Shown: one piece after another, positions 1 through 64,000 of the stretch
Layout of the letters: every line of letters begins with the position of its first letter
Position numbering within the stretch: position 1 is the stretch's first letter
DNA from: Desulfococcus multivorans
GTDB taxonomy: Bacteria; Desulfobacterota; Desulfobacteria; Desulfobacterales; Desulfococcaceae
Assembly: GCF_001854245.1 (NCBI RefSeq)
Contig: NZ_CP015381.1
Location: forward strand, 3,941,001-4,005,000
Length of the DNA stretch: 64,000 nt
Reading direction: 5' to 3'
Program-made: the position numbers and the translations under genes
The notes under the pieces: generated by a model
Told to the model about the DNA's origin: nothing
Database searches by the model: none
The model's input: the letters and a program-made list of their open reading frames with translations, nothing else

Positions 1-13
1 GGCGGAAGCGACC

Positions 14-364
14 ATGGAACCCACCCAATCGGGCAGAATCTTTTCTCCGGCGGTGGACATCTTTGAAACCGACACGGCCATCACCGTCATCGCCGACATC
101 CCCGGGGTGCACCCCGACGATATGGAGATCGACCTCCGGGAGAGCGTCCTGACCCTCTCGGGAAAGATCCGGTCCCCGGATGGTGAAGGCGAACGGAGCG
201 TGATGCGGGAATACGACACCGGCACCTATTTCCGCCAGTTCACGCTGTCGGAGGTCATCGACCAGGCGAGGATCGACGCCAAACTGGCGGACGGCGTCCT
301 CACGGTCAGCCTCCCCAAGGTGGCCAAAGCGACCCCCCGGAAGATCGCCGTGACGGCCGGATAA
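14..364 (+). CDS. Hsp20/alpha-crystallin small heat-shock protein (N-terminus possibly upstream)
   Basis: Small heat-shock protein, an ATP-independent holdase for unfolding cytoplasmic proteins. The 116 residues are almost entirely the alpha-crystallin domain: the first strand begins near residue 13, the family GVL turn is at residues 94-96, and the C-terminal I-x-V motif that docks neighbouring subunits is at 111-113. The frame stays open to the window edge (no stop between base 2 and the ATG), and Hsp20 proteins normally carry 20-40 more N-terminal residues, so this ATG may be internal and the gene truncated by the window. A strong hairpin follows 80 bases downstream. A second Hsp20 lies at 38890. 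Confidence 0.9.
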   Translation: MEPTQSGRIFSPAVDIFETDTAITVIADIPGVHPDDMEIDLRESVLTLSGKIRSPDGEGERSVMREYDTGTYFRQFTLSEVIDQARIDAKLADGVLTVSLPKVAKATPRKIAVTAG

Positions 365-444
365 GGACGGCGGCACAGGATCTGCGGCGCCGGCGCGGGG
401 TTTCCGGCCCAGGGACGGATCTTTTGAACACATCGAACCAACGA

Positions 445-485
445 CACGGGCGGGTCTATCAGATAGACCCGCCCGTGCTGTTTGA
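445..485 (+). terminator. Perfect 15-bp hairpin after hsp20
   Basis: Arms at 445-459 and 463-477 are perfectly complementary around a 3-base loop, followed by a short T-rich stretch (CTGTTTG). It sits between the hsp20 stop and the next same-strand gene, so it probably ends the hsp20 transcript, although the T-tract is weak. A second GC-rich hairpin (GGCGAGGCC and its complement) follows at about 499-523. The rest of 365-609 shows nothing I recognise. Confidence 0.6.
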
Positions 486-609
486 CGTCTTCCGGACGAC
501 GGCGAGGCCGCTCCGGGGCCTCGCCTACCCGCCGGGGTTGCATTCGGTCTTTTGTCATACAATTTAAGGTGTTCAACCGGAAAAGTCAACGGAGTGCAAA
601 GCCAACAAC

Positions 610-2376
610 TTGAAGATACTGCTTATATATCCATATTGCCTCGAACGCCGCCGCGATGAAACAGACGTCAGCGCCGTGCCCATGGGACTCTATTACATCG
701 GCGCCCTCCTCCGTGAGAACGGCTACGATGCGGAGATCCTCAGTTGCCACGGGATGGCCGGCGAACCGGAACGGATCCGGGAGATTCTTCGGGAAAAGGC
801 TCCCCGGGTGATCGGATTTTCGGTCCTCAACGCCAACCGGTGGGGTGCCGTCGAAATCGCCGGGATCGCCAAGGCCCTCGATCCCGGGGTGACCACCGTC
901 GTGGGCGGCGTGGCCGCCACGTTCCTGTGGCAGCATCTCCTCGGCCGTTTTGCGGAGATCGACCTGGCGGTGGCGGGCGAGGGGGAATTCCCCTTCCTGG
1001 AACTCGTAAAGGCCCTGGCGGCGACGGGGAATCGCCCGGGGAAAAAGAGCCTTGCGGAAATCGTCGGCCACATCCCGGGCGTTGCCTTCCGGCGAAGGGG
1101 AACCCCCGTCCTCAATGAAGCCGCGCCGCCCATCCCCGACCTCGATCGTCTGCCGAATCCCGCCCGTCATTTCACCTATCAGCATCTCTCCCTGACCCGG
1201 GGGTGCCCCGGCCGATGCACCTTCTGCGCCTCGCCGCGGCTGTGGGACCGAAAGGTCCGGTTTCACTCGGCCGACTACTTCGTGGATCAGATGTCCCTGC
1301 TCCATGCCCGGGGCGTCGGTTTCTTTTACGTCTCCGATGACACCTTCACCCTGAAAAAGGACCGGGTCATCGCCGTCTGCCGGGAGATTCTCCGGCGGGG
1401 GCTCCGGATCTCCTGGGCCGCCATCTCGCGGGTGGATGCCGTGGACGAGGAGGTGCTCCGGTGGATGCGGCGCGCCGGGTGCGTTCAGATCAGCTACGGC
1501 GTGGAGAGCGGCTCGGAGCGGATTCGGAAACGGCTCGGAAAAAACATCACCCGAGAGCAGATCCAACGGGCCTTTGCCCTGACCACGGCCTTCGGCATCC
1601 TGGCCCGGGCCTATTTCATCTACGGCTGCCCCGGAGAGACGTGGGAAACCCTGGAGGAGACTCAGGCCCTGATCCGGGAGATCAAACCCCTGGCCGCCGT
1701 TTTCTACATCCTCGACATCCTGCCCGGCACCGCCCTCTACGACGAGATCCGGCAGCGCGACGGCATTACCGACGACATCTGGGGTCGGCGTATCGAGGAC
1801 ATTCCTTACTACACCCGGGATCCGGACCTTCCCGAGGCACTGATCCTCGCCTTCGGCCGGTCCCTCAGGGATCATTTCCGCGCACACCTTCCCGGCTTCG
1901 CCGACGCCGCGGCACTCAAGGACGACCCGGCCCTCTATCCCTGTCACGCCGATTTTCTCTCCCGGCTGGCCATGACCTTCTCCCACGGGGATTACGCCGA
2001 CCATCCGGAGGCCCCGGCGACGGCGGAACGGCTCTATGCCAGGGCACTCGGCTATCACCCGGACCATCGGGCCTTTTTGGGCCTCGGCATTCTGCACCAG
2101 CGCAGGCAGCGGTTTTCAGCATCGATCCGGATCCTCGAGGAAGGCATCCGGCATTTCCCGGGAAGCGAGTCGTTGAATCTCGCCGCGGCCGTCGGCCACA
2201 TGAACATGGGCCGGTACAATCAGGCCCTCGCCGTTCTGGAGAAATTCCCCCACAGCAAGGCCGCCGCCGACTACGCCGCCCAATGCCGTCATGCCCTGAA
2301 AAACGCCGCCGACAACAGCATCCGTCCGGAAGAAGATGGAGAGAACCCCCATGAGCCTGTCGACACCGCCCCCTGA
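610..2376 (+). CDS. B12-binding-domain radical SAM protein with C-terminal TPR-like region
   Basis: Predicted cobalamin-dependent radical SAM enzyme of 588 residues. The N-terminal 140 residues look like a B12-binding Rossmann domain (MKILLIYPYC start, a GG pair near 99-100). The radical SAM core follows, with the cluster-binding Cys199-x3-Cys203-x2-Cys206. After about residue 450 the sequence becomes a helical TPR-like region. The start appears to be TTG at 610; a GGAG lies about 15 bases upstream, rather far, so the start is moderately sure. The reaction cannot be read from sequence: relatives include methyltransferases, oxidases and hopanoid or lipid-modifying enzymes. The following acyl-CoA synthetase begins inside its last codons, so the two are translationally coupled. 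Confidence 0.85.
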   Translation: MKILLIYPYCLERRRDETDVSAVPMGLYYIGALLRENGYDAEILSCHGMAGEPERIREILREKAPRVIGFSVLNANRWGAVEIAGIAKALDPGVTTVVGGVAATFLWQHLLGRFAEIDLAVAGEGEFPFLELVKALAATGNRPGKKSLAEIVGHIPGVAFRRRGTPVLNEAAPPIPDLDRLPNPARHFTYQHLSLTRGCPGRCTFCASPRLWDRKVRFHSADYFVDQMSLLHARGVGFFYVSDDTFTLKKDRVIAVCREILRRGLRISWAAISRVDAVDEEVLRWMRRAGCVQISYGVESGSERIRKRLGKNITREQIQRAFALTTAFGILARAYFIYGCPGETWETLEETQALIREIKPLAAVFYILDILPGTALYDEIRQRDGITDDIWGRRIEDIPYYTRDPDLPEALILAFGRSLRDHFRAHLPGFADAAALKDDPALYPCHADFLSRLAMTFSHGDYADHPEAPATAERLYARALGYHPDHRAFLGLGILHQRRQRFSASIRILEEGIRHFPGSESLNLAAAVGHMNMGRYNQALAVLEKFPHSKAAADYAAQCRHALKNAADNSIRPEEDGENPHEPVDTAP

Positions 2377-4813
2377 AAATACAAAAACCCCGCCCATCGA
2401 TTTCGAGGCGATTACCCGGCTGTTTGCCGCCGCCGAAGCGGCGGGACGATATTTCCTGTTCGAATACGAGGTCTACGATCTCCTCCGCGCATCCGGCGCC
2501 GAGACGCCGCCTGCGACCCGCCTCCTGCCGAAGGGATCGCGGCCCTCGGATGCGGATCTCACGGCCCTGCCGGGGGATCGGGTGGTGCTCAAGATCGTCT
2601 CCCCCGCCATCGTCCACAAAAGCGACGTAGGCGGGGTGAGGATCGTACCCAACACCCCCGAAAAGGTCCGGTCGGCATGGCGCCGCATGATGTCCGAAGT
2701 CCCCGAGGCCTATGCCGCCGTGATGGAGCGAAATCCGACCCTTGCCGTCGCGGACTATCTCGGCCTCGAGGGGGAGCGGCTCCGGCAGGCCGTCTCCCGG
2801 GATATCAAGGGCGTGTTGATGGCGCGGTTCATGCCGCCGGACTCGGAGGCCTTCGGCAATGAGATGATCGTGGGCATCCGGTTCACCCGCGAATTCGGTA
2901 TGATCATCAGCGCCGGACTGGGCGGCACCGACACCGAGCTTTACGCCGAGCGTTTCCGGAAAGGGCAGGCCGTCGTGGCCGCGGCAACGGCCCTGACCGA
3001 CGGCGAGGCCTTTTTCGATCTGTTCCGAGGCACCATCAGCTACCGGAAACTGGCCGGGCTGACCCGGGGACAGCGGCGCATCGTCACCGACGAACAGCTC
3101 GTCGAGTGTTTCGCCGCCTTCATCGCCATGGCCAACCACTATTCCCCGGTCAACCCGACGGCCCCCTACGTCATCGACACGCTGGAAATCAACCCCTTCG
3201 CCTTTACCGATTATCTCATGGTGCCCCTGGACGGGCTGTGCCGATTCTCCCGACCCGGGACCCGCTCCGTGCCAAGGCCCTACTGGAAGATCCGCCGTCT
3301 GCTCCGCCCCGGGATCATCGCCCTCATCGGGGTGTCGGCCTCCCGGGTCAACTTCGGACGGATCATCCTGAACAATATCCTGGCCGCCGGGTTTCCCGCC
3401 GACCGGATCCGTATCATCCGGCCGGGGATCACGGTTCTGGAGGGGGTCCGGTGCGTTCCCGACATCGGGGCACTGGACGTGAAGCCGGATCTTCTGGTCA
3501 TCGCCGTGGGATCCGATCAGGTGCCGGACCTGGTGGACTTGATCATCGAAAGGGATGCGGCCCACACGGTCATGCTCATCCCGGGGGGGCTGGGAGAGAC
3601 CCGGGAGAGCGTTCAGCGGGCCGAGCAGGTGACGGCAGCCGTCCAACGCGCCCATCGATCGCCTTCAGGCGGACCGATCTTCCTGGGGGGCAACTGCCTG
3701 GGGGTCGTCTCCCACCCCGGCCGCTACGACACGCTCTTCATCCCCGACGCGAAGCTTTCAAGGCGGTGGGAGGTCCGGAAGCGCAACGCCGCCTTCGTGA
3801 GCCAGAGCGGCGCCTTCATGATCACGCGGCTCAGCAAGCGGCCGGAGCTGGATCCCGCCTACATGATCTCCGTGGGCAACCAGAACGATCTGACCCTGGG
3901 AGACATGATGCACTATCTCAAAACCGACCCCGACATCGACGTCATCGCCGTCTATGCCGAGGGCTTCAAGGACCTGGACGGCCTCGACTTCACCCGGGCG
4001 CTGCGGGAGGCGGTGGCGTCGGGCAAGGACGTCATCCTCTACAAGGCCGGCCGCACGCCCGAGGGCAAATCCGCCACGTCGGGCCACACCGCGTCTCTGG
4101 CCGGGGACTACATGGTCTGCGAATCCTGCATCCGCCAGGCAGGAGGCATCCCGGCTCAGACCTTTCCCCAGTTCGAGGATCTCCTGATGCTCGCCCAGCG
4201 CCTTCACGGAAAACGCATCAACGGCAACCGTCTGGCGGCCCTGAGCGGCGCCGGCTTCGAGGCCGTGGGCATGGCCGACAACATCCAGTCGGACGACTAC
4301 GCCATGACGCTGGCGCGCTTCACCCCGGTCACCGTGGACAGGATGGCCGCCCTTCTTACGGCAAAGGGTCTCGACCGGCTGGTGGAGGTGGGCAACCCTA
4401 TGGACATCAACCCAGGCGCCGACGACGAGGCCCACATCCTGGCGGTCCGGCATCTGGCCGAGGATCCGAACGTGGATGCGGTGGTCGTGGGCCTCGACCC
4501 CCTGTCGCCGGCCATGCGGACCCTCGCCACCTGCGAAAGCGGCCGGTACAATTTCGACGCTCCCGGGAGCATCGCCTTTGAACTGCCCCGGCAGGTGGAC
4601 GCCCTGGACAAGCCGGTGGTGGGGGTGGTGGATGCCGGACGCCTCTATGACCCGCTGGTGGATGCCCTCGTGGAAAAGGGCATGGCCGTCTTTCGATCCT
4701 CGGATCGGGCGGTCCGGGCCCTGGCCCTCTACATCGAGGGCCGGCTCACCGCCGAACGGATCCGGCACGGCGCTCTTCGACCCGGCAGGGACAAGCCCGA
4801 TCCCGTCATTTGA
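2351..4813 (+). CDS. ADP-forming acetate/acyl-CoA synthetase, fused beta-alpha subunits
   Basis: Interconverts acyl-CoA, ADP and phosphate with free acid, CoA and ATP, giving substrate-level ATP or activating organic acids. About 820 residues: an ATP-grasp (beta-type) domain fills the first 300, then a CoA-binding Rossmann domain begins near residue 310 (IIALIGVSASR), followed by succinyl-CoA-ligase-like domains. The conserved SGHTASLAG segment holds the His (about residue 579) expected to carry phosphate. The domain order is beta then alpha, the reverse of Pat/YfiQ-type fusions, and no acetyltransferase domain is present. An ATG at 2336 is in frame, but GGAGA lies 8 bases before the ATG at 2351, so 2351 is preferred. 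The 3' end overlaps the convergent regulator by 8 bases. Confidence 0.85.
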   Translation: MSLSTPPPENTKTPPIDFEAITRLFAAAEAAGRYFLFEYEVYDLLRASGAETPPATRLLPKGSRPSDADLTALPGDRVVLKIVSPAIVHKSDVGGVRIVPNTPEKVRSAWRRMMSEVPEAYAAVMERNPTLAVADYLGLEGERLRQAVSRDIKGVLMARFMPPDSEAFGNEMIVGIRFTREFGMIISAGLGGTDTELYAERFRKGQAVVAAATALTDGEAFFDLFRGTISYRKLAGLTRGQRRIVTDEQLVECFAAFIAMANHYSPVNPTAPYVIDTLEINPFAFTDYLMVPLDGLCRFSRPGTRSVPRPYWKIRRLLRPGIIALIGVSASRVNFGRIILNNILAAGFPADRIRIIRPGITVLEGVRCVPDIGALDVKPDLLVIAVGSDQVPDLVDLIIERDAAHTVMLIPGGLGETRESVQRAEQVTAAVQRAHRSPSGGPIFLGGNCLGVVSHPGRYDTLFIPDAKLSRRWEVRKRNAAFVSQSGAFMITRLSKRPELDPAYMISVGNQNDLTLGDMMHYLKTDPDIDVIAVYAEGFKDLDGLDFTRALREAVASGKDVILYKAGRTPEGKSATSGHTASLAGDYMVCESCIRQAGGIPAQTFPQFEDLLMLAQRLHGKRINGNRLAALSGAGFEAVGMADNIQSDDYAMTLARFTPVTVDRMAALLTAKGLDRLVEVGNPMDINPGADDEAHILAVRHLAEDPNVDAVVVGLDPLSPAMRTLATCESGRYNFDAPGSIAFELPRQVDALDKPVVGVVDAGRLYDPLVDALVEKGMAVFRSSDRAVRALALYIEGRLTAERIRHGALRPGRDKPDPVI

Positions 4814-6197
4814 TCTTTCGCTCGAAGCGAATCTGGTAGCGCTTCATCCAGTGCCACACGGTGACCCGGGAAACGCCCAGAATCCGGGCGGCCTCGGATT
4901 GGTTCCCATCGGCCGCCTCCAGGGCCTGGACGAGCCGACGCCGTTTTGCCTGCGCTTCCTCAAGGGGATGGGGCGCCGCTTCCGGAGGCCCCGGAGCAGG
5001 GGAGGTGCCGCCCCCGAAAAGGGCGGGCGGAAAGTGCCGGGGCAGGATCACATCGTCCCGGCAGGAGACAAAGGCGAACTCGAAGGCGCTTTTCATCTCC
5101 CTCACGTTGCCCGGCCAGGGATATGCCGCCAACAGCCGCATGGCCTCCCGGGATATGCCTTCGATCTTTTTCCCGCTCTTGAGCCGGATCCGCCGGAAGA
5201 AATGATCGGCCAGGAGGGAAATGTCGCCCGGCCGCTCGCGCAACGGCGGGATGTGAATGGGAATCACGTTGATGCGGTAGAAGAGGTCCTCCCGGAACGC
5301 GCCTTCCCGAACCATCTCCGTGAGATTCCGGTTGGTGGCCGACAGAATGCGGACGTTGATGGGAATGGGGGTATGGTCGCCCACCCGCTCCACCACCTTC
5401 TCCTCGAGCACCCGAAGCAGCTTGACCTGAACCGAGAGGGGGATGTCGCCGATCTCGTCGAGGAAGATATCTCCGCCCCCCGCCGCCGCGAACCGCCCCT
5501 CCCGACTCCGGTAGGCGCCCGTGAAGGCGCCCTTGACGTGCCCGAACAGCTCGCTCTCCAGAAGGGCGGGGTTGAGTGAGGCACAGTTGACCTTCACAAA
5601 GGGGCGCCTGTCGTCTCCCCGGATGTCGTGGATGGCCTTGGCGGCGAGCTCCTTTCCGGTGCCGCTCTCGCCGAGGATGATCACCGGCGCCTCGGAGCGG
5701 GCCGCATTGGCGATGAGATCGAAGACCCGCTGCATGGGGGCCGAGGTCCCCAGGATCCCGTGAAACCCGTCCTCCTGACGGAGTTCCCGGCGGAAGGCTT
5801 CTATCTGGGTATCCTTTTCGACAAGCTCCGAGACGTCGGTCATGGTCTCCACCGCCCCCAGAACCACGCCGTCGCGGTCCCGGAGCAGAGAGGCGTTTTT
5901 GAGCACATGAACCGGCCGGCCGTCCTTTCGGCTGAAGGTGCAGCGCCGCATGTTCATGGCACCGGTTCTGAAGAGCACGCACCAGTGATCCCCCTTTCTT
6001 TCCCGGGCGATTTCACAGGTGTCGCAGTTCAGAAACGAACACGGCTTCCCCACGATCTCCGCCTTTTCATAGCCGGTCATCCGCACCATCCCCCGATTGA
6101 CGGAAACGATGGTCCCGTCCTTGTCCACGATCATGACCCCGTCCTGGATGGTGTCGACGACCGTTTTCCAATAATTGTTCATCTCCGTTTCAAACAC
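4806..6197 (-). CDS. Sigma-54-dependent transcriptional activator with PAS sensor
   Basis: One-component enhancer-binding protein of 463 residues. An N-terminal PAS domain (about 10-125) carries an unusual set of cysteines (53, 58, 61, 73, 86), suggesting a redox, metal or sulfur sensor. The AAA+ domain has Walker A GESGTGKE (176-183), a complete GAFTGA loop (223-228) for sigma-54 contact and Walker B DIFLDE (243-248). A Fis-type helix-turn-helix ends the protein (NQSEAARILGVSRVTV). The start is GTG at 6197 because AGGAG lies 5-6 bases upstream; an in-frame ATG at 6182 is less likely. It is divergent from a sigma-54 promoter at 6350 and from the sulfur-related pair it probably controls. Confidence 0.92.
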   Translation of the reverse strand: MFETEMNNYWKTVVDTIQDGVMIVDKDGTIVSVNRGMVRMTGYEKAEIVGKPCSFLNCDTCEIARERKGDHWCVLFRTGAMNMRRCTFSRKDGRPVHVLKNASLLRDRDGVVLGAVETMTDVSELVEKDTQIEAFRRELRQEDGFHGILGTSAPMQRVFDLIANAARSEAPVIILGESGTGKELAAKAIHDIRGDDRRPFVKVNCASLNPALLESELFGHVKGAFTGAYRSREGRFAAAGGGDIFLDEIGDIPLSVQVKLLRVLEEKVVERVGDHTPIPINVRILSATNRNLTEMVREGAFREDLFYRINVIPIHIPPLRERPGDISLLADHFFRRIRLKSGKKIEGISREAMRLLAAYPWPGNVREMKSAFEFAFVSCRDDVILPRHFPPALFGGGTSPAPGPPEAAPHPLEEAQAKRRRLVQALEAADGNQSEAARILGVSRVTVWHWMKRYQIRFERKIK

Positions 6198-6207
6198 GAC
6201 CGCTCCT

Positions 6208-6253
6208 GTTAACCTTTAACGAATGTTAAAAATCGATCATTAACGAATTTAAC
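6208..6253. promoter_or_regulatory. Tandem operator-like repeats upstream of the sigma-54 promoter
   Basis: TTTAACGAATGTTAAA at 6215-6230 is a dyad with perfect 6-base arms around GAAT. The core TTAACGAAT recurs at 6240-6248, 24 bases downstream, and a GTTAAC palindrome lies at 6208-6213. The sites are about 100-140 bases upstream of the -24/-12 promoter and just upstream of the regulator's own start, the usual place for enhancer sites of a sigma-54 activator. Binding by that activator is inferred. Confidence 0.6.
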
Positions 6254-6349
6254 ACATCCGGCCGCCAACGTCCAGTGTCAAGGAACGACATCGCCCGTGC
6301 CTTTCGGCTAATGGGGATGCGGGAGCGCCCCATGAAAAATACGCGATGC

Positions 6350-6365
6350 TGGCATTTAAATTGCT
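6350..6365 (+). promoter_or_regulatory. Sigma-54 (-24/-12) promoter
   Basis: TGGCAT at 6350-6355 and TTGCT at 6361-6365 match the RpoN consensus, with exactly ten bases between the -24 GG (6351-6352) and the -12 GC (6363-6364). It points toward the TusA-like/CoA-disulfide reductase pair. The predicted leader of about 100 bases contains a bulged hairpin: CCCCGGATGTCG at 6390-6401 pairs with CGACA (6421-6425) and TCCGGGG (6432-6438). Confidence 0.8.
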
Positions 6366-6478
6366 ATGCTCTACAGTCGAAATGCGAAACCCCGGATGTC
6401 GCCACTGCATACCGCGTTCACGACATCGTGGTCCGGGGATCACCCATTATCCGATGAATTCAAAGACAGAGAGGCGTC

Positions 6479-6787
6479 ATGGAACGGCCGCCCGATTACA
6501 TCATCGATGTCAAGGGGATCTTCTCCCCGTTTACCCTCCTGAAAATCAGCCGGGTCTTCAAGGGTATGGCGCCAGGCGATACCCTTGAAATCCGGGAGTG
6601 CGATCCCGAAACCCGTTCCGATCTCCTTCGGATCCTGCCTCCGGAAACCCGTCGTCTGGGCATCGACGACGCCGGCGGCGAAGGCGCGGCCGCCCGCTGC
6701 CGGATTCGGGTGTCCAAGACCGCCGTTCCGGAGCGGACGCCCCCTGTTGAACACCCAACCCCAAGCCAGAAAGGACCCATCAGATGA
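6479..6787 (+). CDS. TusA/SirA-like sulfur-carrier-fold protein lacking the active-site cysteine
   Basis: Small 102-residue protein. Residues 7-40 follow the TusA pattern: D-x-x-G near 10-13, then the helix entry, then PGDTLEI at 32-38. TusA proteins use a CPxP motif whose Cys carries persulfide; here the corresponding position is Ser16-Pro17 (SPFTLLK), so it probably cannot act as a sulfur carrier by itself. The 40-residue tail is proline-rich and low-complexity. The stop overlaps the next gene's ATG by 4 bases (ATGA), coupling it to the disulfide reductase. It may be a scaffold or regulatory subunit for that enzyme; the family call rests on a short motif. Confidence 0.6.
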   Translation: MERPPDYIIDVKGIFSPFTLLKISRVFKGMAPGDTLEIRECDPETRSDLLRILPPETRRLGIDDAGGEGAAARCRIRVSKTAVPERTPPVEHPTPSQKGPIR

Positions 6788-8481
6788 CATCACCGTTAAA
6801 CGTCGTTGTGATCGGCGGCGTCGCCGCCGGCCCCAAGACCGCCGCCCGGCTGAAACGAATCATGCCTGAAGCCCGCGTAACCCTCATCGACAAGGACCGA
6901 ATCGTCTCCTACGGGGCCTGCGGCCTGCCCTACTATGTGGAGGGCCTCTTCGACGACATCAACACCCTCATGGAGACCCCTGTCGGCGTGGCCCGGACCC
7001 CGGTCTTCTTCGACAAGGTCAAGGGATTCTCGGTGAGAACCCGCACCGAAGCCCTTGCCATCGATCGGAAGAACAGGCAGGTCCGGGTCCGCAACCTGGA
7101 TTCGGGTGAGGAGGCCGATCTGCCCTATGACAAGCTGGTGATCGCCACCGGCGGCTATCCGTTCAGGCCGCCGATTCCCGGAGTGGACCTCAAAAACGTC
7201 TGGTTCATGACCCATCCCGACGACGCCCGCACTTTGGTGGAGGAGATCCAGGCCCAGGGGCTGAAAAAAGCGGTGATGGTGGGTGCGGGCTTCATCGGCA
7301 TCGAGATGGCCGAAGCCCTCAAGCACCGGGGCCTCGACGTCACGGTGGTGGAGATGGTGGATCAGATCATGCCCGGCATCCTGGACAAGGATGTGGCGAC
7401 CTTCGCGGCCAAGCATCTCCGGGCCAAAGGCGTCAAACTGGTACTGGGCGAACGGGTCACCGCCATCGAAGGGGACACCCGGGCCGCCGCCGTCAAGACC
7501 GACCGGCAGAAGATCGACGCCGATCTCGTGGTCATCGCCGTGGGCACCCGCCCCAACGACCGTCTGGCCCGGGCCGCCGACCTCGACTGCATGGCCCGGG
7601 GGGGCATCATCATCAATGAATACTGCCAGACCAGCGATCCGAATATCTACGCGGGGGGCGACTGCGTGGTCAACCGGTATGCCGGGAAGATCGCCGGAAG
7701 CCGTCTCTTCGTGGCCCTGGGCTCCACGGCCAACAAGCACGGCCGGATCATCGCCAACCACATCGCCGGAAAGGCCACGCCCTTTTCCGGCATCACCTGC
7801 ACCGGCATCGTCCGCGCCTTCGATTTCACCCTTGGTCGGACCGGTCTCAGCGAGCAGCAGGCCCGCAACCTGAACATGGAGATCGAGACCGTCACCTGGT
7901 CGGGCCCGGACATGCCCCACTACATGCCCGGCAGCGGCCCCTTCATCATCAAGATGATCGCCTCCAAACGGGATCGTAAGCTGCTGGGGGTCCAGGTGGC
8001 CGGCATGGGCAACGGGGCCAAACGGATCGACGTATCAGCCGCGGTCATTCTCCTGGGCGGCACCCTCGACGACGTGAGCGACGTCGATTTCGGCTACGCC
8101 CCGCCCTACAGTCCGCCCATCGATCCCCTGGCCACCTGCGCCCACGTGCTCACCAACAAACTGGACGGCCTGGCCAGGGGAATCTCGGCCTTTGAGGCCA
8201 AGGCGATCATCGACCGGGGCGACGCCCTGCTTCTCGATGTCCGCACACCCCAGGAATTCGCAACAGTGCAGCTCCCCTACGACGTCGTCCACATCCCCCT
8301 GGGGGCCCTCAGGGAAAAATCGGCGGAACTGCCCCGCGACCGGGACATCCTCGCCTTCTGCAAGGTGAGCATGCGGGGATACGAAGCCCAGCTGATCCTC
8401 AACGCCGCGGGGTTCGACCGGGTCCGGTTCATCGAGGGCGGCATCATCGGATGGCCCTTTGAGGTGCGAAACCTGTCCTGA
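6784..8481 (+). CDS. CoA-disulfide/polysulfide reductase with C-terminal rhodanese domain
   Basis: Flavoprotein of the pyridine nucleotide-disulfide oxidoreductase family fused to a rhodanese (CoADR-RHD/Npsr type), expected to reduce CoA-persulfide, polysulfide or CoA disulfide with NAD(P)H. An FAD-binding GGVAAG lies at 11-16, the single redox Cys46 in SYGACGLPYY, and a second nucleotide-binding segment VGAGFIGIE near 161-170. After about residue 450 a rhodanese domain carries the active-site loop Cys526-KVSMRG. The 565-residue length fits the fused family. It sits in a sigma-54-driven unit beside a TusA-like protein, consistent with sulfane-sulfur metabolism in a sulfur-reducing relative. 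Confidence 0.9.
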   Translation: MTSPLNVVVIGGVAAGPKTAARLKRIMPEARVTLIDKDRIVSYGACGLPYYVEGLFDDINTLMETPVGVARTPVFFDKVKGFSVRTRTEALAIDRKNRQVRVRNLDSGEEADLPYDKLVIATGGYPFRPPIPGVDLKNVWFMTHPDDARTLVEEIQAQGLKKAVMVGAGFIGIEMAEALKHRGLDVTVVEMVDQIMPGILDKDVATFAAKHLRAKGVKLVLGERVTAIEGDTRAAAVKTDRQKIDADLVVIAVGTRPNDRLARAADLDCMARGGIIINEYCQTSDPNIYAGGDCVVNRYAGKIAGSRLFVALGSTANKHGRIIANHIAGKATPFSGITCTGIVRAFDFTLGRTGLSEQQARNLNMEIETVTWSGPDMPHYMPGSGPFIIKMIASKRDRKLLGVQVAGMGNGAKRIDVSAAVILLGGTLDDVSDVDFGYAPPYSPPIDPLATCAHVLTNKLDGLARGISAFEAKAIIDRGDALLLDVRTPQEFATVQLPYDVVHIPLGALREKSAELPRDRDILAFCKVSMRGYEAQLILNAAGFDRVRFIEGGIIGWPFEVRNLS

Positions 8482-8506
8482 TCACTCCCGCCGCAACGAA
8501 GGACGT

Positions 8507-8530
8507 CCGGGCGGTCCCGGATAATTTTTT
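8507..8530 (+). terminator. Rho-independent terminator after the disulfide reductase
   Basis: CCGGG (8507-8511) and CCCGG (8516-8520) form a short GC stem, followed by ATAATTTTTT. A second hairpin, GGAGACGGG at 8534-8542 with CCCGTCTCC at 8550-8558, follows directly and has no T-tract. Together they separate the reductase unit from the gene at 8698. Confidence 0.55.
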
Positions 8531-8697
8531 GTCGGAGACGGGGCGGCATCCCGTCTCCGGACGCCCCCTCTGGAGACGGAACCCGTTTTTCTCCTTGTAT
8601 ATTTTTCTCCGCCGTGGTATCGGAAATCGATTTTTCTTTTCCGGATAAAACCACATGAAGAATTGATGCATTCCTGTTTTGAAAGGAGAACGTAGAA

Positions 8698-9189
8698 ATG
8701 GCGCAGAGCAGCAAAGGCTTACCCAAGATCATACCCTTGACGCTGGTCATCCTGTTGGGCATCCTGGTCCAGGTGTTGTTCGTCTTCGCGGACATGCAAG
8801 AAACGCCGAACAAGGCGGCCGTAGCCTTCGCGGAAGCCTACTACGGATTCGACAAGACGGGGCTGGGGGAACGACTCTGTGAAAGCAGCCGGGTGGTCGA
8901 CGAGGTGAACGTCGTCGATCAGTACATATACGATGCCGCCCGGAAGGCCGAGGCCCGGGGATACGACCTGGGAATGTACGTCAAGAACGATCTCTATCAT
9001 GTGGAGACCGAAATCCTCGAGGAATCCTTCGACAAGGCCAGGGTCCGCCTGACGGCCGAGCGCAAGTCCGGCCTGAGGACCTTCTTCTCCAGGGAAGACG
9101 TCCATCCGGTGGACCTCACCTTCGACCTTGTCAGAGAGGACGGCAAATGGAAGGTCTGCACCGATCTTCTCTCCCTCGACAAGGCATAA
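8698..9189 (+). CDS. Membrane-anchored protein of unknown function
   Basis: I do not recognise this 163-residue protein. One hydrophobic segment (about 11-31) looks like an uncleaved signal anchor, leaving a soluble C-terminal domain outside the cytoplasm. That domain is alpha+beta: a helix with AVAFAEAYYGFD, then alternating strands ending in LTFDLVREDGKWKVCTDLLS. The pattern resembles NTF2-like or DUF4878-type periplasmic domains, but this is only a style match. AAGGAG at 8683-8688 is 9 bases before the ATG, so the start is secure. It is preceded by terminator-like hairpins and probably has its own promoter. Confidence 0.7.
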   Translation: MAQSSKGLPKIIPLTLVILLGILVQVLFVFADMQETPNKAAVAFAEAYYGFDKTGLGERLCESSRVVDEVNVVDQYIYDAARKAEARGYDLGMYVKNDLYHVETEILEESFDKARVRLTAERKSGLRTFFSREDVHPVDLTFDLVREDGKWKVCTDLLSLDKA

Positions 9190-9266
9190 CCCCTTCCCGT
9201 TACCCGATTGAGAAGTCCTCGATCCCGGCAGGGCGGCCCCGCCGCCCCGCCGGTGTTCAGACCGAT

Positions 9267-10058
9267 GTGACATTGCACCCCTCGAAAGATATCGGCGTGC
9301 CCTACACCGACATTCGGCGCTGCGCCAGACGGATCGCGGCCCGATTCCCCGTCCCGGAATTTTACGTCGATTTTCCCCTGGAGTTCGCTTTTTCCCAGCG
9401 TTTTTTCGAACTGGATCCAACCGTTTGCGCCATACGACGCATCGCCGTCCGGGAACTGGAGGACGATCTGGGACACGGACTGCCCCACGCCGACAAGGTG
9501 AGCCTGGATGCCGGAGCCCTCGCGATCATCGAGAGCCGGCGCATCGGCCTCTCCCTCCGGTGCATCCGGAAGCGGCTTCGGCTGGCCCAATCGGCGGGGC
9601 TGCTCCACGATATCCGACGCAAGGATGCCGATCATGCCCTGACGGGATCGATACATGCCCGGAAGCTTCTGGAAGGAAGCGGGCTGTTCACGTCGTCGGA
9701 GATTGACGCTGTCTGCGGCGCCATCCTGAACCACGAAGCCTTCAAGCGAAACCTGCCCATCCCGGGCGGGAAAGACCGGATGATATCGGACTGTCTCTAC
9801 GACGCCGACAAGTTCCGATGGGGGTACGACAATTTTACCGACACCGTATGGACCATGGTATCCTACCTGCGGGTGCCGATCGAGGATTTCATCGGTCGAT
9901 ACCCCCAGGGTATGGCAAGGATCGCCGACATCAAGCGGACCTTCCGCACTGAAACGGGGAAGGTCTACGGCCCGCGCTTCATCGACATGGGCCTCGCCGT
10001 CGGCAGGCTGCTCTACGAGACCCTCCGGCGCGACTTCGCAGCCGTCATCGCCCCATGA
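9267..10058 (+). CDS. HD-domain phosphohydrolase-like protein
   Basis: About 263 residues. The region with LLHDIRR followed by DADHA, then a later D-KFRWG segment, is the metal-binding pattern of HD-superfamily hydrolases, which act on nucleotides or phosphate esters; the substrate cannot be told. The frame is open from 9147, but that would overlap the previous gene. The upstream part is low-complexity Arg/Pro-rich translation, so a GTG near 9267 is preferred, without a clear ribosome site. The last codon overlaps the start of the J-domain gene by 4 bases, so the two are coupled. Confidence 0.7.
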
Positions 10059-10507
10059 AGCTCATCGGCATCATCATCGGCCTGATCTACACCCTGTGGC
10101 CCGTAGATATCATCCCCGACATGCCGTTTGTGGGATTTCTGGACGATGTTGCCCTGTGGGTCCTCCTCTTCTGGTATCTCTTCCTGCGCCCCGGCGCAAC
10201 GGAAACACCCGCTTCGGAAGATGCCGACCCCCGTCGGGATCGCTCCCGGACCTTCCGGGGCGGCCGCGACGAGCGGGGAGGGACCGACCAGAGGCCGCCG
10301 ACCGGGGACGCCCCGAAGGACCCCTATGAGATCCTGGGCATCGACCGGGGCGCTTCACCCGAGGCTGTCAAAAAAGCCTATCGGACCCTGGCGGCCAAAT
10401 ACCACCCCGACAAGTTCGCCCACCTGGGGGAGGATTTCCAGAAAACGGCCGAAAAGCGGTTCAAAGAAATCCACGAGGCCTATCGCACCCTGATATCCAA
10501 ACCCTGA
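10055..10507 (+). CDS. DUF1232 membrane segment fused to a DnaJ J-domain
   Basis: A 150-residue co-chaperone-like protein. Residues 5-46 are hydrophobic and match the DUF1232 (YkvA) signature: WPVDIIPD, then [13 protein letters not shown] charged, disordered linker (about 50-86) leads to a J domain (88-148) with the essential HPD at 117-119. J domains stimulate DnaK ATPase, so this would recruit DnaK to the inner membrane. The G/F-rich and zinc-finger regions of full DnaJ are absent. The ATG overlaps the stop of the HD-domain gene. Confidence 0.85.
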
Positions 10508-10550
10508 AGCGGGGCGCCGTCGCCGGTCCCCGCCGTGAAGGAGTCGAAAC

Positions 10551-11144
10551 ATGCCCAAGATTGTCGCCGTTTACGGCAGCCCGAGACGAAACGGGAACAC
10601 CGCGACCCTGCTGAAAGCGGCCGTCAGGGGCGCCCGGGACGCCGGCGCCGAGGTCCGGGAATTCGTATTGCGGGACCTCAGGATGTCGCCCTGCCTTGAA
10701 ATCTACAAATGCAGGGAGAACGGTCGGTGCGCCATCCGGGACGACTTTCAGACGGTCCATGACGACATCCTCTCCGCCGAAGGCATGATGATCGCCTCCC
10801 CGATCTTTTTCTACACCGTGAGCGCCCACACCAAGATTCTGATGGACCGCTGCCAGTCCTGCTGGGTCAAGAAATACTGGATCGACAAGGCCGCCTTCGG
10901 AAAACGGCCCCCCACCCGCAAGGGGCTCTTCATCGCCGTGGGGGCGACCCGGGGGAAAAGGCTCTTCGAGGGGGCCCTCCTCACCGTACGCTACTTTTTC
11001 GACGTCCTGGACATGGACCTCTGGCGATCGCTGCTTTACCGGGGTCTCGACTTCGAAGGGGACGTCCTGGAACACCCCGAGTACCTGGAAGAGGCATATC
11101 GAACCGGTCGGGCCCTGGCGGAAGCCCTTCCCGCTCCGAAGTAG
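10551..11144 (+). CDS. NADPH-dependent FMN reductase / flavodoxin-fold oxidoreductase
   Basis: Flavodoxin-fold protein of 197 residues. The first strand and phosphate loop (VAVYGSPRRNGNTA) bind FMN, and ASPIFFYTVSAH is the second flavin loop. Cys48, Cys54 and Cys60 occupy the region where iron-sulfur flavoproteins carry their cluster motif, but the spacing (x5, x5) is looser than the classical one, so cluster binding is uncertain. AAGGAG precedes the ATG. Likely role: NAD(P)H-dependent flavin, quinone or metal reduction in the cytoplasm. An ABC exporter gene follows after 9 bases. Confidence 0.82.
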   Translation: MPKIVAVYGSPRRNGNTATLLKAAVRGARDAGAEVREFVLRDLRMSPCLEIYKCRENGRCAIRDDFQTVHDDILSAEGMMIASPIFFYTVSAHTKILMDRCQSCWVKKYWIDKAAFGKRPPTRKGLFIAVGATRGKRLFEGALLTVRYFFDVLDMDLWRSLLYRGLDFEGDVLEHPEYLEEAYRTGRALAEALPAPK

Positions 11145-11153
11145 CCTGCCGCA

Positions 11154-12056
11154 ATGGAAACCGCTTCGGCCGTGAAGGCCGTTCTCGAGGTCCGGGGGCT
11201 TGTCAAGGCCTACGGCGATACCAGGGCCGTCGACGGGATCAGTTTCGCCATTCCGCCCGGGATCTGCTTCGGACTCTTGGGGCCCAACGGCGCCGGAAAA
11301 ACCACCACCATCGAGGTGATCGAGGATATCCTCCCCCTGACGGCCGGAGAGATCCTCTATCGCGGCCGCCCCCGAACGCCGGCTTTCAAGCGGGAGATCG
11401 GCGTTCAGTTCCAGCACACGACGCTCCTGGACTTCCTGACGGTGCGCGAAATGCTCGCCACGTTTCAGGCCTTTTACGATATCCGTTCCGGCATCGACGA
11501 ACTGTCGGCCCTCTGCCGGCTCGAGGATATCCTCGAGCAATACGCCGACCGGATATCCGGGGGCCAGAAACAACGGATGCTGCTGGCCCTGGCCCTGGTC
11601 AACGACCCGAAACTGGTCTTCCTCGACGAACCTTCCACCGGACTGGACCCCCAGGCCCGGCGGAATCTCTGGGACATCGTTCTCGACATCAAGGCGCGGG
11701 GCAAAACCGTGGTCCTCACCACCCACTACATGGAGGAGGCCCAGCACCTCTGCGACGAGGTCGCCATCATGGACCACGGCAGGATCATTGCCCAGGGAGC
11801 CCCGGACGCGCTGATCCGACGCCACTGCCGCGGCACCACGGTGGTGCTGCCCAGGGGTGTTCTCCCCTCTTCCCCGGACCGGCTCGGCCTTCAATGGCGT
11901 GCCGCGGGCGAGAACGTCATCGTCGAAACCGAGGAGATCAACGCCTGCCTCAAGACCCTCATGGACCGGTCGGTGGATCTCAACGACGTGATCATCCACT
12001 CCCCCAACCTGGAAGACGTCTTCCTCAAACTGACCGGTCGAAAGCTGAGGGACTGA
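11154..12056 (+). CDS. ABC transporter ATP-binding protein (ABC-2 exporter type)
   Basis: Nucleotide-binding subunit of 300 residues: Walker A GPNGAGKT at 43-50, signature ISGGQKQRM near 133-141, Walker B LVFLDEPSTGLDP near 157, and an H-loop in LTTHYMEEA. The C-terminal 80 residues match the extension of drug/polysaccharide-type (CcmA/COG1131) exporters. It is followed after 2 bases by its permease. The substrate cannot be predicted. Confidence 0.93.
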   Translation: METASAVKAVLEVRGLVKAYGDTRAVDGISFAIPPGICFGLLGPNGAGKTTTIEVIEDILPLTAGEILYRGRPRTPAFKREIGVQFQHTTLLDFLTVREMLATFQAFYDIRSGIDELSALCRLEDILEQYADRISGGQKQRMLLALALVNDPKLVFLDEPSTGLDPQARRNLWDIVLDIKARGKTVVLTTHYMEEAQHLCDEVAIMDHGRIIAQGAPDALIRRHCRGTTVVLPRGVLPSSPDRLGLQWRAAGENVIVETEEINACLKTLMDRSVDLNDVIIHSPNLEDVFLKLTGRKLRD

Positions 12057-12058
12057 CC

Positions 12059-13105
12059 ATGCGTTTCAAGCGAACCTGGATGATGTTCAAGGCCCGAAAC
12101 GCCGAATTTTTCAGGGACCGCGCCTCCTTCGGGTGGAATTTTCTCTTTCCGTTCCTGATCGTGGCGGGGTTCGGGCTCATTTTCGGCAGCGACGTCCGCA
12201 ACGACTACAAGATCGGCATCTTCCACCACCTGGAGGGGACGGTGACCCCGGCAGACACATCCCTGCCCGAGGCCCTCGAAACTGCCCCCATGCTCAGTTT
12301 CGTGGAATTCGAAACCGCTGCCGACGGCATAGAAGCCCTGCGGCACCACAAGATCGATCTTTTGACGGCGACGAACACCTCGGACAGGCGATACTGGGTG
12401 ACCGACGGGCCGCGGGGACACGTGGCGGAACGGCTCTTTCTCGCCGCCCTGGCGCCCCCCGAATGCCTGAAAGCGAGGCAAAAGCAGGAGATCGAGGGCA
12501 CTCCGATCCGATACATCGACTGGCTTTTTCCCGGTATCCTGGCCATGAACATGATGTTCAGCGCCCTCTGGGGGGTCGGCTTCGTCATCGTGCGCTACCG
12601 GAAGACCGGCGTGCTCAAACGCCTGAAGGTTACCCCATTGACGGCTTTCGAGTACCTGACGGCCCAGATGCTCTCCAGGATCTTTCTCCTGATCTTCACC
12701 GGGGTGATCATGTGGATCGGGTGCGACCTCTTCTTTGACTTCAACGTTCAGGGCTCTTATATTGATATTTGCATCACGTTCGTGCTCGGCGGCCTCAGCC
12801 TCTGCGCACTGGGACTGGTCGTCGCCGCAAGAGGGACCAGCGAAGAGTTCACCAGCGGCGTCGTCAATTTCATCGGATGGCCCATGATGTTTCTCTCGGA
12901 GGTCTGGTTTTCCCTGGAGGGAGCGCCCCATTGGCTGAAACTGACGGCGGAGGTCTTCCCCCTCACACACATGCTGCGGGCCGTCCGCAGCATCATGAAC
13001 GACGGCGCCGGCCTGGCGGAGGTCTGGCCGGAGGTGGGTATTCTTGGGGCCATGACAGTGATTTTCCTCGTTTTCGGCTCATGGATGTTCTCGTGGAACA
13101 GATAG
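12059..13105 (+). CDS. ABC-2 type transporter permease
   Basis: Membrane subunit of about 348 residues pairing with the ATPase just upstream. One N-terminal membrane helix (FLFPFLIVAGFGLIFG) is followed by a soluble extracytoplasmic domain of about 140 residues, then five more hydrophobic segments from about residue 160 to the end: the COG0842 one-plus-five topology. The open frame extends back to 11894 inside the ATPase gene; the ATG at 12059 fits the domain start and the tight 2-base gap. Confidence 0.9.
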   Translation: MRFKRTWMMFKARNAEFFRDRASFGWNFLFPFLIVAGFGLIFGSDVRNDYKIGIFHHLEGTVTPADTSLPEALETAPMLSFVEFETAADGIEALRHHKIDLLTATNTSDRRYWVTDGPRGHVAERLFLAALAPPECLKARQKQEIEGTPIRYIDWLFPGILAMNMMFSALWGVGFVIVRYRKTGVLKRLKVTPLTAFEYLTAQMLSRIFLLIFTGVIMWIGCDLFFDFNVQGSYIDICITFVLGGLSLCALGLVVAARGTSEEFTSGVVNFIGWPMMFLSEVWFSLEGAPHWLKLTAEVFPLTHMLRAVRSIMNDGAGLAEVWPEVGILGAMTVIFLVFGSWMFSWNR

Positions 13106-13186
13106 GGCGGCAACCCGAGCCCGGGCCCGCATTTCCGAAAATCCGACCGTTGTCGTCGAAGCGGTCAACCCATAAAGGAAACCGAC

Positions 13187-13522
13187 ATGAACACGCAAAA
13201 CTCAACCCCCAAAGGCGTACCTTTCAATCTCGAAAACAGCGTGGCCTATGCCATCGGCTCAGTGGTGAGCAAGACCCTGCTCAAGAAAAACGCCGGCAAC
13301 ATCACCCTGTTTTCCTTTGACGCGGGACAGGGGCTCAGTGAACATACCGCCCCTTTCGACGCGGTGGTCTATATCCTCGACGGCGAGGGCGAGATCACCA
13401 TCGGCGGCAAAAAGTTCGACGTCGCCGCCGGTGAATCCCTGATCATGCCGGCAAACGTGCCCCATGCGCTTCATGCCGGGAAGCGGTTCAAGATGCTGCT
13501 GATCATGATCCGCAGCGAATAG
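13187..13522 (+). CDS. Small cupin-domain protein
   Basis: Single cupin barrel of 111 residues. The first metal motif region reads GLSEHTAPFDAVVYILDGEGE and the second GESLIMPANVPHALHA, so His and Glu ligands are partly present. Such proteins serve as metal-dependent enzymes or small-molecule sensors and the substrate is unknown. An AAAGGA precedes the ATG. A ferredoxin gene follows on the same strand. Confidence 0.85.
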   Translation: MNTQNSTPKGVPFNLENSVAYAIGSVVSKTLLKKNAGNITLFSFDAGQGLSEHTAPFDAVVYILDGEGEITIGGKKFDVAAGESLIMPANVPHALHAGKRFKMLLIMIRSE

Positions 13523-13601
13523 GCGCGCGGGCGAATCCCGTCCGCGACCGTGAACCGTGATCGGTCATCACCTGAAACCTTAAAGACAAGGAGTGTCAGT
13601 T

Positions 13602-13796
13602 ATGGGAAAAAAAGTAATCATCGATACGGAGGAGTGCATCGGCTGCGAAAGCTGCGTGGAACTGTGCCCGGAGGTTTTCGAATTTGACGATGATCTGGAA
13701 AAGGCCGTGGTCATATCCGCCGACAGCTATGATGAAGCCTGCGTGGAGGAGGCCATGGAAACCTGTCCGGTGAGTTGCATTCACTGGGAGGAATAA
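13602..13796 (+). CDS. Single-cluster ferredoxin of the Desulfovibrio type
   Basis: 64-residue electron carrier. Cys12-x2-Cys15-x2-Cys18, with Cys55 before Pro, forms the ligand set of a single [4Fe-4S] (or [3Fe-4S]) cluster; Cys22 and Cys59 are in positions that form a disulfide in related Desulfovibrio ferredoxins. The protein is strongly acidic. AAGGAG lies about 9 bases before the ATG at 13602; a GTG at 13593 is in frame but overlaps the ribosome site. The ornithine aminotransferase begins 4 bases after its stop, with the ribosome site inside this gene. Confidence 0.92.
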
Positions 13797-13800
13797 TCGC

Positions 13801-15000
13801 GTGAAGGCGGATGCGTTCATCGCCATGGAAGAACGGCTGGGGGCCCACAATTACCATCCCCTGGACGTCGTACTGACACGGGGAGAGGGGGTCTGGGTCT
13901 GGGACGTGGACGGCCGGAAATACCTGGACTGCCTCTCCGCCTATTCCGCGGTCAACCAGGGCCACTGCCACCCGAGGATCTTCAAGGCCATGGTCGAACA
14001 GGCCGCCCGCCTGACGCTGACCTCGAGGGCCTTCAGAAACGACCAACTGGGCCGCTTCTATGAGGAGATCTGCGACCTGACCCGCAGCCACAAGGTGCTG
14101 CCCATGAACAGCGGTGCGGAAGCGGTGGAAACCGCCGTCAAAACCGTTCGGAAGTGGGGGTACCGGGTCAAGGGGGTTCCGGAGGATCAGGCGGAGATCA
14201 TCGTCTGCCGCAACAATTTTCACGGCAGGACCATCACCGTCATCAGCTTCAGCACCGACGACGCCTCCAGGGACGGGTTCGGCCCCTTCACGCCGGGGTT
14301 CCGGATCGTCCCGTTCGGGGACATCGACGCCCTTTCTTCGGCCGTCACCCCGAACACGGTAGGCTTTCTGGTGGAGCCGATCCAGGGCGAGGCCGGGGTG
14401 ATCCTCCCCCCGGCCGGATACCTCAAGGCAGCCAGGTCCATCTGCCGGGACCGCAACATCGTCCTGATCCTCGATGAAATCCAGACCGGCCTCGGCCGCA
14501 CGGGAAAGCTCCTGGCCGAGGAACACGAAGGCATCGAGGCCGATCTGACCCTCGTTGGGAAGGCGCTCTCCGGCGGCTTCTACCCGATATCGGCGGTCCT
14601 CTCCAACAGCGAGGTCCTGGGCGTCCTCCAGCCCGGGGAGCACGGCAGCACCTTCGGCGGCAACCCCCTGGCCTGCGCCGTGGCCCGGGAGGCCCTCAAG
14701 GTCCTCGTCGAGGAGGGGATGATCGAGAACGCCGCCCGGATGGGGGACTACTTCCTGAAGGGATTGAACCAGATCCGGACGCCCGGCGTCAGGGAGATCC
14801 GGGGCAAGGGGCTCATGATCGGGATGGAATTCCATCCCGAGATGGGCGGTGCTCGGCCCTATTGCCAACGCCTCAAGGAAAAGGGCATCCTCTGCAAGGA
14901 GACCCACGAACACACCATCCGGTTCGCGCCGCCTCTGGTGATCACCCGGGAGACAGTCGACTGGGCCCTCGACATCATTCGGTCCGTCATCGAGGGGTGA
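13801..15000 (+). CDS. rocD: Ornithine--oxo-acid aminotransferase
   Basis: PLP-dependent class-III aminotransferase of 399 residues that converts ornithine and 2-oxoglutarate to glutamate semialdehyde and glutamate. The N-terminal [21 protein letters not shown] and [20 protein letters not shown] are highly characteristic of ornithine aminotransferases. The PLP lysine is Lys254 (LVGKALSGG) and the Asp of LILDEIQTG is present. It starts at GTG 13801 with GGGAGG at 13786-13791 inside the ferredoxin gene. It opens an ornithine/carbamoyl-phosphate cluster with argF, pyrB and arcC. Confidence 0.93.
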
Positions 15001-15072
15001 ACGCCACGCGATTAGGGGTTGAATTATTCTCCGCCATTCGATACAGAATCGACGGTAGATCCTTATGGGACG

Positions 15073-15095
15073 CCCCCGGGGCGCCGCCCCGGGGG
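15073..15095 (+). other. GC-rich hairpin in the rocD-argF gap
   Basis: CCCCCGGGGC (15073-15082) and GCCCCGGGGG (15086-15095) form a perfect 10-bp stem with a 3-base loop and no T-tract. It lies in the 222-base gap before argF and could be a transcript stabiliser or weak terminator. Nothing else is recognised in the gap. Confidence 0.5.
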
Positions 15096-15222
15096 GAGAG
15101 ATGCGATGATTCGGTGATCATCGCCCCTTAACCGTCTGACGGCATCTGTGGACGCGATCCTGATCGATCGCTCCAAAGGACGGATCGACGACAACCCCGC
15201 ATCCGAGGCAGGGAGACGAGCG

Positions 15223-16224
15223 ATGGCATTCAACCTGAAAAACAGGCATTTTCTGACACTGCTGGATTTTACCCCCGACGAGATCGATTTTCTGCTCCGG
15301 CTTGCGGGGGATCTCAAACGGGCCAGATACGCCGGCATGGAGCAGCCGCGGCTCAAGGGCAGAAACATCGTGCTGATCTTCGAAAAAGACTCCACCCGGA
15401 CCCGGTGCGCCTTTGAAACCGCCGCCTGGGACCAGGGCGCCAACGTCACCTACCTGGGGCCTTCCGGCTCCCAGATGGGGAAAAAGGAATCCCTCAAGGA
15501 CACCGCCCGCGTGTTGGGCCGGATGTATGACGGCATCGAGTACCGCGGGTTCGCCCAGGAGGCGGTGGAGACCCTGGCCCGATACGCGGGGGTGCCGGTG
15601 TGGAACGGCCTGACCAACGAATTCCATCCGACCCAGGTGCTGGCCGACCTGATGACCATGACGGAGCACTGCGACAAACCCCTCCGGCGGATGGCGCTGG
15701 CCTACCTGGGAGACGCCCGGAACAACATGGGCAACTCCCTTCTGGTGGGGGCCGCCAAGATGGGCCTCGATTTCCGCGCCGTCGCCCCCCGGTCTCTCCA
15801 GCCGAGTCCGGCGCTGGTGGGAAAGGCACGGGATATCGCCGCCGGGACCGGCGCCCGCATCACGATTACCGACCAGGTCGAAGCGGGGGTCCGAGGATGC
15901 GACTTCCTCTACACCGACGTCTGGGTCTCCATGGGCGAGCCGGACGAGGTCTGGCAGGAGCGGGTCGACCTCTTGAAGCCCTATCAGGTCAACGCCGACG
16001 TCATGGCCATGACCGGAAATACCGATACCCGGTTTCTGCACTGTCTCCCGGCGTTCCACAACCGGGACACCGCCGTGGGGGAGGCCATTTACCGGAAATT
16101 CGGCATCCCGGCCATGGAGGTCACCGACGACGTGTTCGAATCCCGGGCATCCGTCGTGTTCGATCAGGCGGAAAACCGGGTCCACACCATCAAGGCGGTC
16201 ATGGTCGCCACCCTGGGGGCATGA
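15223..16224 (+). CDS. argF: Ornithine carbamoyltransferase
   Basis: Makes citrulline from ornithine and carbamoyl phosphate, or the reverse in arginine catabolism. 333 residues, the usual length. The carbamoyl-phosphate loop STRTR is at 57-61, [14 protein letters not shown] is the second phosphate-site segment, and HCLPAF near 267 is the OTC ornithine-site motif. The ORF is open from 15148, but the ATG at 15223 begins exactly at the family N-terminus. Neighbours (rocD, pyrB, carbamate kinase) make either an anabolic or a catabolic role possible. Confidence 0.95.
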
Positions 16225-16282
16225 TCTCCGGGAAAGACCGCCCCGTAATCTTCAACATGAATCGAGACGACAGGAGGGCCCC

Positions 16283-17224
16283 ATGGGCGCGTTTCCCCTG
16301 AAGCATGTGTATGAAGCCCAGCAATTCGATCGCCGACTGCTGGACACGGTCTTTGAGACGGCGGACGACATGAAGCGCGACATGGCCGAAGGCGGCCGGC
16401 GCTATGGACGGTCTCTGGCCAACAAGATCATGGCCTCTCTCTTCTACGAGCCCTCGACCCGAACCCGGTTCTCCTTCGAGGCCGCCATGATGCGCCTGGG
16501 GGGCAACCTCATCACCACGGAAAACGCCCGGGAGTTTTCCAGTGCCGCCAAGGGGGAGAGCCTCTACGACTCGACCCGGATCATGAACGGATACGCCGAC
16601 ATCATCGTCATGCGACACCACGAGGCCGGGAGCGCCGAGAAAGCCGCCCGGGTTTCCACGATCCCCGTCATCAACGCCGGGGACGGCGCCGGCCAGCACC
16701 CGACCCAGGCGCTCCTCGACCTCTATACCATCAAGGATCATTTTTCCGAGATCAACAACCTCAAGGTCGCCATGGTCGGCGACCTGAAATACGGGCGCAC
16801 CGTCCGTTCCCTCTCCTATCTCCTGACCAAATATTCGGGAATCCGGATCGTTTTCGTGTCGCCCCCGGTCTGCCGGATGGCATCGGACATCAAGAGCTAC
16901 CTGGACAAGGAGGGGATTCCCTGGGCGGAGGACACCGACCTCGACAACGTACTGCCCCAGGTCGACTGCGTCTACATGACCCGGATCCAGAAGGAGCGCT
17001 TCATCATTCCGGAGGACTACGACGACGCCGTCGGGAAATACGTCCTCACGCCCGAAAAGGTCCGTCGGATGAAACCGGACGCCATCATCATGCATCCGCT
17101 GCCCCGACTTGACGAGATCCCTCGGGCCGTGGACGACGATCCCCGGGCCCACTACTTCGAGCAGGCCCAAAACGGCCTCTATATCCGCATGGCCCTGCTC
17201 TACCTGCTGTTGACGGCCGACTGA
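16283..17224 (+). CDS. pyrB: Aspartate carbamoyltransferase catalytic chain
   Basis: Catalyses the first committed step of pyrimidine synthesis, carbamoyl phosphate plus aspartate to carbamoyl aspartate. 313 residues. STRTRF at 58-63 binds phosphate; AAKGESLYDS carries the mobile-loop Lys; GDGAGQHPTQALLDL and HPLPRLDEI match ATCase rather than OTC (no HCLP). AGGAGG precedes the ATG. No regulatory pyrI or dihydroorotase gene is adjacent; it sits between argF and a P-loop protein next to carbamate kinase. Confidence 0.92.
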   Translation: MGAFPLKHVYEAQQFDRRLLDTVFETADDMKRDMAEGGRRYGRSLANKIMASLFYEPSTRTRFSFEAAMMRLGGNLITTENAREFSSAAKGESLYDSTRIMNGYADIIVMRHHEAGSAEKAARVSTIPVINAGDGAGQHPTQALLDLYTIKDHFSEINNLKVAMVGDLKYGRTVRSLSYLLTKYSGIRIVFVSPPVCRMASDIKSYLDKEGIPWAEDTDLDNVLPQVDCVYMTRIQKERFIIPEDYDDAVGKYVLTPEKVRRMKPDAIIMHPLPRLDEIPRAVDDDPRAHYFEQAQNGLYIRMALLYLLLTAD

Positions 17225-17263
17225 AACGCCCCTTCCGGGGGCGCCGGAAAGGAGCGCGAAAGA

Positions 17264-18580
17264 ATGGTGGAAAACGTCATCATCATGGGCGCCGCCGGGC
17301 GCGATTTCCACAACTTCAATGTCTACTTCAGGGGCAACCCCCGCTATCACGTCGTCGGCTTCACCGCCACCCAGATCCCCAACATCGACGGCCGGTGTTA
17401 CCCGGCGGTCCTGGCCGGGGAAGAATACCCCGAGGGCATCCCCATCCATCCCGACCGGGATCTGGCCCGCCTCATCCGGGAACATCGCGTCGACCTCGCG
17501 GCCTTCTCCTACAGCGACGTCCCCCACACCGAGGTCATGCACAAGGCCGCCGTCGTCACCGCAGCGGGTGCGGATTTCATCATCATCGGCGCCCCCTACA
17601 CCATGCTCTCCTCCACCCGGACCGTCATCTCCGTCTGCGCCGTCCGGACGGGATGCGGCAAGTCCCAGACCAGCCGGGAGGTGCTCCGGATTCTCCAGGG
17701 GATGGGAAAACGGGCGGTCTCCGTCCGTCATCCCATGCCCTACGGCGACCTCACCGAACAGGTGGTCCAGCGCTTCGCGGTCCACACGGATATGGACCGC
17801 CACCGCTGCACCATCGAGGAGCGGGAGGAGTATGAGCCGGTGATCGACATGGGCATCCCCGTCTATGCCGGCGTCGATTACGAAAAGATCCTCCGTGCCG
17901 CGGAAACGGAAGCCGACGTCATCGTCTGGGACGGCGGCAACAACGACACCCCTTTCTACAAACCCGACATCCATATCGTGGTCTTCGACCCCCATCGGGC
18001 CGGGCACGAAACCGCCTACCACCCCGGCGAAACCAACATGCTCATGGCCGACATCGCCGTCATCAACAAGGTGGACAGCGCCGATCCCGAAAAGGTCCTG
18101 CAGGTGCGCCGGACCATCGAACGCCACAACCCGTCCGCCGGGATCGTCCTGGCCGATTCGGCGGTCATCCCCGATGATCCGGCGGCCATCCGCGGCAAAC
18201 GGGTCCTGGTTGTGGAAGACGGACCCACCCTGACCCATGGGGAGATGACCTTCGGTGCGGGCGTCATCGCGGCCCGGCGCTTCGGGGCGGCGGAGCGGGT
18301 CGACCCCCGGCCCTATCTCGAAGGCTCTCTGATCAGGACCTTCGCGGACTATCCCCGTATCGACCGGCTTCTGCCGGCCATGGGCTACGGCCCCGACCAG
18401 ATCCGGGACCTGGAGGCCACCATCAACCGGACGCCGTGCGACCTCGTCCTGGCGGCCACCCCCATCGATCTGGCCCGGCTCATCACCGTCCGGCATCCGG
18501 TCCAGCGCATCCGATATACCTATCGGGACAACAGCCGGCCCACCCTGGCGGAGCTGCTCCTCAAACGGCTCTCCGCCTGA
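17264..18580 (+). CDS. COG2403-like P-loop GTPase-type protein (cyclic-2,3-diphosphoglycerate synthetase-like)
   Basis: 438-residue cytoplasmic protein. The first 115 residues form a Rossmann-like domain (VIIMGAAGRDFHNFNV). A P-loop domain follows with GCGKS at 130-134 (first P-loop Gly replaced: AVRTGCGKS), a Walker-B-like VIVWDGGNND at 219-228 and an NKVD base-recognition motif at 268-271, suggesting GTP use. This pattern fits predicted GTPases often labelled cyclic 2,3-diphosphoglycerate synthetase after an archaeal homologue; that activity is unlikely to be the role here. AAGGAG precedes the ATG. It lies between pyrB and carbamate kinase, so a function in carbamoyl-phosphate or carbamate handling is inferred. 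Confidence 0.75.
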   Translation: MVENVIIMGAAGRDFHNFNVYFRGNPRYHVVGFTATQIPNIDGRCYPAVLAGEEYPEGIPIHPDRDLARLIREHRVDLAAFSYSDVPHTEVMHKAAVVTAAGADFIIIGAPYTMLSSTRTVISVCAVRTGCGKSQTSREVLRILQGMGKRAVSVRHPMPYGDLTEQVVQRFAVHTDMDRHRCTIEEREEYEPVIDMGIPVYAGVDYEKILRAAETEADVIVWDGGNNDTPFYKPDIHIVVFDPHRAGHETAYHPGETNMLMADIAVINKVDSADPEKVLQVRRTIERHNPSAGIVLADSAVIPDDPAAIRGKRVLVVEDGPTLTHGEMTFGAGVIAARRFGAAERVDPRPYLEGSLIRTFADYPRIDRLLPAMGYGPDQIRDLEATINRTPCDLVLAATPIDLARLITVRHPVQRIRYTYRDNSRPTLAELLLKRLSA

Positions 18581-18648
18581 CGCGCAACAGGTACCGCCCC
18601 CCGAAACCCGCGGCGCCGGTCCCGGCGACGCCATTCAAAGGAGGCGTC

Positions 18649-19587
18649 ATGAACCCCGTACACGACAAACCGGTCCTTCTCGTCGCCCTCGGCGGCAACG
18701 CCCTGATCAAAAAAGGTCAGGAGGGCACCATCGCCGAGCAGTTCGAGAACCTCCGGGTACCCATCGAGCAGATCGCGCGCCTCTCCCTGGAATACCGCAT
18801 CATCATCACCCACGGCAACGGCCCCCAGGTGGGCAACCTCCTGCTCCAGCAGGAATGCTGCGACGCCGTGCCCAAACTGCCCCTGGAGATTTTGGTGGCC
18901 CAGACCGAAGGCCAGATCGGCTACATGATCGAATCGACCCTCGACAAGGCCCTCATGGCCCTGGGGGTTGACGAGCGTCCCCTGGTGAGCCTGATCACCT
19001 ACGTGGTGGTGGACAAGAACGATCCGGCGTTCAAGACGCCCACCAAGCCCATCGGCCCCGCGTTCTCCCGGGAAAAGGCCCGGACCCTGCCCTACCCCAC
19101 CGTGGAAACCGCCAAGGGGTTCCGCCGCGTGGCGGCCTCCCCCAAACCGGTCACCATCGTCGAGCGGCGCGAGATCCAGCGACTCATCGACATGGACTTC
19201 ATCGTCATCTGCTGCGGCGGCGGCGGGATTCCCGTCATCCGGGAAGGCCGGGCCTTCAGCGGGGTGGATGCAGTGATCGACAAGGATCTGGCCAGCGTCC
19301 GGCTGGCCCTGGAAGTCGGCGTCGACATCTTCATGATCGCCACGGACGTTGACGGCGCCGTGATCCATTTCGGGACGGACAAGGCCCGGCTTCTGAATCG
19401 TCTCACGACGGCGGAAGCCGGGCACTACCTGGCGCAGGGCCACTTCCCCGAGGGGTCCATGGGACCCAAGGTGGCGGCCGCCGCGGCATTCATCCAGGCG
19501 GGCGGCCGGCGGGCCGTCATCACCGCCGTGAACAGGATCGAGGCGGCGGTGACAGACCTCTCGGTAGGCACCCAGGTGACGGCGTGA
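18649..19587 (+). CDS. arcC: Carbamate kinase
   Basis: Interconverts carbamoyl phosphate plus ADP with carbamate plus ATP. 312 residues, the family length. VALGGNALIKKG at 12-23 is the signature, ITHGNGPQVGNLL and CCGGGGIPVI are the other conserved glycine loops, and ATDVDG lies near the nucleotide site. The open frame extends back to 18436, but AAGGAGG is 6-7 bases before the ATG at 18649. In some archaea carbamate-kinase-like enzymes synthesise carbamoyl phosphate for the two transcarbamoylases; the same pairing is encoded here. Confidence 0.95.
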   Translation: MNPVHDKPVLLVALGGNALIKKGQEGTIAEQFENLRVPIEQIARLSLEYRIIITHGNGPQVGNLLLQQECCDAVPKLPLEILVAQTEGQIGYMIESTLDKALMALGVDERPLVSLITYVVVDKNDPAFKTPTKPIGPAFSREKARTLPYPTVETAKGFRRVAASPKPVTIVERREIQRLIDMDFIVICCGGGGIPVIREGRAFSGVDAVIDKDLASVRLALEVGVDIFMIATDVDGAVIHFGTDKARLLNRLTTAEAGHYLAQGHFPEGSMGPKVAAAAAFIQAGGRRAVITAVNRIEAAVTDLSVGTQVTA

Positions 19588-19615
19588 AGAATGCCGGGGC
19601 CGGCCGGCAACCCCC

Positions 19616-20302
19616 TCAGGGTAGAAACCGGATGCCGGCGTAGGTCGATTTGTCGAGGATGAGCCTCAGAAATCTCCCGGGAGACGGGGCGGTGAAGAAA
19701 AGAAGGATCATGGCGGCATAGAGGACGAGGGTGGCGGTCATGTCCCTGAAGCTGATGAACTTCAGGGCAGTGCCGAAAGAGCCCCTCATGCGCATCCCGG
19801 AAAAATCGATGCTGTAGAGCTCGTCCAGGAACAGGTGGACGAGATATCCCATAAACAGGAAAAAGCCGCCCATCCAGGCGTACCCGGCGGAGATGCCCCG
19901 TACCTGGTCCAGGAGAATGACGACCGTGAGGCCGAAGGTGACGCCGGCCGGGATGGAATGGATGACGCCCCGGTGGACGGTCATCCGGATGAAGAAGGAA
20001 AAGACGAGGTACTTGACGGCCAGGAATACGGCGACCCAGATGAGGGCCAGTTCGATGACCGAATCCCCCCAGGGCTGGCTGAACATGACGACAAAGGCGA
20101 CGACAAAGGAGAGGATGTCGAAGGTGAGCTTGAGCGGGACGGAATTATCGGCGTCGATATCCGGCAGGACACCGCCGACGCTCCCCAGAACGAAATAGAG
20201 CAGCACCTGTTCCGGCCTCGCCGCGCCCCCCGCCAGAAGGCAGGTCGCCGCAAGGCCGCTGACCGCACAGGCCGCGGTGATATGGGTCTTGAAGTCGGCC
20301 AC
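19616..20302 (-). CDS. DUF457/YdjM-like membrane metal-dependent hydrolase family protein
   Basis: 228-residue inner-membrane protein with about five hydrophobic segments. The conserved polar residues of the family are visible: FKTHI at the N-terminus, LPDIDADNS near 47, HRGVIHSI near 115 and HLFLDELYS near 154, which together can form a metal site in the membrane. Family members include YdjM, a LexA-regulated membrane protein; the reaction is unknown. It converges on arcC with a 28-base gap. Confidence 0.8.
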   Translation of the reverse strand: MADFKTHITAACAVSGLAATCLLAGGAARPEQVLLYFVLGSVGGVLPDIDADNSVPLKLTFDILSFVVAFVVMFSQPWGDSVIELALIWVAVFLAVKYLVFSFFIRMTVHRGVIHSIPAGVTFGLTVVILLDQVRGISAGYAWMGGFFLFMGYLVHLFLDELYSIDFSGMRMRGSFGTALKFISFRDMTATLVLYAAMILLFFTAPSPGRFLRLILDKSTYAGIRFLP

Positions 20303-20319
20303 GCCCGTGCCCCCCTGAC

Positions 20320-20505
20320 CTATACCGCGTCGTTCGACGCGTCGTCCGCGGCTTCCCGGGGTCTGTGGACCGCCTCGAAGATCGTGGTGTAAACCGCGTT
20401 GAACACCTCGGGAAACGCCGTGGGGGAGACGCGGCCCGTTTCGATGAATTTGACGACGATCTCCTTGGCCGCCCGTAACACCTGCTCGTCGACGGAAGAT
20501 GCCAT
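20320..20505 (-). CDS. Small conserved-looking protein, weakly MucR-like
   Basis: 61-residue, acidic, mostly helical protein. The pattern AAKEIVVKFIETGRVSPTAFPEVFNAVYTTI recalls the N-terminal dimerisation part of MucR/Ros regulators, but the zinc-finger DNA-binding half is absent. AAGGAG lies 6-7 bases before the ATG, supporting translation. It lies between methionine aminopeptidase and the DUF457 gene on the same strand. Confidence 0.6.
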   Translation of the reverse strand: MASSVDEQVLRAAKEIVVKFIETGRVSPTAFPEVFNAVYTTIFEAVHRPREAADDASNDAV

Positions 20506-20516
20506 GTCTTTCTCCT

Positions 20517-21422
20517 TTATGGGGTTGCTTCCGGATCCGGGCCGTAGGGGGTGAGGCTGCGAACCCCCTCCTCAGTGACCAGAACCGTCTGTTCGAATTG
20601 CGCCGAAAGGGAGCCGTCCCGGGTCACAGCCGTCCATTGATCGGAAAGCACCCGGAGTTCCTTGCCGCCAAGATTGATCATGGGCTCGATGGTGAAGACC
20701 ATGCCCGGCACCAGCACAACACCTTCACCCGGGCGGCCGTAGTGGGGGATCTGGGGCGCCTCGTGGAAATCGAACCCGACACCGTGGCCAACGAATTCCC
20801 GAACGACGGAACACCCCTCACTCTCGGCGTACTCCTGGATCGCCCACCCGATATCTCCCAGGGTGTTTCCGGGGGCCACCCTGGCGATTCCTCTGAAAAG
20901 GCATTCCCGGGCCACCCGGACGATCTTTCGGGCATCCGCCCCGGGCGTCCCCACGAAATAGGTCTGGTTGGCGTCGGCATAATAGCCGTCCAGAATCGAG
21001 GTCACGTCGATATTGACGATATCGCCGTCATGGAGCACCCGCTTACCGGGGATGCCGTGGCAGATCACCTCGTTGACGGAGACGCAGACGCTCTTGGGAA
21101 ACCCCCGGTAGTGAAGCGGTGCCGGACGGGCCCCGTGCTTGAGGGTGAACTCGTGGACCAAGGTATTGATCTCCTCGGTCTCCATGCCCGGGCGGATAAT
21201 CTGCGCCGCCGCGTCGAGGGTCGCCATCACCAGCCGCCCGGCCCTTTCGATGGCCGCGATGTCTTCAGGCCCCTTGAGGCGGATCTTGTACCGCTTCCAG
21301 TACTGGTCCTTCAGATCGTCGGGATCGGATTTCCGCTTTCTGAGACAGCATCGTTTGTATTTGAGACCGCTGCCGCAGGGACAGGGATCGTTTCTACCGA
21401 TTTTTTCCTTGTTTTTTTTCAT
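20517..21422 (-). CDS. map: Methionine aminopeptidase (type I) with N-terminal SEC-C zinc motif
   Basis: Removes the initiator methionine from nascent proteins. 301 residues. The N-terminal 30 carry a SEC-C-type zinc motif (Cys14, Cys16, Cys25, Cys26 in [16 protein letters not shown]), which may help ribosome or substrate docking. The pita-bread catalytic domain follows with its metal ligands: two Asp in [16 protein letters not shown], His in [13 protein letters not shown], Glu in TIEPMI and Glu in QFEQTVLVT. The frame is open upstream to 21503, but the ATG at 21422 starts at the motif and overlaps the P-type ATPase stop (TGATG), so it is translationally coupled. Confidence 0.93.
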
Positions 21423-24106
21423 CAGGCAAACATCCGGAACACATATTTTCGTAAAAGGTCGAGGGGAATGATGACGATGGAAAAGGCGACGACATAGAGC
21501 CACTCCACCGGCAGCAGCGGCACCGTTCGAAACATCTCGCCGCCGAAATAGGTCACGAGGATCTGAATCAGAAAAATGATTCCGACAATCCTCAAAAACC
21601 CCCGATTCTCCAGAATGTGGGCAAAAAGGTTGAAGTCCTCGACCCTTACATTGAATTTATTGAAATTGTTCAGAAAGACAAACACGCCGAAAAAGGCCGT
21701 CATGAACGCCGCCTCGCTGTTGAAGAGACCTCGCACGGCAGGCACCGTGAGAAAGACGACGGAGATCAGGGTAATGAGAAAGCCGTTGCCGAGAATGGAC
21801 GACCACATGGCGGGGGTGATCAGGTTTTCATCCCGTCGCTTGGGCTTCTCGGCCATGTGCCTGGCCAGGGGGGGTTCCCCGGAGAAGGCCAGGGCGGCCA
21901 GGGTGTCCATGATCAGGTTGACCCACAGGAGCTGAATCATGGTGAGGGGCAGCTTGAACCCCATGAACGGCCCGATGAAGGCGATGGCAATGGCGCTGAC
22001 GTTGACGGTCAGCTGAAAGGTGATGAATTTCTGGATCGAGCGGTAGATGGTCCGGCCGTAGTGGACCGCGCTGGTGATGGACTGGATGTTGTCGTCCAGA
22101 ACGACGATATCCGAAGCCTCCTTGGCCACCTCCGTCCCGCTGCCGAGCCCGAATCCAATGTCGGCCTTGGAAAGGGCCGGGCTGTCGTTGACTCCGTCGC
22201 CGGTCATCCCCACCACCAGGCCGGCTTCCTGGGCCACCTTCACCAGCCGCATCTTGTCCTGGGGCAGACACCGCGACACCACGTTCAGATCCGGGAGGAG
22301 TGCCCGAAGGGCATCATCCGACATATCGGCCATTTCCGACGAACGGATGGCCTTCTTGTGTTCGCCGTTCAACAGCCCCGCCTCACGGGCGATGGCCTTG
22401 GCCGTTCCGCTGCGGTCCCCCGTCAGCATGACCACGTGAATTCCCGCGCCCTGAAGGGTCTCGATGGCCGGCCGCGACTCGGGGCGAAGCTCGTCCCGGA
22501 TCAACGCAAAGCCCAGGAGCGTCATCCCTTCCGGCAGGTCTTTCATGTCATCCGACGCGTCCTCCGGGGAAATGCCCTCCCGAACGGCGACGGCGATGAG
22601 GCGGAATCCGGCATCGGCCTTCCGGTCGATGGCCTGGTTGAGCACGGCCTTCTCGGCCTCGGAAATCGGAACCCGCTCACCGGTTGGGGCGTAGTGATGG
22701 GCGGCACGCGCCAGGATCCGTTCCGGCGCGCCCTTGATCAGGGTCAATTCCTCTCCGTCAAGGGTTTTGATGCCGGCTGCGGAAAACTTCCGGGCGGAAT
22801 TGAAGAGCACCTGAAACACATTCTCCGCCGCCGGTTCGACGCAGGCGCTCACGTCGGCGTGGATGAACCTGAGGAGGGCCCGTTCCGTAATGTTGCCGCC
22901 GATGATCCGTTCCTCCTCTTTGTCGGCCTCGCAGTTCACGACGCACGACGTATTCTCGCGAAGCGACAAATCCAGAAGCCGGGCCAGGGCGTCGGGAACG
23001 GCATCGAACCGATCGTATTCCACGACCCGGACGTCGTCTCCGCCGCCCTCGACGGCCATGAACCCGACGGCGTCGAGCTTGCCCTGGGTGATGGTTCCGG
23101 TCTTGTCGGCGAAGAGGAGGTTGAGGCTCCCCGAGGTCTCGACCCCCACCAATTGTCGGACCAGGACGTTCGATTTGAGGAGTTTGCGCATGTTCTGGGC
23201 CAGAACGATGGCGATCATCATGGGCAGCCCTTCGGGCACGGCGACGACGATGATGATGACCGCGAGAATGAGGGCCGTCACGATGTCGAGAAGCAGCACC
23301 TGCCAGTTGGAGACATAGGCCATCATGGCCGCGGCGTCACCCCCGTTGTCGAGATAAACGGACTTGAACATGAAGGCCGCACCGATGAAAGTGGCGCCGA
23401 TGTAGCCGAACCGGGCGATATCGTCGGCCAGTCTGGAGAGCTTCACCCTGAGCGGGCCCTGCCGGTTGTCCGTTTGAAGCCCTTCCGAGAGCCGGCCCAG
23501 CTGCGTCCGGTCTCCGACCTTCAGAACGGTCATGGCCGCCTCGCCGTCCTCCACGATGGTGCCGCGGTACACCGAATGAGGGTTTGCCAGATCCGAGAGT
23601 TCGGCCTCGCCGGGCTTCTTGGTCACCGGTACCGGTTCGCCGGTCAGGGCCGCCTGGTTGACCTTGACCTTCCCTTGGATAATCCGTCCGTCCGCCGGGA
23701 TCTTATCGCCGGGCTGAAGCAGCACCACGTCCCCCACGACGATGTCGTCGATGCCGACGATCCTGAGCGCGCCCTCCCGGAAAACATTGATCAGGATCCT
23801 GGAGGCTTCCTCCTGAAGCTTCTGAAAGGTCTGTTCGTTCTTGAATTCCGACGCCGTGGCGACGAACGTCGCCAGGGCCACGGCCGCGGCGATTGCCACG
23901 CCCTCATACCATTCGGCGAATCCGAACACGGCCAGAACGGTGACGACGGCCAGCGCCACCACCAGGATGACGATCATGGGATCTTTGAAGTTGTCCTTCA
24001 ATTTGTCCCAGAAGGTCTCGACCTCCTGGGGGCTGATCCGGTTGGAGCCGTGTTCCAGGCGGGAGGCCTCGACCTCCCTTTCGCTGAGTCCTTTGTAACT
24101 GAACAT
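21422..24106 (-). CDS. Calcium-translocating P-type ATPase (PMCA/SERCA-like)
   Basis: 894-residue P2-type cation pump in the inner membrane. Paired membrane helices occur near 45-95 and 240-320, then the phosphorylation motif with Asp334 (DKTGT), the actuator TGEP near 177, the hinge [12 protein letters not shown] near 635, and about six C-terminal helices from 690. The N-terminal [18 protein letters not shown] is typical of cation ATPase N domains. The length and the VPEGLP helix suggest calcium export, though manganese or other ions are possible. It is directly coupled to the methionine aminopeptidase downstream. Confidence 0.92.
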
Positions 24107-24234
24107 GTTGACCTCGTTAGGTTGATTTTTCGAAAAATCGGCCGATCGTCATCCAAAATTCGGTCGATCGATGGTCTGGATACCGGCGGACGCGCCGCAC
24201 TGGGGCAACGCCGGTGGTTGGACGGCCGCGGGGA

Positions 24235-24744
24235 TCACACGAATAGTTCGGGTGACATCCAATAGACGATCGCCATGATCCAGGCGGCGTATCCGGCGCT
24301 TACCAGATCGTCCAGGAGCACACCCCACGGGCCGCCAAGCTGTTCGTCGATCAGGCGGGCCGGCGGCAGGAGCTTGAAAATGTCCAGAATCCGGAAAAGG
24401 ACGAATCCCCATACGGCCACGGGCCACAGGTTCCCTTCCCGGAACAGGATCGGGATCAGCAGATAGCCCGCCACCTCGTCCAGGACGAAGTGGGGGGGGT
24501 CCTTGACACCCCAGTGGGCCTCCGCCCACGGGGTCAGAAGGTGATTGGCCGCGCAGACCGCGGCGAACATCGTCAGGAGCATCGGCATCTTCAGAGAGGC
24601 GGGAAGCGCCAGAACGACGGCTGCGTGAAGAACAACCCCCAGCAGCGCCCCGCAGGTTCCGGGAAGAACGGGGGATAATCCCAGTCCGCAGGCGGATCCT
24701 ACAAAAAAAGCTATTTTATGTTTTGGCTTTTCAGGAATATTCAT
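24235..24744 (-). CDS. pgpA: Phosphatidylglycerophosphatase A
   Basis: Dephosphorylates phosphatidylglycerophosphate to phosphatidylglycerol in the inner membrane. 169 residues, the usual size, with about four hydrophobic segments. Conserved polar motifs are visible: SPVLPGTCGAL, DPPHFVLDEVAGY, FRILDIFKLLPPARLID and GGPWGVLLDDLVSAGYA, including the Asp/Glu metal ligands. It starts at ATG 24744. Confidence 0.93.
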   Translation of the reverse strand: MNIPEKPKHKIAFFVGSACGLGLSPVLPGTCGALLGVVLHAAVVLALPASLKMPMLLTMFAAVCAANHLLTPWAEAHWGVKDPPHFVLDEVAGYLLIPILFREGNLWPVAVWGFVLFRILDIFKLLPPARLIDEQLGGPWGVLLDDLVSAGYAAWIMAIVYWMSPELFV

Positions 24745-24991
24745 ATATTTATTTATAGACCTATGCTGAAGACAGCCGTCCGCGACATGGGATCCTGTCG
24801 GCTCTTTTCAGTCTGAAGTCTTGAGATTCGGCCGCTTTCCGGACGACGGCGGAAAAGTCGCATCAAGTACAGGAATATATAAAGCGCGAAGGTGCCGTGT
24901 CAAGATAAAGCGGATGTTTTCTTCCCGATCCGCTGACGTTTCCCGAGGCGACTGTCCGACCCGCCGTCGGCAAAAAATTGTTGAAAAAGCC

Positions 24992-25020
24992 TTGCATTTT
25001 AAAGAAATGATGTCTAAATT
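24992..25020 (+). promoter_or_regulatory. Sigma-70-type promoter before the AAA+ regulator
   Basis: TTGCAT (24992-24997) and TAAATT (25015-25020) are separated by exactly 17 bases, about 100 bases before the regulator's ATG, in an AT-rich stretch. The rest of the 24745-25121 gap is AT-rich and non-coding as far as I can see; it must also contain the divergent pgpA promoter. Confidence 0.5.
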
Positions 25021-25121
25021 AGAATTGATTTATAAAAAAAAGAATACCCATTTTTATGCCGACATCATTATGGAATACGCACGTTTTTATCGTTTATTCA
25101 TTTTTTTCCAAGGATGGAACC

Positions 25122-26126
25122 ATGTCCAGCATTTCGAAAGATACCGCACCTTCCAACATAATCATCACCCAGAACGAGGCGATGCTCTCCGTCATAGAGG
25201 ACGTCAAATCCGCCGCGGCCGCGCGTAAACCGTTGTTCATCACCGGAGAAAGCGGAACCGGAAAGGAATTGATGGTGGACTACATATACGAGATCGGCGG
25301 TTTCCGAGGCGGACTGGCCAAGATCAACGTCATGGATCTGAATGACGAGGATCTCTTCCCGGCGACGCTGTTCGGTTATACCAGGGGCGCCTTCGCACGT
25401 TCGGAGGAAAGTCATGGAGGGCTGATCGAAAAAGCCTCGGGCGGCGTCCTTTTCCTCGATGAAATCAGCGCCCTCAACCCCGCCTCCCAGATTCGAATCT
25501 ACAAGCTGCTCCAATCCGGGGAATACATCCCCCTGGGAAAGGACAAGCCGTCCCACACCGACGCCTACATCGTCTTCGCCAGCAGCGCCGATCTGTGGGT
25601 GCTGCAGCGGTCGGGCAGATTTCGAAGGGATCTTAACCTCAAGCTGCGCGAGCACCACGTCCACCTGCCCCCGCTTCGGGACCGCATCGACGACATCCCT
25701 CTCCTGACGGATTATTTCTTCGAGGAGTCCGCGCGTATTCTGGAAAAGAAGCGACCCACCCCCCCGAAGGAGCTGTACACCCTTCTGAAGACATACAGCT
25801 TCCCCGGCAACGTCTCCGAACTTCGGCGGATGGTGTTCGAAGCCGTCCGGGAGCACAAGTCCAAGATTCTGTCCCTGGATGTTTTCAAGGCGCACATGAG
25901 CCGGAAGAAGGCGGAGAAGCCCTACCGGGAGGAGTTGGATGTCGACGACGACGCCCCCTTCAAATCCTTCCGGAAACTGCCGACCATCAAGAAAGTGACC
26001 CATATGCTGGTGGAGGAAGCCATGCGCCGCTCCGGGGGGAACCAGTCGATTGCCGCCAGAATGCTGGGTATTTCCCAGCCGGCACTGAGCAAGCGCCTGA
26101 AAAACGCCGCCAAAAAACGCAAATAA
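25122..26126 (+). CDS. AAA+ Fis-family regulator related to sigma-54 activators, degenerate GAFTGA
   Basis: 334 residues with no separate sensor domain. The AAA+ core has Walker A GESGTGKE at 42-49 and Walker B GVLFLDE at 108-114. The loop that contacts sigma-54 reads GAFARS (89-94) instead of GAFTGA, so the protein may not activate sigma-54. A Fis-like helix-turn-helix is present near 305-330 (NQSIAARMLGISQPALSKRL). AAGGA lies just upstream of the ATG at 25122, and the open frame begins earlier at 25056. It sits directly before clpB and may regulate stress genes. Confidence 0.85.
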   Translation: MSSISKDTAPSNIIITQNEAMLSVIEDVKSAAAARKPLFITGESGTGKELMVDYIYEIGGFRGGLAKINVMDLNDEDLFPATLFGYTRGAFARSEESHGGLIEKASGGVLFLDEISALNPASQIRIYKLLQSGEYIPLGKDKPSHTDAYIVFASSADLWVLQRSGRFRRDLNLKLREHHVHLPPLRDRIDDIPLLTDYFFEESARILEKKRPTPPKELYTLLKTYSFPGNVSELRRMVFEAVREHKSKILSLDVFKAHMSRKKAEKPYREELDVDDDAPFKSFRKLPTIKKVTHMLVEEAMRRSGGNQSIAARMLGISQPALSKRLKNAAKKRK

Positions 26127-26142
26127 TTCGGCTAATGAGATG

Positions 26143-26170
26143 TTGACACCAAATCGCAGATGGTTATTGT
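26143..26170 (+). promoter_or_regulatory. Sigma-70-like promoter upstream of clpB
   Basis: TTGACA (26143-26148) and TATTGT (26165-26170) with a 16-base spacer, about 100 bases before clpB. It is one of three overlapping promoter candidates in this gap. Confidence 0.45.
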
Positions 26171-26184
26171 TGGTTAAAAATGCT

Positions 26185-26230
26185 TGGCACGTTTCTTGTA
26201 TGACTTTGACATGATACTGCGACCCCACGT
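26185..26230 (+). promoter_or_regulatory. Sigma-54-like and heat-shock-like promoter elements upstream of clpB
   Basis: TGGCACG at 26185-26191 with TTGTA at 26196-26200 keeps the -24/-12 spacing but has GT in place of the -12 GC. Immediately downstream, CTTTGACA (26204-26211), an 11-base spacer and CCCCACGT (26223-26230) resemble a sigma-32 promoter. A heat-shock promoter would be expected for clpB; the sigma-54-like site may be real or coincidental. Confidence 0.45.
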
Positions 26231-26268
26231 GCCGACCCCAACATGTATTCGACCGTGAGGAGAACTGT

Positions 26269-28854
26269 ATGCGATTTGACAAATTTACCCTTAAATCCCA
26301 GGAAATGATTCAGAACGCCCAGGCACTTGCCGCCCGCCTGGGCAATCAGCAGATTGAACCGGAACACCTTCTCAGCGCCATGCTGTCGGAGCCTGAAAGC
26401 ATCGCGAAATCGATGCTCCGAAAGCTTGGCGCCTCGCCGGGCGCGATCGCCCGGGAGGTCACCCTTGCCCTCAAGAACCTCCCCAAGGTGAGCGGCGTGA
26501 GCGATACCTATCTCTCTCCCCGGGCCAAGACCGTCCTGGATGCCGCCTTTGCCGAAGCCTCGAAAATGAAGGACGAGTACGTCAGCGTCGAGCACATCCT
26601 GATTGCCGTCGCCGACGAGAAGCAGGGGGAGGCGGCCCGGATTCTCAGGCATTACGGCGTCGAACGCGAATCCATCCTCAAGGTCCTCATGGACATCCGC
26701 GGCGGTCAGACCATCACCGACCCAAATCCAGAGGAAAAATATCAGGCCCTCGACAAATTCAGTCGGGACCTGACCCATCTGGCCCGGCTGGGTAAGCTGG
26801 ACCCCGTAATCGGGCGCGACGACGAGATCCGACGCATCGTTCAGGTTCTCTCGCGAAGGACCAAAAACAATCCGGTGCTCATCGGGGATCCCGGCGTCGG
26901 CAAAACCGCCATCGTGGAGGGGCTGGCCCAGCGCATCGTCCGGGGCGACGTGTCCGAAACCCTCAAGAACCGCCGGCTGGTCTCCCTCGACATGGGCGCC
27001 TTGATCGCCGGCGCCAAATACCGGGGAGAATTCGAAGATCGCCTCAAGGCGGTGCTCAAGGAAGTGGAGCGGGCCGAAGGAGAGGTGGTGCTGTTCATCG
27101 ACGAACTCCACACCCTTGTCGGCGCCGGCGCGGCCGAGGGGGCCATGGACGCCTCCAACATGCTCAAGCCCGCTCTCGCCCGGGGAACCCTCCGGTGCGT
27201 GGGGGCCACCACCATCAACGAATACCGGAAACACATCGAAAAGGACGCCGCCCTGGAACGGCGCTTCCAGCCGGTCCTCGTGCGGGAACCCAACGTTGAG
27301 GACACCATTTCGATTCTCCGGGGGCTCAAGGAGAAATACGAGGTGCACCACGGCGTCCGCATCAAGGACTCGGCCATCGTGGCGGCGGCGACCCTGTCCC
27401 ATCGCTATATCACCGACCGCTTCCTTCCCGACAAGGCTATCGACCTGATCGACGAATGCGCCTCCAAGCTCCGCATCGAGATCGACAGCATGCCGGTGGA
27501 GATCGACGAGATCCAGCGCAAGATCCTCCAGATGGAGATCGAGCGCGAAGCCCTGAAAAAGGAGACCGATCCGGTCTCGCAGGAACGTCTCCGGAAGCTC
27601 GACAGAAGCGTCGCCTCCCTCAAGGAGGAGATGGCGGGAATGAAGGTCCACTGGCAGAACGAAAAGGAATTGATCCAGACCATCCGGAAAATCAAGGAGG
27701 ACCTGGAACATTTGCGTGTCGAGGAGCAGACGGCCGAACGGGAGGGCGATCTCGCCCGGGTGGCCGAGCTGCGCTATGGCAAGGCCGGAGAACTCAAAAA
27801 GCGGCTGGAGGCCGCCAACCAGGACCTGGCCGGACTTCAGGCCGAAAAGAAGATGCTGAAAGAAGAGGTGGACAGCGAGGACGTTGCGGAGGTCGTCTCA
27901 CGATGGACGGGCATCCCCGTCAGCAGAATGCTTGAAGGGGAGCGGGAAAAGCTGCTCAAGGCCGAGGAACGGCTGGCCCGTCGGGTCGTCGGCCAGCGCG
28001 AAGCCATTATCGCCGTGGCCAACGCCGTCAGGAGAGCCCGTTCCGGCCTCCAGGACCCCAACCGTCCCATCGGCTCCTTTATCTTTATGGGACCCACCGG
28101 CGTGGGAAAAACGGAACTCGGAAAAGCGCTGGCGGAATTCATGTTCGACGACGAGCAGGCCATCGTCCGCGTCGACATGTCCGAATTCATGGAAAAGCAT
28201 TCGGTGGCCCGGCTCATCGGAGCACCTCCGGGATACGTGGGCTACGAGGAAGGCGGATACCTGACCGAGGCGGTCCGGCGAAGGCCCTATTCCGTCATCC
28301 TCTTCGACGAGATCGAGAAGGCCCACACCGAGGTCTTCAACGTCCTGCTCCAGATCCTGGATGACGGTCGGATGACCGACGGCCACGGCCGAACCGTCGA
28401 TTTCAAGAACACGGTCGTCATCATGACCTCCAACGTGGGAAGTCAATACATCCAGGAGATGGGCGTCGGCCGCGACCAGGAGGTCGAAGCGCGCGTAAAG
28501 GAAAGCCTCCGCAGAACCTTCAAGCCCGAATTCCTGAACCGCATCGACGAAATCATCTTCTTTCACAGCCTCGATCACGAGCAGATCGGGGAGATCGTCG
28601 AGATCCAGATCGGGCGACTCAAGAAGCGTCTGGAGGAACGCCAGATCACCCTGATCCTCTCCGACGAGGCCCGAAAACACATCGCCGAAAAGGGATATGA
28701 TCCGATTTACGGTGCAAGGCCCCTCAAGCGGGCCATTCAGAAAACCATTGAAAATCCCCTCTCCATGGAGATCCTCAAGGGTACGATCCCGGACGGATCG
28801 ACAGTGGCGGCGGGGGTTCAGAACGGGGAGATCGTGTTTCACACAGTAGGCTGA
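26269..28854 (+). CDS. clpB: ATP-dependent disaggregase ClpB
   Basis: Hexameric Hsp100 that extracts polypeptides from aggregates with DnaK. 861 residues, full length: an N-terminal Clp repeat domain (1-150), the first AAA+ with Walker A GDPGVGKT (206-213), a coiled-coil M domain (about 405-525) rich in Glu/Lys, and the second AAA+ with GPTGVGKT (608-615). The N-terminal [18 protein letters not shown] is typical. GTGAGGAG lies upstream of the ATG. It is preceded by a regulator and followed by tandem hairpin repeats. Confidence 0.97.
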
Positions 28855-29116
28855 AGGCTGAAGACTTAAAGGCTGAAGGGGGAATAAACGCGCCGTCCGT
28901 TGCGGTCCGCCCCTTCAGCCTCTCGTCTTCTGAATAGACTGAAGGCTGAAGACTTGAAGGCTGAAGGGGGAATAAACGCGCCGTCCGTTGCGGTCCGCCC
29001 CTTCAGCCTCTCGTCTTCTGAATAGACTGAAGGCTGAAGGCTATAGGCTGAAGGGGTTAAAGATACCGTCTGTCACAGGTGCACCCCTTCAGCCTTCAGT
29101 CTTCAGCCTTCAGCCT
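28851..29116. repeat. 88-bp tandem repeat, about three copies, with hairpin potential
   Basis: Two nearly identical 88-base units (28851-28938 and 28939-29026) differ at very few positions. A third unit (29027 to about 29116) shares the start but has a different centre. Each begins with CTGAAGGCTGAAG-type sequence and contains its complement. In the third copy about 31 bases at each end pair with only about three mismatches around a 26-base loop. The first unit overlaps the clpB stop codon. It lies between convergent genes and has no coding potential. Confidence 0.9.
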
Positions 29117-29120
29117 TATA

Positions 29121-29645
29121 TCAGAAATTGGAAGCCTTCCTGGACATCGGGGCGTCGCCGTCCGGGCTTTTGGCTGAATCGGACGGCTCGGCGACGGGAT
29201 GGGGGGATAGGGTTCGGCGGTCGATGGCCTTTTCCAGGCAGTCGGGACACAGCCCCAGGAATTCCAGCCGATGCCCCGTGATCCGATAGCCGGTGGTATC
29301 GTCGAGGCTGTTTTCCACATGTTCCATGAAGTTCATGGGAGCGTCGTCCACACGATCACAGTTGATGCACCGGATATGATAGTGTTTGCGGGTGTTCCAG
29401 TCAAACCGCTTGAGGGTTCCCCCCAGCTCGAGTTTCTGAATCTTTCCCAGCTCCGACAGGATCTCCAGGTTGCGATAGACAGTACCGAGACTGATGCGGG
29501 GAAGCTCACGGCGAACGACCTCGTAGATCTCCTCGGCGCCGGGGTGGGAAGCCATCCCTCTCAGCACCTCCAGAATCACCTTCCGCTGCCGCGTCATCCG
29601 GATGTTCCGCCCGGCATCCTTACTGTTAAGTCGATCTGTGGTCAA
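29121..29645 (-). CDS. Fur-family metalloregulator (Fur/PerR type)
   Basis: 174-residue DNA-binding repressor. The winged helix spans about 10-85 (MTRQRKVILEVL, then ISLGTVYRNLEILSELG). The C-terminal dimer domain carries the HYH metal motif (88-90) and two structural zinc pairs, Cys93-x2-Cys96 and Cys133-x2-Cys136. The tail after 145 is polar and disordered, longer than usual. A longer upstream frame exists, but GGAAGGAG lies 4 bases before a TTG at 29645 where the family homology starts. Whether it senses iron or peroxide cannot be decided by eye. Confidence 0.9.
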   Translation of the reverse strand: MTTDRLNSKDAGRNIRMTRQRKVILEVLRGMASHPGAEEIYEVVRRELPRISLGTVYRNLEILSELGKIQKLELGGTLKRFDWNTRKHYHIRCINCDRVDDAPMNFMEHVENSLDDTTGYRITGHRLEFLGLCPDCLEKAIDRRTLSPHPVAEPSDSAKSPDGDAPMSRKASNF

Positions 29646-29742
29646 ACCGCTCCTTCCTTCCTGTGATCCCTCCGCCCCACGGCTCGGGCCGACGTCTTCC
29701 GGCGCCGAACCCGGATGAGCCGGGACGCCGCCCGGTGCGGGC

Positions 29743-30927
29743 CTACCGGCGGTCAATCGGCTCCCACGCGCACGCCTCGGGCCCGCAATAGTCCCCGATG
29801 TATTCGGACTCGGGCCGATAGAGCATCGGTTTGGGCGCGGCGCCGGCAAACTGTTCCTCCAGGACGTGGGCCGCCCATCCGGCGACTCGCGATATGGCGA
29901 AGATCGGGGTGAACAGATCCATGGCGATACCCATGGCGTAATAGAGGGAAGCGCTGTAGAAGTCTACATTGACATAGATGTCCATATCCTTGTGGCGCTT
30001 GAAGGCCGCCTTGGCCTTTTCCTCCAGGCGCCTGGAGATCTCGTACCACTTGACCTCGCCGATCCGCTCGCCCATCCTCCGGGACATCGGCGCCAGGATG
30101 AGGGCCCGGGGGTCGTCCACCTTGTAGACGGCATGCCCCAGCCCCATGATCTTGCCGCCGGAGCCGAGCTGCTTCTCGATGTAGGCATCGATGTTCTCCA
30201 CCGTGTCGATCTCCTTGAGCATCTGCATGACCCGGGTGTTGGCGCCGCCGTGAAGCGCACCCGACAGGGACCCCACGGCTGCGCCGACGGCGGCGTACAT
30301 GTGGGCTCGGGTGGAGGCGACCTCCCGGGCGGCGAAGGTCGACGCGTTAAAGGAATGCTCGGCGTGAAGCACCAGGCATGCGTCGAAAAAGCTTGCCGCC
30401 TCCTCGTCGGGGATCCGGCCGCTCATCATGTAAAGAAAATTGGCGGCATGCCCCAGCTCCGGCAATGGCGCCACCGGCGCCCGGCCGTTGCGGAGGCGGT
30501 CCCAGGCCGCCACCAGCGTGGGCAGCCCGGCGATGAGCCGGATACCCATACGGATAGCGGCATCGCGGCTTCCCTCGACGCGGACATCGGGGTCGTGATG
30601 GGCCAGCATGGCCACCCCCGCCTGAAGGATATCCATGGGAAGGGCGTCCCGGGGCCGGGTTTTCAAGGCATCGATAATCTCGGACGGAATCGGCATCCGG
30701 CCGACCAGGGTCTTCTTGAATGCCGCAAGTTCTTCCGCCTTGGGCATCCGCTCGAAGAGAAGCAGATAGGCGACCTCCTCAAAGGAGGCGTTTTCAGCCA
30801 GATCCTTGACCAGATAGCCGCGATAGATCAGTTTTCCGGCATCACCGTCCACATCGCTGATGCGGGTGCTCGCGATGGTGACGCCGCGAAGCCCGGTGTT
30901 CATCGTAATCTTGCATTCTTCGGTCAT
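29743..30927 (-). CDS. Citrate synthase (2-methylcitrate synthase-like subfamily)
   Basis: Condenses oxaloacetate and acetyl-CoA (possibly propionyl-CoA) at the entry of the TCA cycle. 394 residues, the short type-II-like length. The three active-site regions are visible: the His of GALHGGANTRV, the His of IMGLGHAVYKVDDPR and the Asp of YVNVDFYSAS. The open frame reaches 31119, but the ATG at 30927 follows GAGGTGG and starts at the family N-terminus. Distinguishing citrate from methylcitrate synthase needs phylogeny. Confidence 0.92.
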   Translation of the reverse strand: MTEECKITMNTGLRGVTIASTRISDVDGDAGKLIYRGYLVKDLAENASFEEVAYLLLFERMPKAEELAAFKKTLVGRMPIPSEIIDALKTRPRDALPMDILQAGVAMLAHHDPDVRVEGSRDAAIRMGIRLIAGLPTLVAAWDRLRNGRAPVAPLPELGHAANFLYMMSGRIPDEEAASFFDACLVLHAEHSFNASTFAAREVASTRAHMYAAVGAAVGSLSGALHGGANTRVMQMLKEIDTVENIDAYIEKQLGSGGKIMGLGHAVYKVDDPRALILAPMSRRMGERIGEVKWYEISRRLEEKAKAAFKRHKDMDIYVNVDFYSASLYYAMGIAMDLFTPIFAISRVAGWAAHVLEEQFAGAAPKPMLYRPESEYIGDYCGPEACAWEPIDRR

Positions 30928-30997
30928 CAGGCACCACCTCTTTTTCATTCCCCGGAAAGGACCGTTAACCGCGTTCGGCCCCCTGGGATCGATCGTT

Positions 30998-31213
30998 TCA
31001 GATGTCCAGCCACATGTCCGCTTCATTGCCGCAGTGACTGCAGGTCCCGGTTCCCCTGACGCGGCGGGAGCCTTTTCCGGCATCGGTTTTCGCTTCGGCC
31101 GAAGCGGAATCCGCTTCATCGACCAGCGTGCAGGTCACCACCATCTCAGCCTCGTTTCCACAGTGTTCGCATTTGCATACGCGCTTCAAGGTCTTCGTCT
31201 CTTTTTCGGCCAT
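30998..31213 (-). CDS. Small double-CxxC zinc-ribbon-like protein
   Basis: 71-residue protein with two similar halves: Cys13, Cys15, Cys18 in CKCEHCGNEAEM, and Cys58, Cys61 in CSHCGNEADMW. The repeated C-x2-C-GNEA pattern suggests one zinc ribbon made from both halves. AAGGAGA lies 5-6 bases before the ATG at 31213. The function is unknown. It lies upstream of citrate synthase on the same strand. Confidence 0.75.
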   Translation of the reverse strand: MAEKETKTLKRVCKCEHCGNEAEMVVTCTLVDEADSASAEAKTDAGKGSRRVRGTGTCSHCGNEADMWLDI

Positions 31214-31662
31214 GGCATTCTCCTTGGGTTTGAAAATCCGGTGCCGGAGGGTTGTCGCTTCCCCCTCCGTCAGAAGGACCCGTCGCCCTTCCGGACGCGG
31301 ATCACAATTATTATGGATGTTTACATCTATCATTAATAAACCTAACCATATTTTTTTTCAATAGCAAGTTGAAGCCGATCTGAAATCCCCGGCGAAAAAG
31401 CTCACCAAAATCTTGTTTTCCAAATGTTTTCAAATATGTTAAAAACGGCATCAGGATGCCTGGTCCAGCCTTGAGACCTGTCATCGCAAGGAAGAGCTTG
31501 AATTTTCGGGTCAAAAGCGATAAATGAAGAGGTTCGCGCTCTTGCAACATGGATAGACACCCCGCCGGATTACCGCACCCCAAGCCTATCCTGTAACCAT
31601 CGCCGCCCTATGGTTTCGCTTGCCGGGCGACCCGGGCAGGCAATGAAGGAGAAAAAGAAAAT
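31214..31662. other. 449-base gap before the glutamate synthase operon
   Basis: AT-rich patches near 31310-31370 and 31420-31450 probably hold the divergent promoters. A 90-codon minus-strand frame (31311-31583) has no recognisable family or ribosome site and is not called. TGCCGGG-CGA-CCCGGGCA at about 31620-31637 can form a hairpin just before the amidotransferase ribosome site (AAGGAG near 31647) and could affect its translation. No known riboswitch was recognised. Confidence 0.5.
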
Positions 31663-32793
31663 ATGTGTCGTTTGTTTGCCATCACCAGCAAGGAACCGTT
31701 GTCTCCGATGGTCGCCGTAGAGGCCCTGGACGTCATGCGCGAAGGCCATGACGGCTCCGGCGTCGGCCTTTTCCTGCGCGATCTTGGAGGGCCTTTCGAA
31801 GAAATGAAGGATGCCCCGATTCTGTCGGGCATCTTTACCGAGTCCGGCCTCAAACGCCTGGACGCCTTCATGATGAATCTCGGTTTCATGACCAAATACA
31901 AGCTGACGATCAAGGTCCCCAAGGCACCCCCGCCGGGCGTGCCCAAGCGGGACATCTATCTGATCCGCGCCTACGAGTATCCCGAGGAATGGGACGAGAT
32001 GACCGAAACGGAGAAGCTTCGGAAACTGGTGCACCTCCGTCTCACGCTCCGGGGGATGGGGGAGGAGAAGGAGGACATGATCGTCTTCTCCCTGTGGCCC
32101 GACGCCGTCATGATCAAGGAGATCGGCGACCCCATGCGGGTGGCCAACCATCTCAAGCTGGACCGGAAGGAGCTCAAGGCCCGCATCATCATGGCCCAGG
32201 GGCGCCAGAACACCAACTACGCCATCAACCTGTATGCCTGCCACCCCTTTTTCCTCGAGGGCTTTTCCACCATGACCAACGGGGAGAACACGGCATTCGT
32301 GCCCATCAAGGAGTACCTGTCTTCCCGGGGATTTGAGGGTTACACCGGCTACCAGTCCGACTCCGAGGTGTTCACCCATATCCTCCACTACACTTTGAAA
32401 AACCTGGGCTTCGGCATCGAAGGCTACAAGCACGTCATCACCCCTCTCGCCGACGAGGACCTCGAGGCCCATCCCAACGCGGCACTGCTGAAGGCGTTGA
32501 AACACAGCTGCCGGCGGATGATCATCGACGGGCCCAACTGCGTCATCGGATCCCTGACGGACCACAGCCTCTTCATGGTTCAGGACCGGAAAAAACTGCG
32601 TCCCGGGGTCGTGGGCGGCAAACCCGGCACCTTCGCCTTTTCATCCGAAATCTGCGGTCTCGACGCCGCCATCCCCGACCGCGACAAAACCAAGGACTTT
32701 CAACCCATGTATCTCGACACCGCGATCGTCGGTCCCGACCGACAGGAGGTTAGAATATGCCGTCAAACCGACCCGTTACCCCCTCTACACTGA
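31663..32793 (+). CDS. Glutamate synthase amidotransferase subunit (class II glutaminase)
   Basis: Releases ammonia from glutamine for glutamate synthesis. 376 residues of the Ntn-type GATase II domain. Cys2 (MCRLFAI) becomes the N-terminal nucleophile after Met removal, with REGHDGSGVG near 26-35 and the segment TNGENTAFVPIKEYL near 205-220 conserved. In ordinary GltB this domain is fused to the FMN domain; here it is a separate gene, as in archaeal-type synthases. AAGGAG precedes the ATG. The end overlaps the FMN subunit by 37 bases. Confidence 0.9.
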   Translation: MCRLFAITSKEPLSPMVAVEALDVMREGHDGSGVGLFLRDLGGPFEEMKDAPILSGIFTESGLKRLDAFMMNLGFMTKYKLTIKVPKAPPPGVPKRDIYLIRAYEYPEEWDEMTETEKLRKLVHLRLTLRGMGEEKEDMIVFSLWPDAVMIKEIGDPMRVANHLKLDRKELKARIIMAQGRQNTNYAINLYACHPFFLEGFSTMTNGENTAFVPIKEYLSSRGFEGYTGYQSDSEVFTHILHYTLKNLGFGIEGYKHVITPLADEDLEAHPNAALLKALKHSCRRMIIDGPNCVIGSLTDHSLFMVQDRKKLRPGVVGGKPGTFAFSSEICGLDAAIPDRDKTKDFQPMYLDTAIVGPDRQEVRICRQTDPLPPLH

Positions 32794-34391
32794 GTGTCAA
32801 GGACCTGCCATGGCAGATCTCCTGGCAGAAGGACAAATGCTCGCTCTGCGGCAGCTGCACGGCGGTATGTCCGGTCAACGCCATTGAACTGGGCGTCTTC
32901 CGGAAAAGGTATATCCATGCCGACATCAAACCGGCGGGATCCTCCTCCACCGGATACGACATCTTCTACGGCATCCGCCAGAAGACCGATCCCGCATACG
33001 CCTGCATCGGCTGCGGCATGTGCAGCATGGTCTGCCCCAACGACTGCATCATGCCCCTCAAAAGCGACGAGGCCGACAAGCTCAGATTCCACATCGATCG
33101 GGGGGGGCAGCCCCGACGACGGGGCGGGCGGCGCAACAACGGCGCGAGCCTGCTCGACCGGATCAAGTTCATCCGCATCTCCATGCTTACCGACCCGGCC
33201 CTCGACGCCGGTCGCCACGAGTTCGAAATCCGGACCCTCCTGGGTCGGGTGCTGCCCCCCGAGGAGAGCCTCCGGCATTTCAAGGAGAACGGGTGGGTGC
33301 CGCCGATCCGGGAGATCTATCCGCTCATCATCGGCGCGATGTCCTTCGGCGCCCTCTCCCCCAACATGTGGGAAGGTCTCCAGATGGGGGTCGCCTACCT
33401 GAACGAGACGTTGGGGATGCCGGTCAGGATATGCACCGGCGAGGGGGGGTGCCCCCCGCGGCTTCTTCGGAGCCGCTTCCTGAAATACGTCATTCTCCAG
33501 ATCGCCAGCGGATACTTCGGATGGGACGAGATCATCCATGCCATTCCCGAAATGAAGGTGGACCCCTGCGCCGTGGAGATCAAGTACGGCCAGGGCGCCA
33601 AGCCCGGAGACGGCGGGCTCCTGATGTGGTACAAGGTCAACAAGCTCATCGCCGCCATCCGGGGCGTGCCCGAGGGGGTAAGCCTTCCCAGCCCGCCCAC
33701 CCACCAGACGAAGTATTCCATCGAGGAGGCCGTGGCCAAAATGATCCAGTCCATGTATATGGCCTGGGGCTTCCGGGTGCCGGTCTATCCCAAGATCTCG
33801 GCCAGCTCCACCGCTCTGGCGGTTCTGAACAACCTGACCCGGAACCCTTACGCCTCGGGCCTGCTCATCGACGGCGAGGACGGCGGCACCGGCGCAGCCT
33901 ACAACGTCTCCATGAACCACATGGGATACCCCATCGCCGGCAACGTCCGGGACTGCTATCTCAACCTGGTCAGGCTGGGCAAGCAGAACGAGATCCCCAT
34001 CTTCGCCGGCGGCGGCGTCGGCAAGAACGGCAACCTGGCCGCCAACGCCGCCGCCCTCATCATGCTGGGCGCCAGCGGGGTCGTCACCGGCAAATACGTC
34101 ATGCAGGCCGCGGCCGGTTGCCTCGGCTCCGAAGGGGATCGATGCAATATCTGCAACATCGGCCTGTGCCCCAAGGGCATCACCTCCCAGGATCCCCGTC
34201 TCTACAGACGCCTCGATCCGGAACAGGTGGCCCAGCGCGTCGTCGACTTCTATCTCGGCTTTGATACGGAAATCCGAAAGATTTTCGCCCCGCTGGGACG
34301 CTCCACCTCGCTTCCCATCGGCATGTCCGACGCTCTCGGCGTCGACGACCGCGACATCGCCGACCGGCTGCAGATTCAATATGTCGTCTAA
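32757..34391 (+). CDS. Glutamate synthase FMN subunit with N-terminal 2x[4Fe-4S] ferredoxin domain
   Basis: 544-residue synthase core converting 2-oxoglutarate and ammonia to glutamate. Residues 20-100 form a dicluster ferredoxin (Cys28, 31, 34, 38 and Cys83, 86, 89, 93). The FMN-binding barrel follows from about 180: GAMSFGALS, CTGEGGCPPR, KYGQGAKPGDGG, DGEDGGTGAAYN and AGGGVGKNGN. The final DRCNICNIGLCPKGI carries the GOGAT iron-sulfur cysteines. It overlaps the amidotransferase gene by 37 bases, implying tight coupling. The ferredoxin domain suggests electron supply by ferredoxin or by the partner flavoprotein. Confidence 0.93.
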   Translation: MPSNRPVTPSTLSVKDLPWQISWQKDKCSLCGSCTAVCPVNAIELGVFRKRYIHADIKPAGSSSTGYDIFYGIRQKTDPAYACIGCGMCSMVCPNDCIMPLKSDEADKLRFHIDRGGQPRRRGGRRNNGASLLDRIKFIRISMLTDPALDAGRHEFEIRTLLGRVLPPEESLRHFKENGWVPPIREIYPLIIGAMSFGALSPNMWEGLQMGVAYLNETLGMPVRICTGEGGCPPRLLRSRFLKYVILQIASGYFGWDEIIHAIPEMKVDPCAVEIKYGQGAKPGDGGLLMWYKVNKLIAAIRGVPEGVSLPSPPTHQTKYSIEEAVAKMIQSMYMAWGFRVPVYPKISASSTALAVLNNLTRNPYASGLLIDGEDGGTGAAYNVSMNHMGYPIAGNVRDCYLNLVRLGKQNEIPIFAGGGVGKNGNLAANAAALIMLGASGVVTGKYVMQAAAGCLGSEGDRCNICNIGLCPKGITSQDPRLYRRLDPEQVAQRVVDFYLGFDTEIRKIFAPLGRSTSLPIGMSDALGVDDRDIADRLQIQYVV

Positions 34392-34451
34392 GGCAACAAA
34401 GCGGAATCCATGGAGACCGTTATCGGAAATGCATCATATTCGGAGTACTGA

Positions 34452-36782
34452 ATGAACAAGGATCAATATCACAGGATACCAGGCAAAAAGGACGGCATTC
34501 GGATCGAATCCCGGGTTCTGGAGGAGCAGATTCAGGAGGCCGTCGATCACGGGCAGAGATACCTGGAAATCGTCGCCTACGGACAGCACGGCATCGGCGG
34601 CAGGCTGTGGAAGGCCGGAAACGAGACCGTGAACGTCCGCATCGTCGGCCCGCCGGGACAGCGGGTCGGCGCCATGGGCTTCCCCAACACCCGGATATCG
34701 GTGATGGGGCCCGCCTCCGACGACACGGGGTGGCTGAACGCCGGGGCACAGATCGTCGTCCACGGCAACGCCGGCAACGGCACCTGCAACGCCATGGCCC
34801 AGGGCAGGGTCTACGTGGCCGGAAACATCGGCGCCCGGGGCATGACCATGACCAAACAGAACCCCCGCTTCGATCCCCCGGAACTCTGGGTGCTCGGGTC
34901 CGCGGGGGATTATTTCGGGGAGTTCATGGCCGGCGGCATCGCCGTCATCTGCGGCTGGAACCCCCAGACCCCCGACAATGTCCTGGGGTATCGTCCCCTG
35001 GTGGGGATGGTCGGCGGCAAGGTCTTCTTCCGGGGTCCCCACAAGGGGTTCAGCCGAACCGACGCCAAGCAGGTCCCCATCTCCGACGAAGAATGGCGAT
35101 GGTTGAGAAGCAACCTCAAGATGTTCCTGGAACGCATCGACCGGACGGAGATCCTGGAAAATCTGGACAGCCGGGACGAATGGCAGCTCATCACCACCCG
35201 ATCGCCCCAGGAGCGGATGGTGGTCAAAACCCCCTCCATGGCATCGTTCCGGGAAGAAGTCTGGGACCGGGAGCTGGGCAAGGGGGGACTCATCGGGGAT
35301 TTGACGGACCTGGACCGCAGTCCGATCCCCCTGATCCCCACCGGCGACATGCGACGGTTCGTGCCGGTGTGGGAAAACAGAAAATACGCGGCCCCGTGCG
35401 AGGCCTCCTGCCCCACGGGAATTCCGGTCCAGGAGCGGTGGCGCCTCATCCGGGAGGGCCGGGTGGACGAGGCCGTCGACCTCGCCCTGACCTACACACC
35501 CTTTCCCGCCACCGTCTGCGGATATCTCTGTCCCAACCTTTGCATGCAAAGCTGTACCCGCACCCTTCAGCGCATGCCCTCGGTGGACGTCAAACAGTTG
35601 GGCAGGGCGAGCATCGCCGCCGGAGCGCCTGAACTCCCCCCCCTGAGCGGACGGCGCATCGCCGTCATCGGCGGCGGCCCCGCAGGCATCTCCACCGCCT
35701 GGCAGCTTCGCCTGAAAGGACACGAAGCGATCCTCTACGACACCCGGAACATCCTGGGCGGCAAGGTCGCCGCCGCCGTTCCGGAGAGCCGTCTGCCCGC
35801 GGAGGTCCTCACCCGTGAGCTCGAACGGATCCGCGAGGTGATTCCCCACATCCATCTCCGGCAGGAGCTGAAAAAGGAGGACCTGGCCCGCCTTCGGGAG
35901 GATTTCGACTACATCGTCATCGCCACGGGGGCGCAGAAGCCCCGAACCCTGCCGATCCCCGGCAAGGAGCGCATGATGACGGCCCTCGAATTCCTGACCC
36001 GGTCCAAGGACGATCCGTTCCTGCCGGGAGAACGGGTGATCGTCATCGGCGCCGGAAACGTCGGGTGCGACGTGGCCACCGAGGCCCACCGGCTGGGGGC
36101 CCGGGACATCACCCTCATCGACGTCCAGAAGCCGCTGGCCTTCGGTAAGGAGAAAGCGGACGCCGAGGCCGTGGGGGCCCGATTCCGCTGGCCGTGCTTC
36201 ACCCGGGAGATCACCGGGGAGGGGGTGGTGCTCGACACCGGGGAAGTCCTGCCGGCCGACACCGTTTTCATCGCCATCGGCGACGCCCCCGATGTGGCAT
36301 TCCTGCCGGACACCGTTCGGACCGACCGCGGGTATGTGGTGACCGACGAAAGCCAGCAGACCACCGACCCCAGGATCTTCGCCATCGGCGACATCGTCCG
36401 GCCGGGTCTCATCACCGACGCCATCGGGGCCGGACGGAGAGCCGCCCTGGCCATCGACGACATGCTCGCGGGCAAGCGCCCCCAGGGCGGCATCCGGCCC
36501 GTCATCGACACGCGCCGGATCACCCTCGAGTATTTCGATCCGCGCCTGACGGATTTTGAGAACACCGACGCCTGCGGCAGTCAGTGCGCCTCCTGCGGCA
36601 CCTGCCGCGACTGCGGCATGTGCGCGACCCTCTGCCCCCAGGCGGCCATCACCCGGGAGGAAAAAAGCGACGGCGCCTTTGAATACGTCGTGAATCCGGA
36701 CCGGTGCATCGGCTGCGGCTTCTGCGCCAACGGTTGTCCCTGCGGGATCTGGTCCATGATGGAAAACACCCCCATCGGATAA
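34452..36782 (+). CDS. Fused glutamate synthase GXGXG domain and NAD(P)H-dependent GltD-like subunit with ferredoxin
   Basis: 776 residues combining two normally separate parts. Residues 1-245 are the GXGXG beta-helix domain (GQRYLEIVAYGQHGIGGR, HGNAGNGTCNAMAQGRVYVAGNIGARG). From about 290 the GltD-like flavoprotein begins: cysteine motifs CEASCPTGIP and CGYLCPNLCMQSC, an FAD loop GGGPAG (407-412), then the NAD(P)H loop IGAGNVGCD. The last 60 residues hold a further dicluster ferredoxin (CASCGTCRDCGMC; CIGCGFCANGCPCG). It passes NAD(P)H electrons to the FMN subunit. It is the third gene of the operon, 60 bases after the second. Confidence 0.9.
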   Translation: MNKDQYHRIPGKKDGIRIESRVLEEQIQEAVDHGQRYLEIVAYGQHGIGGRLWKAGNETVNVRIVGPPGQRVGAMGFPNTRISVMGPASDDTGWLNAGAQIVVHGNAGNGTCNAMAQGRVYVAGNIGARGMTMTKQNPRFDPPELWVLGSAGDYFGEFMAGGIAVICGWNPQTPDNVLGYRPLVGMVGGKVFFRGPHKGFSRTDAKQVPISDEEWRWLRSNLKMFLERIDRTEILENLDSRDEWQLITTRSPQERMVVKTPSMASFREEVWDRELGKGGLIGDLTDLDRSPIPLIPTGDMRRFVPVWENRKYAAPCEASCPTGIPVQERWRLIREGRVDEAVDLALTYTPFPATVCGYLCPNLCMQSCTRTLQRMPSVDVKQLGRASIAAGAPELPPLSGRRIAVIGGGPAGISTAWQLRLKGHEAILYDTRNILGGKVAAAVPESRLPAEVLTRELERIREVIPHIHLRQELKKEDLARLREDFDYIVIATGAQKPRTLPIPGKERMMTALEFLTRSKDDPFLPGERVIVIGAGNVGCDVATEAHRLGARDITLIDVQKPLAFGKEKADAEAVGARFRWPCFTREITGEGVVLDTGEVLPADTVFIAIGDAPDVAFLPDTVRTDRGYVVTDESQQTTDPRIFAIGDIVRPGLITDAIGAGRRAALAIDDMLAGKRPQGGIRPVIDTRRITLEYFDPRLTDFENTDACGSQCASCGTCRDCGMCATLCPQAAITREEKSDGAFEYVVNPDRCIGCGFCANGCPCGIWSMMENTPIG

Positions 36783-36784
36783 AA

Positions 36785-36824
36785 ATAGAAACGCCCGCCC
36801 TCCGGCGTCAGTACGCCGGAGGGC
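36785..36824 (-). terminator. Terminator for the trmO/MFS transcript
   Basis: A perfect 12-bp stem (36797-36808 and 36813-36824) with a 4-base loop overlaps the trmO stop codon. Read on the minus strand it is followed by a T-rich run (TTTCTATTTTTA). On the plus strand no T-tract follows, so it serves mainly the trmO/MFS transcript, though the stem may also affect the converging glutamate synthase message. Confidence 0.75.
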
Positions 36825-37542
36825 GATCCCCCCCGTCCGCCACCCCCGTCACCCATATGCCGTCCTCCCGGAACTCCCACTGCACATCGACGTCGAAGAC
36901 TCGGGTGCCGAAGCGCCGCCGCTCCCGGCGACGGGCATGGTAGGCCGGCCGGGGGTCGGCCTTCAACATGTCTGTGATAAAGTCCGTAAGGCCCGGCATT
37001 GCGGCCTCTCTGGAACGGAGATCCGCCGCGGCCGCGGAGCTGAAGGACACCGGCAGATCGGCGGCGGGCGGATCGCTCGCAAATCCGCCGTCGGCACCCG
37101 CAACGGCGTCGGCATAGGGGAGGTAGGGCTTGATGTCCAGGACGGGCGTCCCGTCCAGGATGTCGACCCCGGCGAGGTGAAGTCGACATCCGTCCCGGGT
37201 GCCGGACGCGCCGATCCCTTCCAGCCGGACGGCCGACAAGCCGATGGGATTGGGCCTGAAGCCGGACCGGGTGGCGAAGACACCCACCCGCCGGTTGCCC
37301 CCGAGGCGCGGGGGCCGGACCGTCGGCCGCCACCTCGTGCGGATGCAGCCGTGAAACACGAAGAGAATCCAGATATGGGAGAACCGCTCGAGACCCCGAA
37401 AGGCCTCATCCCGGTCGTAGGGCGGAAAAATCTCAAGGACGGCCCGGGCACGGGCCATGAGACCGGCCTGCCGGGGAATACCGAATTTTTCCTTGAACGG
37501 CGATCGGATGATGCCGATGGTTTCGAAGCGATAATCCGGCAT
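36808..37542 (-). CDS. trmO: tRNA (adenine-N6)-methyltransferase TrmO (TsaA/YaeB family)
   Basis: Uses SAM to methylate t6A37 of tRNAs reading ACY codons. 244 residues: the N-terminal beta-barrel domain has YRFETIGIIRSPFKEKFGIPRQ, FSHIWILFVFH, RRVGVFATRSGFRPNPIGLS and DILDGTPVLDIKPYLPY, the hallmark motifs. The C-terminal 90 residues are the variable extension that contacts tRNA. It follows the MFS gene after 3 bases on the same strand. Confidence 0.93.
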   Translation of the reverse strand: MPDYRFETIGIIRSPFKEKFGIPRQAGLMARARAVLEIFPPYDRDEAFRGLERFSHIWILFVFHGCIRTRWRPTVRPPRLGGNRRVGVFATRSGFRPNPIGLSAVRLEGIGASGTRDGCRLHLAGVDILDGTPVLDIKPYLPYADAVAGADGGFASDPPAADLPVSFSSAAAADLRSREAAMPGLTDFITDMLKADPRPAYHARRRERRRFGTRVFDVDVQWEFREDGIWVTGVADGGDRPPAY

Positions 37543-37545
37543 CCG

Positions 37546-38709
37546 TCACCCCCGCGTCCCGGTCCGCCTGGCCGGAATCCAGACCCCCAGAAATAGGACG
37601 GCACCCCCGCCTGCGATCCCGGCGCTTGCAAGAAAAAGGAGAGACGCCCCCACGGCGTCGTAAAGCCAGCCGCTCAGAAAAAATCCGACCATCATGCCAA
37701 GCCCGTAGGTCACGGCGTTGTTCACCGCCTGTCCAAGGGTCTTTGACCCGTCGGGCGTGAGGCGGTCGACATAGAGGATCCCGGCGATGTGAAAGGCGGC
37801 GTAGGTCAGGGCGTGGAGCGCCTGGGACGCCAGTATCGCCGCAGCGGAACCCGCCCGGGAGAGAACGGCCCAGCGGAAGACGGCGATGAGAAGGGAGAGC
37901 AGGAGAACGTTTTCCAGGGAAAACCGGCGGAAGATGCGATCGGAGTTGAGCATCACCAGGATCTCCGCCACCGACGCCAGGGCCCAGGCGATGCCGATGA
38001 AGCTCTTGTCGTAACCCAGCTTTTCCAGATGGATGGAAAAAAAGCCGTAATACGCCCCGTGGCTCACCAGCATCAGGAAGGCGGCCCCCAGAAAAATCAG
38101 GGTGGCGCGCCGGCGTAGAAAGTCCTTGGCACGCCCCGTGCCGATGACGCGGCGCCGGGTCGTCCGGGGCACCCTCACCGAAAATACCGCCTGAAGAAAG
38201 GATCCCGCCAGAATCAGCACCAGGATGACGTCGACGGCGGCGGCATCGATGAGTTCCCCCAGCAGGATCACCACGGCGATGAAGGCCGACGTCCCCCAGG
38301 CGCGGATTCGCCCGTAGCGCTTCTTCTCCCCGCCCAGGACCTCCATGGTGAACGCCTCCATGAAGGCGATGATGGGCGAAAAAAAGACGCCGTAGGCCAA
38401 CGTGATCCAGAACATGGCGATGAAGTCGTCCCAGAAAAGATAGAGCGCCCAGACGCCCGTCGCCGCAAAATTGCAGAGGATGTAGATGGGCCGCCGGGCC
38501 TGCCGGCGGTCCGCGACAATACCCCACGCGATGGGGAAGATGATCATCGCCAGGGACCGCACCCCCGAAAGGACGCCGATTTCGATCCCGCTGAAGCCGA
38601 GATGAAAGCAGTAAAGGTTGAAATAGGGCAGAAACATCCCCAATACGCCGAAGTAGAGGAAATACTGCCCGCCCATGACCCGACGGCCCGTTGCGTCATG
38701 CTGTTCCAT
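37546..38709 (-). CDS. MFS transporter (HcaT/MFS_1-like family)
   Basis: About 387-residue inner-membrane carrier with roughly twelve hydrophobic segments and the family signature YFLYFGVLGMFLPYFNLYCFHLG at the N-terminus, then the cytoplasmic GIVADRRQARRP loop after helix 2 and RIRAWGTSAFI in the central part. The pattern matches the 3-phenylpropionate/nucleoside-type MFS_1-like group, but the substrate cannot be predicted. ATGs at 38745, 38721 and 38709 are in frame; 38709 has a weak GAG upstream and fits the first helix. It is divergent from the hsp20-lon unit. Confidence 0.85.
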   Translation of the reverse strand: MEQHDATGRRVMGGQYFLYFGVLGMFLPYFNLYCFHLGFSGIEIGVLSGVRSLAMIIFPIAWGIVADRRQARRPIYILCNFAATGVWALYLFWDDFIAMFWITLAYGVFFSPIIAFMEAFTMEVLGGEKKRYGRIRAWGTSAFIAVVILLGELIDAAAVDVILVLILAGSFLQAVFSVRVPRTTRRRVIGTGRAKDFLRRRATLIFLGAAFLMLVSHGAYYGFFSIHLEKLGYDKSFIGIAWALASVAEILVMLNSDRIFRRFSLENVLLLSLLIAVFRWAVLSRAGSAAAILASQALHALTYAAFHIAGILYVDRLTPDGSKTLGQAVNNAVTYGLGMMVGFFLSGWLYDAVGASLLFLASAGIAGGGAVLFLGVWIPARRTGTRG

Positions 38710-38802
38710 GGCGGATCTCATACGGCAAACAAATACAAAACACAACGGATTCCTTCAGGGCCGGAAAGGGTGCGAGCCGCCGATGCCTCACAGCATTTTG
38801 CT

Positions 38803-38818
38803 TTACAGACGCCTGTAA
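38803..38818. promoter_or_regulatory. Inverted repeat upstream of hsp20-lon
   Basis: TTACAG (38803-38808) and CTGTAA (38813-38818) are perfect inverted copies around a 4-base spacer in the divergent MFS/hsp20 gap, 72 bases before the hsp20 ATG. It could be a repressor site for the heat-shock unit; no known operator was matched. Confidence 0.35.
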
Positions 38819-38889
38819 TGATGTTACTTTCACAAGGTGACGGCTTTGGACAACATAAGGACACCAGGATTGAAGACGGGGGTTTGACA

Positions 38890-39336
38890 ATGGATTACAT
38901 CAAAATTCGATTCGGCAACGATTTAGATCAATTGAGCGCAGAGTTCAAGAGGAACATCGAGGAGATGTTCCGATCCATGAGTCCACGTTTCACCTGCACC
39001 GAATGCTCGTGGACCCCGCCCATGGACATCTACGAAACCCCGAACGAGATCGTCGTTCTCGCTGAAATCGCAGGGGTCAAAAAAGAGGACCTGGATATCG
39101 AAATCAACGCCAAGGCCGTGAAGATCATCGGCAAACGCTATGAGATGCCCCGGGACAAAAGCGCCACCTACCGGTTGGCCGAAATCCAGTGCGGCAGATT
39201 CGAACGCATCCTCTTCATGCCGGTGCCCATCAACACGGAAAAGGCCACCGCCGCCTACCAGGACGGCATGCTCCATATCACGCTGGCGAAGCAGCCGGCC
39301 GACAAACCTCACAAGATATCCATTTCCGAAGAATGA
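38890..39336 (+). CDS. Hsp20 family small heat-shock protein with N-terminal CxxC
   Basis: 148-residue holdase. The N-terminal arm (1-40) is helical and ends with Cys36-x2-Cys39, unusual for Hsp20 and able to act as a zinc or redox site. The alpha-crystallin domain runs from about 43 to 138 (MDIYETPNEIVVLAEIAGV, GRFERILFMPVPI, then GMLHITLAK), with I-S-I near the C-terminus. The frame is open from 38602, but the ATG at 38890 matches the family start. lon follows 96 bases downstream on the same strand, forming a protein-quality-control pair. Confidence 0.92.
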   Translation: MDYIKIRFGNDLDQLSAEFKRNIEEMFRSMSPRFTCTECSWTPPMDIYETPNEIVVLAEIAGVKKEDLDIEINAKAVKIIGKRYEMPRDKSATYRLAEIQCGRFERILFMPVPINTEKATAAYQDGMLHITLAKQPADKPHKISISEE

Positions 39337-39432
39337 TACCGTTTCCGCCGGGAACGTGAACGACGGCGGCGAAATCGGCATGGAAGCCCATTTCACCCTT
39401 GAGCGACATCAACAGCGTTTCGGAGGTCATCC

Positions 39433-41787
39433 ATGATGCAACAAGCACAACCTCAAAAGAATTTTGATCCTGATAATTTACCGAAAACACTTCCTATTCT
39501 TCCGTTGTTCGATGCAGCCCTCTTCCCGAAGATGGTCCTGCCCCTGGTGGTCATGCAGGGGGAATCCGTCCAGCTCGTCGACGAGGCCATGGCCAAGGAC
39601 CGGATCATCGGGCTGCTGGTGGCCAAGGGCCCGATCAAACCGGACTCCGACCCGATGGAGGAACTGGAAAAGATCGGCACCAGCGCCCTTATCCTCAAAA
39701 TGGCCAAAACCGACGACAACAAGGCCCAGCTCCTGGTTCAGGGGATCAGCCGATTCAAGGTGGCGGAATACGTCGAAGGAAAGCCCTACCTCCAGGCGGT
39801 CATCACCCACATCGTCGAAGAGGAAAAGAAGGACAGGGAGGTGGAAGCCCTCATGTCCAACATCCTGGACATCTTCGCCAAGATCGTTCAGCTCTCGCCC
39901 GGGCTGCCCCCCGAGCTGATCAATATGGCCAAGTCGATCCAGGAGGCCGGGGTTCTGGCCGACATGATCGCCTCCACCATCAATTCCACCCTGGAGGAGA
40001 AGCAGAAGGTTCTGGAGATTCAGGACGTCAAGAAGCGTCTCAAGGAGGTCACCCGGCTGATCAATTACCAGCTCGACATTCTCGAGTTGGGCAACAAGAT
40101 CCAGTCCCAGGTCAAGGGCGATATGGACAAGCGGCAGCGGGAATACTATCTCCGGGAGCAGCTCAAGGCCATCCGGGAAGAATTGGGGGAAAGCGACGAG
40201 ACCACCGTCGAGGTGGAGGACTACCGCGCCAGGATCGAAGCCAAGAAGCTTCCGGAAGAAGCACGGAAAGAGGCGGAGCGGGAGCTGAACCGGCTCTCCC
40301 GGATGCACCCGTCCTCTTCGGAATACACCGTCGCGTCCACCTACCTCGACTGGATCACCTCCCTGCCCTGGAACGAGAGCACCGAGGACAACCTCGACAT
40401 CGCGGCCGCCCGGAAGATCCTGGACGAAGACCACTACGGCCTGAAAAAGGTCAAGAAGCGCATCATCGAATATCTGGCCGTCCGCAAACTCAATCCCGAA
40501 TCGAAAAGCCCCATCCTCTGTTTCGTGGGCCCTCCGGGGACGGGCAAGACCTCCCTCGGCCATTCCATCGCCCGGGCGATCGGCCGCAGGTTCATTCGGA
40601 TCTCCCTGGGCGGGGTCCGCGACGAGGCCGAGATCCGGGGCCACCGGCGCACCTATGTCGGCGCCCTTCCCGGCCGGATCATTCAGGGGATCCGACGGGC
40701 CGAATCCAACAACCCCATCTTCATGCTCGACGAGATCGACAAGGTCGGCAGCGATTTCCGAGGCGATCCCTCCTCGGCCCTGCTCGAGGTTCTGGATCCC
40801 GAACAGAATTTCTCGTTTTCGGACCACTATCTGGACGTTCCCTTCGACCTGTCCCGGGTGATGTTCATCACCACGGCCAACATGCTCGACACCATCCCGC
40901 CGCCGCTCCGGGACCGCATGGAGGTTCTGCAGCTTCTGGGCTACACCGAGGATGAAAAGATCAAGATCGCGAACCGGTATCTGATCCCCCGACAGCGCAA
41001 GGCCCACGGCCTTACGGCGGAACAGATCAACATCACCGCGGGGGCTGTCCGGATGATCATCAACAGCTACACCCGGGAGGCGGGCCTCCGGAACCTGGAG
41101 CGCGAGATCGCCGCCCTCTGCCGCGGGGTCGCCGCCAAAATCGCCATGAACGAGGCTGAATCCGTTTCCATCAAGATCGGGGACATCGCCGAATATCTCG
41201 GACCGATCCGGTTCACCTCGGAAAGCAAGTCCCGCCTCCAGACCCCGGGGGTCGCCATGGGGATGGCCTGGACCCCGGTGGGGGGAGACCTTCTCTTCAT
41301 CGAGGCGACGGCCATGCCGGGCAAGAAGGGGCTGATCCTGACTGGACAACTCGGGGACGTCATGAAGGAGTCGGCCACCGCGGCCTTGAGCTTCATCCGG
41401 GCCAACGCCGGGAAGCTCAAAATTCCCGACGGATTCTTCGAGGAACATGATATCCATATCCATATCCCGGCGGGCGCCATTCCCAAGGACGGCCCCTCGG
41501 CCGGGGTCACGATGCTGACGGCCCTGACGTCCCTCATCACCAACACACCCATTCAGAAGGACCTGTCCATGACGGGCGAGATCACCCTCCGGGGCCAGGT
41601 CCTGCCGGTGGGCGGCATCAAGGAAAAGGTCCTGGCGGCCCACCGGGCCAAGATCAAGACCATCATCCTCCCCAGGGAGAACGAAAAAGATCTGGAAGAC
41701 ATTCCTGAAAAGGTCCGGGAGGAGATCCAGTTCCATTTCGTGGACAAAATGCACCAGGTGCTCAGCATCGCACTGGAAAAACCCTGA
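39433..41787 (+). CDS. lon: ATP-dependent protease Lon
   Basis: Cytoplasmic hexameric AAA+ serine protease that removes damaged and regulatory proteins. 784 residues: an N-terminal substrate domain (20-215, [19 protein letters not shown]), a coiled-coil linker, AAA+ with Walker A GPPGTGKT (366-373) and Walker B FMLDEIDK, and the protease domain with catalytic Ser689 (PKDGPSAG) and Lys732 ([10 protein letters not shown]). GGAGG lies about 8 bases before the ATG. It is probably cotranscribed with the upstream hsp20. Confidence 0.98.
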
Positions 41788-41804
41788 TCGGGAGGAGGAA
41801 ACCC

Positions 41805-42608
41805 ATGAGAATGCCGGCAAGACGGACCTTGCACCCCTGGTGCATCCTTATCGGTCTTTTCCTGACGGGGGCCCTGGCCGGATGCGGCGCCCCCGGAAAG
41901 ACGACGGCGCGGAAAGGCATCGACGCCGCGCCCGCGTTCAAGCGGATCCCCCCCACGCAGCGGCCCTACCAGATCAACGGCATCTGGTACCACCCCCTCC
42001 CGACGGCCCACGGCTATCGAAAGACGGGCATCGCTTCATGGTACGGCAAGGATTTTCACGGCAGGAAAACCTCCAACGGCGAAACCTACAATATGTACGG
42101 CATCTCCGCGGCCCATAAAACGCTTCCCATGGGGACCCACGTCGAGGTCCGGAACATCGAGAACGGGCGCACCCTTCGGCTCACCATCAACGATAGGGGG
42201 CCCTTCGTGGCCGGCAGGATCATCGACCTCTCCTACGGCGCCGCCAGGCGTCTCGATATCCTCGGACCGGGGACGGCGAAGGTGGAGGTCACGGCCGTCG
42301 CCACTGCCGCTCCCCGGCACAGACCCCACGGGCAAGCGGCGGAGATCCTCTCCTCCGGAGATCTGAACCGGGGAAATTTCGCCATTCAGGTGGGCGCCTT
42401 CGGAAACCGGGAAACGGCGCTCAAACTGGCGAATGCCTTGACCGGGAAATACCGGAGCGCCGAGGTCCTGCCCAGCTATTCACCGGGGAAACGACACCCC
42501 CTGTACCGGGTGGTGGTGGGAAAATGCACATCCCTCGAGACAGCGGAATCCTATGAGAACGCTCTGCGGTGCGAGGGTTTCCCCGATGCCTTCACCATCG
42601 CCCAGTGA
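41805..42608 (+). CDS. rlpA: RlpA-family septal-ring lytic-transglycosylase-like lipoprotein
   Basis: Outer-membrane lipoprotein acting on peptidoglycan. 267 residues: a signal peptide ending in the lipobox LAGC with Cys27, a double-psi beta-barrel domain (about 65-160; [19 protein letters not shown] and [18 protein letters not shown], with the conserved Asp), and a C-terminal SPOR domain (about 187-266; [14 protein letters not shown]) that binds denuded glycan at the septum. GGGAGGAGG precedes the ATG. It ends in a 4-base overlap with gmhB. Confidence 0.93.
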
Positions 42609-43171
42609 CCCGGGAACCGCTCAGGGTCGTCTTTCTCGACCGAGACGGCGTGATCAACCACGATTCCCCGGATTACATCCGACGCTGGTCCGACGTCCGT
42701 TTCATCCCCGGAAGCCTTTCGGCCGTCAGGATGCTGAATGACGCCGGGTTCGCGGTCATCGTCGTCACCAATCAGTCGGCGGTCCACCGGGGGCTCATTT
42801 CCCCGGTGGAGTTGGATCGGATTCACCGCAACATGAAGCGCGCGGCAGCGGCTGCAGGCGGCTGCATTACGGATGTTTTTTTCTGTCCCCATCTTCCGGA
42901 GGAAGGATGTGACTGCCGCAAGCCCCGGCCGGGTCTCATTCGCCGCGCCCGGAACAAATACCCCATCGATCTTGAAAAGAGCTACATGGTCGGCGACCGG
43001 ACGACGGACATCGAGTGCGCCAGACGGGCCGGATGCGGCGGCGCGGTTCTGGTGAGCGCCGGAAACACGGCAGCGTTCCCCGGGGTCGATGAAGGGCCGC
43101 ATCCGGACATGACGGTGGTAAATCTGCCCGAAGCGGCGCGATGGATCATACGAAACGCGTCAAGAAAATAA
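42605..43171 (+). CDS. gmhB: D,D-heptose 1,7-bisphosphate phosphatase (GmhB-like HAD phosphatase)
   Basis: HAD-superfamily phosphatase, about 188 residues, expected to remove the 7-phosphate in ADP-heptose synthesis for lipopolysaccharide. The nucleophile and acid are Asp12 and Asp14 (FLDRDGVIN), motif II is VVTNQS, and motif IV is VGDRTTDIECA. The zinc site CPHLPEEGCDCRKP typical of GmhB/HisB-N proteins is intact. The start is GTG at 42605, overlapping the rlpA stop (GTGA). Histidinol phosphatase activity is the main alternative. Confidence 0.88.
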   Translation: MTREPLRVVFLDRDGVINHDSPDYIRRWSDVRFIPGSLSAVRMLNDAGFAVIVVTNQSAVHRGLISPVELDRIHRNMKRAAAAAGGCITDVFFCPHLPEEGCDCRKPRPGLIRRARNKYPIDLEKSYMVGDRTTDIECARRAGCGGAVLVSAGNTAAFPGVDEGPHPDMTVVNLPEAARWIIRNASRK

Positions 43172-43257
43172 AACGCAACGTTCGACTCTAACCGCCCGCT
43201 ATCCGGCCATCGCATGAAAGTCGAAAGTTGAAAACAAAAAAAGAATCGCAAAAATCA

Positions 43258-43284
43258 TTGACAACAGGAATGCTTTGCTATAAT
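43258..43284 (+). promoter_or_regulatory. Sigma-70 promoter of tRNA-Gly
   Basis: Perfect TTGACA (43258-43263) and TATAAT (43279-43284) elements with a short 15-base spacer lie 14 bases upstream of the tRNA 5' end, as expected for a strong stable-RNA promoter. Confidence 0.75.
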
Positions 43285-43297
43285 TTGTTCATCTTGA

Positions 43298-43373
43298 GCG
43301 GGCATAGCTCAGTTGGTAGAGTACAAGCTTCCCAAGCTTGGTGTCGCGAGTTCGAATCTCGTTGCCCGCTCCA
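43298..43373 (+). tRNA. tRNA-Gly (anticodon CCC)
   Basis: 76 bases folding as a cloverleaf. The acceptor arm is GCGGGCA with TGCCCGC, the D arm begins at GCTC, and the anticodon stem is CAAGC/GCTTG with loop TTCCCAA, giving anticodon CCC for GGG codons. The T arm is GCGAG-TTCGAAT-CTCGT. The discriminator is T (U in the RNA) and the CCA end is encoded. It closely resembles bacterial glyU. The gene stands alone, after gmhB and before rimP. Confidence 0.96.
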
Positions 43374-43525
43374 GTTATACGTCCGCCTTTTTGGTAAAGG
43401 TAGGCCATGAATGGGATACGAAGCGGTCTGCGGCGCCTTTTCCTGTGTGTATATCTAAACCTTTGTTCATTTAAGACCGATGAGAATTAGATAACATCCA
43501 CTGAGCAGTAGGGTCTATAACCAAT

Positions 43526-43550
43526 AAAACGGGCGGAAGCCCGTTTTTTT
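43526..43550 (+). terminator. Rho-independent terminator between tRNA-Gly and rimP
   Basis: AAAACGGGC (43526-43534), loop GGAA, GCCCGTTTT (43539-43547) and further T residues. The A-tract before the stem makes it bidirectional. It lies 150 bases after the tRNA and 49 bases before rimP. The intervening 43374-43525 holds no recognisable RNA gene. Confidence 0.85.
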
Positions 43551-43598
43551 ATTGTCAAAAAGTGATAAGCGAGGCCCGTAAAAAAAGCAGGAAAGAAG

Positions 43599-44168
43599 AT
43601 GAGCGGAAACAGCAAAAGAAAAGCCCTCAAAAAGGCGCCGCCCCAACGGTCCGCGGCGGATGCGCCGCCGATGTCCCATGAAAAGGAACGCCGGATCGTC
43701 GCCCGGGTTTACGCCCTCGGCGAGCCCCTGTGCGAATCCGAGGGCATCGAACTGGTGTGCGTCGAATATCAGCGGGAATCCCGGGGACGGATATTGCGGC
43801 TCTATATCGACAAACCCGGCGGGGTGACCCTGGACGACTGCGCGGCCGTCAGCCGTCAGCTCGGTGATCTTCTGGATGTGGCCCTTGAGGAGATCGGGAC
43901 CTACAGTCTGGAAGTCTCCTCCCCCGGGCAGCACCGTCCACTGGGCAAGTTGCTCGATTTTGAAAAATATCGGGGAAATACGGCAGAAATCAGAACCACT
44001 CTACCCATAAACGGAAAGAAAAAGTTCAAAGGGGTGCTGGAGGGCGTGTCGGACGATACGATCAGCCTCAGGACGAACAGCGACTCCCTGGCCATTCCCT
44101 ATGGGCTGATCGCTCGTGCGCGGCTCGTCAATTATACGGAGAAAACGGATGTTAATACCAGACATTAA
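43599..44168 (+). CDS. rimP: Ribosome maturation factor RimP
   Basis: Needed for 30S subunit maturation. 189 residues: after a basic, low-complexity N-terminal extension of about 25 residues comes the N domain (ESEGIELVCVEYQRESRGRILRLYIDKPGGVTLDDC) and the Sm-like C domain (LEVSSPGQHRPL). An AAGAAG-type ribosome site lies before the ATG. It overlaps nusA by 20 bases, the usual rimP-nusA-infB order. Confidence 0.95.
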   Translation: MSGNSKRKALKKAPPQRSAADAPPMSHEKERRIVARVYALGEPLCESEGIELVCVEYQRESRGRILRLYIDKPGGVTLDDCAAVSRQLGDLLDVALEEIGTYSLEVSSPGQHRPLGKLLDFEKYRGNTAEIRTTLPINGKKKFKGVLEGVSDDTISLRTNSDSLAIPYGLIARARLVNYTEKTDVNTRH

Positions 44169-45597
44169 GCGTGTCATTGAACAGGTAAGCCGGGATAAGG
44201 GCATCGACGTGAACGTCCTTATCAGAACGCTTGAAGACGCCCTGAAATCTGCCGCAAAGAAGAAATTCGGGAACAAGATCGACATCGAGGTCAAATATAA
44301 CGAAGATTCGGGAGAGATAGAGGTTTTCCAGTTCAAGGAAGTGGTGGAGGAGATCACCGACCCCGAGCTGCAGATCGATCTGGAAGCCGGTCTGCTGCTT
44401 GACCCCGAATGTGAAATCGGCGACTGGCTCGGCGCCAAGATGGATACGGAATCCTTTGGACGCATCGCCGCCCAGTCCGCCAAGCAGGTGATCATCCAGA
44501 AGATCAAGGATGCGGAGCGCGATGCGATCTACGCCAACTTCATCAACCGTAAGGGAGAGATCATCAACGGCATCGTTCAGCGCATAGACCGCGGCCAGAT
44601 CATCGTCAACCTCGGTCAGGCTGAAGCGATCCTCCCGGCCCGGGAGCAGGTCCCCAAGGAGGTCTACCGACGGGGAGACCGGATCCGGGCTTATATCATG
44701 GACGTCCGCAACGACCCCCACGGCTCCCAGATCATTCTCTCCAGGACCCACCCGGAGTTCCTGGTAAGCCTGTTCAAGACCGAGGTTCCCGAGATCAGCG
44801 AGGGCATCGTCACCATCATGGGGGCCGCCCGTGAGCCCGGCAGCCGCGGCAAGATCGCCGTCTCATCCAACGATTCCGACATCGATCCCATCGGCGCCTG
44901 CGTCGGCATGAAAGGGAGCCGGGTCCAGAACGTGGTCCAGGAGCTTCGCGGTGAAAAGATCGATATCATATCCTGGCATGTGGATCCGGCCAAATTCGTC
45001 TGCAATGCATTGGCGCCGGCGGAAATTTCCCGGGTCATCATCGACGAGGAAAACCGGTCAATGGAGGTCATCGTCCCCGACGAGTTTCTCTCCGTGGCCA
45101 TCGGCAAGAAAGGACAGAACGTCCGTCTGGCCTCGAAACTGACCAAATGGCGACTGGACGTCAAAAGCGAATCCCGCTACAGCAAGGCGATGAAGGACGG
45201 CTACAACTCCCTCATATCGCTGCCGGGAGTCGGCATCAGTCTGGCGGACGCTCTTTATGAAAACGGATTCTTCTCCGCCGAAGAGATCGCCAAGAGCACC
45301 GTCGAGGATCTCACGCGGGTCCGGATCGTCACGGAGGACGAGGCCCGGGATCTGATCGCGGCGGCAAAGGCTTATGTCGCGGCAGCGGCCGATGACGTCG
45401 AGATCGATGAAAAATCCGCCGCCCTTCCGGAGGAGGCGACCGATGATACGCCTTCGGACAACCCGGAGGCGGCGGAGGACGGCAAATCGGGGGACGAAGA
45501 CGAAGACGGGGCATCCGCCCCGACCGGCGGGGAAGAAACCACTCCCCTCGCGGCCGACACGCCGCCGGGGCCGGCCGACGACGAGGAAAAGGAATGA
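44149..45597 (+). CDS. nusA: Transcription termination/antitermination factor NusA
   Basis: Binds RNA polymerase and modulates pausing, termination and antitermination. 482 residues: the N-terminal domain ([19 protein letters not shown]), an S1 domain (about 130-200), and two KH domains (about 210-345, with [14 protein letters not shown] and [14 protein letters not shown]). A helix-hairpin-helix-like segment follows near 358-415. The last 65 residues are acidic and disordered. The open frame starts earlier, but the ATG at 44149 follows GGAGA and matches the family start. Confidence 0.97.
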
Positions 45598-45697
45598 CCT
45601 TTTCGGGAAAAACGGACATCGACACATGATACAGGTGCGTGTAGTTATGGAATGATCTGCGGTGCACTGGATTTTTAACAACAGGTAAGGGGGACGG

Positions 45698-48541
45698 ATG
45701 GCGAAGATCAGGGTATATGAACTTGCCAGAGAACTCAATTTAAAGAACAAGGCGCTTCTCGAAAAGTTAAGCGAACTGGACATCGTGGTCAGCAGCCACA
45801 TGAGTTCCCTGGAAGAAGATGCGGTCAATCGGGTAAAGGCACACCTGCGCGGCAAAAAGCCGGGAGCGGTGGAACACAAACGCATCAAACCGACGGTTAT
45901 CCGAAGGCGAAAAAAGCGGCACGTCGAAGGAAAAGCCCCCAAGGAGACCGAACCGGCGACGGAGGTCGAAGCACCCGTCGAGCCGACGCCCCCTGTCGTC
46001 GACGTCCCCGAACCTGTTCCCGAAACAGCGACCGAACCGATCGAGGAGACGGCTGCAGCGGCACCGCCTACGCCTGAAACGGATGTCGAGGCCGAGCCCC
46101 CACGGCCCGCAGCTGAAGAAGAGACCACCGCCCCGGCGCCGGAAGAGACAGAAAAAGCCGCAGAAATGCCTGAAAAAAAAGAGGATGCCATCCAACCCCC
46201 CGCTGAGGCGTCCCAGCCGGCACCCGCACCCGAAGAACCCGCCGCAGAGGAAACACCGCTCCCCACGGAAGCCGACGCGGTTGTCGAACACCCGGCAGCG
46301 GAGGCCGAAACGCCATCCCCCTCCCTGCCTGAGGAAGGCGACGGCGCCGATGCCGATGCCGATGCCGATGCCGATTCGGACCAGAAATCAAAGAAGAAGA
46401 AAAAGAAAAAGAAAAAAAAGAAGGAACCCACGGACATGCCCGCGAAAATCATCAGCCTGCCGCCCAAGGTCGAGGAGGAGCCCTCGCCTCCGGATCGAGG
46501 CGATGACAAGTCGCAGCGCCGCCCGGCCGTTTCCGAACGCACGCCGGTGACGGCCGGTGGCGTCGAAGCCAAAACGCCGGCAGAGACGTCGACGTCCGAG
46601 GAGGATGCCGACAAGAAGAAAAAGAAGGAAAACCGCTGGGCCAAAAAGAAAATCTCCTTCAAGAAAAAAGAGGTAATCGAGGGAGATGCGCTTTACAGCA
46701 AGGCCCGAAACAGAAAAGGCAAAAAAGGGGCCAAGGCCAAATCCGTGCAAACACAGAAGACCCAGATCACGACACCCAAGGCCATCAAACGCCGGGTCAA
46801 GATCGATGAAACCATTGTCCTGTCCGACCTGGCCAAACGAATGGGCATCAAGGCCAATGAAATGATCAAAAAGCTGATGATGCTCGGCGTCATGGTGACC
46901 GTCAACCAGACCATCGACTTCGATACCGCCGCCCTGGTGGCCTCGGAATTCGACTACGAGGTCGAAAAGGCCCGGTTTGAGGAGGATGCCGTCCTGAACA
47001 TCGACAGCGAGGACGATGCCGGGAAACAGGTGGGACGCTCGCCCGTCGTCACGATCATGGGACACGTCGACCACGGCAAGACATCCCTTCTGGATGTCAT
47101 CCGGAAAACCCGGATCACCGAGATCGAGGCCGGCGGCATCACCCAGCACATCGGCGCCTACAGCGTGGCCACCAATCGGGGACAGATCACCTTCCTCGAC
47201 ACGCCGGGTCACGAGGCCTTTACCTCCATGCGGGCCAGAGGCGCCACGGTGACGGATATCGTCGTCCTGGTGGTGGCGGCCGACGACGGGGTCATGCCCC
47301 AGACCGTCGAGGCCATCAACCACTCCCGGGCGGCGGGGGTGCCCATCATCGTCGCCATCAACAAGATGGACAAGGCCGGCGCGGACCCCGACCGGGTTAT
47401 GCGCGAGTTGGCGGATCACGGACTGATGTCCGAAGAGTGGGGGGGCGACACCATCTTTGTCAAGGTCTCCGCAAAACAGAACCAGGGGATCGACGAACTG
47501 CTGGAGATGATTCTGCTCCAGGCGGAGGTCCTCGAACTGACGGCCAATCCGGAGCGACACGCCAGAGGCTACGTGGTGGAATCCAAGCTCGACTCCGGCC
47601 GCGGACCGGTGGCCACCGTCCTGATCCAGGAGGGCACCCTCCATGCCGGAGACCCGATCGTCTGCGGTATCCACCACGGGAAAATCCGGGCGATGCTCAA
47701 CGACAGGGGCGCCCAGGTTGACGAGGCGGGCCCCTCCATGCCCGTGGAAATCCTCGGGCTGTCGGGCGTTCCCAACGCCGGTGACGAGATGGTCGCGCTG
47801 GACGACGACAAGAGCGCCAAACAGGTCAGCGAACACCGTCTTCAGAAGCATCGGTCCCTGGAGCTGGCCAAGACCAGCCGGGTCAGCCTGGAGAAGCTCT
47901 TCGAGCGGATGCAGGAAGGGGAGGTCAAGGACCTCAACATCATCCTCAAGGCGGATGTTCACGGATCCATCGAGGCGCTCAGCGACTCGCTCACGAAGCT
48001 CTCCAACGAGGAGGTGACGATCCGGATCATCCACGCGGCCACCGGCACCGTCTCCGAGTCGGACATCTCACTGGCCGCGGTCTCCAACGCCATCATCATC
48101 GGGTTCAACGTCCGCCCGAGTGCGAAGGTTCAGGCCATGGCGACGGAAGAGCACGTGGACATGCGCTTCTACAACATCATCTACAACGTCATCAAGGACG
48201 TCAAGGACGCCATCGTCGGCATGATGGAATCCACCTTCGAGGAACGGGTCCTGGGTATGGCCGAAACCCGGGAGGTCTTTTTCGTCCCCAAGGTGGGGGC
48301 CATCGCGGGCTGTTACGTCACCAGCGGCTCCATCAAGCGGGGGCAGCGAATCCGCCTGGTTCGGGACGGCGTCATCATTCACGAAGGCAAGATCTCTTCG
48401 CTCAAGCGCTTCAAGGATGATGCCAAGGAGGTCCAGAGCGGGTACGAATGCGGCATCGGGATCGAGGGATACAACGACATCAAGGTCGGCGATATCATCG
48501 AGTGTTACTACCTCGAGGAGATCAAGCCGGAGCTCCGGTAA
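45698..48541 (+). CDS. infB: Translation initiation factor IF-2
   Basis: GTPase that delivers initiator tRNA to the 30S subunit. 947 residues: an N-terminal IF2_N domain ([21 protein letters not shown]), a 330-residue low-complexity linker rich in Pro/Ala/Glu, a second IF2_N-like segment near 370-430, then the G domain with GHVDHGKT (455-462), DTPGHEAF and NKMD, and the C-terminal barrels. An unusual run of 11 lysines (residues 232-242; 46391-46423) interrupts the acidic linker. GGGGGA precedes the ATG. Confidence 0.97.
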
Positions 48542-48573
48542 GCGCTGCATTCGGAAGAAAGGTGACGATCGAT

Positions 48574-48861
48574 ATGGTTGTGGGCATCGGCATCATGACG
48601 TTCAGGCTTCATGACTGCCGCTCCCTGAAGGGAAAGCGGAAGATCGTGAAATCCATTATCGCGCGGCTCCGGAATCAGTTCAACGCCTCGGTAGCCGAGA
48701 TCGGCGCCAACGACGTCTATCACCAGGCTGAAATCGGCGTTTCCCTGGTGGGCAACGATCGGCAGGTGATCAACTCGAAGCTGGATAAACTTTTCAACAT
48801 GGCCGATTCCCTGGGGTTGGCGGAAATGATCGATACCGAATTGGAGATCATCAACATATGA
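48574..48861 (+). CDS. DUF503 (YlxP-like) protein
   Basis: 95-residue small protein regularly found between infB and rbfA and probably linked to ribosome biogenesis; its biochemical role is unknown. The family pattern is clear: VGIGIMTFRLHDCRSLKGKRKIVKSI, then RNQFNASVAEIG and a C-terminal helix. The start is ATG 48574; the upstream frame is spurious. It ends in a 4-base overlap with rbfA. Confidence 0.92.
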   Translation: MVVGIGIMTFRLHDCRSLKGKRKIVKSIIARLRNQFNASVAEIGANDVYHQAEIGVSLVGNDRQVINSKLDKLFNMADSLGLAEMIDTELEIINI

Positions 48862-49238
48862 AGCCTTTTTCTCGAGCGGACAGAGTCGGCGAACTGATCC
48901 AGCAGGTGGTGTCGGAAATCCTGACGCGCAACATCCGGGATCCTCGCCTGAAGATGGCAACCATTACCGGCGTCAAGATGTCCAAGGACCTCCGGAACGC
49001 CAAGATCTATTTCGCCGTCTCCGGCGGATCCGAGAAGGTCGACGGCGCCCTGCTCGGATTCAACAGCGCCATGGGCTATATCAAACGCGTGCTTGCCGGC
49101 GAGCTGGAATTGCGGTATATGCCCGAACTTAAATTCTATTACGACAAATCCTTTGATTACGGCGCCCACATCGACGCCCTGCTCAAATCGCTTAATGCCG
49201 AAGATGGAAAAGATCATTCACCATTTGAGACGGAGTAA
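48858..49238 (+). CDS. rbfA: Ribosome-binding factor A
   Basis: KH-fold protein for late 16S rRNA maturation and cold adaptation, 126 residues. Signature segments: RADRVGELIQQVVSEIL, DPRLKMATITGVKMSKDLRNAKIYF and LELRYMPELKFYYDKSFDYG. The ATG overlaps the stop of the DUF503 gene. The C-terminus overlaps the start of nrnA. Confidence 0.96.
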   Translation: MKPFSRADRVGELIQQVVSEILTRNIRDPRLKMATITGVKMSKDLRNAKIYFAVSGGSEKVDGALLGFNSAMGYIKRVLAGELELRYMPELKFYYDKSFDYGAHIDALLKSLNAEDGKDHSPFETE

Positions 49239-50196
49239 GCGCATCCTGCTGGCCTCCCATGTCAATCCGGACGGCGACGCCGTCGGCGCCCTCATTGCCC
49301 TGGCCCTGGCCCTGGAAAAATCGGGAAAACGGACGACGATGTACAATGAAAGCCCGATACCGGCCGTCTACCGTTTTCTGCCGGCGGTGGACCGGATCGT
49401 CAGCCGCATCGACCGGAACACCACGCCTTTCGATGCCGTGGTCATCCTCGACTGCAGCAACATGGACCGTATCGGAAGGCTGGCGGCCGATGCGGCATCT
49501 CTCGGCGTTACCCTCAACATCGACCACCATCCGAGCAATACCGGGTTCGGCGATCTCCAATACGTCGACACCGGTGCCTGCTCCACCGCCGAGATGGTCT
49601 ACCGGATCGTCAAGGCCATCGGCGTTTCCATGGACAGGGACATCTCCACGGCGATCTATACCGGGATCCTGACGGACACCGGCTCGTTCCGGTTTGCCAA
49701 CACCAACCAGACCGCCTTTTCGATATGCCTGGAGATGACGGAAAACGGCGTGGATCCCTATACCGTGGCCCAGCATGTCTACGGCACCTATTCCATCGGC
49801 CGGATCAAACTCCTCAACCTGGCGCTCGATTCCATTGAAATCGCGGAGAACGGCAAGCTCTCCTTCATGATGCTGACCCGCGACATGCTCGAAGAAACCG
49901 GAACGCAGCCCGAAGACGTGGACGGCATGATCAACTATGCCAAAAGCATCAAGGACGTGAAGGTCGCCGTTCTGATTCAGGAGCGTGCCGGAAACGATGA
50001 TTCGCGGAACAAAAACAATTTCTACGTCAGCCTGCGGTCGGACGGCAGCGTCGACGTGGCGGCCCTGGCAGCATCCTTCGGCGGGGGCGGTCACCACCGG
50101 GCGGCCGGCTTCTGCGCGGAGACCTCCCTGGCGGACCTGAAGGGCGGCATCCTGAAATGGCTGAAAAAATGCGAGCCGGAACCATGCAGAAACTGA
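49204..50196 (+). CDS. nrnA: DHH-family oligoribonuclease / pAp-phosphatase (NrnA)
   Basis: Degrades short oligoribonucleotides and 3'-phosphoadenosine 5'-phosphate; about 330 residues. Metal motifs are HVNPDGDAVG near 19-28, VVILDCSNMDR near 80-90 and the DHH motif in NIDHHPSNTG near 107. The DHHA1 domain closes with SFGGGGHHRAAGF near 300. ATGs at 49195 and 49204 are in frame; 49204 matches the family start. In a sulfate-assimilating or sulfate-reducing context pAp clearance would be relevant. It overlaps rbfA and truB. Confidence 0.92.
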   Translation: MEKIIHHLRRSKRILLASHVNPDGDAVGALIALALALEKSGKRTTMYNESPIPAVYRFLPAVDRIVSRIDRNTTPFDAVVILDCSNMDRIGRLAADAASLGVTLNIDHHPSNTGFGDLQYVDTGACSTAEMVYRIVKAIGVSMDRDISTAIYTGILTDTGSFRFANTNQTAFSICLEMTENGVDPYTVAQHVYGTYSIGRIKLLNLALDSIEIAENGKLSFMMLTRDMLEETGTQPEDVDGMINYAKSIKDVKVAVLIQERAGNDDSRNKNNFYVSLRSDGSVDVAALAASFGGGGHHRAAGFCAETSLADLKGGILKWLKKCEPEPCRN

Positions 50197-51089
50197 CCAG
50201 CGGCATCCTCGTTGTGGACAAGCCCGAAGGGATGAGCTCCGCCGGCGTCGTGGGTCGGATCAAGCGTGGGCTCAGGGCGGGAAAGGTGGGACATTGCGGC
50301 ACCCTCGATCCCTTTGCCTCAGGCGTCGTCGTCTGCTGCATCAATCAGGCCACCCGTCTGGCAGGTTTTTTCCTTCATGGGGACAAGCGCTATGAAGGGA
50401 TCCTTCGGCTGGGGATCGAAACCGACACCCAGGATCTGACGGGGGAAACGGTTTCCGAAAAACCGGTCGACGTCACGGCGGATGCCGTCCGATCGGCCTT
50501 CGCCGCCCTGGAGGGGCCCATGCGGCAGCATCCTCCGGTCTATTCCGCTCTCAAACACCGGGGGGTGCCGTTGTACAAACTGGCCCGGGCAGGCCGTCCG
50601 GTCCAGAAGCCGCCCAGGGAGATCGTGATCCACCGCCTCGAGGTTCAGGCCGTCGATCTGCCGGATGTCCGCTTTTCGGTGTCGTGTTCCGGCGGCACCT
50701 ATGTCCGGACCCTGGCCGTCGATCTGGGGCGAATGCTGGGATGCGGCGCACACCTTCGGAAGCTCGTCCGGACGGCCGCCGGCCCTTTCTCCCTGGAACA
50801 GGCCCTCACCCCCCGGGAGGTGGCCGCCCTGGCGGCGGTCGATGCCGTCGAAGACCGGATGATTCCCATGAACGACGCCGTGGCCTTCATGCCCATGCGG
50901 CGAATCGCCCCTGAAACGGCCCGTAAAATACGCCACGGCATGCCGCTGACCGAAAAGGAGATCGAACGCCCGAAAACGGACGCTTCGTCGGGGTGGATTC
51001 GGATAGTGGACGAAAACGATCGCCTGATTGCGATTCTGGAGCACAAAAAAGGAAATCCCCGCTATAATTATTGTTGTGTTTTTAACTAG
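50184..51089 (+). CDS. truB: tRNA pseudouridine-55 synthase TruB
   Basis: Makes pseudouridine 55 in the T-loop of tRNAs. About 301 residues from ATG 50184 (ATG 50157 also in frame). GILVVDKPEGMSS near 7-19, the catalytic Asp42 in GHCGTLDPFASG, the KRYEG segment, and SCSGGTYVRTLAVDLG are present. A C-terminal PUA-like extension follows. It overlaps the end of nrnA by 13 bases. Confidence 0.95.
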   Translation: MQKLTSGILVVDKPEGMSSAGVVGRIKRGLRAGKVGHCGTLDPFASGVVVCCINQATRLAGFFLHGDKRYEGILRLGIETDTQDLTGETVSEKPVDVTADAVRSAFAALEGPMRQHPPVYSALKHRGVPLYKLARAGRPVQKPPREIVIHRLEVQAVDLPDVRFSVSCSGGTYVRTLAVDLGRMLGCGAHLRKLVRTAAGPFSLEQALTPREVAALAAVDAVEDRMIPMNDAVAFMPMRRIAPETARKIRHGMPLTEKEIERPKTDASSGWIRIVDENDRLIAILEHKKGNPRYNYCCVFN

Positions 51090-51095
51090 AACATG

Positions 51096-51132
51096 AATAT
51101 TAAGGGAAAAAATTAATATTTCTTTGTTTTTT
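51096..51132 (+). terminator. AT-rich hairpin and T-tract between truB and rpsO
   Basis: AATATTAA (51096-51103) and TTAATATT (51113-51120) pair around a 9-base loop, followed by TCTTTGTTTTTT. The stem has no G-C pair and would be weak, so it may be a partial terminator, or an RNase-processing or S15 regulatory site before rpsO. Confidence 0.45.
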
Positions 51133-51167
51133 CGATATTCATTACGATCAACAGGAGGCTAAACGAA

Positions 51168-51437
51168 GTGGTACTGACATCAGAACAAAAACGGGATTTG
51201 ATCGACCAATATAAACTGCACGACAGCGACACCGGATCGCCCGAGGTCCAGATCGGACTGCTCACCCACCGCATCTCCTACCTGACGGAGCACCTGAAGG
51301 TCCACAAGAAAGACCATCATTCCCGAAGGGGGCTTCTGATGCTGGTCGGCCAGCGCCGGCGACTCTTGAACTATGTCAAGAACAAAAACATCGTCCGGTA
51401 CCGGGAAATTATCGAGCGGCTGGGATTGCGCAGATAA
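51168..51437 (+). CDS. rpsO: 30S ribosomal protein S15
   Basis: 89-residue primary 16S rRNA-binding protein of the platform. [35 protein letters not shown] and the [29 protein letters not shown] segments are characteristic. The start is GTG 51168, with AGGAGG at 51153-51158. pnp follows after a hairpin, the common rpsO-pnp order. Confidence 0.98.
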
Positions 51438-51567
51438 CGGCATCCACCATCGTTAGCCGATCCAACGCAACCCTGACGCACCGAAGTGCGCCTGTGTGCC
51501 GGCCAGCGGCCTTTTCCCCGTCACCGTCGACACCCGTCGCCGCCGGGACCACGACCGGCATGATCCC

Positions 51568-51608
51568 GCGGCTCAGCGCCTTTCAAAGGCTTGAGGCCGC
51601 TTTTTTTT
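51568..51608 (+). terminator. Terminator/attenuator in the pnp leader
   Basis: A long GC-rich hairpin (about 51568-51600; arms GCGGC...CCTTT and AAAGG...GCCGC with a bulge) is followed by eight T residues, ending 11 bases before the pnp ATG. It overlaps the region of the pnp ribosome site (AGGAG near 51609), so it may terminate rpsO transcripts and limit pnp expression. Processing of such leader hairpins by RNase III/PNPase is known in other bacteria; here it is inferred. Confidence 0.75.
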
Positions 51609-51618
51609 AGGAGAGTTT

Positions 51619-53712
51619 ATGGAATTGACATTGACAGCAGATCTCGGGGGCAATCCCCTGAGCATCCAGACGGGCAAGGTGGCCAAACAGGCCTCCGGCG
51701 CGGTGGTGGTTCAATACGGAGAAACGGTCGTTCTCGTCAGCGCCGTTTCCGCCTATGAAACCCGATCCGGGCTGGACTTCCTTCCCCTCACGGTCGAATA
51801 TCAGGAAAAAATCTATGCCGCGGGTCGCATCCCGGGGAATTACATGCGACGGGAAGTCGGACGGCCCAGCGAGAAGGAGACCCTTACGGCCCGGTTGATC
51901 GACCGGCCCATCCGCCCCTTGTTCCCCAAGGGGTATCACAGCGAAATCCAGGTCATCGCCACGGTCCTGTCCATGGATCAGGAGAACGATCCCGACGTTC
52001 TGGCCATGATCGGGGCATCGGCGGCTCTCCAGATCTCGGATATTCCGTTTCAAGGTCCCATCGCCGCGGTCCGTGTGGGCCGGATCGACGGAAAGTTCGT
52101 CGTCAACCCCGGCATGAGCCGGCAGTCGGAAAGCGACATCAACATCATCGTGGCCGGCTCCAAAACCGGCGTGGTGATGGTGGAAGGCGGCGGCAACATC
52201 GTGAGCGAAGAGGAGATGCTGGACGCCATCTTTTTCGGCCATGCCGCCATGCAGCCGGTGATCGAGATCCAGGAGAAGCTGACGGAGGCGTTGGGCAAGC
52301 CCAAGCGGCCTCACGAACCGCCCCCCAAGGACCAGGCCCTGATCGAAAAACTCGACGCCATGACCTCGACACGGATCCGGGAGTCGATCCTGATTCCCGA
52401 GAAGACGGCACGCCATACCGCTCTCAGGGAGCTGCGAAACCAGATCATGGCCGACCTGGGCGAGGACTACGCCGATCGCAAGGGCGAGATTTACGAGATC
52501 CTGCACGACATCGAACGGACTCTCTGCAGGAATCTCATCCTTCAGGAGGGACGGCGCATCGACGGCAGAAAGTTCGATGAAATCCGGCCCATCACCTGTG
52601 AGGTCGGCGTCCTGCCGAGGCCCCACGGGAGCGCGCTCTTCACCCGGGGGGAGACCCAGGTCCTCGGGGTGCTGACCATCGGCTCCGGTCAGGACGAACA
52701 GCGGGTGGAAACCCTCTACGGAGACGACCCTCAACGGTTCATGCTCCACTACAATTTCCCGCCCTTTTCCGTCGGGGAAGTCAAGCGCATGGGCGGCCCC
52801 AGTCGTCGAGACATCGGCCACGGCGGTCTATCCAAGCGCGCCCTGGAACGGATTCTGCCGAAGCCGGAAGATTTCGATTACACCATCCGCATCGTTTCCG
52901 AGGTCCTGGAATCCAACGGATCCTCCTCCATGGGAACCGTCTGCTCGGGGATCCTGGCCCTGATGGACGGCGGCGTGCCCATCACGGCGCCGGTATCCGG
53001 CATCGCCATGGGCCTGGTCAAGGAAGGGGACCAGGTGGTGATCCTCTCCGACATTCTGGGGGATGAAGACCACACCGGCGACATGGATTTCAAGGTGGCC
53101 GGCACCCGGGACGGGATCACCGCCCTCCAGATGGACATCAAGATCCTCGAGCTCTCGAAGGACGTCATGGAAAAGGCTCTCGCCCAGGCGCGGGAAGGCC
53201 GGATCTTCATCCTGGAAAAGATGCTCCAGGCCCTCGAGGCACCCCGGAAGGAAATTTCCCCTTACGCCCCCAAGATGATCACCGTCAAGATCAATCCCGA
53301 CAAGATCCGGGAAATTATCGGCCCGGGGGGAAAGGTGATCCGGGCAATCCAGAGCGAGACCAACACCAAGATCGAGATCGATGACTCCGGTCTGGTCAAG
53401 ATCGCCGCCACATCCCAGCAGGAAGGCGATGCAGCCCTGCAGCGGATCAACGAGATCACCGCCGAACCGGAGGTGGGTGCCGTTTACGAGGGTACCGTCG
53501 TCAAGACCATGGACTTCGGCGCCTTTGTCCAGATCTTCCCGGGGACCGACGGCCTCGTCCATATTTCCCAGCTGGCCCGGGAACGGGTCAAGAAGGTGAC
53601 GGACGTGGTGAAGGAGGGCGACACTCTCCGGGTCAAAATTCTCGAGATCAACCGGGACGGCAAGATTCGCCTGAGCCACAAAGCGGTTCTGGAAGAGGAA
53701 GATGGGGCTTGA
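51619..53712 (+). CDS. pnp: Polyribonucleotide nucleotidyltransferase (PNPase)
   Basis: Phosphorolytic 3'-5' exoribonuclease of the degradosome. 697 residues: two RNase PH domains (residues 1-215 and 310-540; [29 protein letters not shown] in the first, [21 protein letters not shown] in the second), a helical linker, then KH ([18 protein letters not shown], about 557-615) and S1 ([20 protein letters not shown], about 620-690). AGGAG precedes the ATG. Confidence 0.98.
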
Positions 53713-53750
53713 GACGACACCCTGTCCGGATCTCCCCGGAGCTGCCTGAC

Positions 53751-54239
53751 ATGACGATCGTGCTCCAATTCCGCCGCGTGAGGCCCGAACAGGACGCGGA
53801 CATTCCCCTGCCCCGCTACATGACCGTCGGTGCCTCGGGTATGGACCTCGCCGCCGCCGTGACGGATCCGATCGTCGTCAAACCCGGGGAGATCGTCCTG
53901 ATTCCGACAGGATTCGCCATCGCCGTTCCGGAGGGTTATGAAGCCCAGATTCGCCCCAGGAGCGGCCTGGCGTCCCGGCACGGCATCGGGCTCGTCAATT
54001 CCCCGGGAACCGTCGATGCCGACTACCGGGGAGAAATCCGGATCCCGATCATCAACCTGGGGAAGGCCCCCTACACCATCCAGAGAGGCGACCGCATCGC
54101 CCAGATGGTCATCGCACCGGTCTGTCGCCCGACGACGGCGCTGGTGACGTCTCTGGACGAAACCGATCGGGACGCCGGCGGATTCGGACACACCGGAAGG
54201 GGTCAGGACAGCGAGCCGCCCACGGGTCGGATGCCGTAG
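53751..54239 (+). CDS. dut: Deoxyuridine 5'-triphosphate nucleotidohydrolase
   Basis: Hydrolyses dUTP to dUMP, preventing uracil incorporation and feeding thymidylate synthesis. About 162 residues with the dUTPase motifs: [52 protein letters not shown] and the C-terminal [13 protein letters not shown] at 53709 opens the frame, but GGAG lies about 9 bases before the ATG at 53751. Its 3' end overlaps the convergent deacetylase-like gene by 37 bases. Confidence 0.94.
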
Positions 54240-55036
54240 CCGTAGCCCCGTGCCTCGGCCAAATGCCCCAAGTGGACCCGCTTGAGTCGGGCGACCCCTG
54301 AAATCTTCGAAAGCATCATCCCCAGAAAATCGAAAGCCGCGTCGTTCATCCGTTGATGATGAATCATCACGCCGCAGCATCCGCCGGCAATCCCGTCGCG
54401 AATTTCCGAAAAGAGCCGTTCCCACCCGTTTTCAGGAAGCGTCTCCTTTCGGGTATGAAGGTCCACGTTCACCGGAAAATCCGGAAGCCCTTCAGGGGGC
54501 GGCGGCAAGGCTCCCCTGCTTCGGGATATGAACCGGAATCCCTGTTCCCGCAGCTGTTGGAGGGCTTCCGGCCCGCATCGATTCCAGGGGGGTGTGAAGC
54601 CCGGAAAAAAGTCATCCTCCATGACCGCCGTCAGGCGCGCCTTGCCCAGGCGCAGATCCCGGGCGATCCGATCCCCTCCGCGGCGGCTGCCGAACTCCTG
54701 TTTCTTACCCGAAACCGCATGGCTGACATGCCGCCATCCATGCTGGTGCCAACACCATAAATCCCTTCCGCCCGGCGCCGCGGTCCGGAGGGCATGCCAA
54801 CGCTCCGGCGTGAGCCAGGCCGGGACCACCGCCAGGGAGAGAGGGGTCCGGTGCCGGGCGAAGAGGGATGCGAGCCGTGCAAAGTGCCGTCCGGGCACGC
54901 CGATATCGTCGGCCCGGAAGAAGACGGCGGGGGAGGCGGCGGCGCAGTCGGCCAGGCCCTGGTCAACCGCGCGCCAAAGCCGATCCCGAAGCCGATTCGG
55001 ACGAGCGTGCCAGATGACGGCGGGTTCCATGGTCAT
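54203..55036 (-). CDS. Polysaccharide-deacetylase-like protein of the glycan cluster
   Basis: About 277 residues. [11 protein letters not shown] near 40-50 and WHQHGWRH near 96-103 match the metal-binding Asp and His positions of the NodB/CE4-like deacetylase fold (DUF2334/WbmS-type branch), and FTPPWNRC resembles the active-site arginine/proline loop. No signal peptide is visible, so it may act in the cytoplasm on a lipid-linked or sugar precursor. AGGAG lies about 7 bases before ATG 55036. It is the last gene of the minus-strand glycan cluster. Confidence 0.7.
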
Positions 55037-55055
55037 GAGGGATCTCCTTTCCCGG

Positions 55056-56216
55056 TCATCGGCGCATCCAGGAGGCCAGCCACCGCGCACTGGTCCGCGC
55101 GCCCGAAAGATCGATCGTGCCGCCGCGCCTTTTCCCGGGCCGTTTTCGGGTCAACTGTTTTTCCATGAGATCCGCCAGCCGCCCAGGCGCCATGTCCTCG
55201 TCGGCCAGCACATGGACGTCCCCGAAATCGGCCAGACGTTCGGCTCGGAGACGCTGCTCCCGGTTCTGGGAAAAAGGCAGGAGCAGGGCGGGACATCCGG
55301 CCGCCGTCACGTTCATGCAGGTGTTGTATCCGGCCATGCTGACCGACAGATCGGCGGCGGCGAGAAACGACAGGAAATCATGGGTAAACTCCGACACGCG
55401 GGTACGATGGTCGGCAGCGGCCTTTACGGCCTGGACCGCCTCGGCCGGCATGAACGGCCCGGTGAAGATCTCGAGATGGACATCGCCCTCGAGCCGCGTG
55501 AAAGCGGTCGCCGCCGCCGTCAGCAGAGGCCCGCCGACCTTTCCGCCGCCGGCGCTGGCCACCACCAGCCGGGTTGCTTCCGGCAGGCCGAGGGTTTCGA
55601 AGATGCGCCTTCGGGCGTCCGGAGGCGGGCTCGGGGTGATAAAGCCGGTATAGACGACGGGAACGGCGATGGCCGCCACGCGGGAGAAGGTCTCTTCCAG
55701 CCGGATCACCCGGGGGTCGGCGTGGACCCACAGCGCATCGAATCCCCGGTTCAGGGCCGCCGTCACCCGAAGCTCGTAGGCATCCACGTCCGACTTCTCC
55801 ACAAGGATGTCCCGAAGGCTGCAGATGACGCGGCAGGCCGGCAGCGCCCCCGTCCGGATGCCCGACAGCACCGGCTCCAGTTCGAACCGGAAGGCCTTTC
55901 TCCCGAAGGGATAGAGTTCTATGATCAGAACGTCGGGGGCTTCGGCCGCCATGAGGTCCCACAGCAAGCGCCGCCGTTTCGCCTTGACCGCATCGACGGA
56001 AAGTCCGGGCGTCGTGGACATCATTCGTTTGAAGCCGCTGTCCATCATGAGCCCCGGCAGGGGCACCATCCGGACGTGGGGCGGGACCGGCGCATCCACC
56101 CCGGCCCCTCCGGCGAGAAAGATCACCTCGTGGTCGTCAAGAGCCCGGCAGAGGGCCATGCTGCGGAAAAAATGACCGATGCCCAGCACATGCTGACAGT
56201 AGAAGACGATCTTCAT
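55056..56216 (-). CDS. GT28-like glycosyltransferase
   Basis: 386 residues of the MurG/UDP-glycosyltransferase-like GT-B fold. The N-terminal IVFYCQHVLGIGHFFRSMALCRAL carries the GxGH phosphate-side loop, and the C-terminal donor-binding segment reads ADLSVSMAGYNTCMNVTAAGCPALLLPF. It resembles the gene at 59238, so the cluster has two related copies. ATG 56216 overlaps the stop of the histidine phosphatase gene (ATGA). Donor and acceptor are unknown. Confidence 0.82.
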   Translation of the reverse strand: MKIVFYCQHVLGIGHFFRSMALCRALDDHEVIFLAGGAGVDAPVPPHVRMVPLPGLMMDSGFKRMMSTTPGLSVDAVKAKRRRLLWDLMAAEAPDVLIIELYPFGRKAFRFELEPVLSGIRTGALPACRVICSLRDILVEKSDVDAYELRVTAALNRGFDALWVHADPRVIRLEETFSRVAAIAVPVVYTGFITPSPPPDARRRIFETLGLPEATRLVVASAGGGKVGGPLLTAAATAFTRLEGDVHLEIFTGPFMPAEAVQAVKAAADHRTRVSEFTHDFLSFLAAADLSVSMAGYNTCMNVTAAGCPALLLPFSQNREQRLRAERLADFGDVHVLADEDMAPGRLADLMEKQLTRKRPGKRRGGTIDLSGARTSARWLASWMRR

Positions 56217-56845
56217 GGCGTGTCGATCCACAGGGCCAGCACGTTCAACGCCTCGACGGCCATACCCTCCCGATCGTGCACCAGTTGGTGGAGGTGCCCC
56301 CGTCGAAGAAGGGGCGGTTCCGTGGGAAAGAAATGGCGGTTCGTCAGGCGATAGACCAGGCACTTGATCATGCCCTCGTGGGTCACCACCAGAATTTTTC
56401 GCCCGGGCCACCTCGCGGCGGCGTCGACGAGGGCCTGGTGTCCCCTGGACCACACCTCGGTGCGGTCCTCGCCGCCGGGGGGCCGAAACCGCCACCCGTC
56501 CCGTTCCATGGCCGCAAGGCGATCCCCAGCCTGCTGCCGGAGCTGGTCGATGGTTTTGCCGGCCCACTCCCCCCAATCCTTCTCCCTGAGACGGGGATCC
56601 ACGGTCATGGGAAGCCCCAATGTCCGGTTGATCAACTCGGCCGTCCGCAGGGTCCGCCCGAGGTCGCTCACCAGAATCCTGTCCCAGGCGTATCGCCGCA
56701 GCAGCCGCCCCCATTCCCGGGCCATTCGCTCTCCTTCCCCGGTCAGCGGTGAATTGAGCTGGCCCTGGATCCGCTTCTCCAGGTTCCAGACCGTCGGGGC
56801 GTGCCGCAGCACCCCGAAGCGCGTCAATGCCGGTGATTCGTTCAT
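56213..56845 (-). CDS. Histidine phosphatase (phosphoglycerate-mutase-like) family protein
   Basis: About 210 residues. VLRHAPTVWNLEKRIQGQLNSPLT near 10-33 replaces the classical RHG with RHA (catalytic His kept), and VVTHEGMIKCLVYRL carries the second His. These enzymes dephosphorylate small molecules such as sugar or nucleotide phosphates. ATG 56845 overlaps the GT4 gene's stop and the 3' end overlaps the GT28-like gene, both by 4 bases. In a glycan cluster it could act on a sugar phosphate. Confidence 0.85.
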   Translation of the reverse strand: MNESPALTRFGVLRHAPTVWNLEKRIQGQLNSPLTGEGERMAREWGRLLRRYAWDRILVSDLGRTLRTAELINRTLGLPMTVDPRLREKDWGEWAGKTIDQLRQQAGDRLAAMERDGWRFRPPGGEDRTEVWSRGHQALVDAAARWPGRKILVVTHEGMIKCLVYRLTNRHFFPTEPPLLRRGHLHQLVHDREGMAVEALNVLALWIDTP

Positions 56846-57963
56846 CTCATCATGCCTCCCGCGATATCTGAGAGGATCGCTTCCATCGGGCCATAATTTT
56901 TCTCGATATCGTGACGACGGCGGACATGCTCCCGGGCGCGCTCGCCCATCGCGCATCGCCGTTCAGGATCCAATATAAGTCCTGAAAGGGCCAGGTCAAA
57001 AGCCGGGCCGTCGAAAGGGGGCGTCAGAAGTCCGGTCTCGCCCCGGGCCACCACCTCGGGAATGCCCCCGTTGTCAAAGGCCGCCACCGGAAGCCCGCAG
57101 GACTGGCTCTCCAGATAGACCATGCCCAGGGACTCCCGGATACCGGGAAAGGCGAAAAGATCGCCGGCACTGTAGAACCGGTGCATCTCCTCCCGTGGGA
57201 TTCTTCCGACGAACCGGATGCGTCCGGGCAGATGCCGCTCCCCCAGGCGTCTCAGGCGTTCCCGTTCACGGCCGTCCCCGGCGATGACGAGGTAGAGGGG
57301 AAGCCCGGTCCGGTAAAGCCGGCCGCAGGAGCGGATGACCCAGGCAAGCCCCTCGGATTTGACGCCGGGGCGAAACATGGCGGCGGAGAGGACGACCGGC
57401 GCGTCTCCCACGGCCCATTCCCGACGAAGGATCGCGCGGGCCCCGGCATCGAAGGTGAACATGGCCGGGGAAATACCGGGCCGGATGTAGGTCAGGCGAT
57501 GGGACGGCACCAGGCGCTTCAGATTGACCCAGTCCTCGAGCCGGTTGGTGAACAGATGGCAGGCCGTCGTGAGGGCGAGGCGGTTGAGGAGATACCCCGG
57601 CAGCGTCCTGAGGCGGCGGCGGCGCTTGGTGGAAAAGATCCCCTGAAAGACGACGTAAGGCAGCCCGAATCGGCGGCACACCAACGGTCCCAGCAGATCA
57701 GGGGCCTTGTAATAGGTATGGTAGGTGAGCCAGAGCTGGGCGGGCCGGATGCGCTGCTCACGAAGGGCGCGCCGCCACTCCCCCAGAAGGGGGCCCCATA
57801 GCCGCGGTCGCCAGTAGATCCACCGCATCCGCGTCCCCCCGGCACGCCGCACCGAATGGCCCCGGCTCTCGAGATAGGCCCGGAGGCTGTGGGCGATGGC
57901 GAGGTCCCCCGAGGGGCGGGGATGGTCCAACGGTTTGAAGGGCGCGTAAAGCGTAATGCGCAT
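56842..57963 (-). CDS. Glycosyltransferase family 4
   Basis: 373-residue GT-B enzyme. The donor domain has the family motif FAFPGIRESLGMVYLESQSCGLPVAAFDNGGIPEVV near 290-325, with the E-x7-E pattern, and FRPGVKSEGLAWVIRS before it. The N-terminal domain contains ITLYAPFKPLDHPRPSGD. Acceptor and sugar cannot be told. It is part of the minus-strand glycan operon. Confidence 0.88.
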   Translation of the reverse strand: MRITLYAPFKPLDHPRPSGDLAIAHSLRAYLESRGHSVRRAGGTRMRWIYWRPRLWGPLLGEWRRALREQRIRPAQLWLTYHTYYKAPDLLGPLVCRRFGLPYVVFQGIFSTKRRRRLRTLPGYLLNRLALTTACHLFTNRLEDWVNLKRLVPSHRLTYIRPGISPAMFTFDAGARAILRREWAVGDAPVVLSAAMFRPGVKSEGLAWVIRSCGRLYRTGLPLYLVIAGDGRERERLRRLGERHLPGRIRFVGRIPREEMHRFYSAGDLFAFPGIRESLGMVYLESQSCGLPVAAFDNGGIPEVVARGETGLLTPPFDGPAFDLALSGLILDPERRCAMGERAREHVRRRHDIEKNYGPMEAILSDIAGGMMR

Positions 57964-57987
57964 GAGGGCGTTTCGTCCGGCTCCCTT

Positions 57988-59241
57988 TCAGAGTCGCGGC
58001 TGCTCCCGGTGAAAGATGTCTCCCAGATCCCGGATCAGCCGCTGGTTGTCGAAATCCCGAATCACCCGCTTCCGGGCTGCGTCAATGATCCGCGTCCGCA
58101 GCGACCCATCCGCCAGAAGGCGGTGCATGGCATCGGCCAGAGCCGCCGGTGCGCCGGGGGGAACCAGAAGCCCTGTCCGGCCGTGGGAAACGAGTTCGGG
58201 AACGGCCGACACCCGCGTTCCCACCACCGGCACCCCCATGGCCATGGCCTCGATGTAGACGTTGGGGATGCCGTCGCGATCGCCGTTGGGGGCGATTTCA
58301 CATCCCAGGACAAACAGATCGGCCTTTCGATAGTGGGCGAGGACCACCTCGTGGGGAAGCGTGCCGAGCCACCGACAGTCGTCGGCAAGCCCGAGGGTCT
58401 CGATCTTCGACAGGATGCTTTCCCGGTCGTCCCCGTCACCGATGAGGGTGTGCTGAAAACGGACACCCCGGTCCTTCAGGATCCGAAGTGCCCGGTAGAC
58501 CGTGGGAAGTCCCTTTTTCGGCACGAGACGGGCGATGGTCAGGAGCCGGTAAGGCATTTCCGGAACGCGCCCCTCATCCGAAGCGTGTCCGAACAGCTTC
58601 AGGTCGATGCCGTGATAGACGCGGTATACCGGCGTTCGCCCGCCGCGCCCGATGTCCAGGAGGTGGCGGCGGTTGTATTCGGTGCAGGTCACGACGAATC
58701 GGGCCAGGGCCATCTTTTCCCGAAGCTGGCGGGGATCCGATGTGTAAATGTCCTTGGCGTGGGCGGTGAAACTGAAGGGAATTCCCGAAAGCGCTGCCGC
58801 GAACATGGCGACGGAGGTGGGGGAATGGGCGAAATGGGCATGAAGATGAACGATGTTTCGGCCGGGCAACAGCTTGTCCACCAGGTAGCCTGCCTGCAGA
58901 AGATGCTTGATGGTGGCTGATTTGCGGGTCCTGAGAAATCGCCTGCCCGCTGTCCGGACGGCGGCCAGATAGCGGCGGGGCTGCCGGGCCGCCGCCCGGA
59001 GGTTGTGATAGAGCAGTGGGAAAAAGCCGGCCAGGATCTCCTGGGGCAGGTAATCGACCCCCGCCCGGATCCGCTCGACGCTCTTGTGGGCAAAAGACTC
59101 CCGGGGATGACGCATGGAAAAGAGGTGAATCGTGAAGCCCAGGGATTCCAGAAGCAGGATCTCGTTGGAAATGAATGTCTCGGAGATCCTGGGGTAGCCT
59201 TTCAGGATCATCCCCAGCACCGGTCTTTCGCAATCGATCAT
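57988..59241 (-). CDS. Glycosyltransferase family 4 (colanic-acid WcaL-like)
   Basis: 417 residues. The N-terminus LGMILKGYPRISETFISNEILLLE is typical of WcaL/AmsK-like exopolysaccharide glycosyltransferases, HLHAHFAHSPTSVAMFAA carries the conserved HFA, and the donor loop is GIPNVYIEAMAMGVPVVGTRVSAVPELV, with E-x7-E nearby. Its start overlaps the stop of the GT28-like gene at 59238 by 4 bases, so the two are coupled. Confidence 0.9.
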   Translation of the reverse strand: MIDCERPVLGMILKGYPRISETFISNEILLLESLGFTIHLFSMRHPRESFAHKSVERIRAGVDYLPQEILAGFFPLLYHNLRAAARQPRRYLAAVRTAGRRFLRTRKSATIKHLLQAGYLVDKLLPGRNIVHLHAHFAHSPTSVAMFAAALSGIPFSFTAHAKDIYTSDPRQLREKMALARFVVTCTEYNRRHLLDIGRGGRTPVYRVYHGIDLKLFGHASDEGRVPEMPYRLLTIARLVPKKGLPTVYRALRILKDRGVRFQHTLIGDGDDRESILSKIETLGLADDCRWLGTLPHEVVLAHYRKADLFVLGCEIAPNGDRDGIPNVYIEAMAMGVPVVGTRVSAVPELVSHGRTGLLVPPGAPAALADAMHRLLADGSLRTRIIDAARKRVIRDFDNQRLIRDLGDIFHREQPRL

Positions 59242-60461
59242 GAAGCACTCCTGAAAACGTTGAGCCGTTGGCGCATCACCTCGAATCCGGTCATGGTAAA
59301 ACGGTCTATGGCGGCCTCGCGGCAGCGGGGGTGCGCCAGCAGGTGAAGGACCTTCTCCCGGAGGACGACCGGTGTCAGGGCGTTCCAGGGGATGTATTCG
59401 GCAATGCCGTGGGCGTGAAACCGCTCGGCCCGGATGAGCTGCTCCCGCCGCGGCGTCTCCCGGGGTATGATGAGGGGCAGGGTTTTCTGACTCAGGATCT
59501 CACAAAGGGTGTTGTAGCCGCCCATGGAGATGACCAGGTCGGCCGCGGCGAGCACCTTTTCCATCTGGCGATAGAAATGGAAACACCGGACCCCGACGGT
59601 CCTGGCGCGGCGATGGACGTCGGTCCGCTGTTTCTTGGGCATGAAGGGACCGGTGATCAGGATGCTCCGGAAAGGAACGGGAGTCCCGAAGGACTCCAAC
59701 ATGGACAGGAAGGCATCCATCACCGGATAACCGTCCCCCCCGCCGCCGGTGGTCACCACCACCAGGGGTTCCCGCTCCGCCAGACAGTGGCGCCGCTTTT
59801 CCTTTCGGATCTCCTCGGGGTTGGGGACCTTTCGCGGAATGTAGCCGGTAAAGACCATCTTTTGGCTCACGGTCCCGGGGATCTCGTATTCCACGATGGG
59901 GTCATAGAACTCCTGAATCCCATAGACCCATATCTCCGTGTAAAGGGCGGCAAGGACGTCGTAGATCCCCTTTTTCGCCCAGGCGGAGCGGATGGTGTCG
60001 GCATCGTCCATGATATCCCGGAGCCCCAGCACCGTCCGGGTATCGGGAAGGCAGCGCTTCAGCCACTGGAGCGTCGAAAGCACCTCCTTTTTCAGGCCCA
60101 GGGGCTCCTTGTCCACGATAAAGAGATGGGGTCTGAAGGTTTTGGTGGTGGCGCTGATGATGTTTTTTCGAATGTCCAGGGCATGGCGGGGGTTGATCTT
60201 GATCGAGAGGGGCAGATATTCCTCGTTGGTCTTTTTGATCATCCCCGGAATGCGAACGAAGTCGATCTGATCCGGGAATGCGAACCGGCCGGCGATGGGC
60301 GATCCTGTCAGAATCAGGATGTTGACGTCCGGAGCCCGCAGATGGGACGCGATGGCCATGGTCCTGCGAATGTGCCCCAGGCCGTAGGTGTCGTGGGAGT
60401 ACATCAGTATGTTGAAGGTCGAACTTCTGCCCATCGTACGGTCGTGACGCCGGCCTTTCAT
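59238..60461 (-). CDS. GT28-like glycosyltransferase (first gene of the cluster)
   Basis: 407 residues. ILMYSHDTYGLGHIRRTMAIASHL holds the GLGH loop of MurG-like GT-B enzymes; the C-terminal segment AADLVISMGGYNTLCEILSQKTLPLIIPR matches the donor site. VVVTTGGGGDGYPV lies at the interdomain hinge. ATG 60461 and 60434 are both possible. It is the promoter-proximal gene of the minus-strand cluster and related to 55056. Confidence 0.82.
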   Translation of the reverse strand: MKGRRHDRTMGRSSTFNILMYSHDTYGLGHIRRTMAIASHLRAPDVNILILTGSPIAGRFAFPDQIDFVRIPGMIKKTNEEYLPLSIKINPRHALDIRKNIISATTKTFRPHLFIVDKEPLGLKKEVLSTLQWLKRCLPDTRTVLGLRDIMDDADTIRSAWAKKGIYDVLAALYTEIWVYGIQEFYDPIVEYEIPGTVSQKMVFTGYIPRKVPNPEEIRKEKRRHCLAEREPLVVVTTGGGGDGYPVMDAFLSMLESFGTPVPFRSILITGPFMPKKQRTDVHRRARTVGVRCFHFYRQMEKVLAAADLVISMGGYNTLCEILSQKTLPLIIPRETPRREQLIRAERFHAHGIAEYIPWNALTPVVLREKVLHLLAHPRCREAAIDRFTMTGFEVMRQRLNVFRSAS

Positions 60462-60579
60462 TCGCGACGAACCGCCCCGCGGCGGTTGTGCTGAGATAGG
60501 GGTTTATTTTTCATAGAGTTATGTCTCGTCGGTCGTCCACACCAAACGCTATTTTAAGGGTCAAGTCAAGAAATTTTTA

Positions 60580-62157
60580 TTGGCCGATCCCCCCGAGACC
60601 CCCTTCCCTTTTGCCGGATTCCAGGATATGTTGAAGCGGTTCGGTCCCCGGTTCGGATGCCAGGGGGTATATAACTCTCTTCGAAAGATACGACAGATGG
60701 TGTCTCAATCCAGCGCGTTTCACGAGGCCCTCGAAATCCTCGACGACTTCTTCCACCTCATGGATTCCGGGCGGCTGTTCACTTTAAAGGATCCCGACGC
60801 ATACCGCCGGCTGCGGCGCCGGGTTCGTCGGGCTCTCTTCACGGTCCTCATGGAAGGCCGCCCGCGTCTCGAAAACCTGCGGGGACTTTCCTGGCCTTAC
60901 GATGCACTCCTCCGAAACCGGTCCTATCTGGAAACCGTCGCCCGCGGGGCGTCACCTGCGGAAGACCGCCTCCAGGCCCGGCTGTTTCTCGCGCTGCTCC
61001 CCTTCCCCGGCCAATGGCGGGAACTTCTCCGCCTGGAAAATCGAACGGACCGGCATCCTGAAATCGTATCGCTCCTGGCCGAGGAACAGCGCAAAATCGA
61101 CGCCAAGATCGTCAAAAAGCGGCAAAAGACCTTCAGACTCCGCCATTTCTGTCAGATCCTGAAAGTTCCCCGACCGCCGGCGGAAAAGGGTGTCCTCCGG
61201 ATCTTCTCCCTCCCCTATCTCTTCCGTATTCCCGGGCTGTTGAAACGGATCAGCAAAGAATACGTCATCTACATGGAGCCGCCCTGGGGCGTCCTGGCGC
61301 GGCATGCCTGGCTGCGGGTCTTCTCCGATCTCGAGGACCCCTGCCTCATCGGCGCCGGCGGACCGGAGGACCGGAGGTTCCTGGAAACCCAGGCAGGCGT
61401 TGTCCCGGTGCCGCTGGCCCACGGCGACTATCTGGAGGAGGACGGCACCGTTCCCCTTGGGGCGGAGAAGCGCTTCGATATCGTCTTCAACGGACTCTAC
61501 GACGACATGCCGCGAAAACGCCACAACCTCCTGCTGGAACTCCTCTGCCGTCCCGAGCTCTCCCGCCTGACGGCGCTCTTCATCGGTCGCGGCGCATCCC
61601 GCCATGTGGCCGCCTTTCGCCGACAGGTGGGGGCCCTGGGGCTCGAAAATCGGGTCACCGTCCGCGACAATCTGCCGAGGCGGGAGGTTCCCCGATATCT
61701 CGCCCGCTGCCGCATGGGCGTCCATCTCGCCCTTCACGAAAACGTCTGCCGAAGCATCTACGAATGCTTTCGCTCGGACATCCCCTGCCTCGTCTCCTCC
61801 GCCATGGCCGGCTTCGATTTCCATCAGATCACGCCCCAAAACGGCGTTGTCGCTCCCGACGACGCGCTTCCCGCCGCCGTTTGCCGCATGCTGGATCACC
61901 TCGACCCATTCTCGCCCCGCAAATGGTTTCTCGACCACTCGGGGTGCCGCAACAACAGCCGCCGCCTCAACGATCACCTGAAGGTTCTCTTTGAACGGCA
62001 GGGCTATCCATGGGAGAACGACATCGTTTTGCTGGGATCCAGCGGCGCCAACCGATACGTCGACCCCGAGGACTACCGGCGGTTTCGACCGGCGTTCCAT
62101 GCGCTTCTGGCCGTCTTTCGGGAATTTCCGCTGCCCCTGGCCGTCGTGCCCGAATAA
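60580..62157 (+). CDS. Glycosyltransferase-like protein, divergent from the glycan cluster
   Basis: About 525 residues. The C-terminal half looks like a GT-B donor domain (FDIVFNGLYDDMPRKRHNLLLELL, LTALFIGRG, VHLALHENVCRSIYECFRSDIPCLVSSAMAGFD). The N-terminal 250 residues are helical, rich in Arg/Leu, and not recognised. The start is uncertain: TTG 60580 opens the frame and ATG 60628 is an alternative. The position next to the glycan cluster, divergent across a 118-base gap, suggests a related role. Confidence 0.65.
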   Translation: MADPPETPFPFAGFQDMLKRFGPRFGCQGVYNSLRKIRQMVSQSSAFHEALEILDDFFHLMDSGRLFTLKDPDAYRRLRRRVRRALFTVLMEGRPRLENLRGLSWPYDALLRNRSYLETVARGASPAEDRLQARLFLALLPFPGQWRELLRLENRTDRHPEIVSLLAEEQRKIDAKIVKKRQKTFRLRHFCQILKVPRPPAEKGVLRIFSLPYLFRIPGLLKRISKEYVIYMEPPWGVLARHAWLRVFSDLEDPCLIGAGGPEDRRFLETQAGVVPVPLAHGDYLEEDGTVPLGAEKRFDIVFNGLYDDMPRKRHNLLLELLCRPELSRLTALFIGRGASRHVAAFRRQVGALGLENRVTVRDNLPRREVPRYLARCRMGVHLALHENVCRSIYECFRSDIPCLVSSAMAGFDFHQITPQNGVVAPDDALPAAVCRMLDHLDPFSPRKWFLDHSGCRNNSRRLNDHLKVLFERQGYPWENDIVLLGSSGANRYVDPEDYRRFRPAFHALLAVFREFPLPLAVVPE

Positions 62158-62291
62158 GGCCCCCGACACCCCTGATCGAACTGCATATCCGGCGGATTTG
62201 GCCTTGACTAATATGCCCGGATGTTTCAAGAATATTTTTTCGGCATCCGGTTGAACCCGCCGCTTTGAAATCAACTGTCAAAGGATGAAAA

Positions 62292-63719
62292 ATGGAATTT
62301 GTGACCGTCATCGGGCTGGAGGTTCATGCCCAGCTCAAAACCCGAACCAAGATCTTCTGCGGCTGCTCGACAGCCTTCGGCGCCCCGCCGAACACCCATG
62401 TCTGCCCGGTCTGCCTGGGAATGCCCGGGGTTCTGCCGGTGTTGAACCGCAAGGTCGCGGCTTACGCCGTGAAGATGGGCATCGCCACCCACTGCACCAT
62501 CAACCGGGAAAGCCGTTTCGCACGCAAAAACTACTTCTACCCGGACCTTCCCAAGGGCTACCAGATCTCCCAGTATGAGCTGCCGATCTGTGAACACGGT
62601 TACATCGAGATCGACGGGGACGGCGAAAAAAAGCGGATCGGCATCACGCGGATCCATATGGAGGAGGATGCCGGAAAGCTGATCCATCACCCCGGCCGCT
62701 CCGTCAGCCATGTAGACCTCAACCGGACCGGGGTTCCCCTGATCGAGATCGTCAGCGAACCGGACATCCGCTCTCCGGAAGAGGCCGGCAGCTATCTCAG
62801 AAAACTCCACGCCATCCTGAGGTATCTCGACATCTGCGACGGCAACATGGAGGAAGGCAGCTTCCGCTGCGACGCCAATGTCTCCATCATGCCGGCAGGG
62901 GCAACGGCCTTCGGCACCCGGACCGAACTGAAAAACCTCAATTCCTTCCGGCATGTGGAAAAAGCCCTGCATTACGAGATCGTCCGCCAGCAGGAGGTCA
63001 TCGGCGACGGTGGGACGGTCGTCCAGGAGACCCGACTCTGGAACCCGGACAGAGGCGTGACCACCCCCATGCGCGGCAAGGAGGAGGCCCACGACTACCG
63101 CTATTTTCCCGATCCAGACCTCCTGCCCGTCGTGGTGGACGACGCCTGGATCCGGGAGATCACGGCCGGACTGCCGGAATTGCCCGACGCCAGGGAAAAG
63201 CGCTTCGTGGAGGTGCTGGGACTCACGCCCTATGACGCCGGGGTTCTGACCGCCGAACGCGAACTGGCGGACTACTTCGAGGCCTGCCTCGAGGCCTATC
63301 CCCGGCCCAAGCCTGCGGCCAACTGGATCATGGGCCCCCTCCTGGGGCTGCTCAACAGCGAAGGCAAGGACATCGGGGCCTCCCCCATCGCCCCCGCCGA
63401 CCTGGGTGCCCTCCTGAAGCTGGTGGACGACGGCACCCTGAGCGGCAAGATCGCCAAGACCGTTTTCGAAGAGATGGCCGCCACCGGCAGGCCGCCCGGA
63501 CGGATCGTCGCTGAAAAACAGCTGGTGCAACTCTCGGACGGCGACGCCATCGAAGGGATTATCAACGACGTCCTCGCCGGTCATCCGGACGAGGTGGCGG
63601 CCTTCAGAGGCGGCAAGACCAAGCTGATGGGTTTTTTCGTGGGCGAGGTGATGCGGGCCACCAAAGGTAAGGCCAACCCGAAGATGGTCAACGAGATCCT
63701 GTGGCGGAAGCTCGGATAG
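62292..63719 (+). CDS. gatB: Asp-tRNA(Asn)/Glu-tRNA(Gln) amidotransferase subunit B
   Basis: Kinase-type subunit that activates and amidates misacylated tRNA with GatA/GatC. 475 residues, full length. [23 protein letters not shown] at the start, [46 protein letters not shown] and the C-terminal YqeY/tail domain ([28 protein letters not shown]) are diagnostic. Neither gatA nor gatC is adjacent in the window. Confidence 0.97.
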
Positions 63720-63841
63720 CCGAAAGCCCGCCGCCCCGGCGCCCGGGACAGCGCGAGAATCGCCGCCCGGGTGTCCCCGAGGGGGGGAGGGCTTTGTACC
63801 GCCGGGCGATCGTCGGCGTGCCGCCCGGGGCATTAAACATT

Positions 63842-63878
63842 AAAAAAAGCCGGAGAAGCACGTGGCTCCTCCGGCTTT
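63842..63878 (-). terminator. Terminator of the downstream minus-strand gene
   Basis: AAAGCCGGAG (63846-63855) and CTCCGGCTTT (63869-63878) form a stem with an extra AGC/GCT pairing inside. Read on the minus strand it ends in a run of seven T residues, so it terminates the beta-barrel gene. On the plus strand the TTTGTT tail is weaker but may help end gatB. 63720-63841 is GC-rich and holds nothing recognised. Confidence 0.8.
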
Positions 63879-63909
63879 GTTATGCCATCAGGAATGTTCT
63901 GGTGCGACC

Positions 63910-64000
63910 TTAGAAGGCCAGGGACAGACGGGCGCCCACTTCGTAGGGGTTCTCGTCGTTGTCGAGGTTCTCGGTGGTGGCGTCGCCCGCGAACAGGTAG
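63910..64000 (-). CDS. C-terminal end of an outer-membrane beta-barrel protein (cut by window)
   Basis: The last 29 codons of a minus-strand gene that enters from the right edge. The sequence ends with NPYEVGARLSLAF and then TAA at 63910-63912. Alternating hydrophobic residues and a terminal Phe are the beta-signal of outer-membrane barrels recognised by BamA. The terminator at 63842 follows it. The family cannot be named from this fragment; a porin-like protein is likely. Confidence 0.75.
   Translation of the reverse strand, partial: YLFAGDATTENLDNDENPYEVGARLSLAF

Follow-up and report, generated by a model that had tools for sequence, protein, structure and literature searches.

What does a sigma-54 activator with a cysteine-rich PAS domain respond to, and what does it control, when its gene faces those of a TusA-like protein and a CoADR-rhodanese enzyme? 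This question is raised by a 64-kb stretch of DNA (the window, taken at its full length) from the complete 4.46-Mb genome of Desulfococcus multivorans. The original prediction read the arrangement as a module that senses sulfane sulfur, persulfide, or redox state and induces its detoxification or reduction. The open reading frames, domains, promoter, and repeats that it named were all found in the sequence (Table 1), and its interpretation is partly supported by the analyses described here.

Table 1. Features of the divergent locus (positions in the window).
Feature	Position	Strand	Remarks
One-component sigma-54 activator	4806..6197	-	463 aa, GTG start; Pfam: Sigma54_activat 224.6 bits, PAS_9, HTH_8
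Upstream activator sequence (predicted)	6208..6258	.	TGTTAA/TTAAC half-site array, GTTAACctTTAACgaaTGTTAA ... TTAACgaaTTTAACA; about 100 bp upstream of -24 element
-24/-12 sigma-54 promoter	6350..6365	+	TGGCAT-TTAAA-TTGCT (TGGCATTTAAATTGCT); oriented toward TusA-like gene
TusA-like protein	6479..6787	+	102 aa, SPFT at motif; TusA Pfam 1.9e-4, below cut-off
CoADR-rhodanese fusion	6784..8481	+	565 aa; CoADR core and C-terminal rhodanese domain
Intrinsic terminator (possible)	8505..8532	+	3' of CoADR-rhodanese gene

Architecture of the divergent locus

The activator comprises, in order, a PAS domain, an AAA+ sigma-54 interaction domain with a Walker motif and a complete GAFTGA loop (residue 223), an AAA lid, and a Fis-type helix-turn-helix domain, as is expected of a one-component sigma-54 activator. 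The protein is as it had been predicted, but its gene lies outside the interval to which the module had been assigned (6208-8481). The five cysteines of the PAS domain (C53, C58, C61, C73, and C86) span about 34 residues; in an alignment of relatives, C53, C58, C73, and C86 were invariant (73 of 73) and C61 was present in 65 of 73. Named relatives of the activator are mostly from Desulfobacterota. Structure prediction yielded a PAS fold for the sensor domain, with LOV domains as the best fold matches, and C53 aligns with the reactive cysteine of LOV (6rhg). Light sensing of the LOV type was considered because of these matches and was ruled out, as the flavin-contacting Asn/Asn/Gln residues of 6rhg are not conserved in the family consensus. 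NreB is likewise a PAS sensor with cysteines.

Two further related PAS activators are encoded in the same genome, each facing an operon or gene without a TusA-like gene. One (L061, G000:C1:2051070-2052437) has all five cysteines and faces an operon encoding cytochrome c-like and cytochrome b-like proteins, with a similar TGTTAA array and the -24/-12-like site CGGCAT-N5-TTGCT. The other (L062, G000:C1:1980780-1982123) has three of the five cysteines and faces a thioredoxin-like gene, with the site TGGCAC-N5-TTGAT.

The -24/-12 element upstream of the TusA-like gene is exactly spaced, as originally described, and is the sole exact match to TGGCAY-N5-TTGCW within the window. Since about two sites with at most one mismatch are expected by chance in 64 kb, this promoter taken alone is modest evidence; it is convincing because it is conserved in related divergent pairs. 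Among 78 distinct paired loci, the best site had at most one mismatch in 63 and at most two in 74, compared with 0.2% and about 5%, respectively, of mononucleotide shuffles. These sites always read toward the TusA-like gene, and the best site on the opposite strand never had fewer than two mismatches. Together with an RpoN DNA-binding domain encoded in the window's genome (above the Pfam cut-off), the conserved element supports control by sigma-54.

Repeated TTAACGAAT operators had been proposed between the two genes. Exactly two copies are present, in tandem at positions 6216 and 6240, and sequence comparison indicates that they are better described as part of an array of TGTTAA/TTAACA half-sites at about 6208-6258. 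Of 77 homologous intergenic regions, 67 contain TGTTAA beside the activator start, compared with 15.9 in shuffles. The layout that recurs in relatives is cTGTTAAaatTTAACAc-TGTTAA-N8-TTAACAcTTTAACA, of which the repeats in the window can be read as a diverged version. Half-sites also differ with the recognition helix of the activator: RVTVWN/RVTIWN helices occur with TGTTAA, RVSLY/RVALY helices with TGTAAA, and RTSVW/RTTIW helices with more TGTTCA. This covariation is consistent with the array as the binding site of the activator itself, but relatedness confounds it. Promoter and upstream activator sites are therefore both conserved at the targets, as is characteristic of sigma-54 activators and as the original prediction of a divergent activator with its own operator had anticipated. 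That prediction had named a lack of such conservation as grounds for refutation, and it survives the comparison.

The genome has a single copy of the full array, which suggests that the window activator probably acts locally. A wider regulon in this genome was considered and rejected on this ground and because looser 14-mers were about as frequent as the control; two other exact 14-mers that were inspected had no -24/-12 site with at most one mismatch nearby.

The stop codon of the TusA-like gene and the start codon of the CoADR-rhodanese gene overlap as ATGA, which suggests that the two are translationally coupled. Both catalytic cysteines of the enzyme are present, the active-site Cys46 (GACGLPYY; FAD-site) and the rhodanese Cys526 (CKVSMRG). 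Its score against the NCBIfam equivalog for CoA-disulfide reductase (394.5) is below the cut-off (578.8), and its nearest solved relative is Npsr from Archaeoglobus fulgidus (6pfz; 479 bits, with the match covering almost the whole protein). The CoADR-rhodanese enzyme that had been predicted is thus of the Npsr kind by this relative. It shares full-length similarity and both cysteines with the enzymes of A. fulgidus and Shewanella loihica (6pfz and 3nta; PMC7969121), and differs from them in being preceded by a sigma-54 promoter and a gene for a TusA-like protein without the sulfur-carrying cysteine. A. fulgidus Npsr prefers persulfide and polysulfide, and a protective role in this sulfate reducer has been raised as a possibility (PMC7969121). 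By sequence, the window enzyme is expected to reduce the same substrates with NADH.

Downstream of the enzyme gene, one possible intrinsic terminator was found; because 0.5 are expected in shuffles, this is weak evidence. Genes located beyond it (8698-11144) encode a 163-aa protein weakly like Rv0361 and then three to four others, and L063 and L066 show synteny with this stretch.

Conservation of the pair and exchange of its cargo

Querying 58 related genomes with the TusA-like protein recovered 28 relatives without the CPxP cysteine, along with four loci of genuine TusA. A Cys-PAS activator, intact or truncated by a contig end, stands opposite 24 of the cysteine-less relatives; one (L065) faces a decayed activator remnant, one (L085) faces another sigma-54 activator, and two are located at contig gaps or ends where pairing is not assessable. 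The four genuine TusA loci have no such pairing. The divergent pair thus recurs in related genomes, together with its operator array.

In a wider locus search, the TusA-like protein as a single query gave no match, and aligned PAS domains served as the query instead. This identified 80 Cys-PAS activators in the species-genome collection, 63 of which divergently adjoin a TusA-like gene, a fraction that is not an unbiased pairing frequency because the query profile was built from paired loci. Two of the 63 TusA-like genes (L135 and L172) keep a cysteine, and that of L172 is an ordinary cargo TusA. Ten of the 17 unpaired activators are truly unpaired, since their upstream sequence extends beyond 1 kb and contains no TusA-like gene. 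A phylum-wide profile search was also conducted; at low scores it was swamped by matches that probably represent ordinary TusA.

Three loci depart from the common arrangement. At L065, the stretch of about 1190 bases upstream of the TusA-like gene holds an activator that has decayed to PAS and HTH fragments in different frames, with small other open reading frames between them; the -24/-12 site and the TusA-like/MTHFR operon are intact, and regulation may be gone or may have passed to a paralog. At L085 (about 4766-6094, oriented so that the TusA-like gene is on the + strand), the PAS domain of the sigma-54 activator is without the five-cysteine pattern and its loop is GAFTDA; the TusA-like gene opposite this activator precedes Tmc-type cargo. 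At L170 (Desulfocicer vacuolatum, about 3935-6001), no TusA-like gene separates a Cys-PAS activator from the CoADR gene that it faces, and the intergenic region has the -24/-12-like site AGGCAC-N5-TTGCT and TGTTCA/TTAACA half-sites. The TusA-like protein is therefore not always needed.

The genes that follow the TusA-like gene, referred to here as cargo, are of several types. The most common (type I, 32 of 78 loci) comprises a true TusA, MvhD, two HdrA-like proteins, a QmoC-like protein, and sometimes DsrE-like proteins. Type II (15 loci) encodes MTHFR, HdrA, MvhD, and a MetV-type protein, while type III (seven loci) encodes Hmc/Tmc-type complexes; in L088, HmcB and TmcD score higher than the NCBIfam cut-offs. 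CoADR is the cargo at only six loci (type IV; the window, L063, L064, L066, L160, and L169), with a rhodanese domain in the window. The remaining loci carry other operons with HdrA (three) or other genes (seven), or are too short to be classified (eight). About 22 of the type I operons also encode a protein of about 95-130 aa between the HdrA-like and QmoC-like genes that has no Pfam or NCBIfam match, as at L117:1107-1400 on the - strand.

When cargo was mapped on the activator tree, 22 changes were required, compared with 37.9 in shuffles (0 of 200 shuffles were as low). This comparison of sequences indicates that cargo types cluster on the tree yet have been exchanged repeatedly, with at least two independent origins of CoADR as cargo.

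The TusA-like protein and the signal

The similarity of the window protein to TusA is remote for a single sequence (Pfam score 21.7 against a cut-off of 28.6 bits). A profile of the family matches E. coli TusA structures (1dcj and 3lvj, E about 2e-5), and the predicted fold is beta-alpha-beta-alpha-beta-beta (pLDDT 75.5; TM to target 0.72-0.73). The fold and the similarity are therefore those of TusA. Where TusA has Cys-Pro-x-Pro, the window protein has Ser-Pro-Phe-Thr, and none of 55 aligned relatives has a cysteine at this position, the commonest residues being Thr, Ala, Ile, and Ser. What is shared with TusA/YedF sulfur carriers is thus the fold and remote similarity, and what is missing is their catalytic cysteine. 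A pseudogene origin was ruled out on the basis of dN/dS values of 0.11-0.41 where measurable, indicating purifying selection, and of the many lineages that have the gene. These observations suggest that the protein is real and probably not a sulfur carrier by the TusA mechanism. The TusA-like designation of the original prediction stands in this sense, but the implied role in carrying sulfane sulfur is not supported.

A role in regulation can be proposed by analogy. PspA binds and controls PspF in E. coli (PMC6003685), and RtcAB bind and control RtcR (PMC9650030). These systems, like the one described here, pair a sigma-54 activator with its own target operon, and in both of them operon products bind the activator. 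The locus described here differs in its putative partner protein, which is of the TusA fold, and in the PAS domain of its activator. By this analogy, the TusA-like protein may be a co-regulator of the facing activator, as PspA is for PspF. An alternative is that it serves as a small subunit or chaperone shared by the downstream enzymes, such that its pairing with the activator reflects nothing but its position at the head of the operon. That position, and the overlap with the enzyme gene in the window, would be expected of such a subunit. Yet the cargo families are mostly unrelated (CoADR, MTHFR/HdrA, and Hmc/Tmc) while the TusA-like/activator pair is constant, and we regard a subunit or chaperone as unlikely.

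FisR regulators control sqr/pdo sulfide-oxidation genes and are activated through persulfidation of cysteines in the N-terminal domain. In Acinetobacter baumannii, for example, FisR is a sigma-54 activator reported to respond to sulfur species and to turn on sulfur-handling genes (PMC7315123). The window activator belongs with FisR in being a sigma-54 activator and differs from it in the five-cysteine PAS sensor, the cysteine-less TusA-like first gene, and cargo other than sqr/pdo; no such genes are present at the window locus, and none were recognised in the main types of cargo that recur across the 78 loci. A comparable scheme would be a dedicated sulfane-sulfur detoxification system in which persulfidation of the PAS domain induces the CoADR-rhodanese enzyme and the TusA-like protein helps in handover of sulfane sulfur. 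At the window locus persulfide sensing is plausible, because the enzyme closely resembles the NADH-dependent persulfide reductase Npsr, which prefers per- and polysulfides (PMC7969121). CoADR also recurs as a target, at L170 in addition to the six type IV loci, and genes for true TusA and DsrE-like proteins belong to the most common type of cargo. For the family, this part of the original prediction is not specific, given the rarity of CoADR-type cargo. Most of the cargo (HdrA, MTHFR, Qmo-like, and Hmc/Tmc) is involved in electron transfer and not in removal of sulfane sulfur, and the TusA-like protein is without the cysteine that a handover would use. As an account of the cassette in general, detoxification therefore seems improbable.

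A stronger contender, to which we assign an appreciable but still minority probability, is that the PAS cysteines hold an Fe-S cluster or zinc and that the activator senses oxygen or redox state, with sulfur chemistry being incidental. Four invariant cysteines and one nearly invariant cysteine within a single PAS domain are consistent with a metal site, and Fe-S electron-transfer machinery makes up the bulk of the cargo. Set against this, sequence does not discriminate between Fe-S, zinc, disulfide, and persulfide modes. The signal that we infer as most likely is broader, namely thiol, persulfide, Fe-S, or redox state as read by the PAS cysteines.

Implications for the control of redox enzymes

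We propose that the locus is a two-gene divergent sigma-54 control cassette with an attached enzyme. In this model, the activator would bind the array of TGTTAA half-sites adjacent to its gene. With the cysteine-rich PAS domain in the activating state, it would drive RpoN polymerase at the -24/-12 promoter of the operon that it faces. In paired loci this operon would provide the cysteine-less TusA-fold protein and then a redox enzyme or complex, which in the window would be an Npsr-type CoADR-rhodanese that reduces persulfide or polysulfide with NADH. The TusA-like protein would most likely act as a feedback inhibitor of the facing activator or couple a signal to it. We consider this model as a whole to be reasonably probable. 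We are less sure of a more general proposal, to which we give somewhat less than an even chance: that a catalytically dead TusA-fold family became the dedicated partner of Cys-PAS activators, forming a portable sensor cassette of the Desulfobacterota that is placed before varied electron-transfer operons (TusA/HdrA/Qmo-like, MTHFR/HdrA, Hmc/Tmc, and Npsr), with the operator and DNA-binding helix re-tuned within lineages.

Parts of this picture have precedents. A study of the Desulfovibrio vulgaris sigma-54 regulome shows one-component PAS activators with local targets to be common in sulfate reducers; TusA, Hmc, and Tmc are unmentioned in its main text (PMC4641369). The genome paper of Desulfobacterium autotrophicum describes multiple hdrA/mvhD loci. 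Searches of the literature, covering open-licence papers, found no paper that describes the activator/TusA-like cassette.

Little is known about how sulfate reducers time the production of their energy-conserving complexes. The recurrence of a two-gene unit with different complexes of energy metabolism points to a widespread and apparently undescribed switch for redox machinery. Viewed across its loci, the unit resembles a general redox switch that serves Hdr-type and thiol enzymes in Desulfobacterota. If true, a TusA fold without its cysteine acting as a regulator would be a new role for this fold. If one type of cassette controls Qmo-like, MTHFR/HdrA, Hmc/Tmc, and persulfide-reductase operons, the TGTTAA/TTAACA array combined with a -24/-12 element would predict regulons across the Desulfobacterota.
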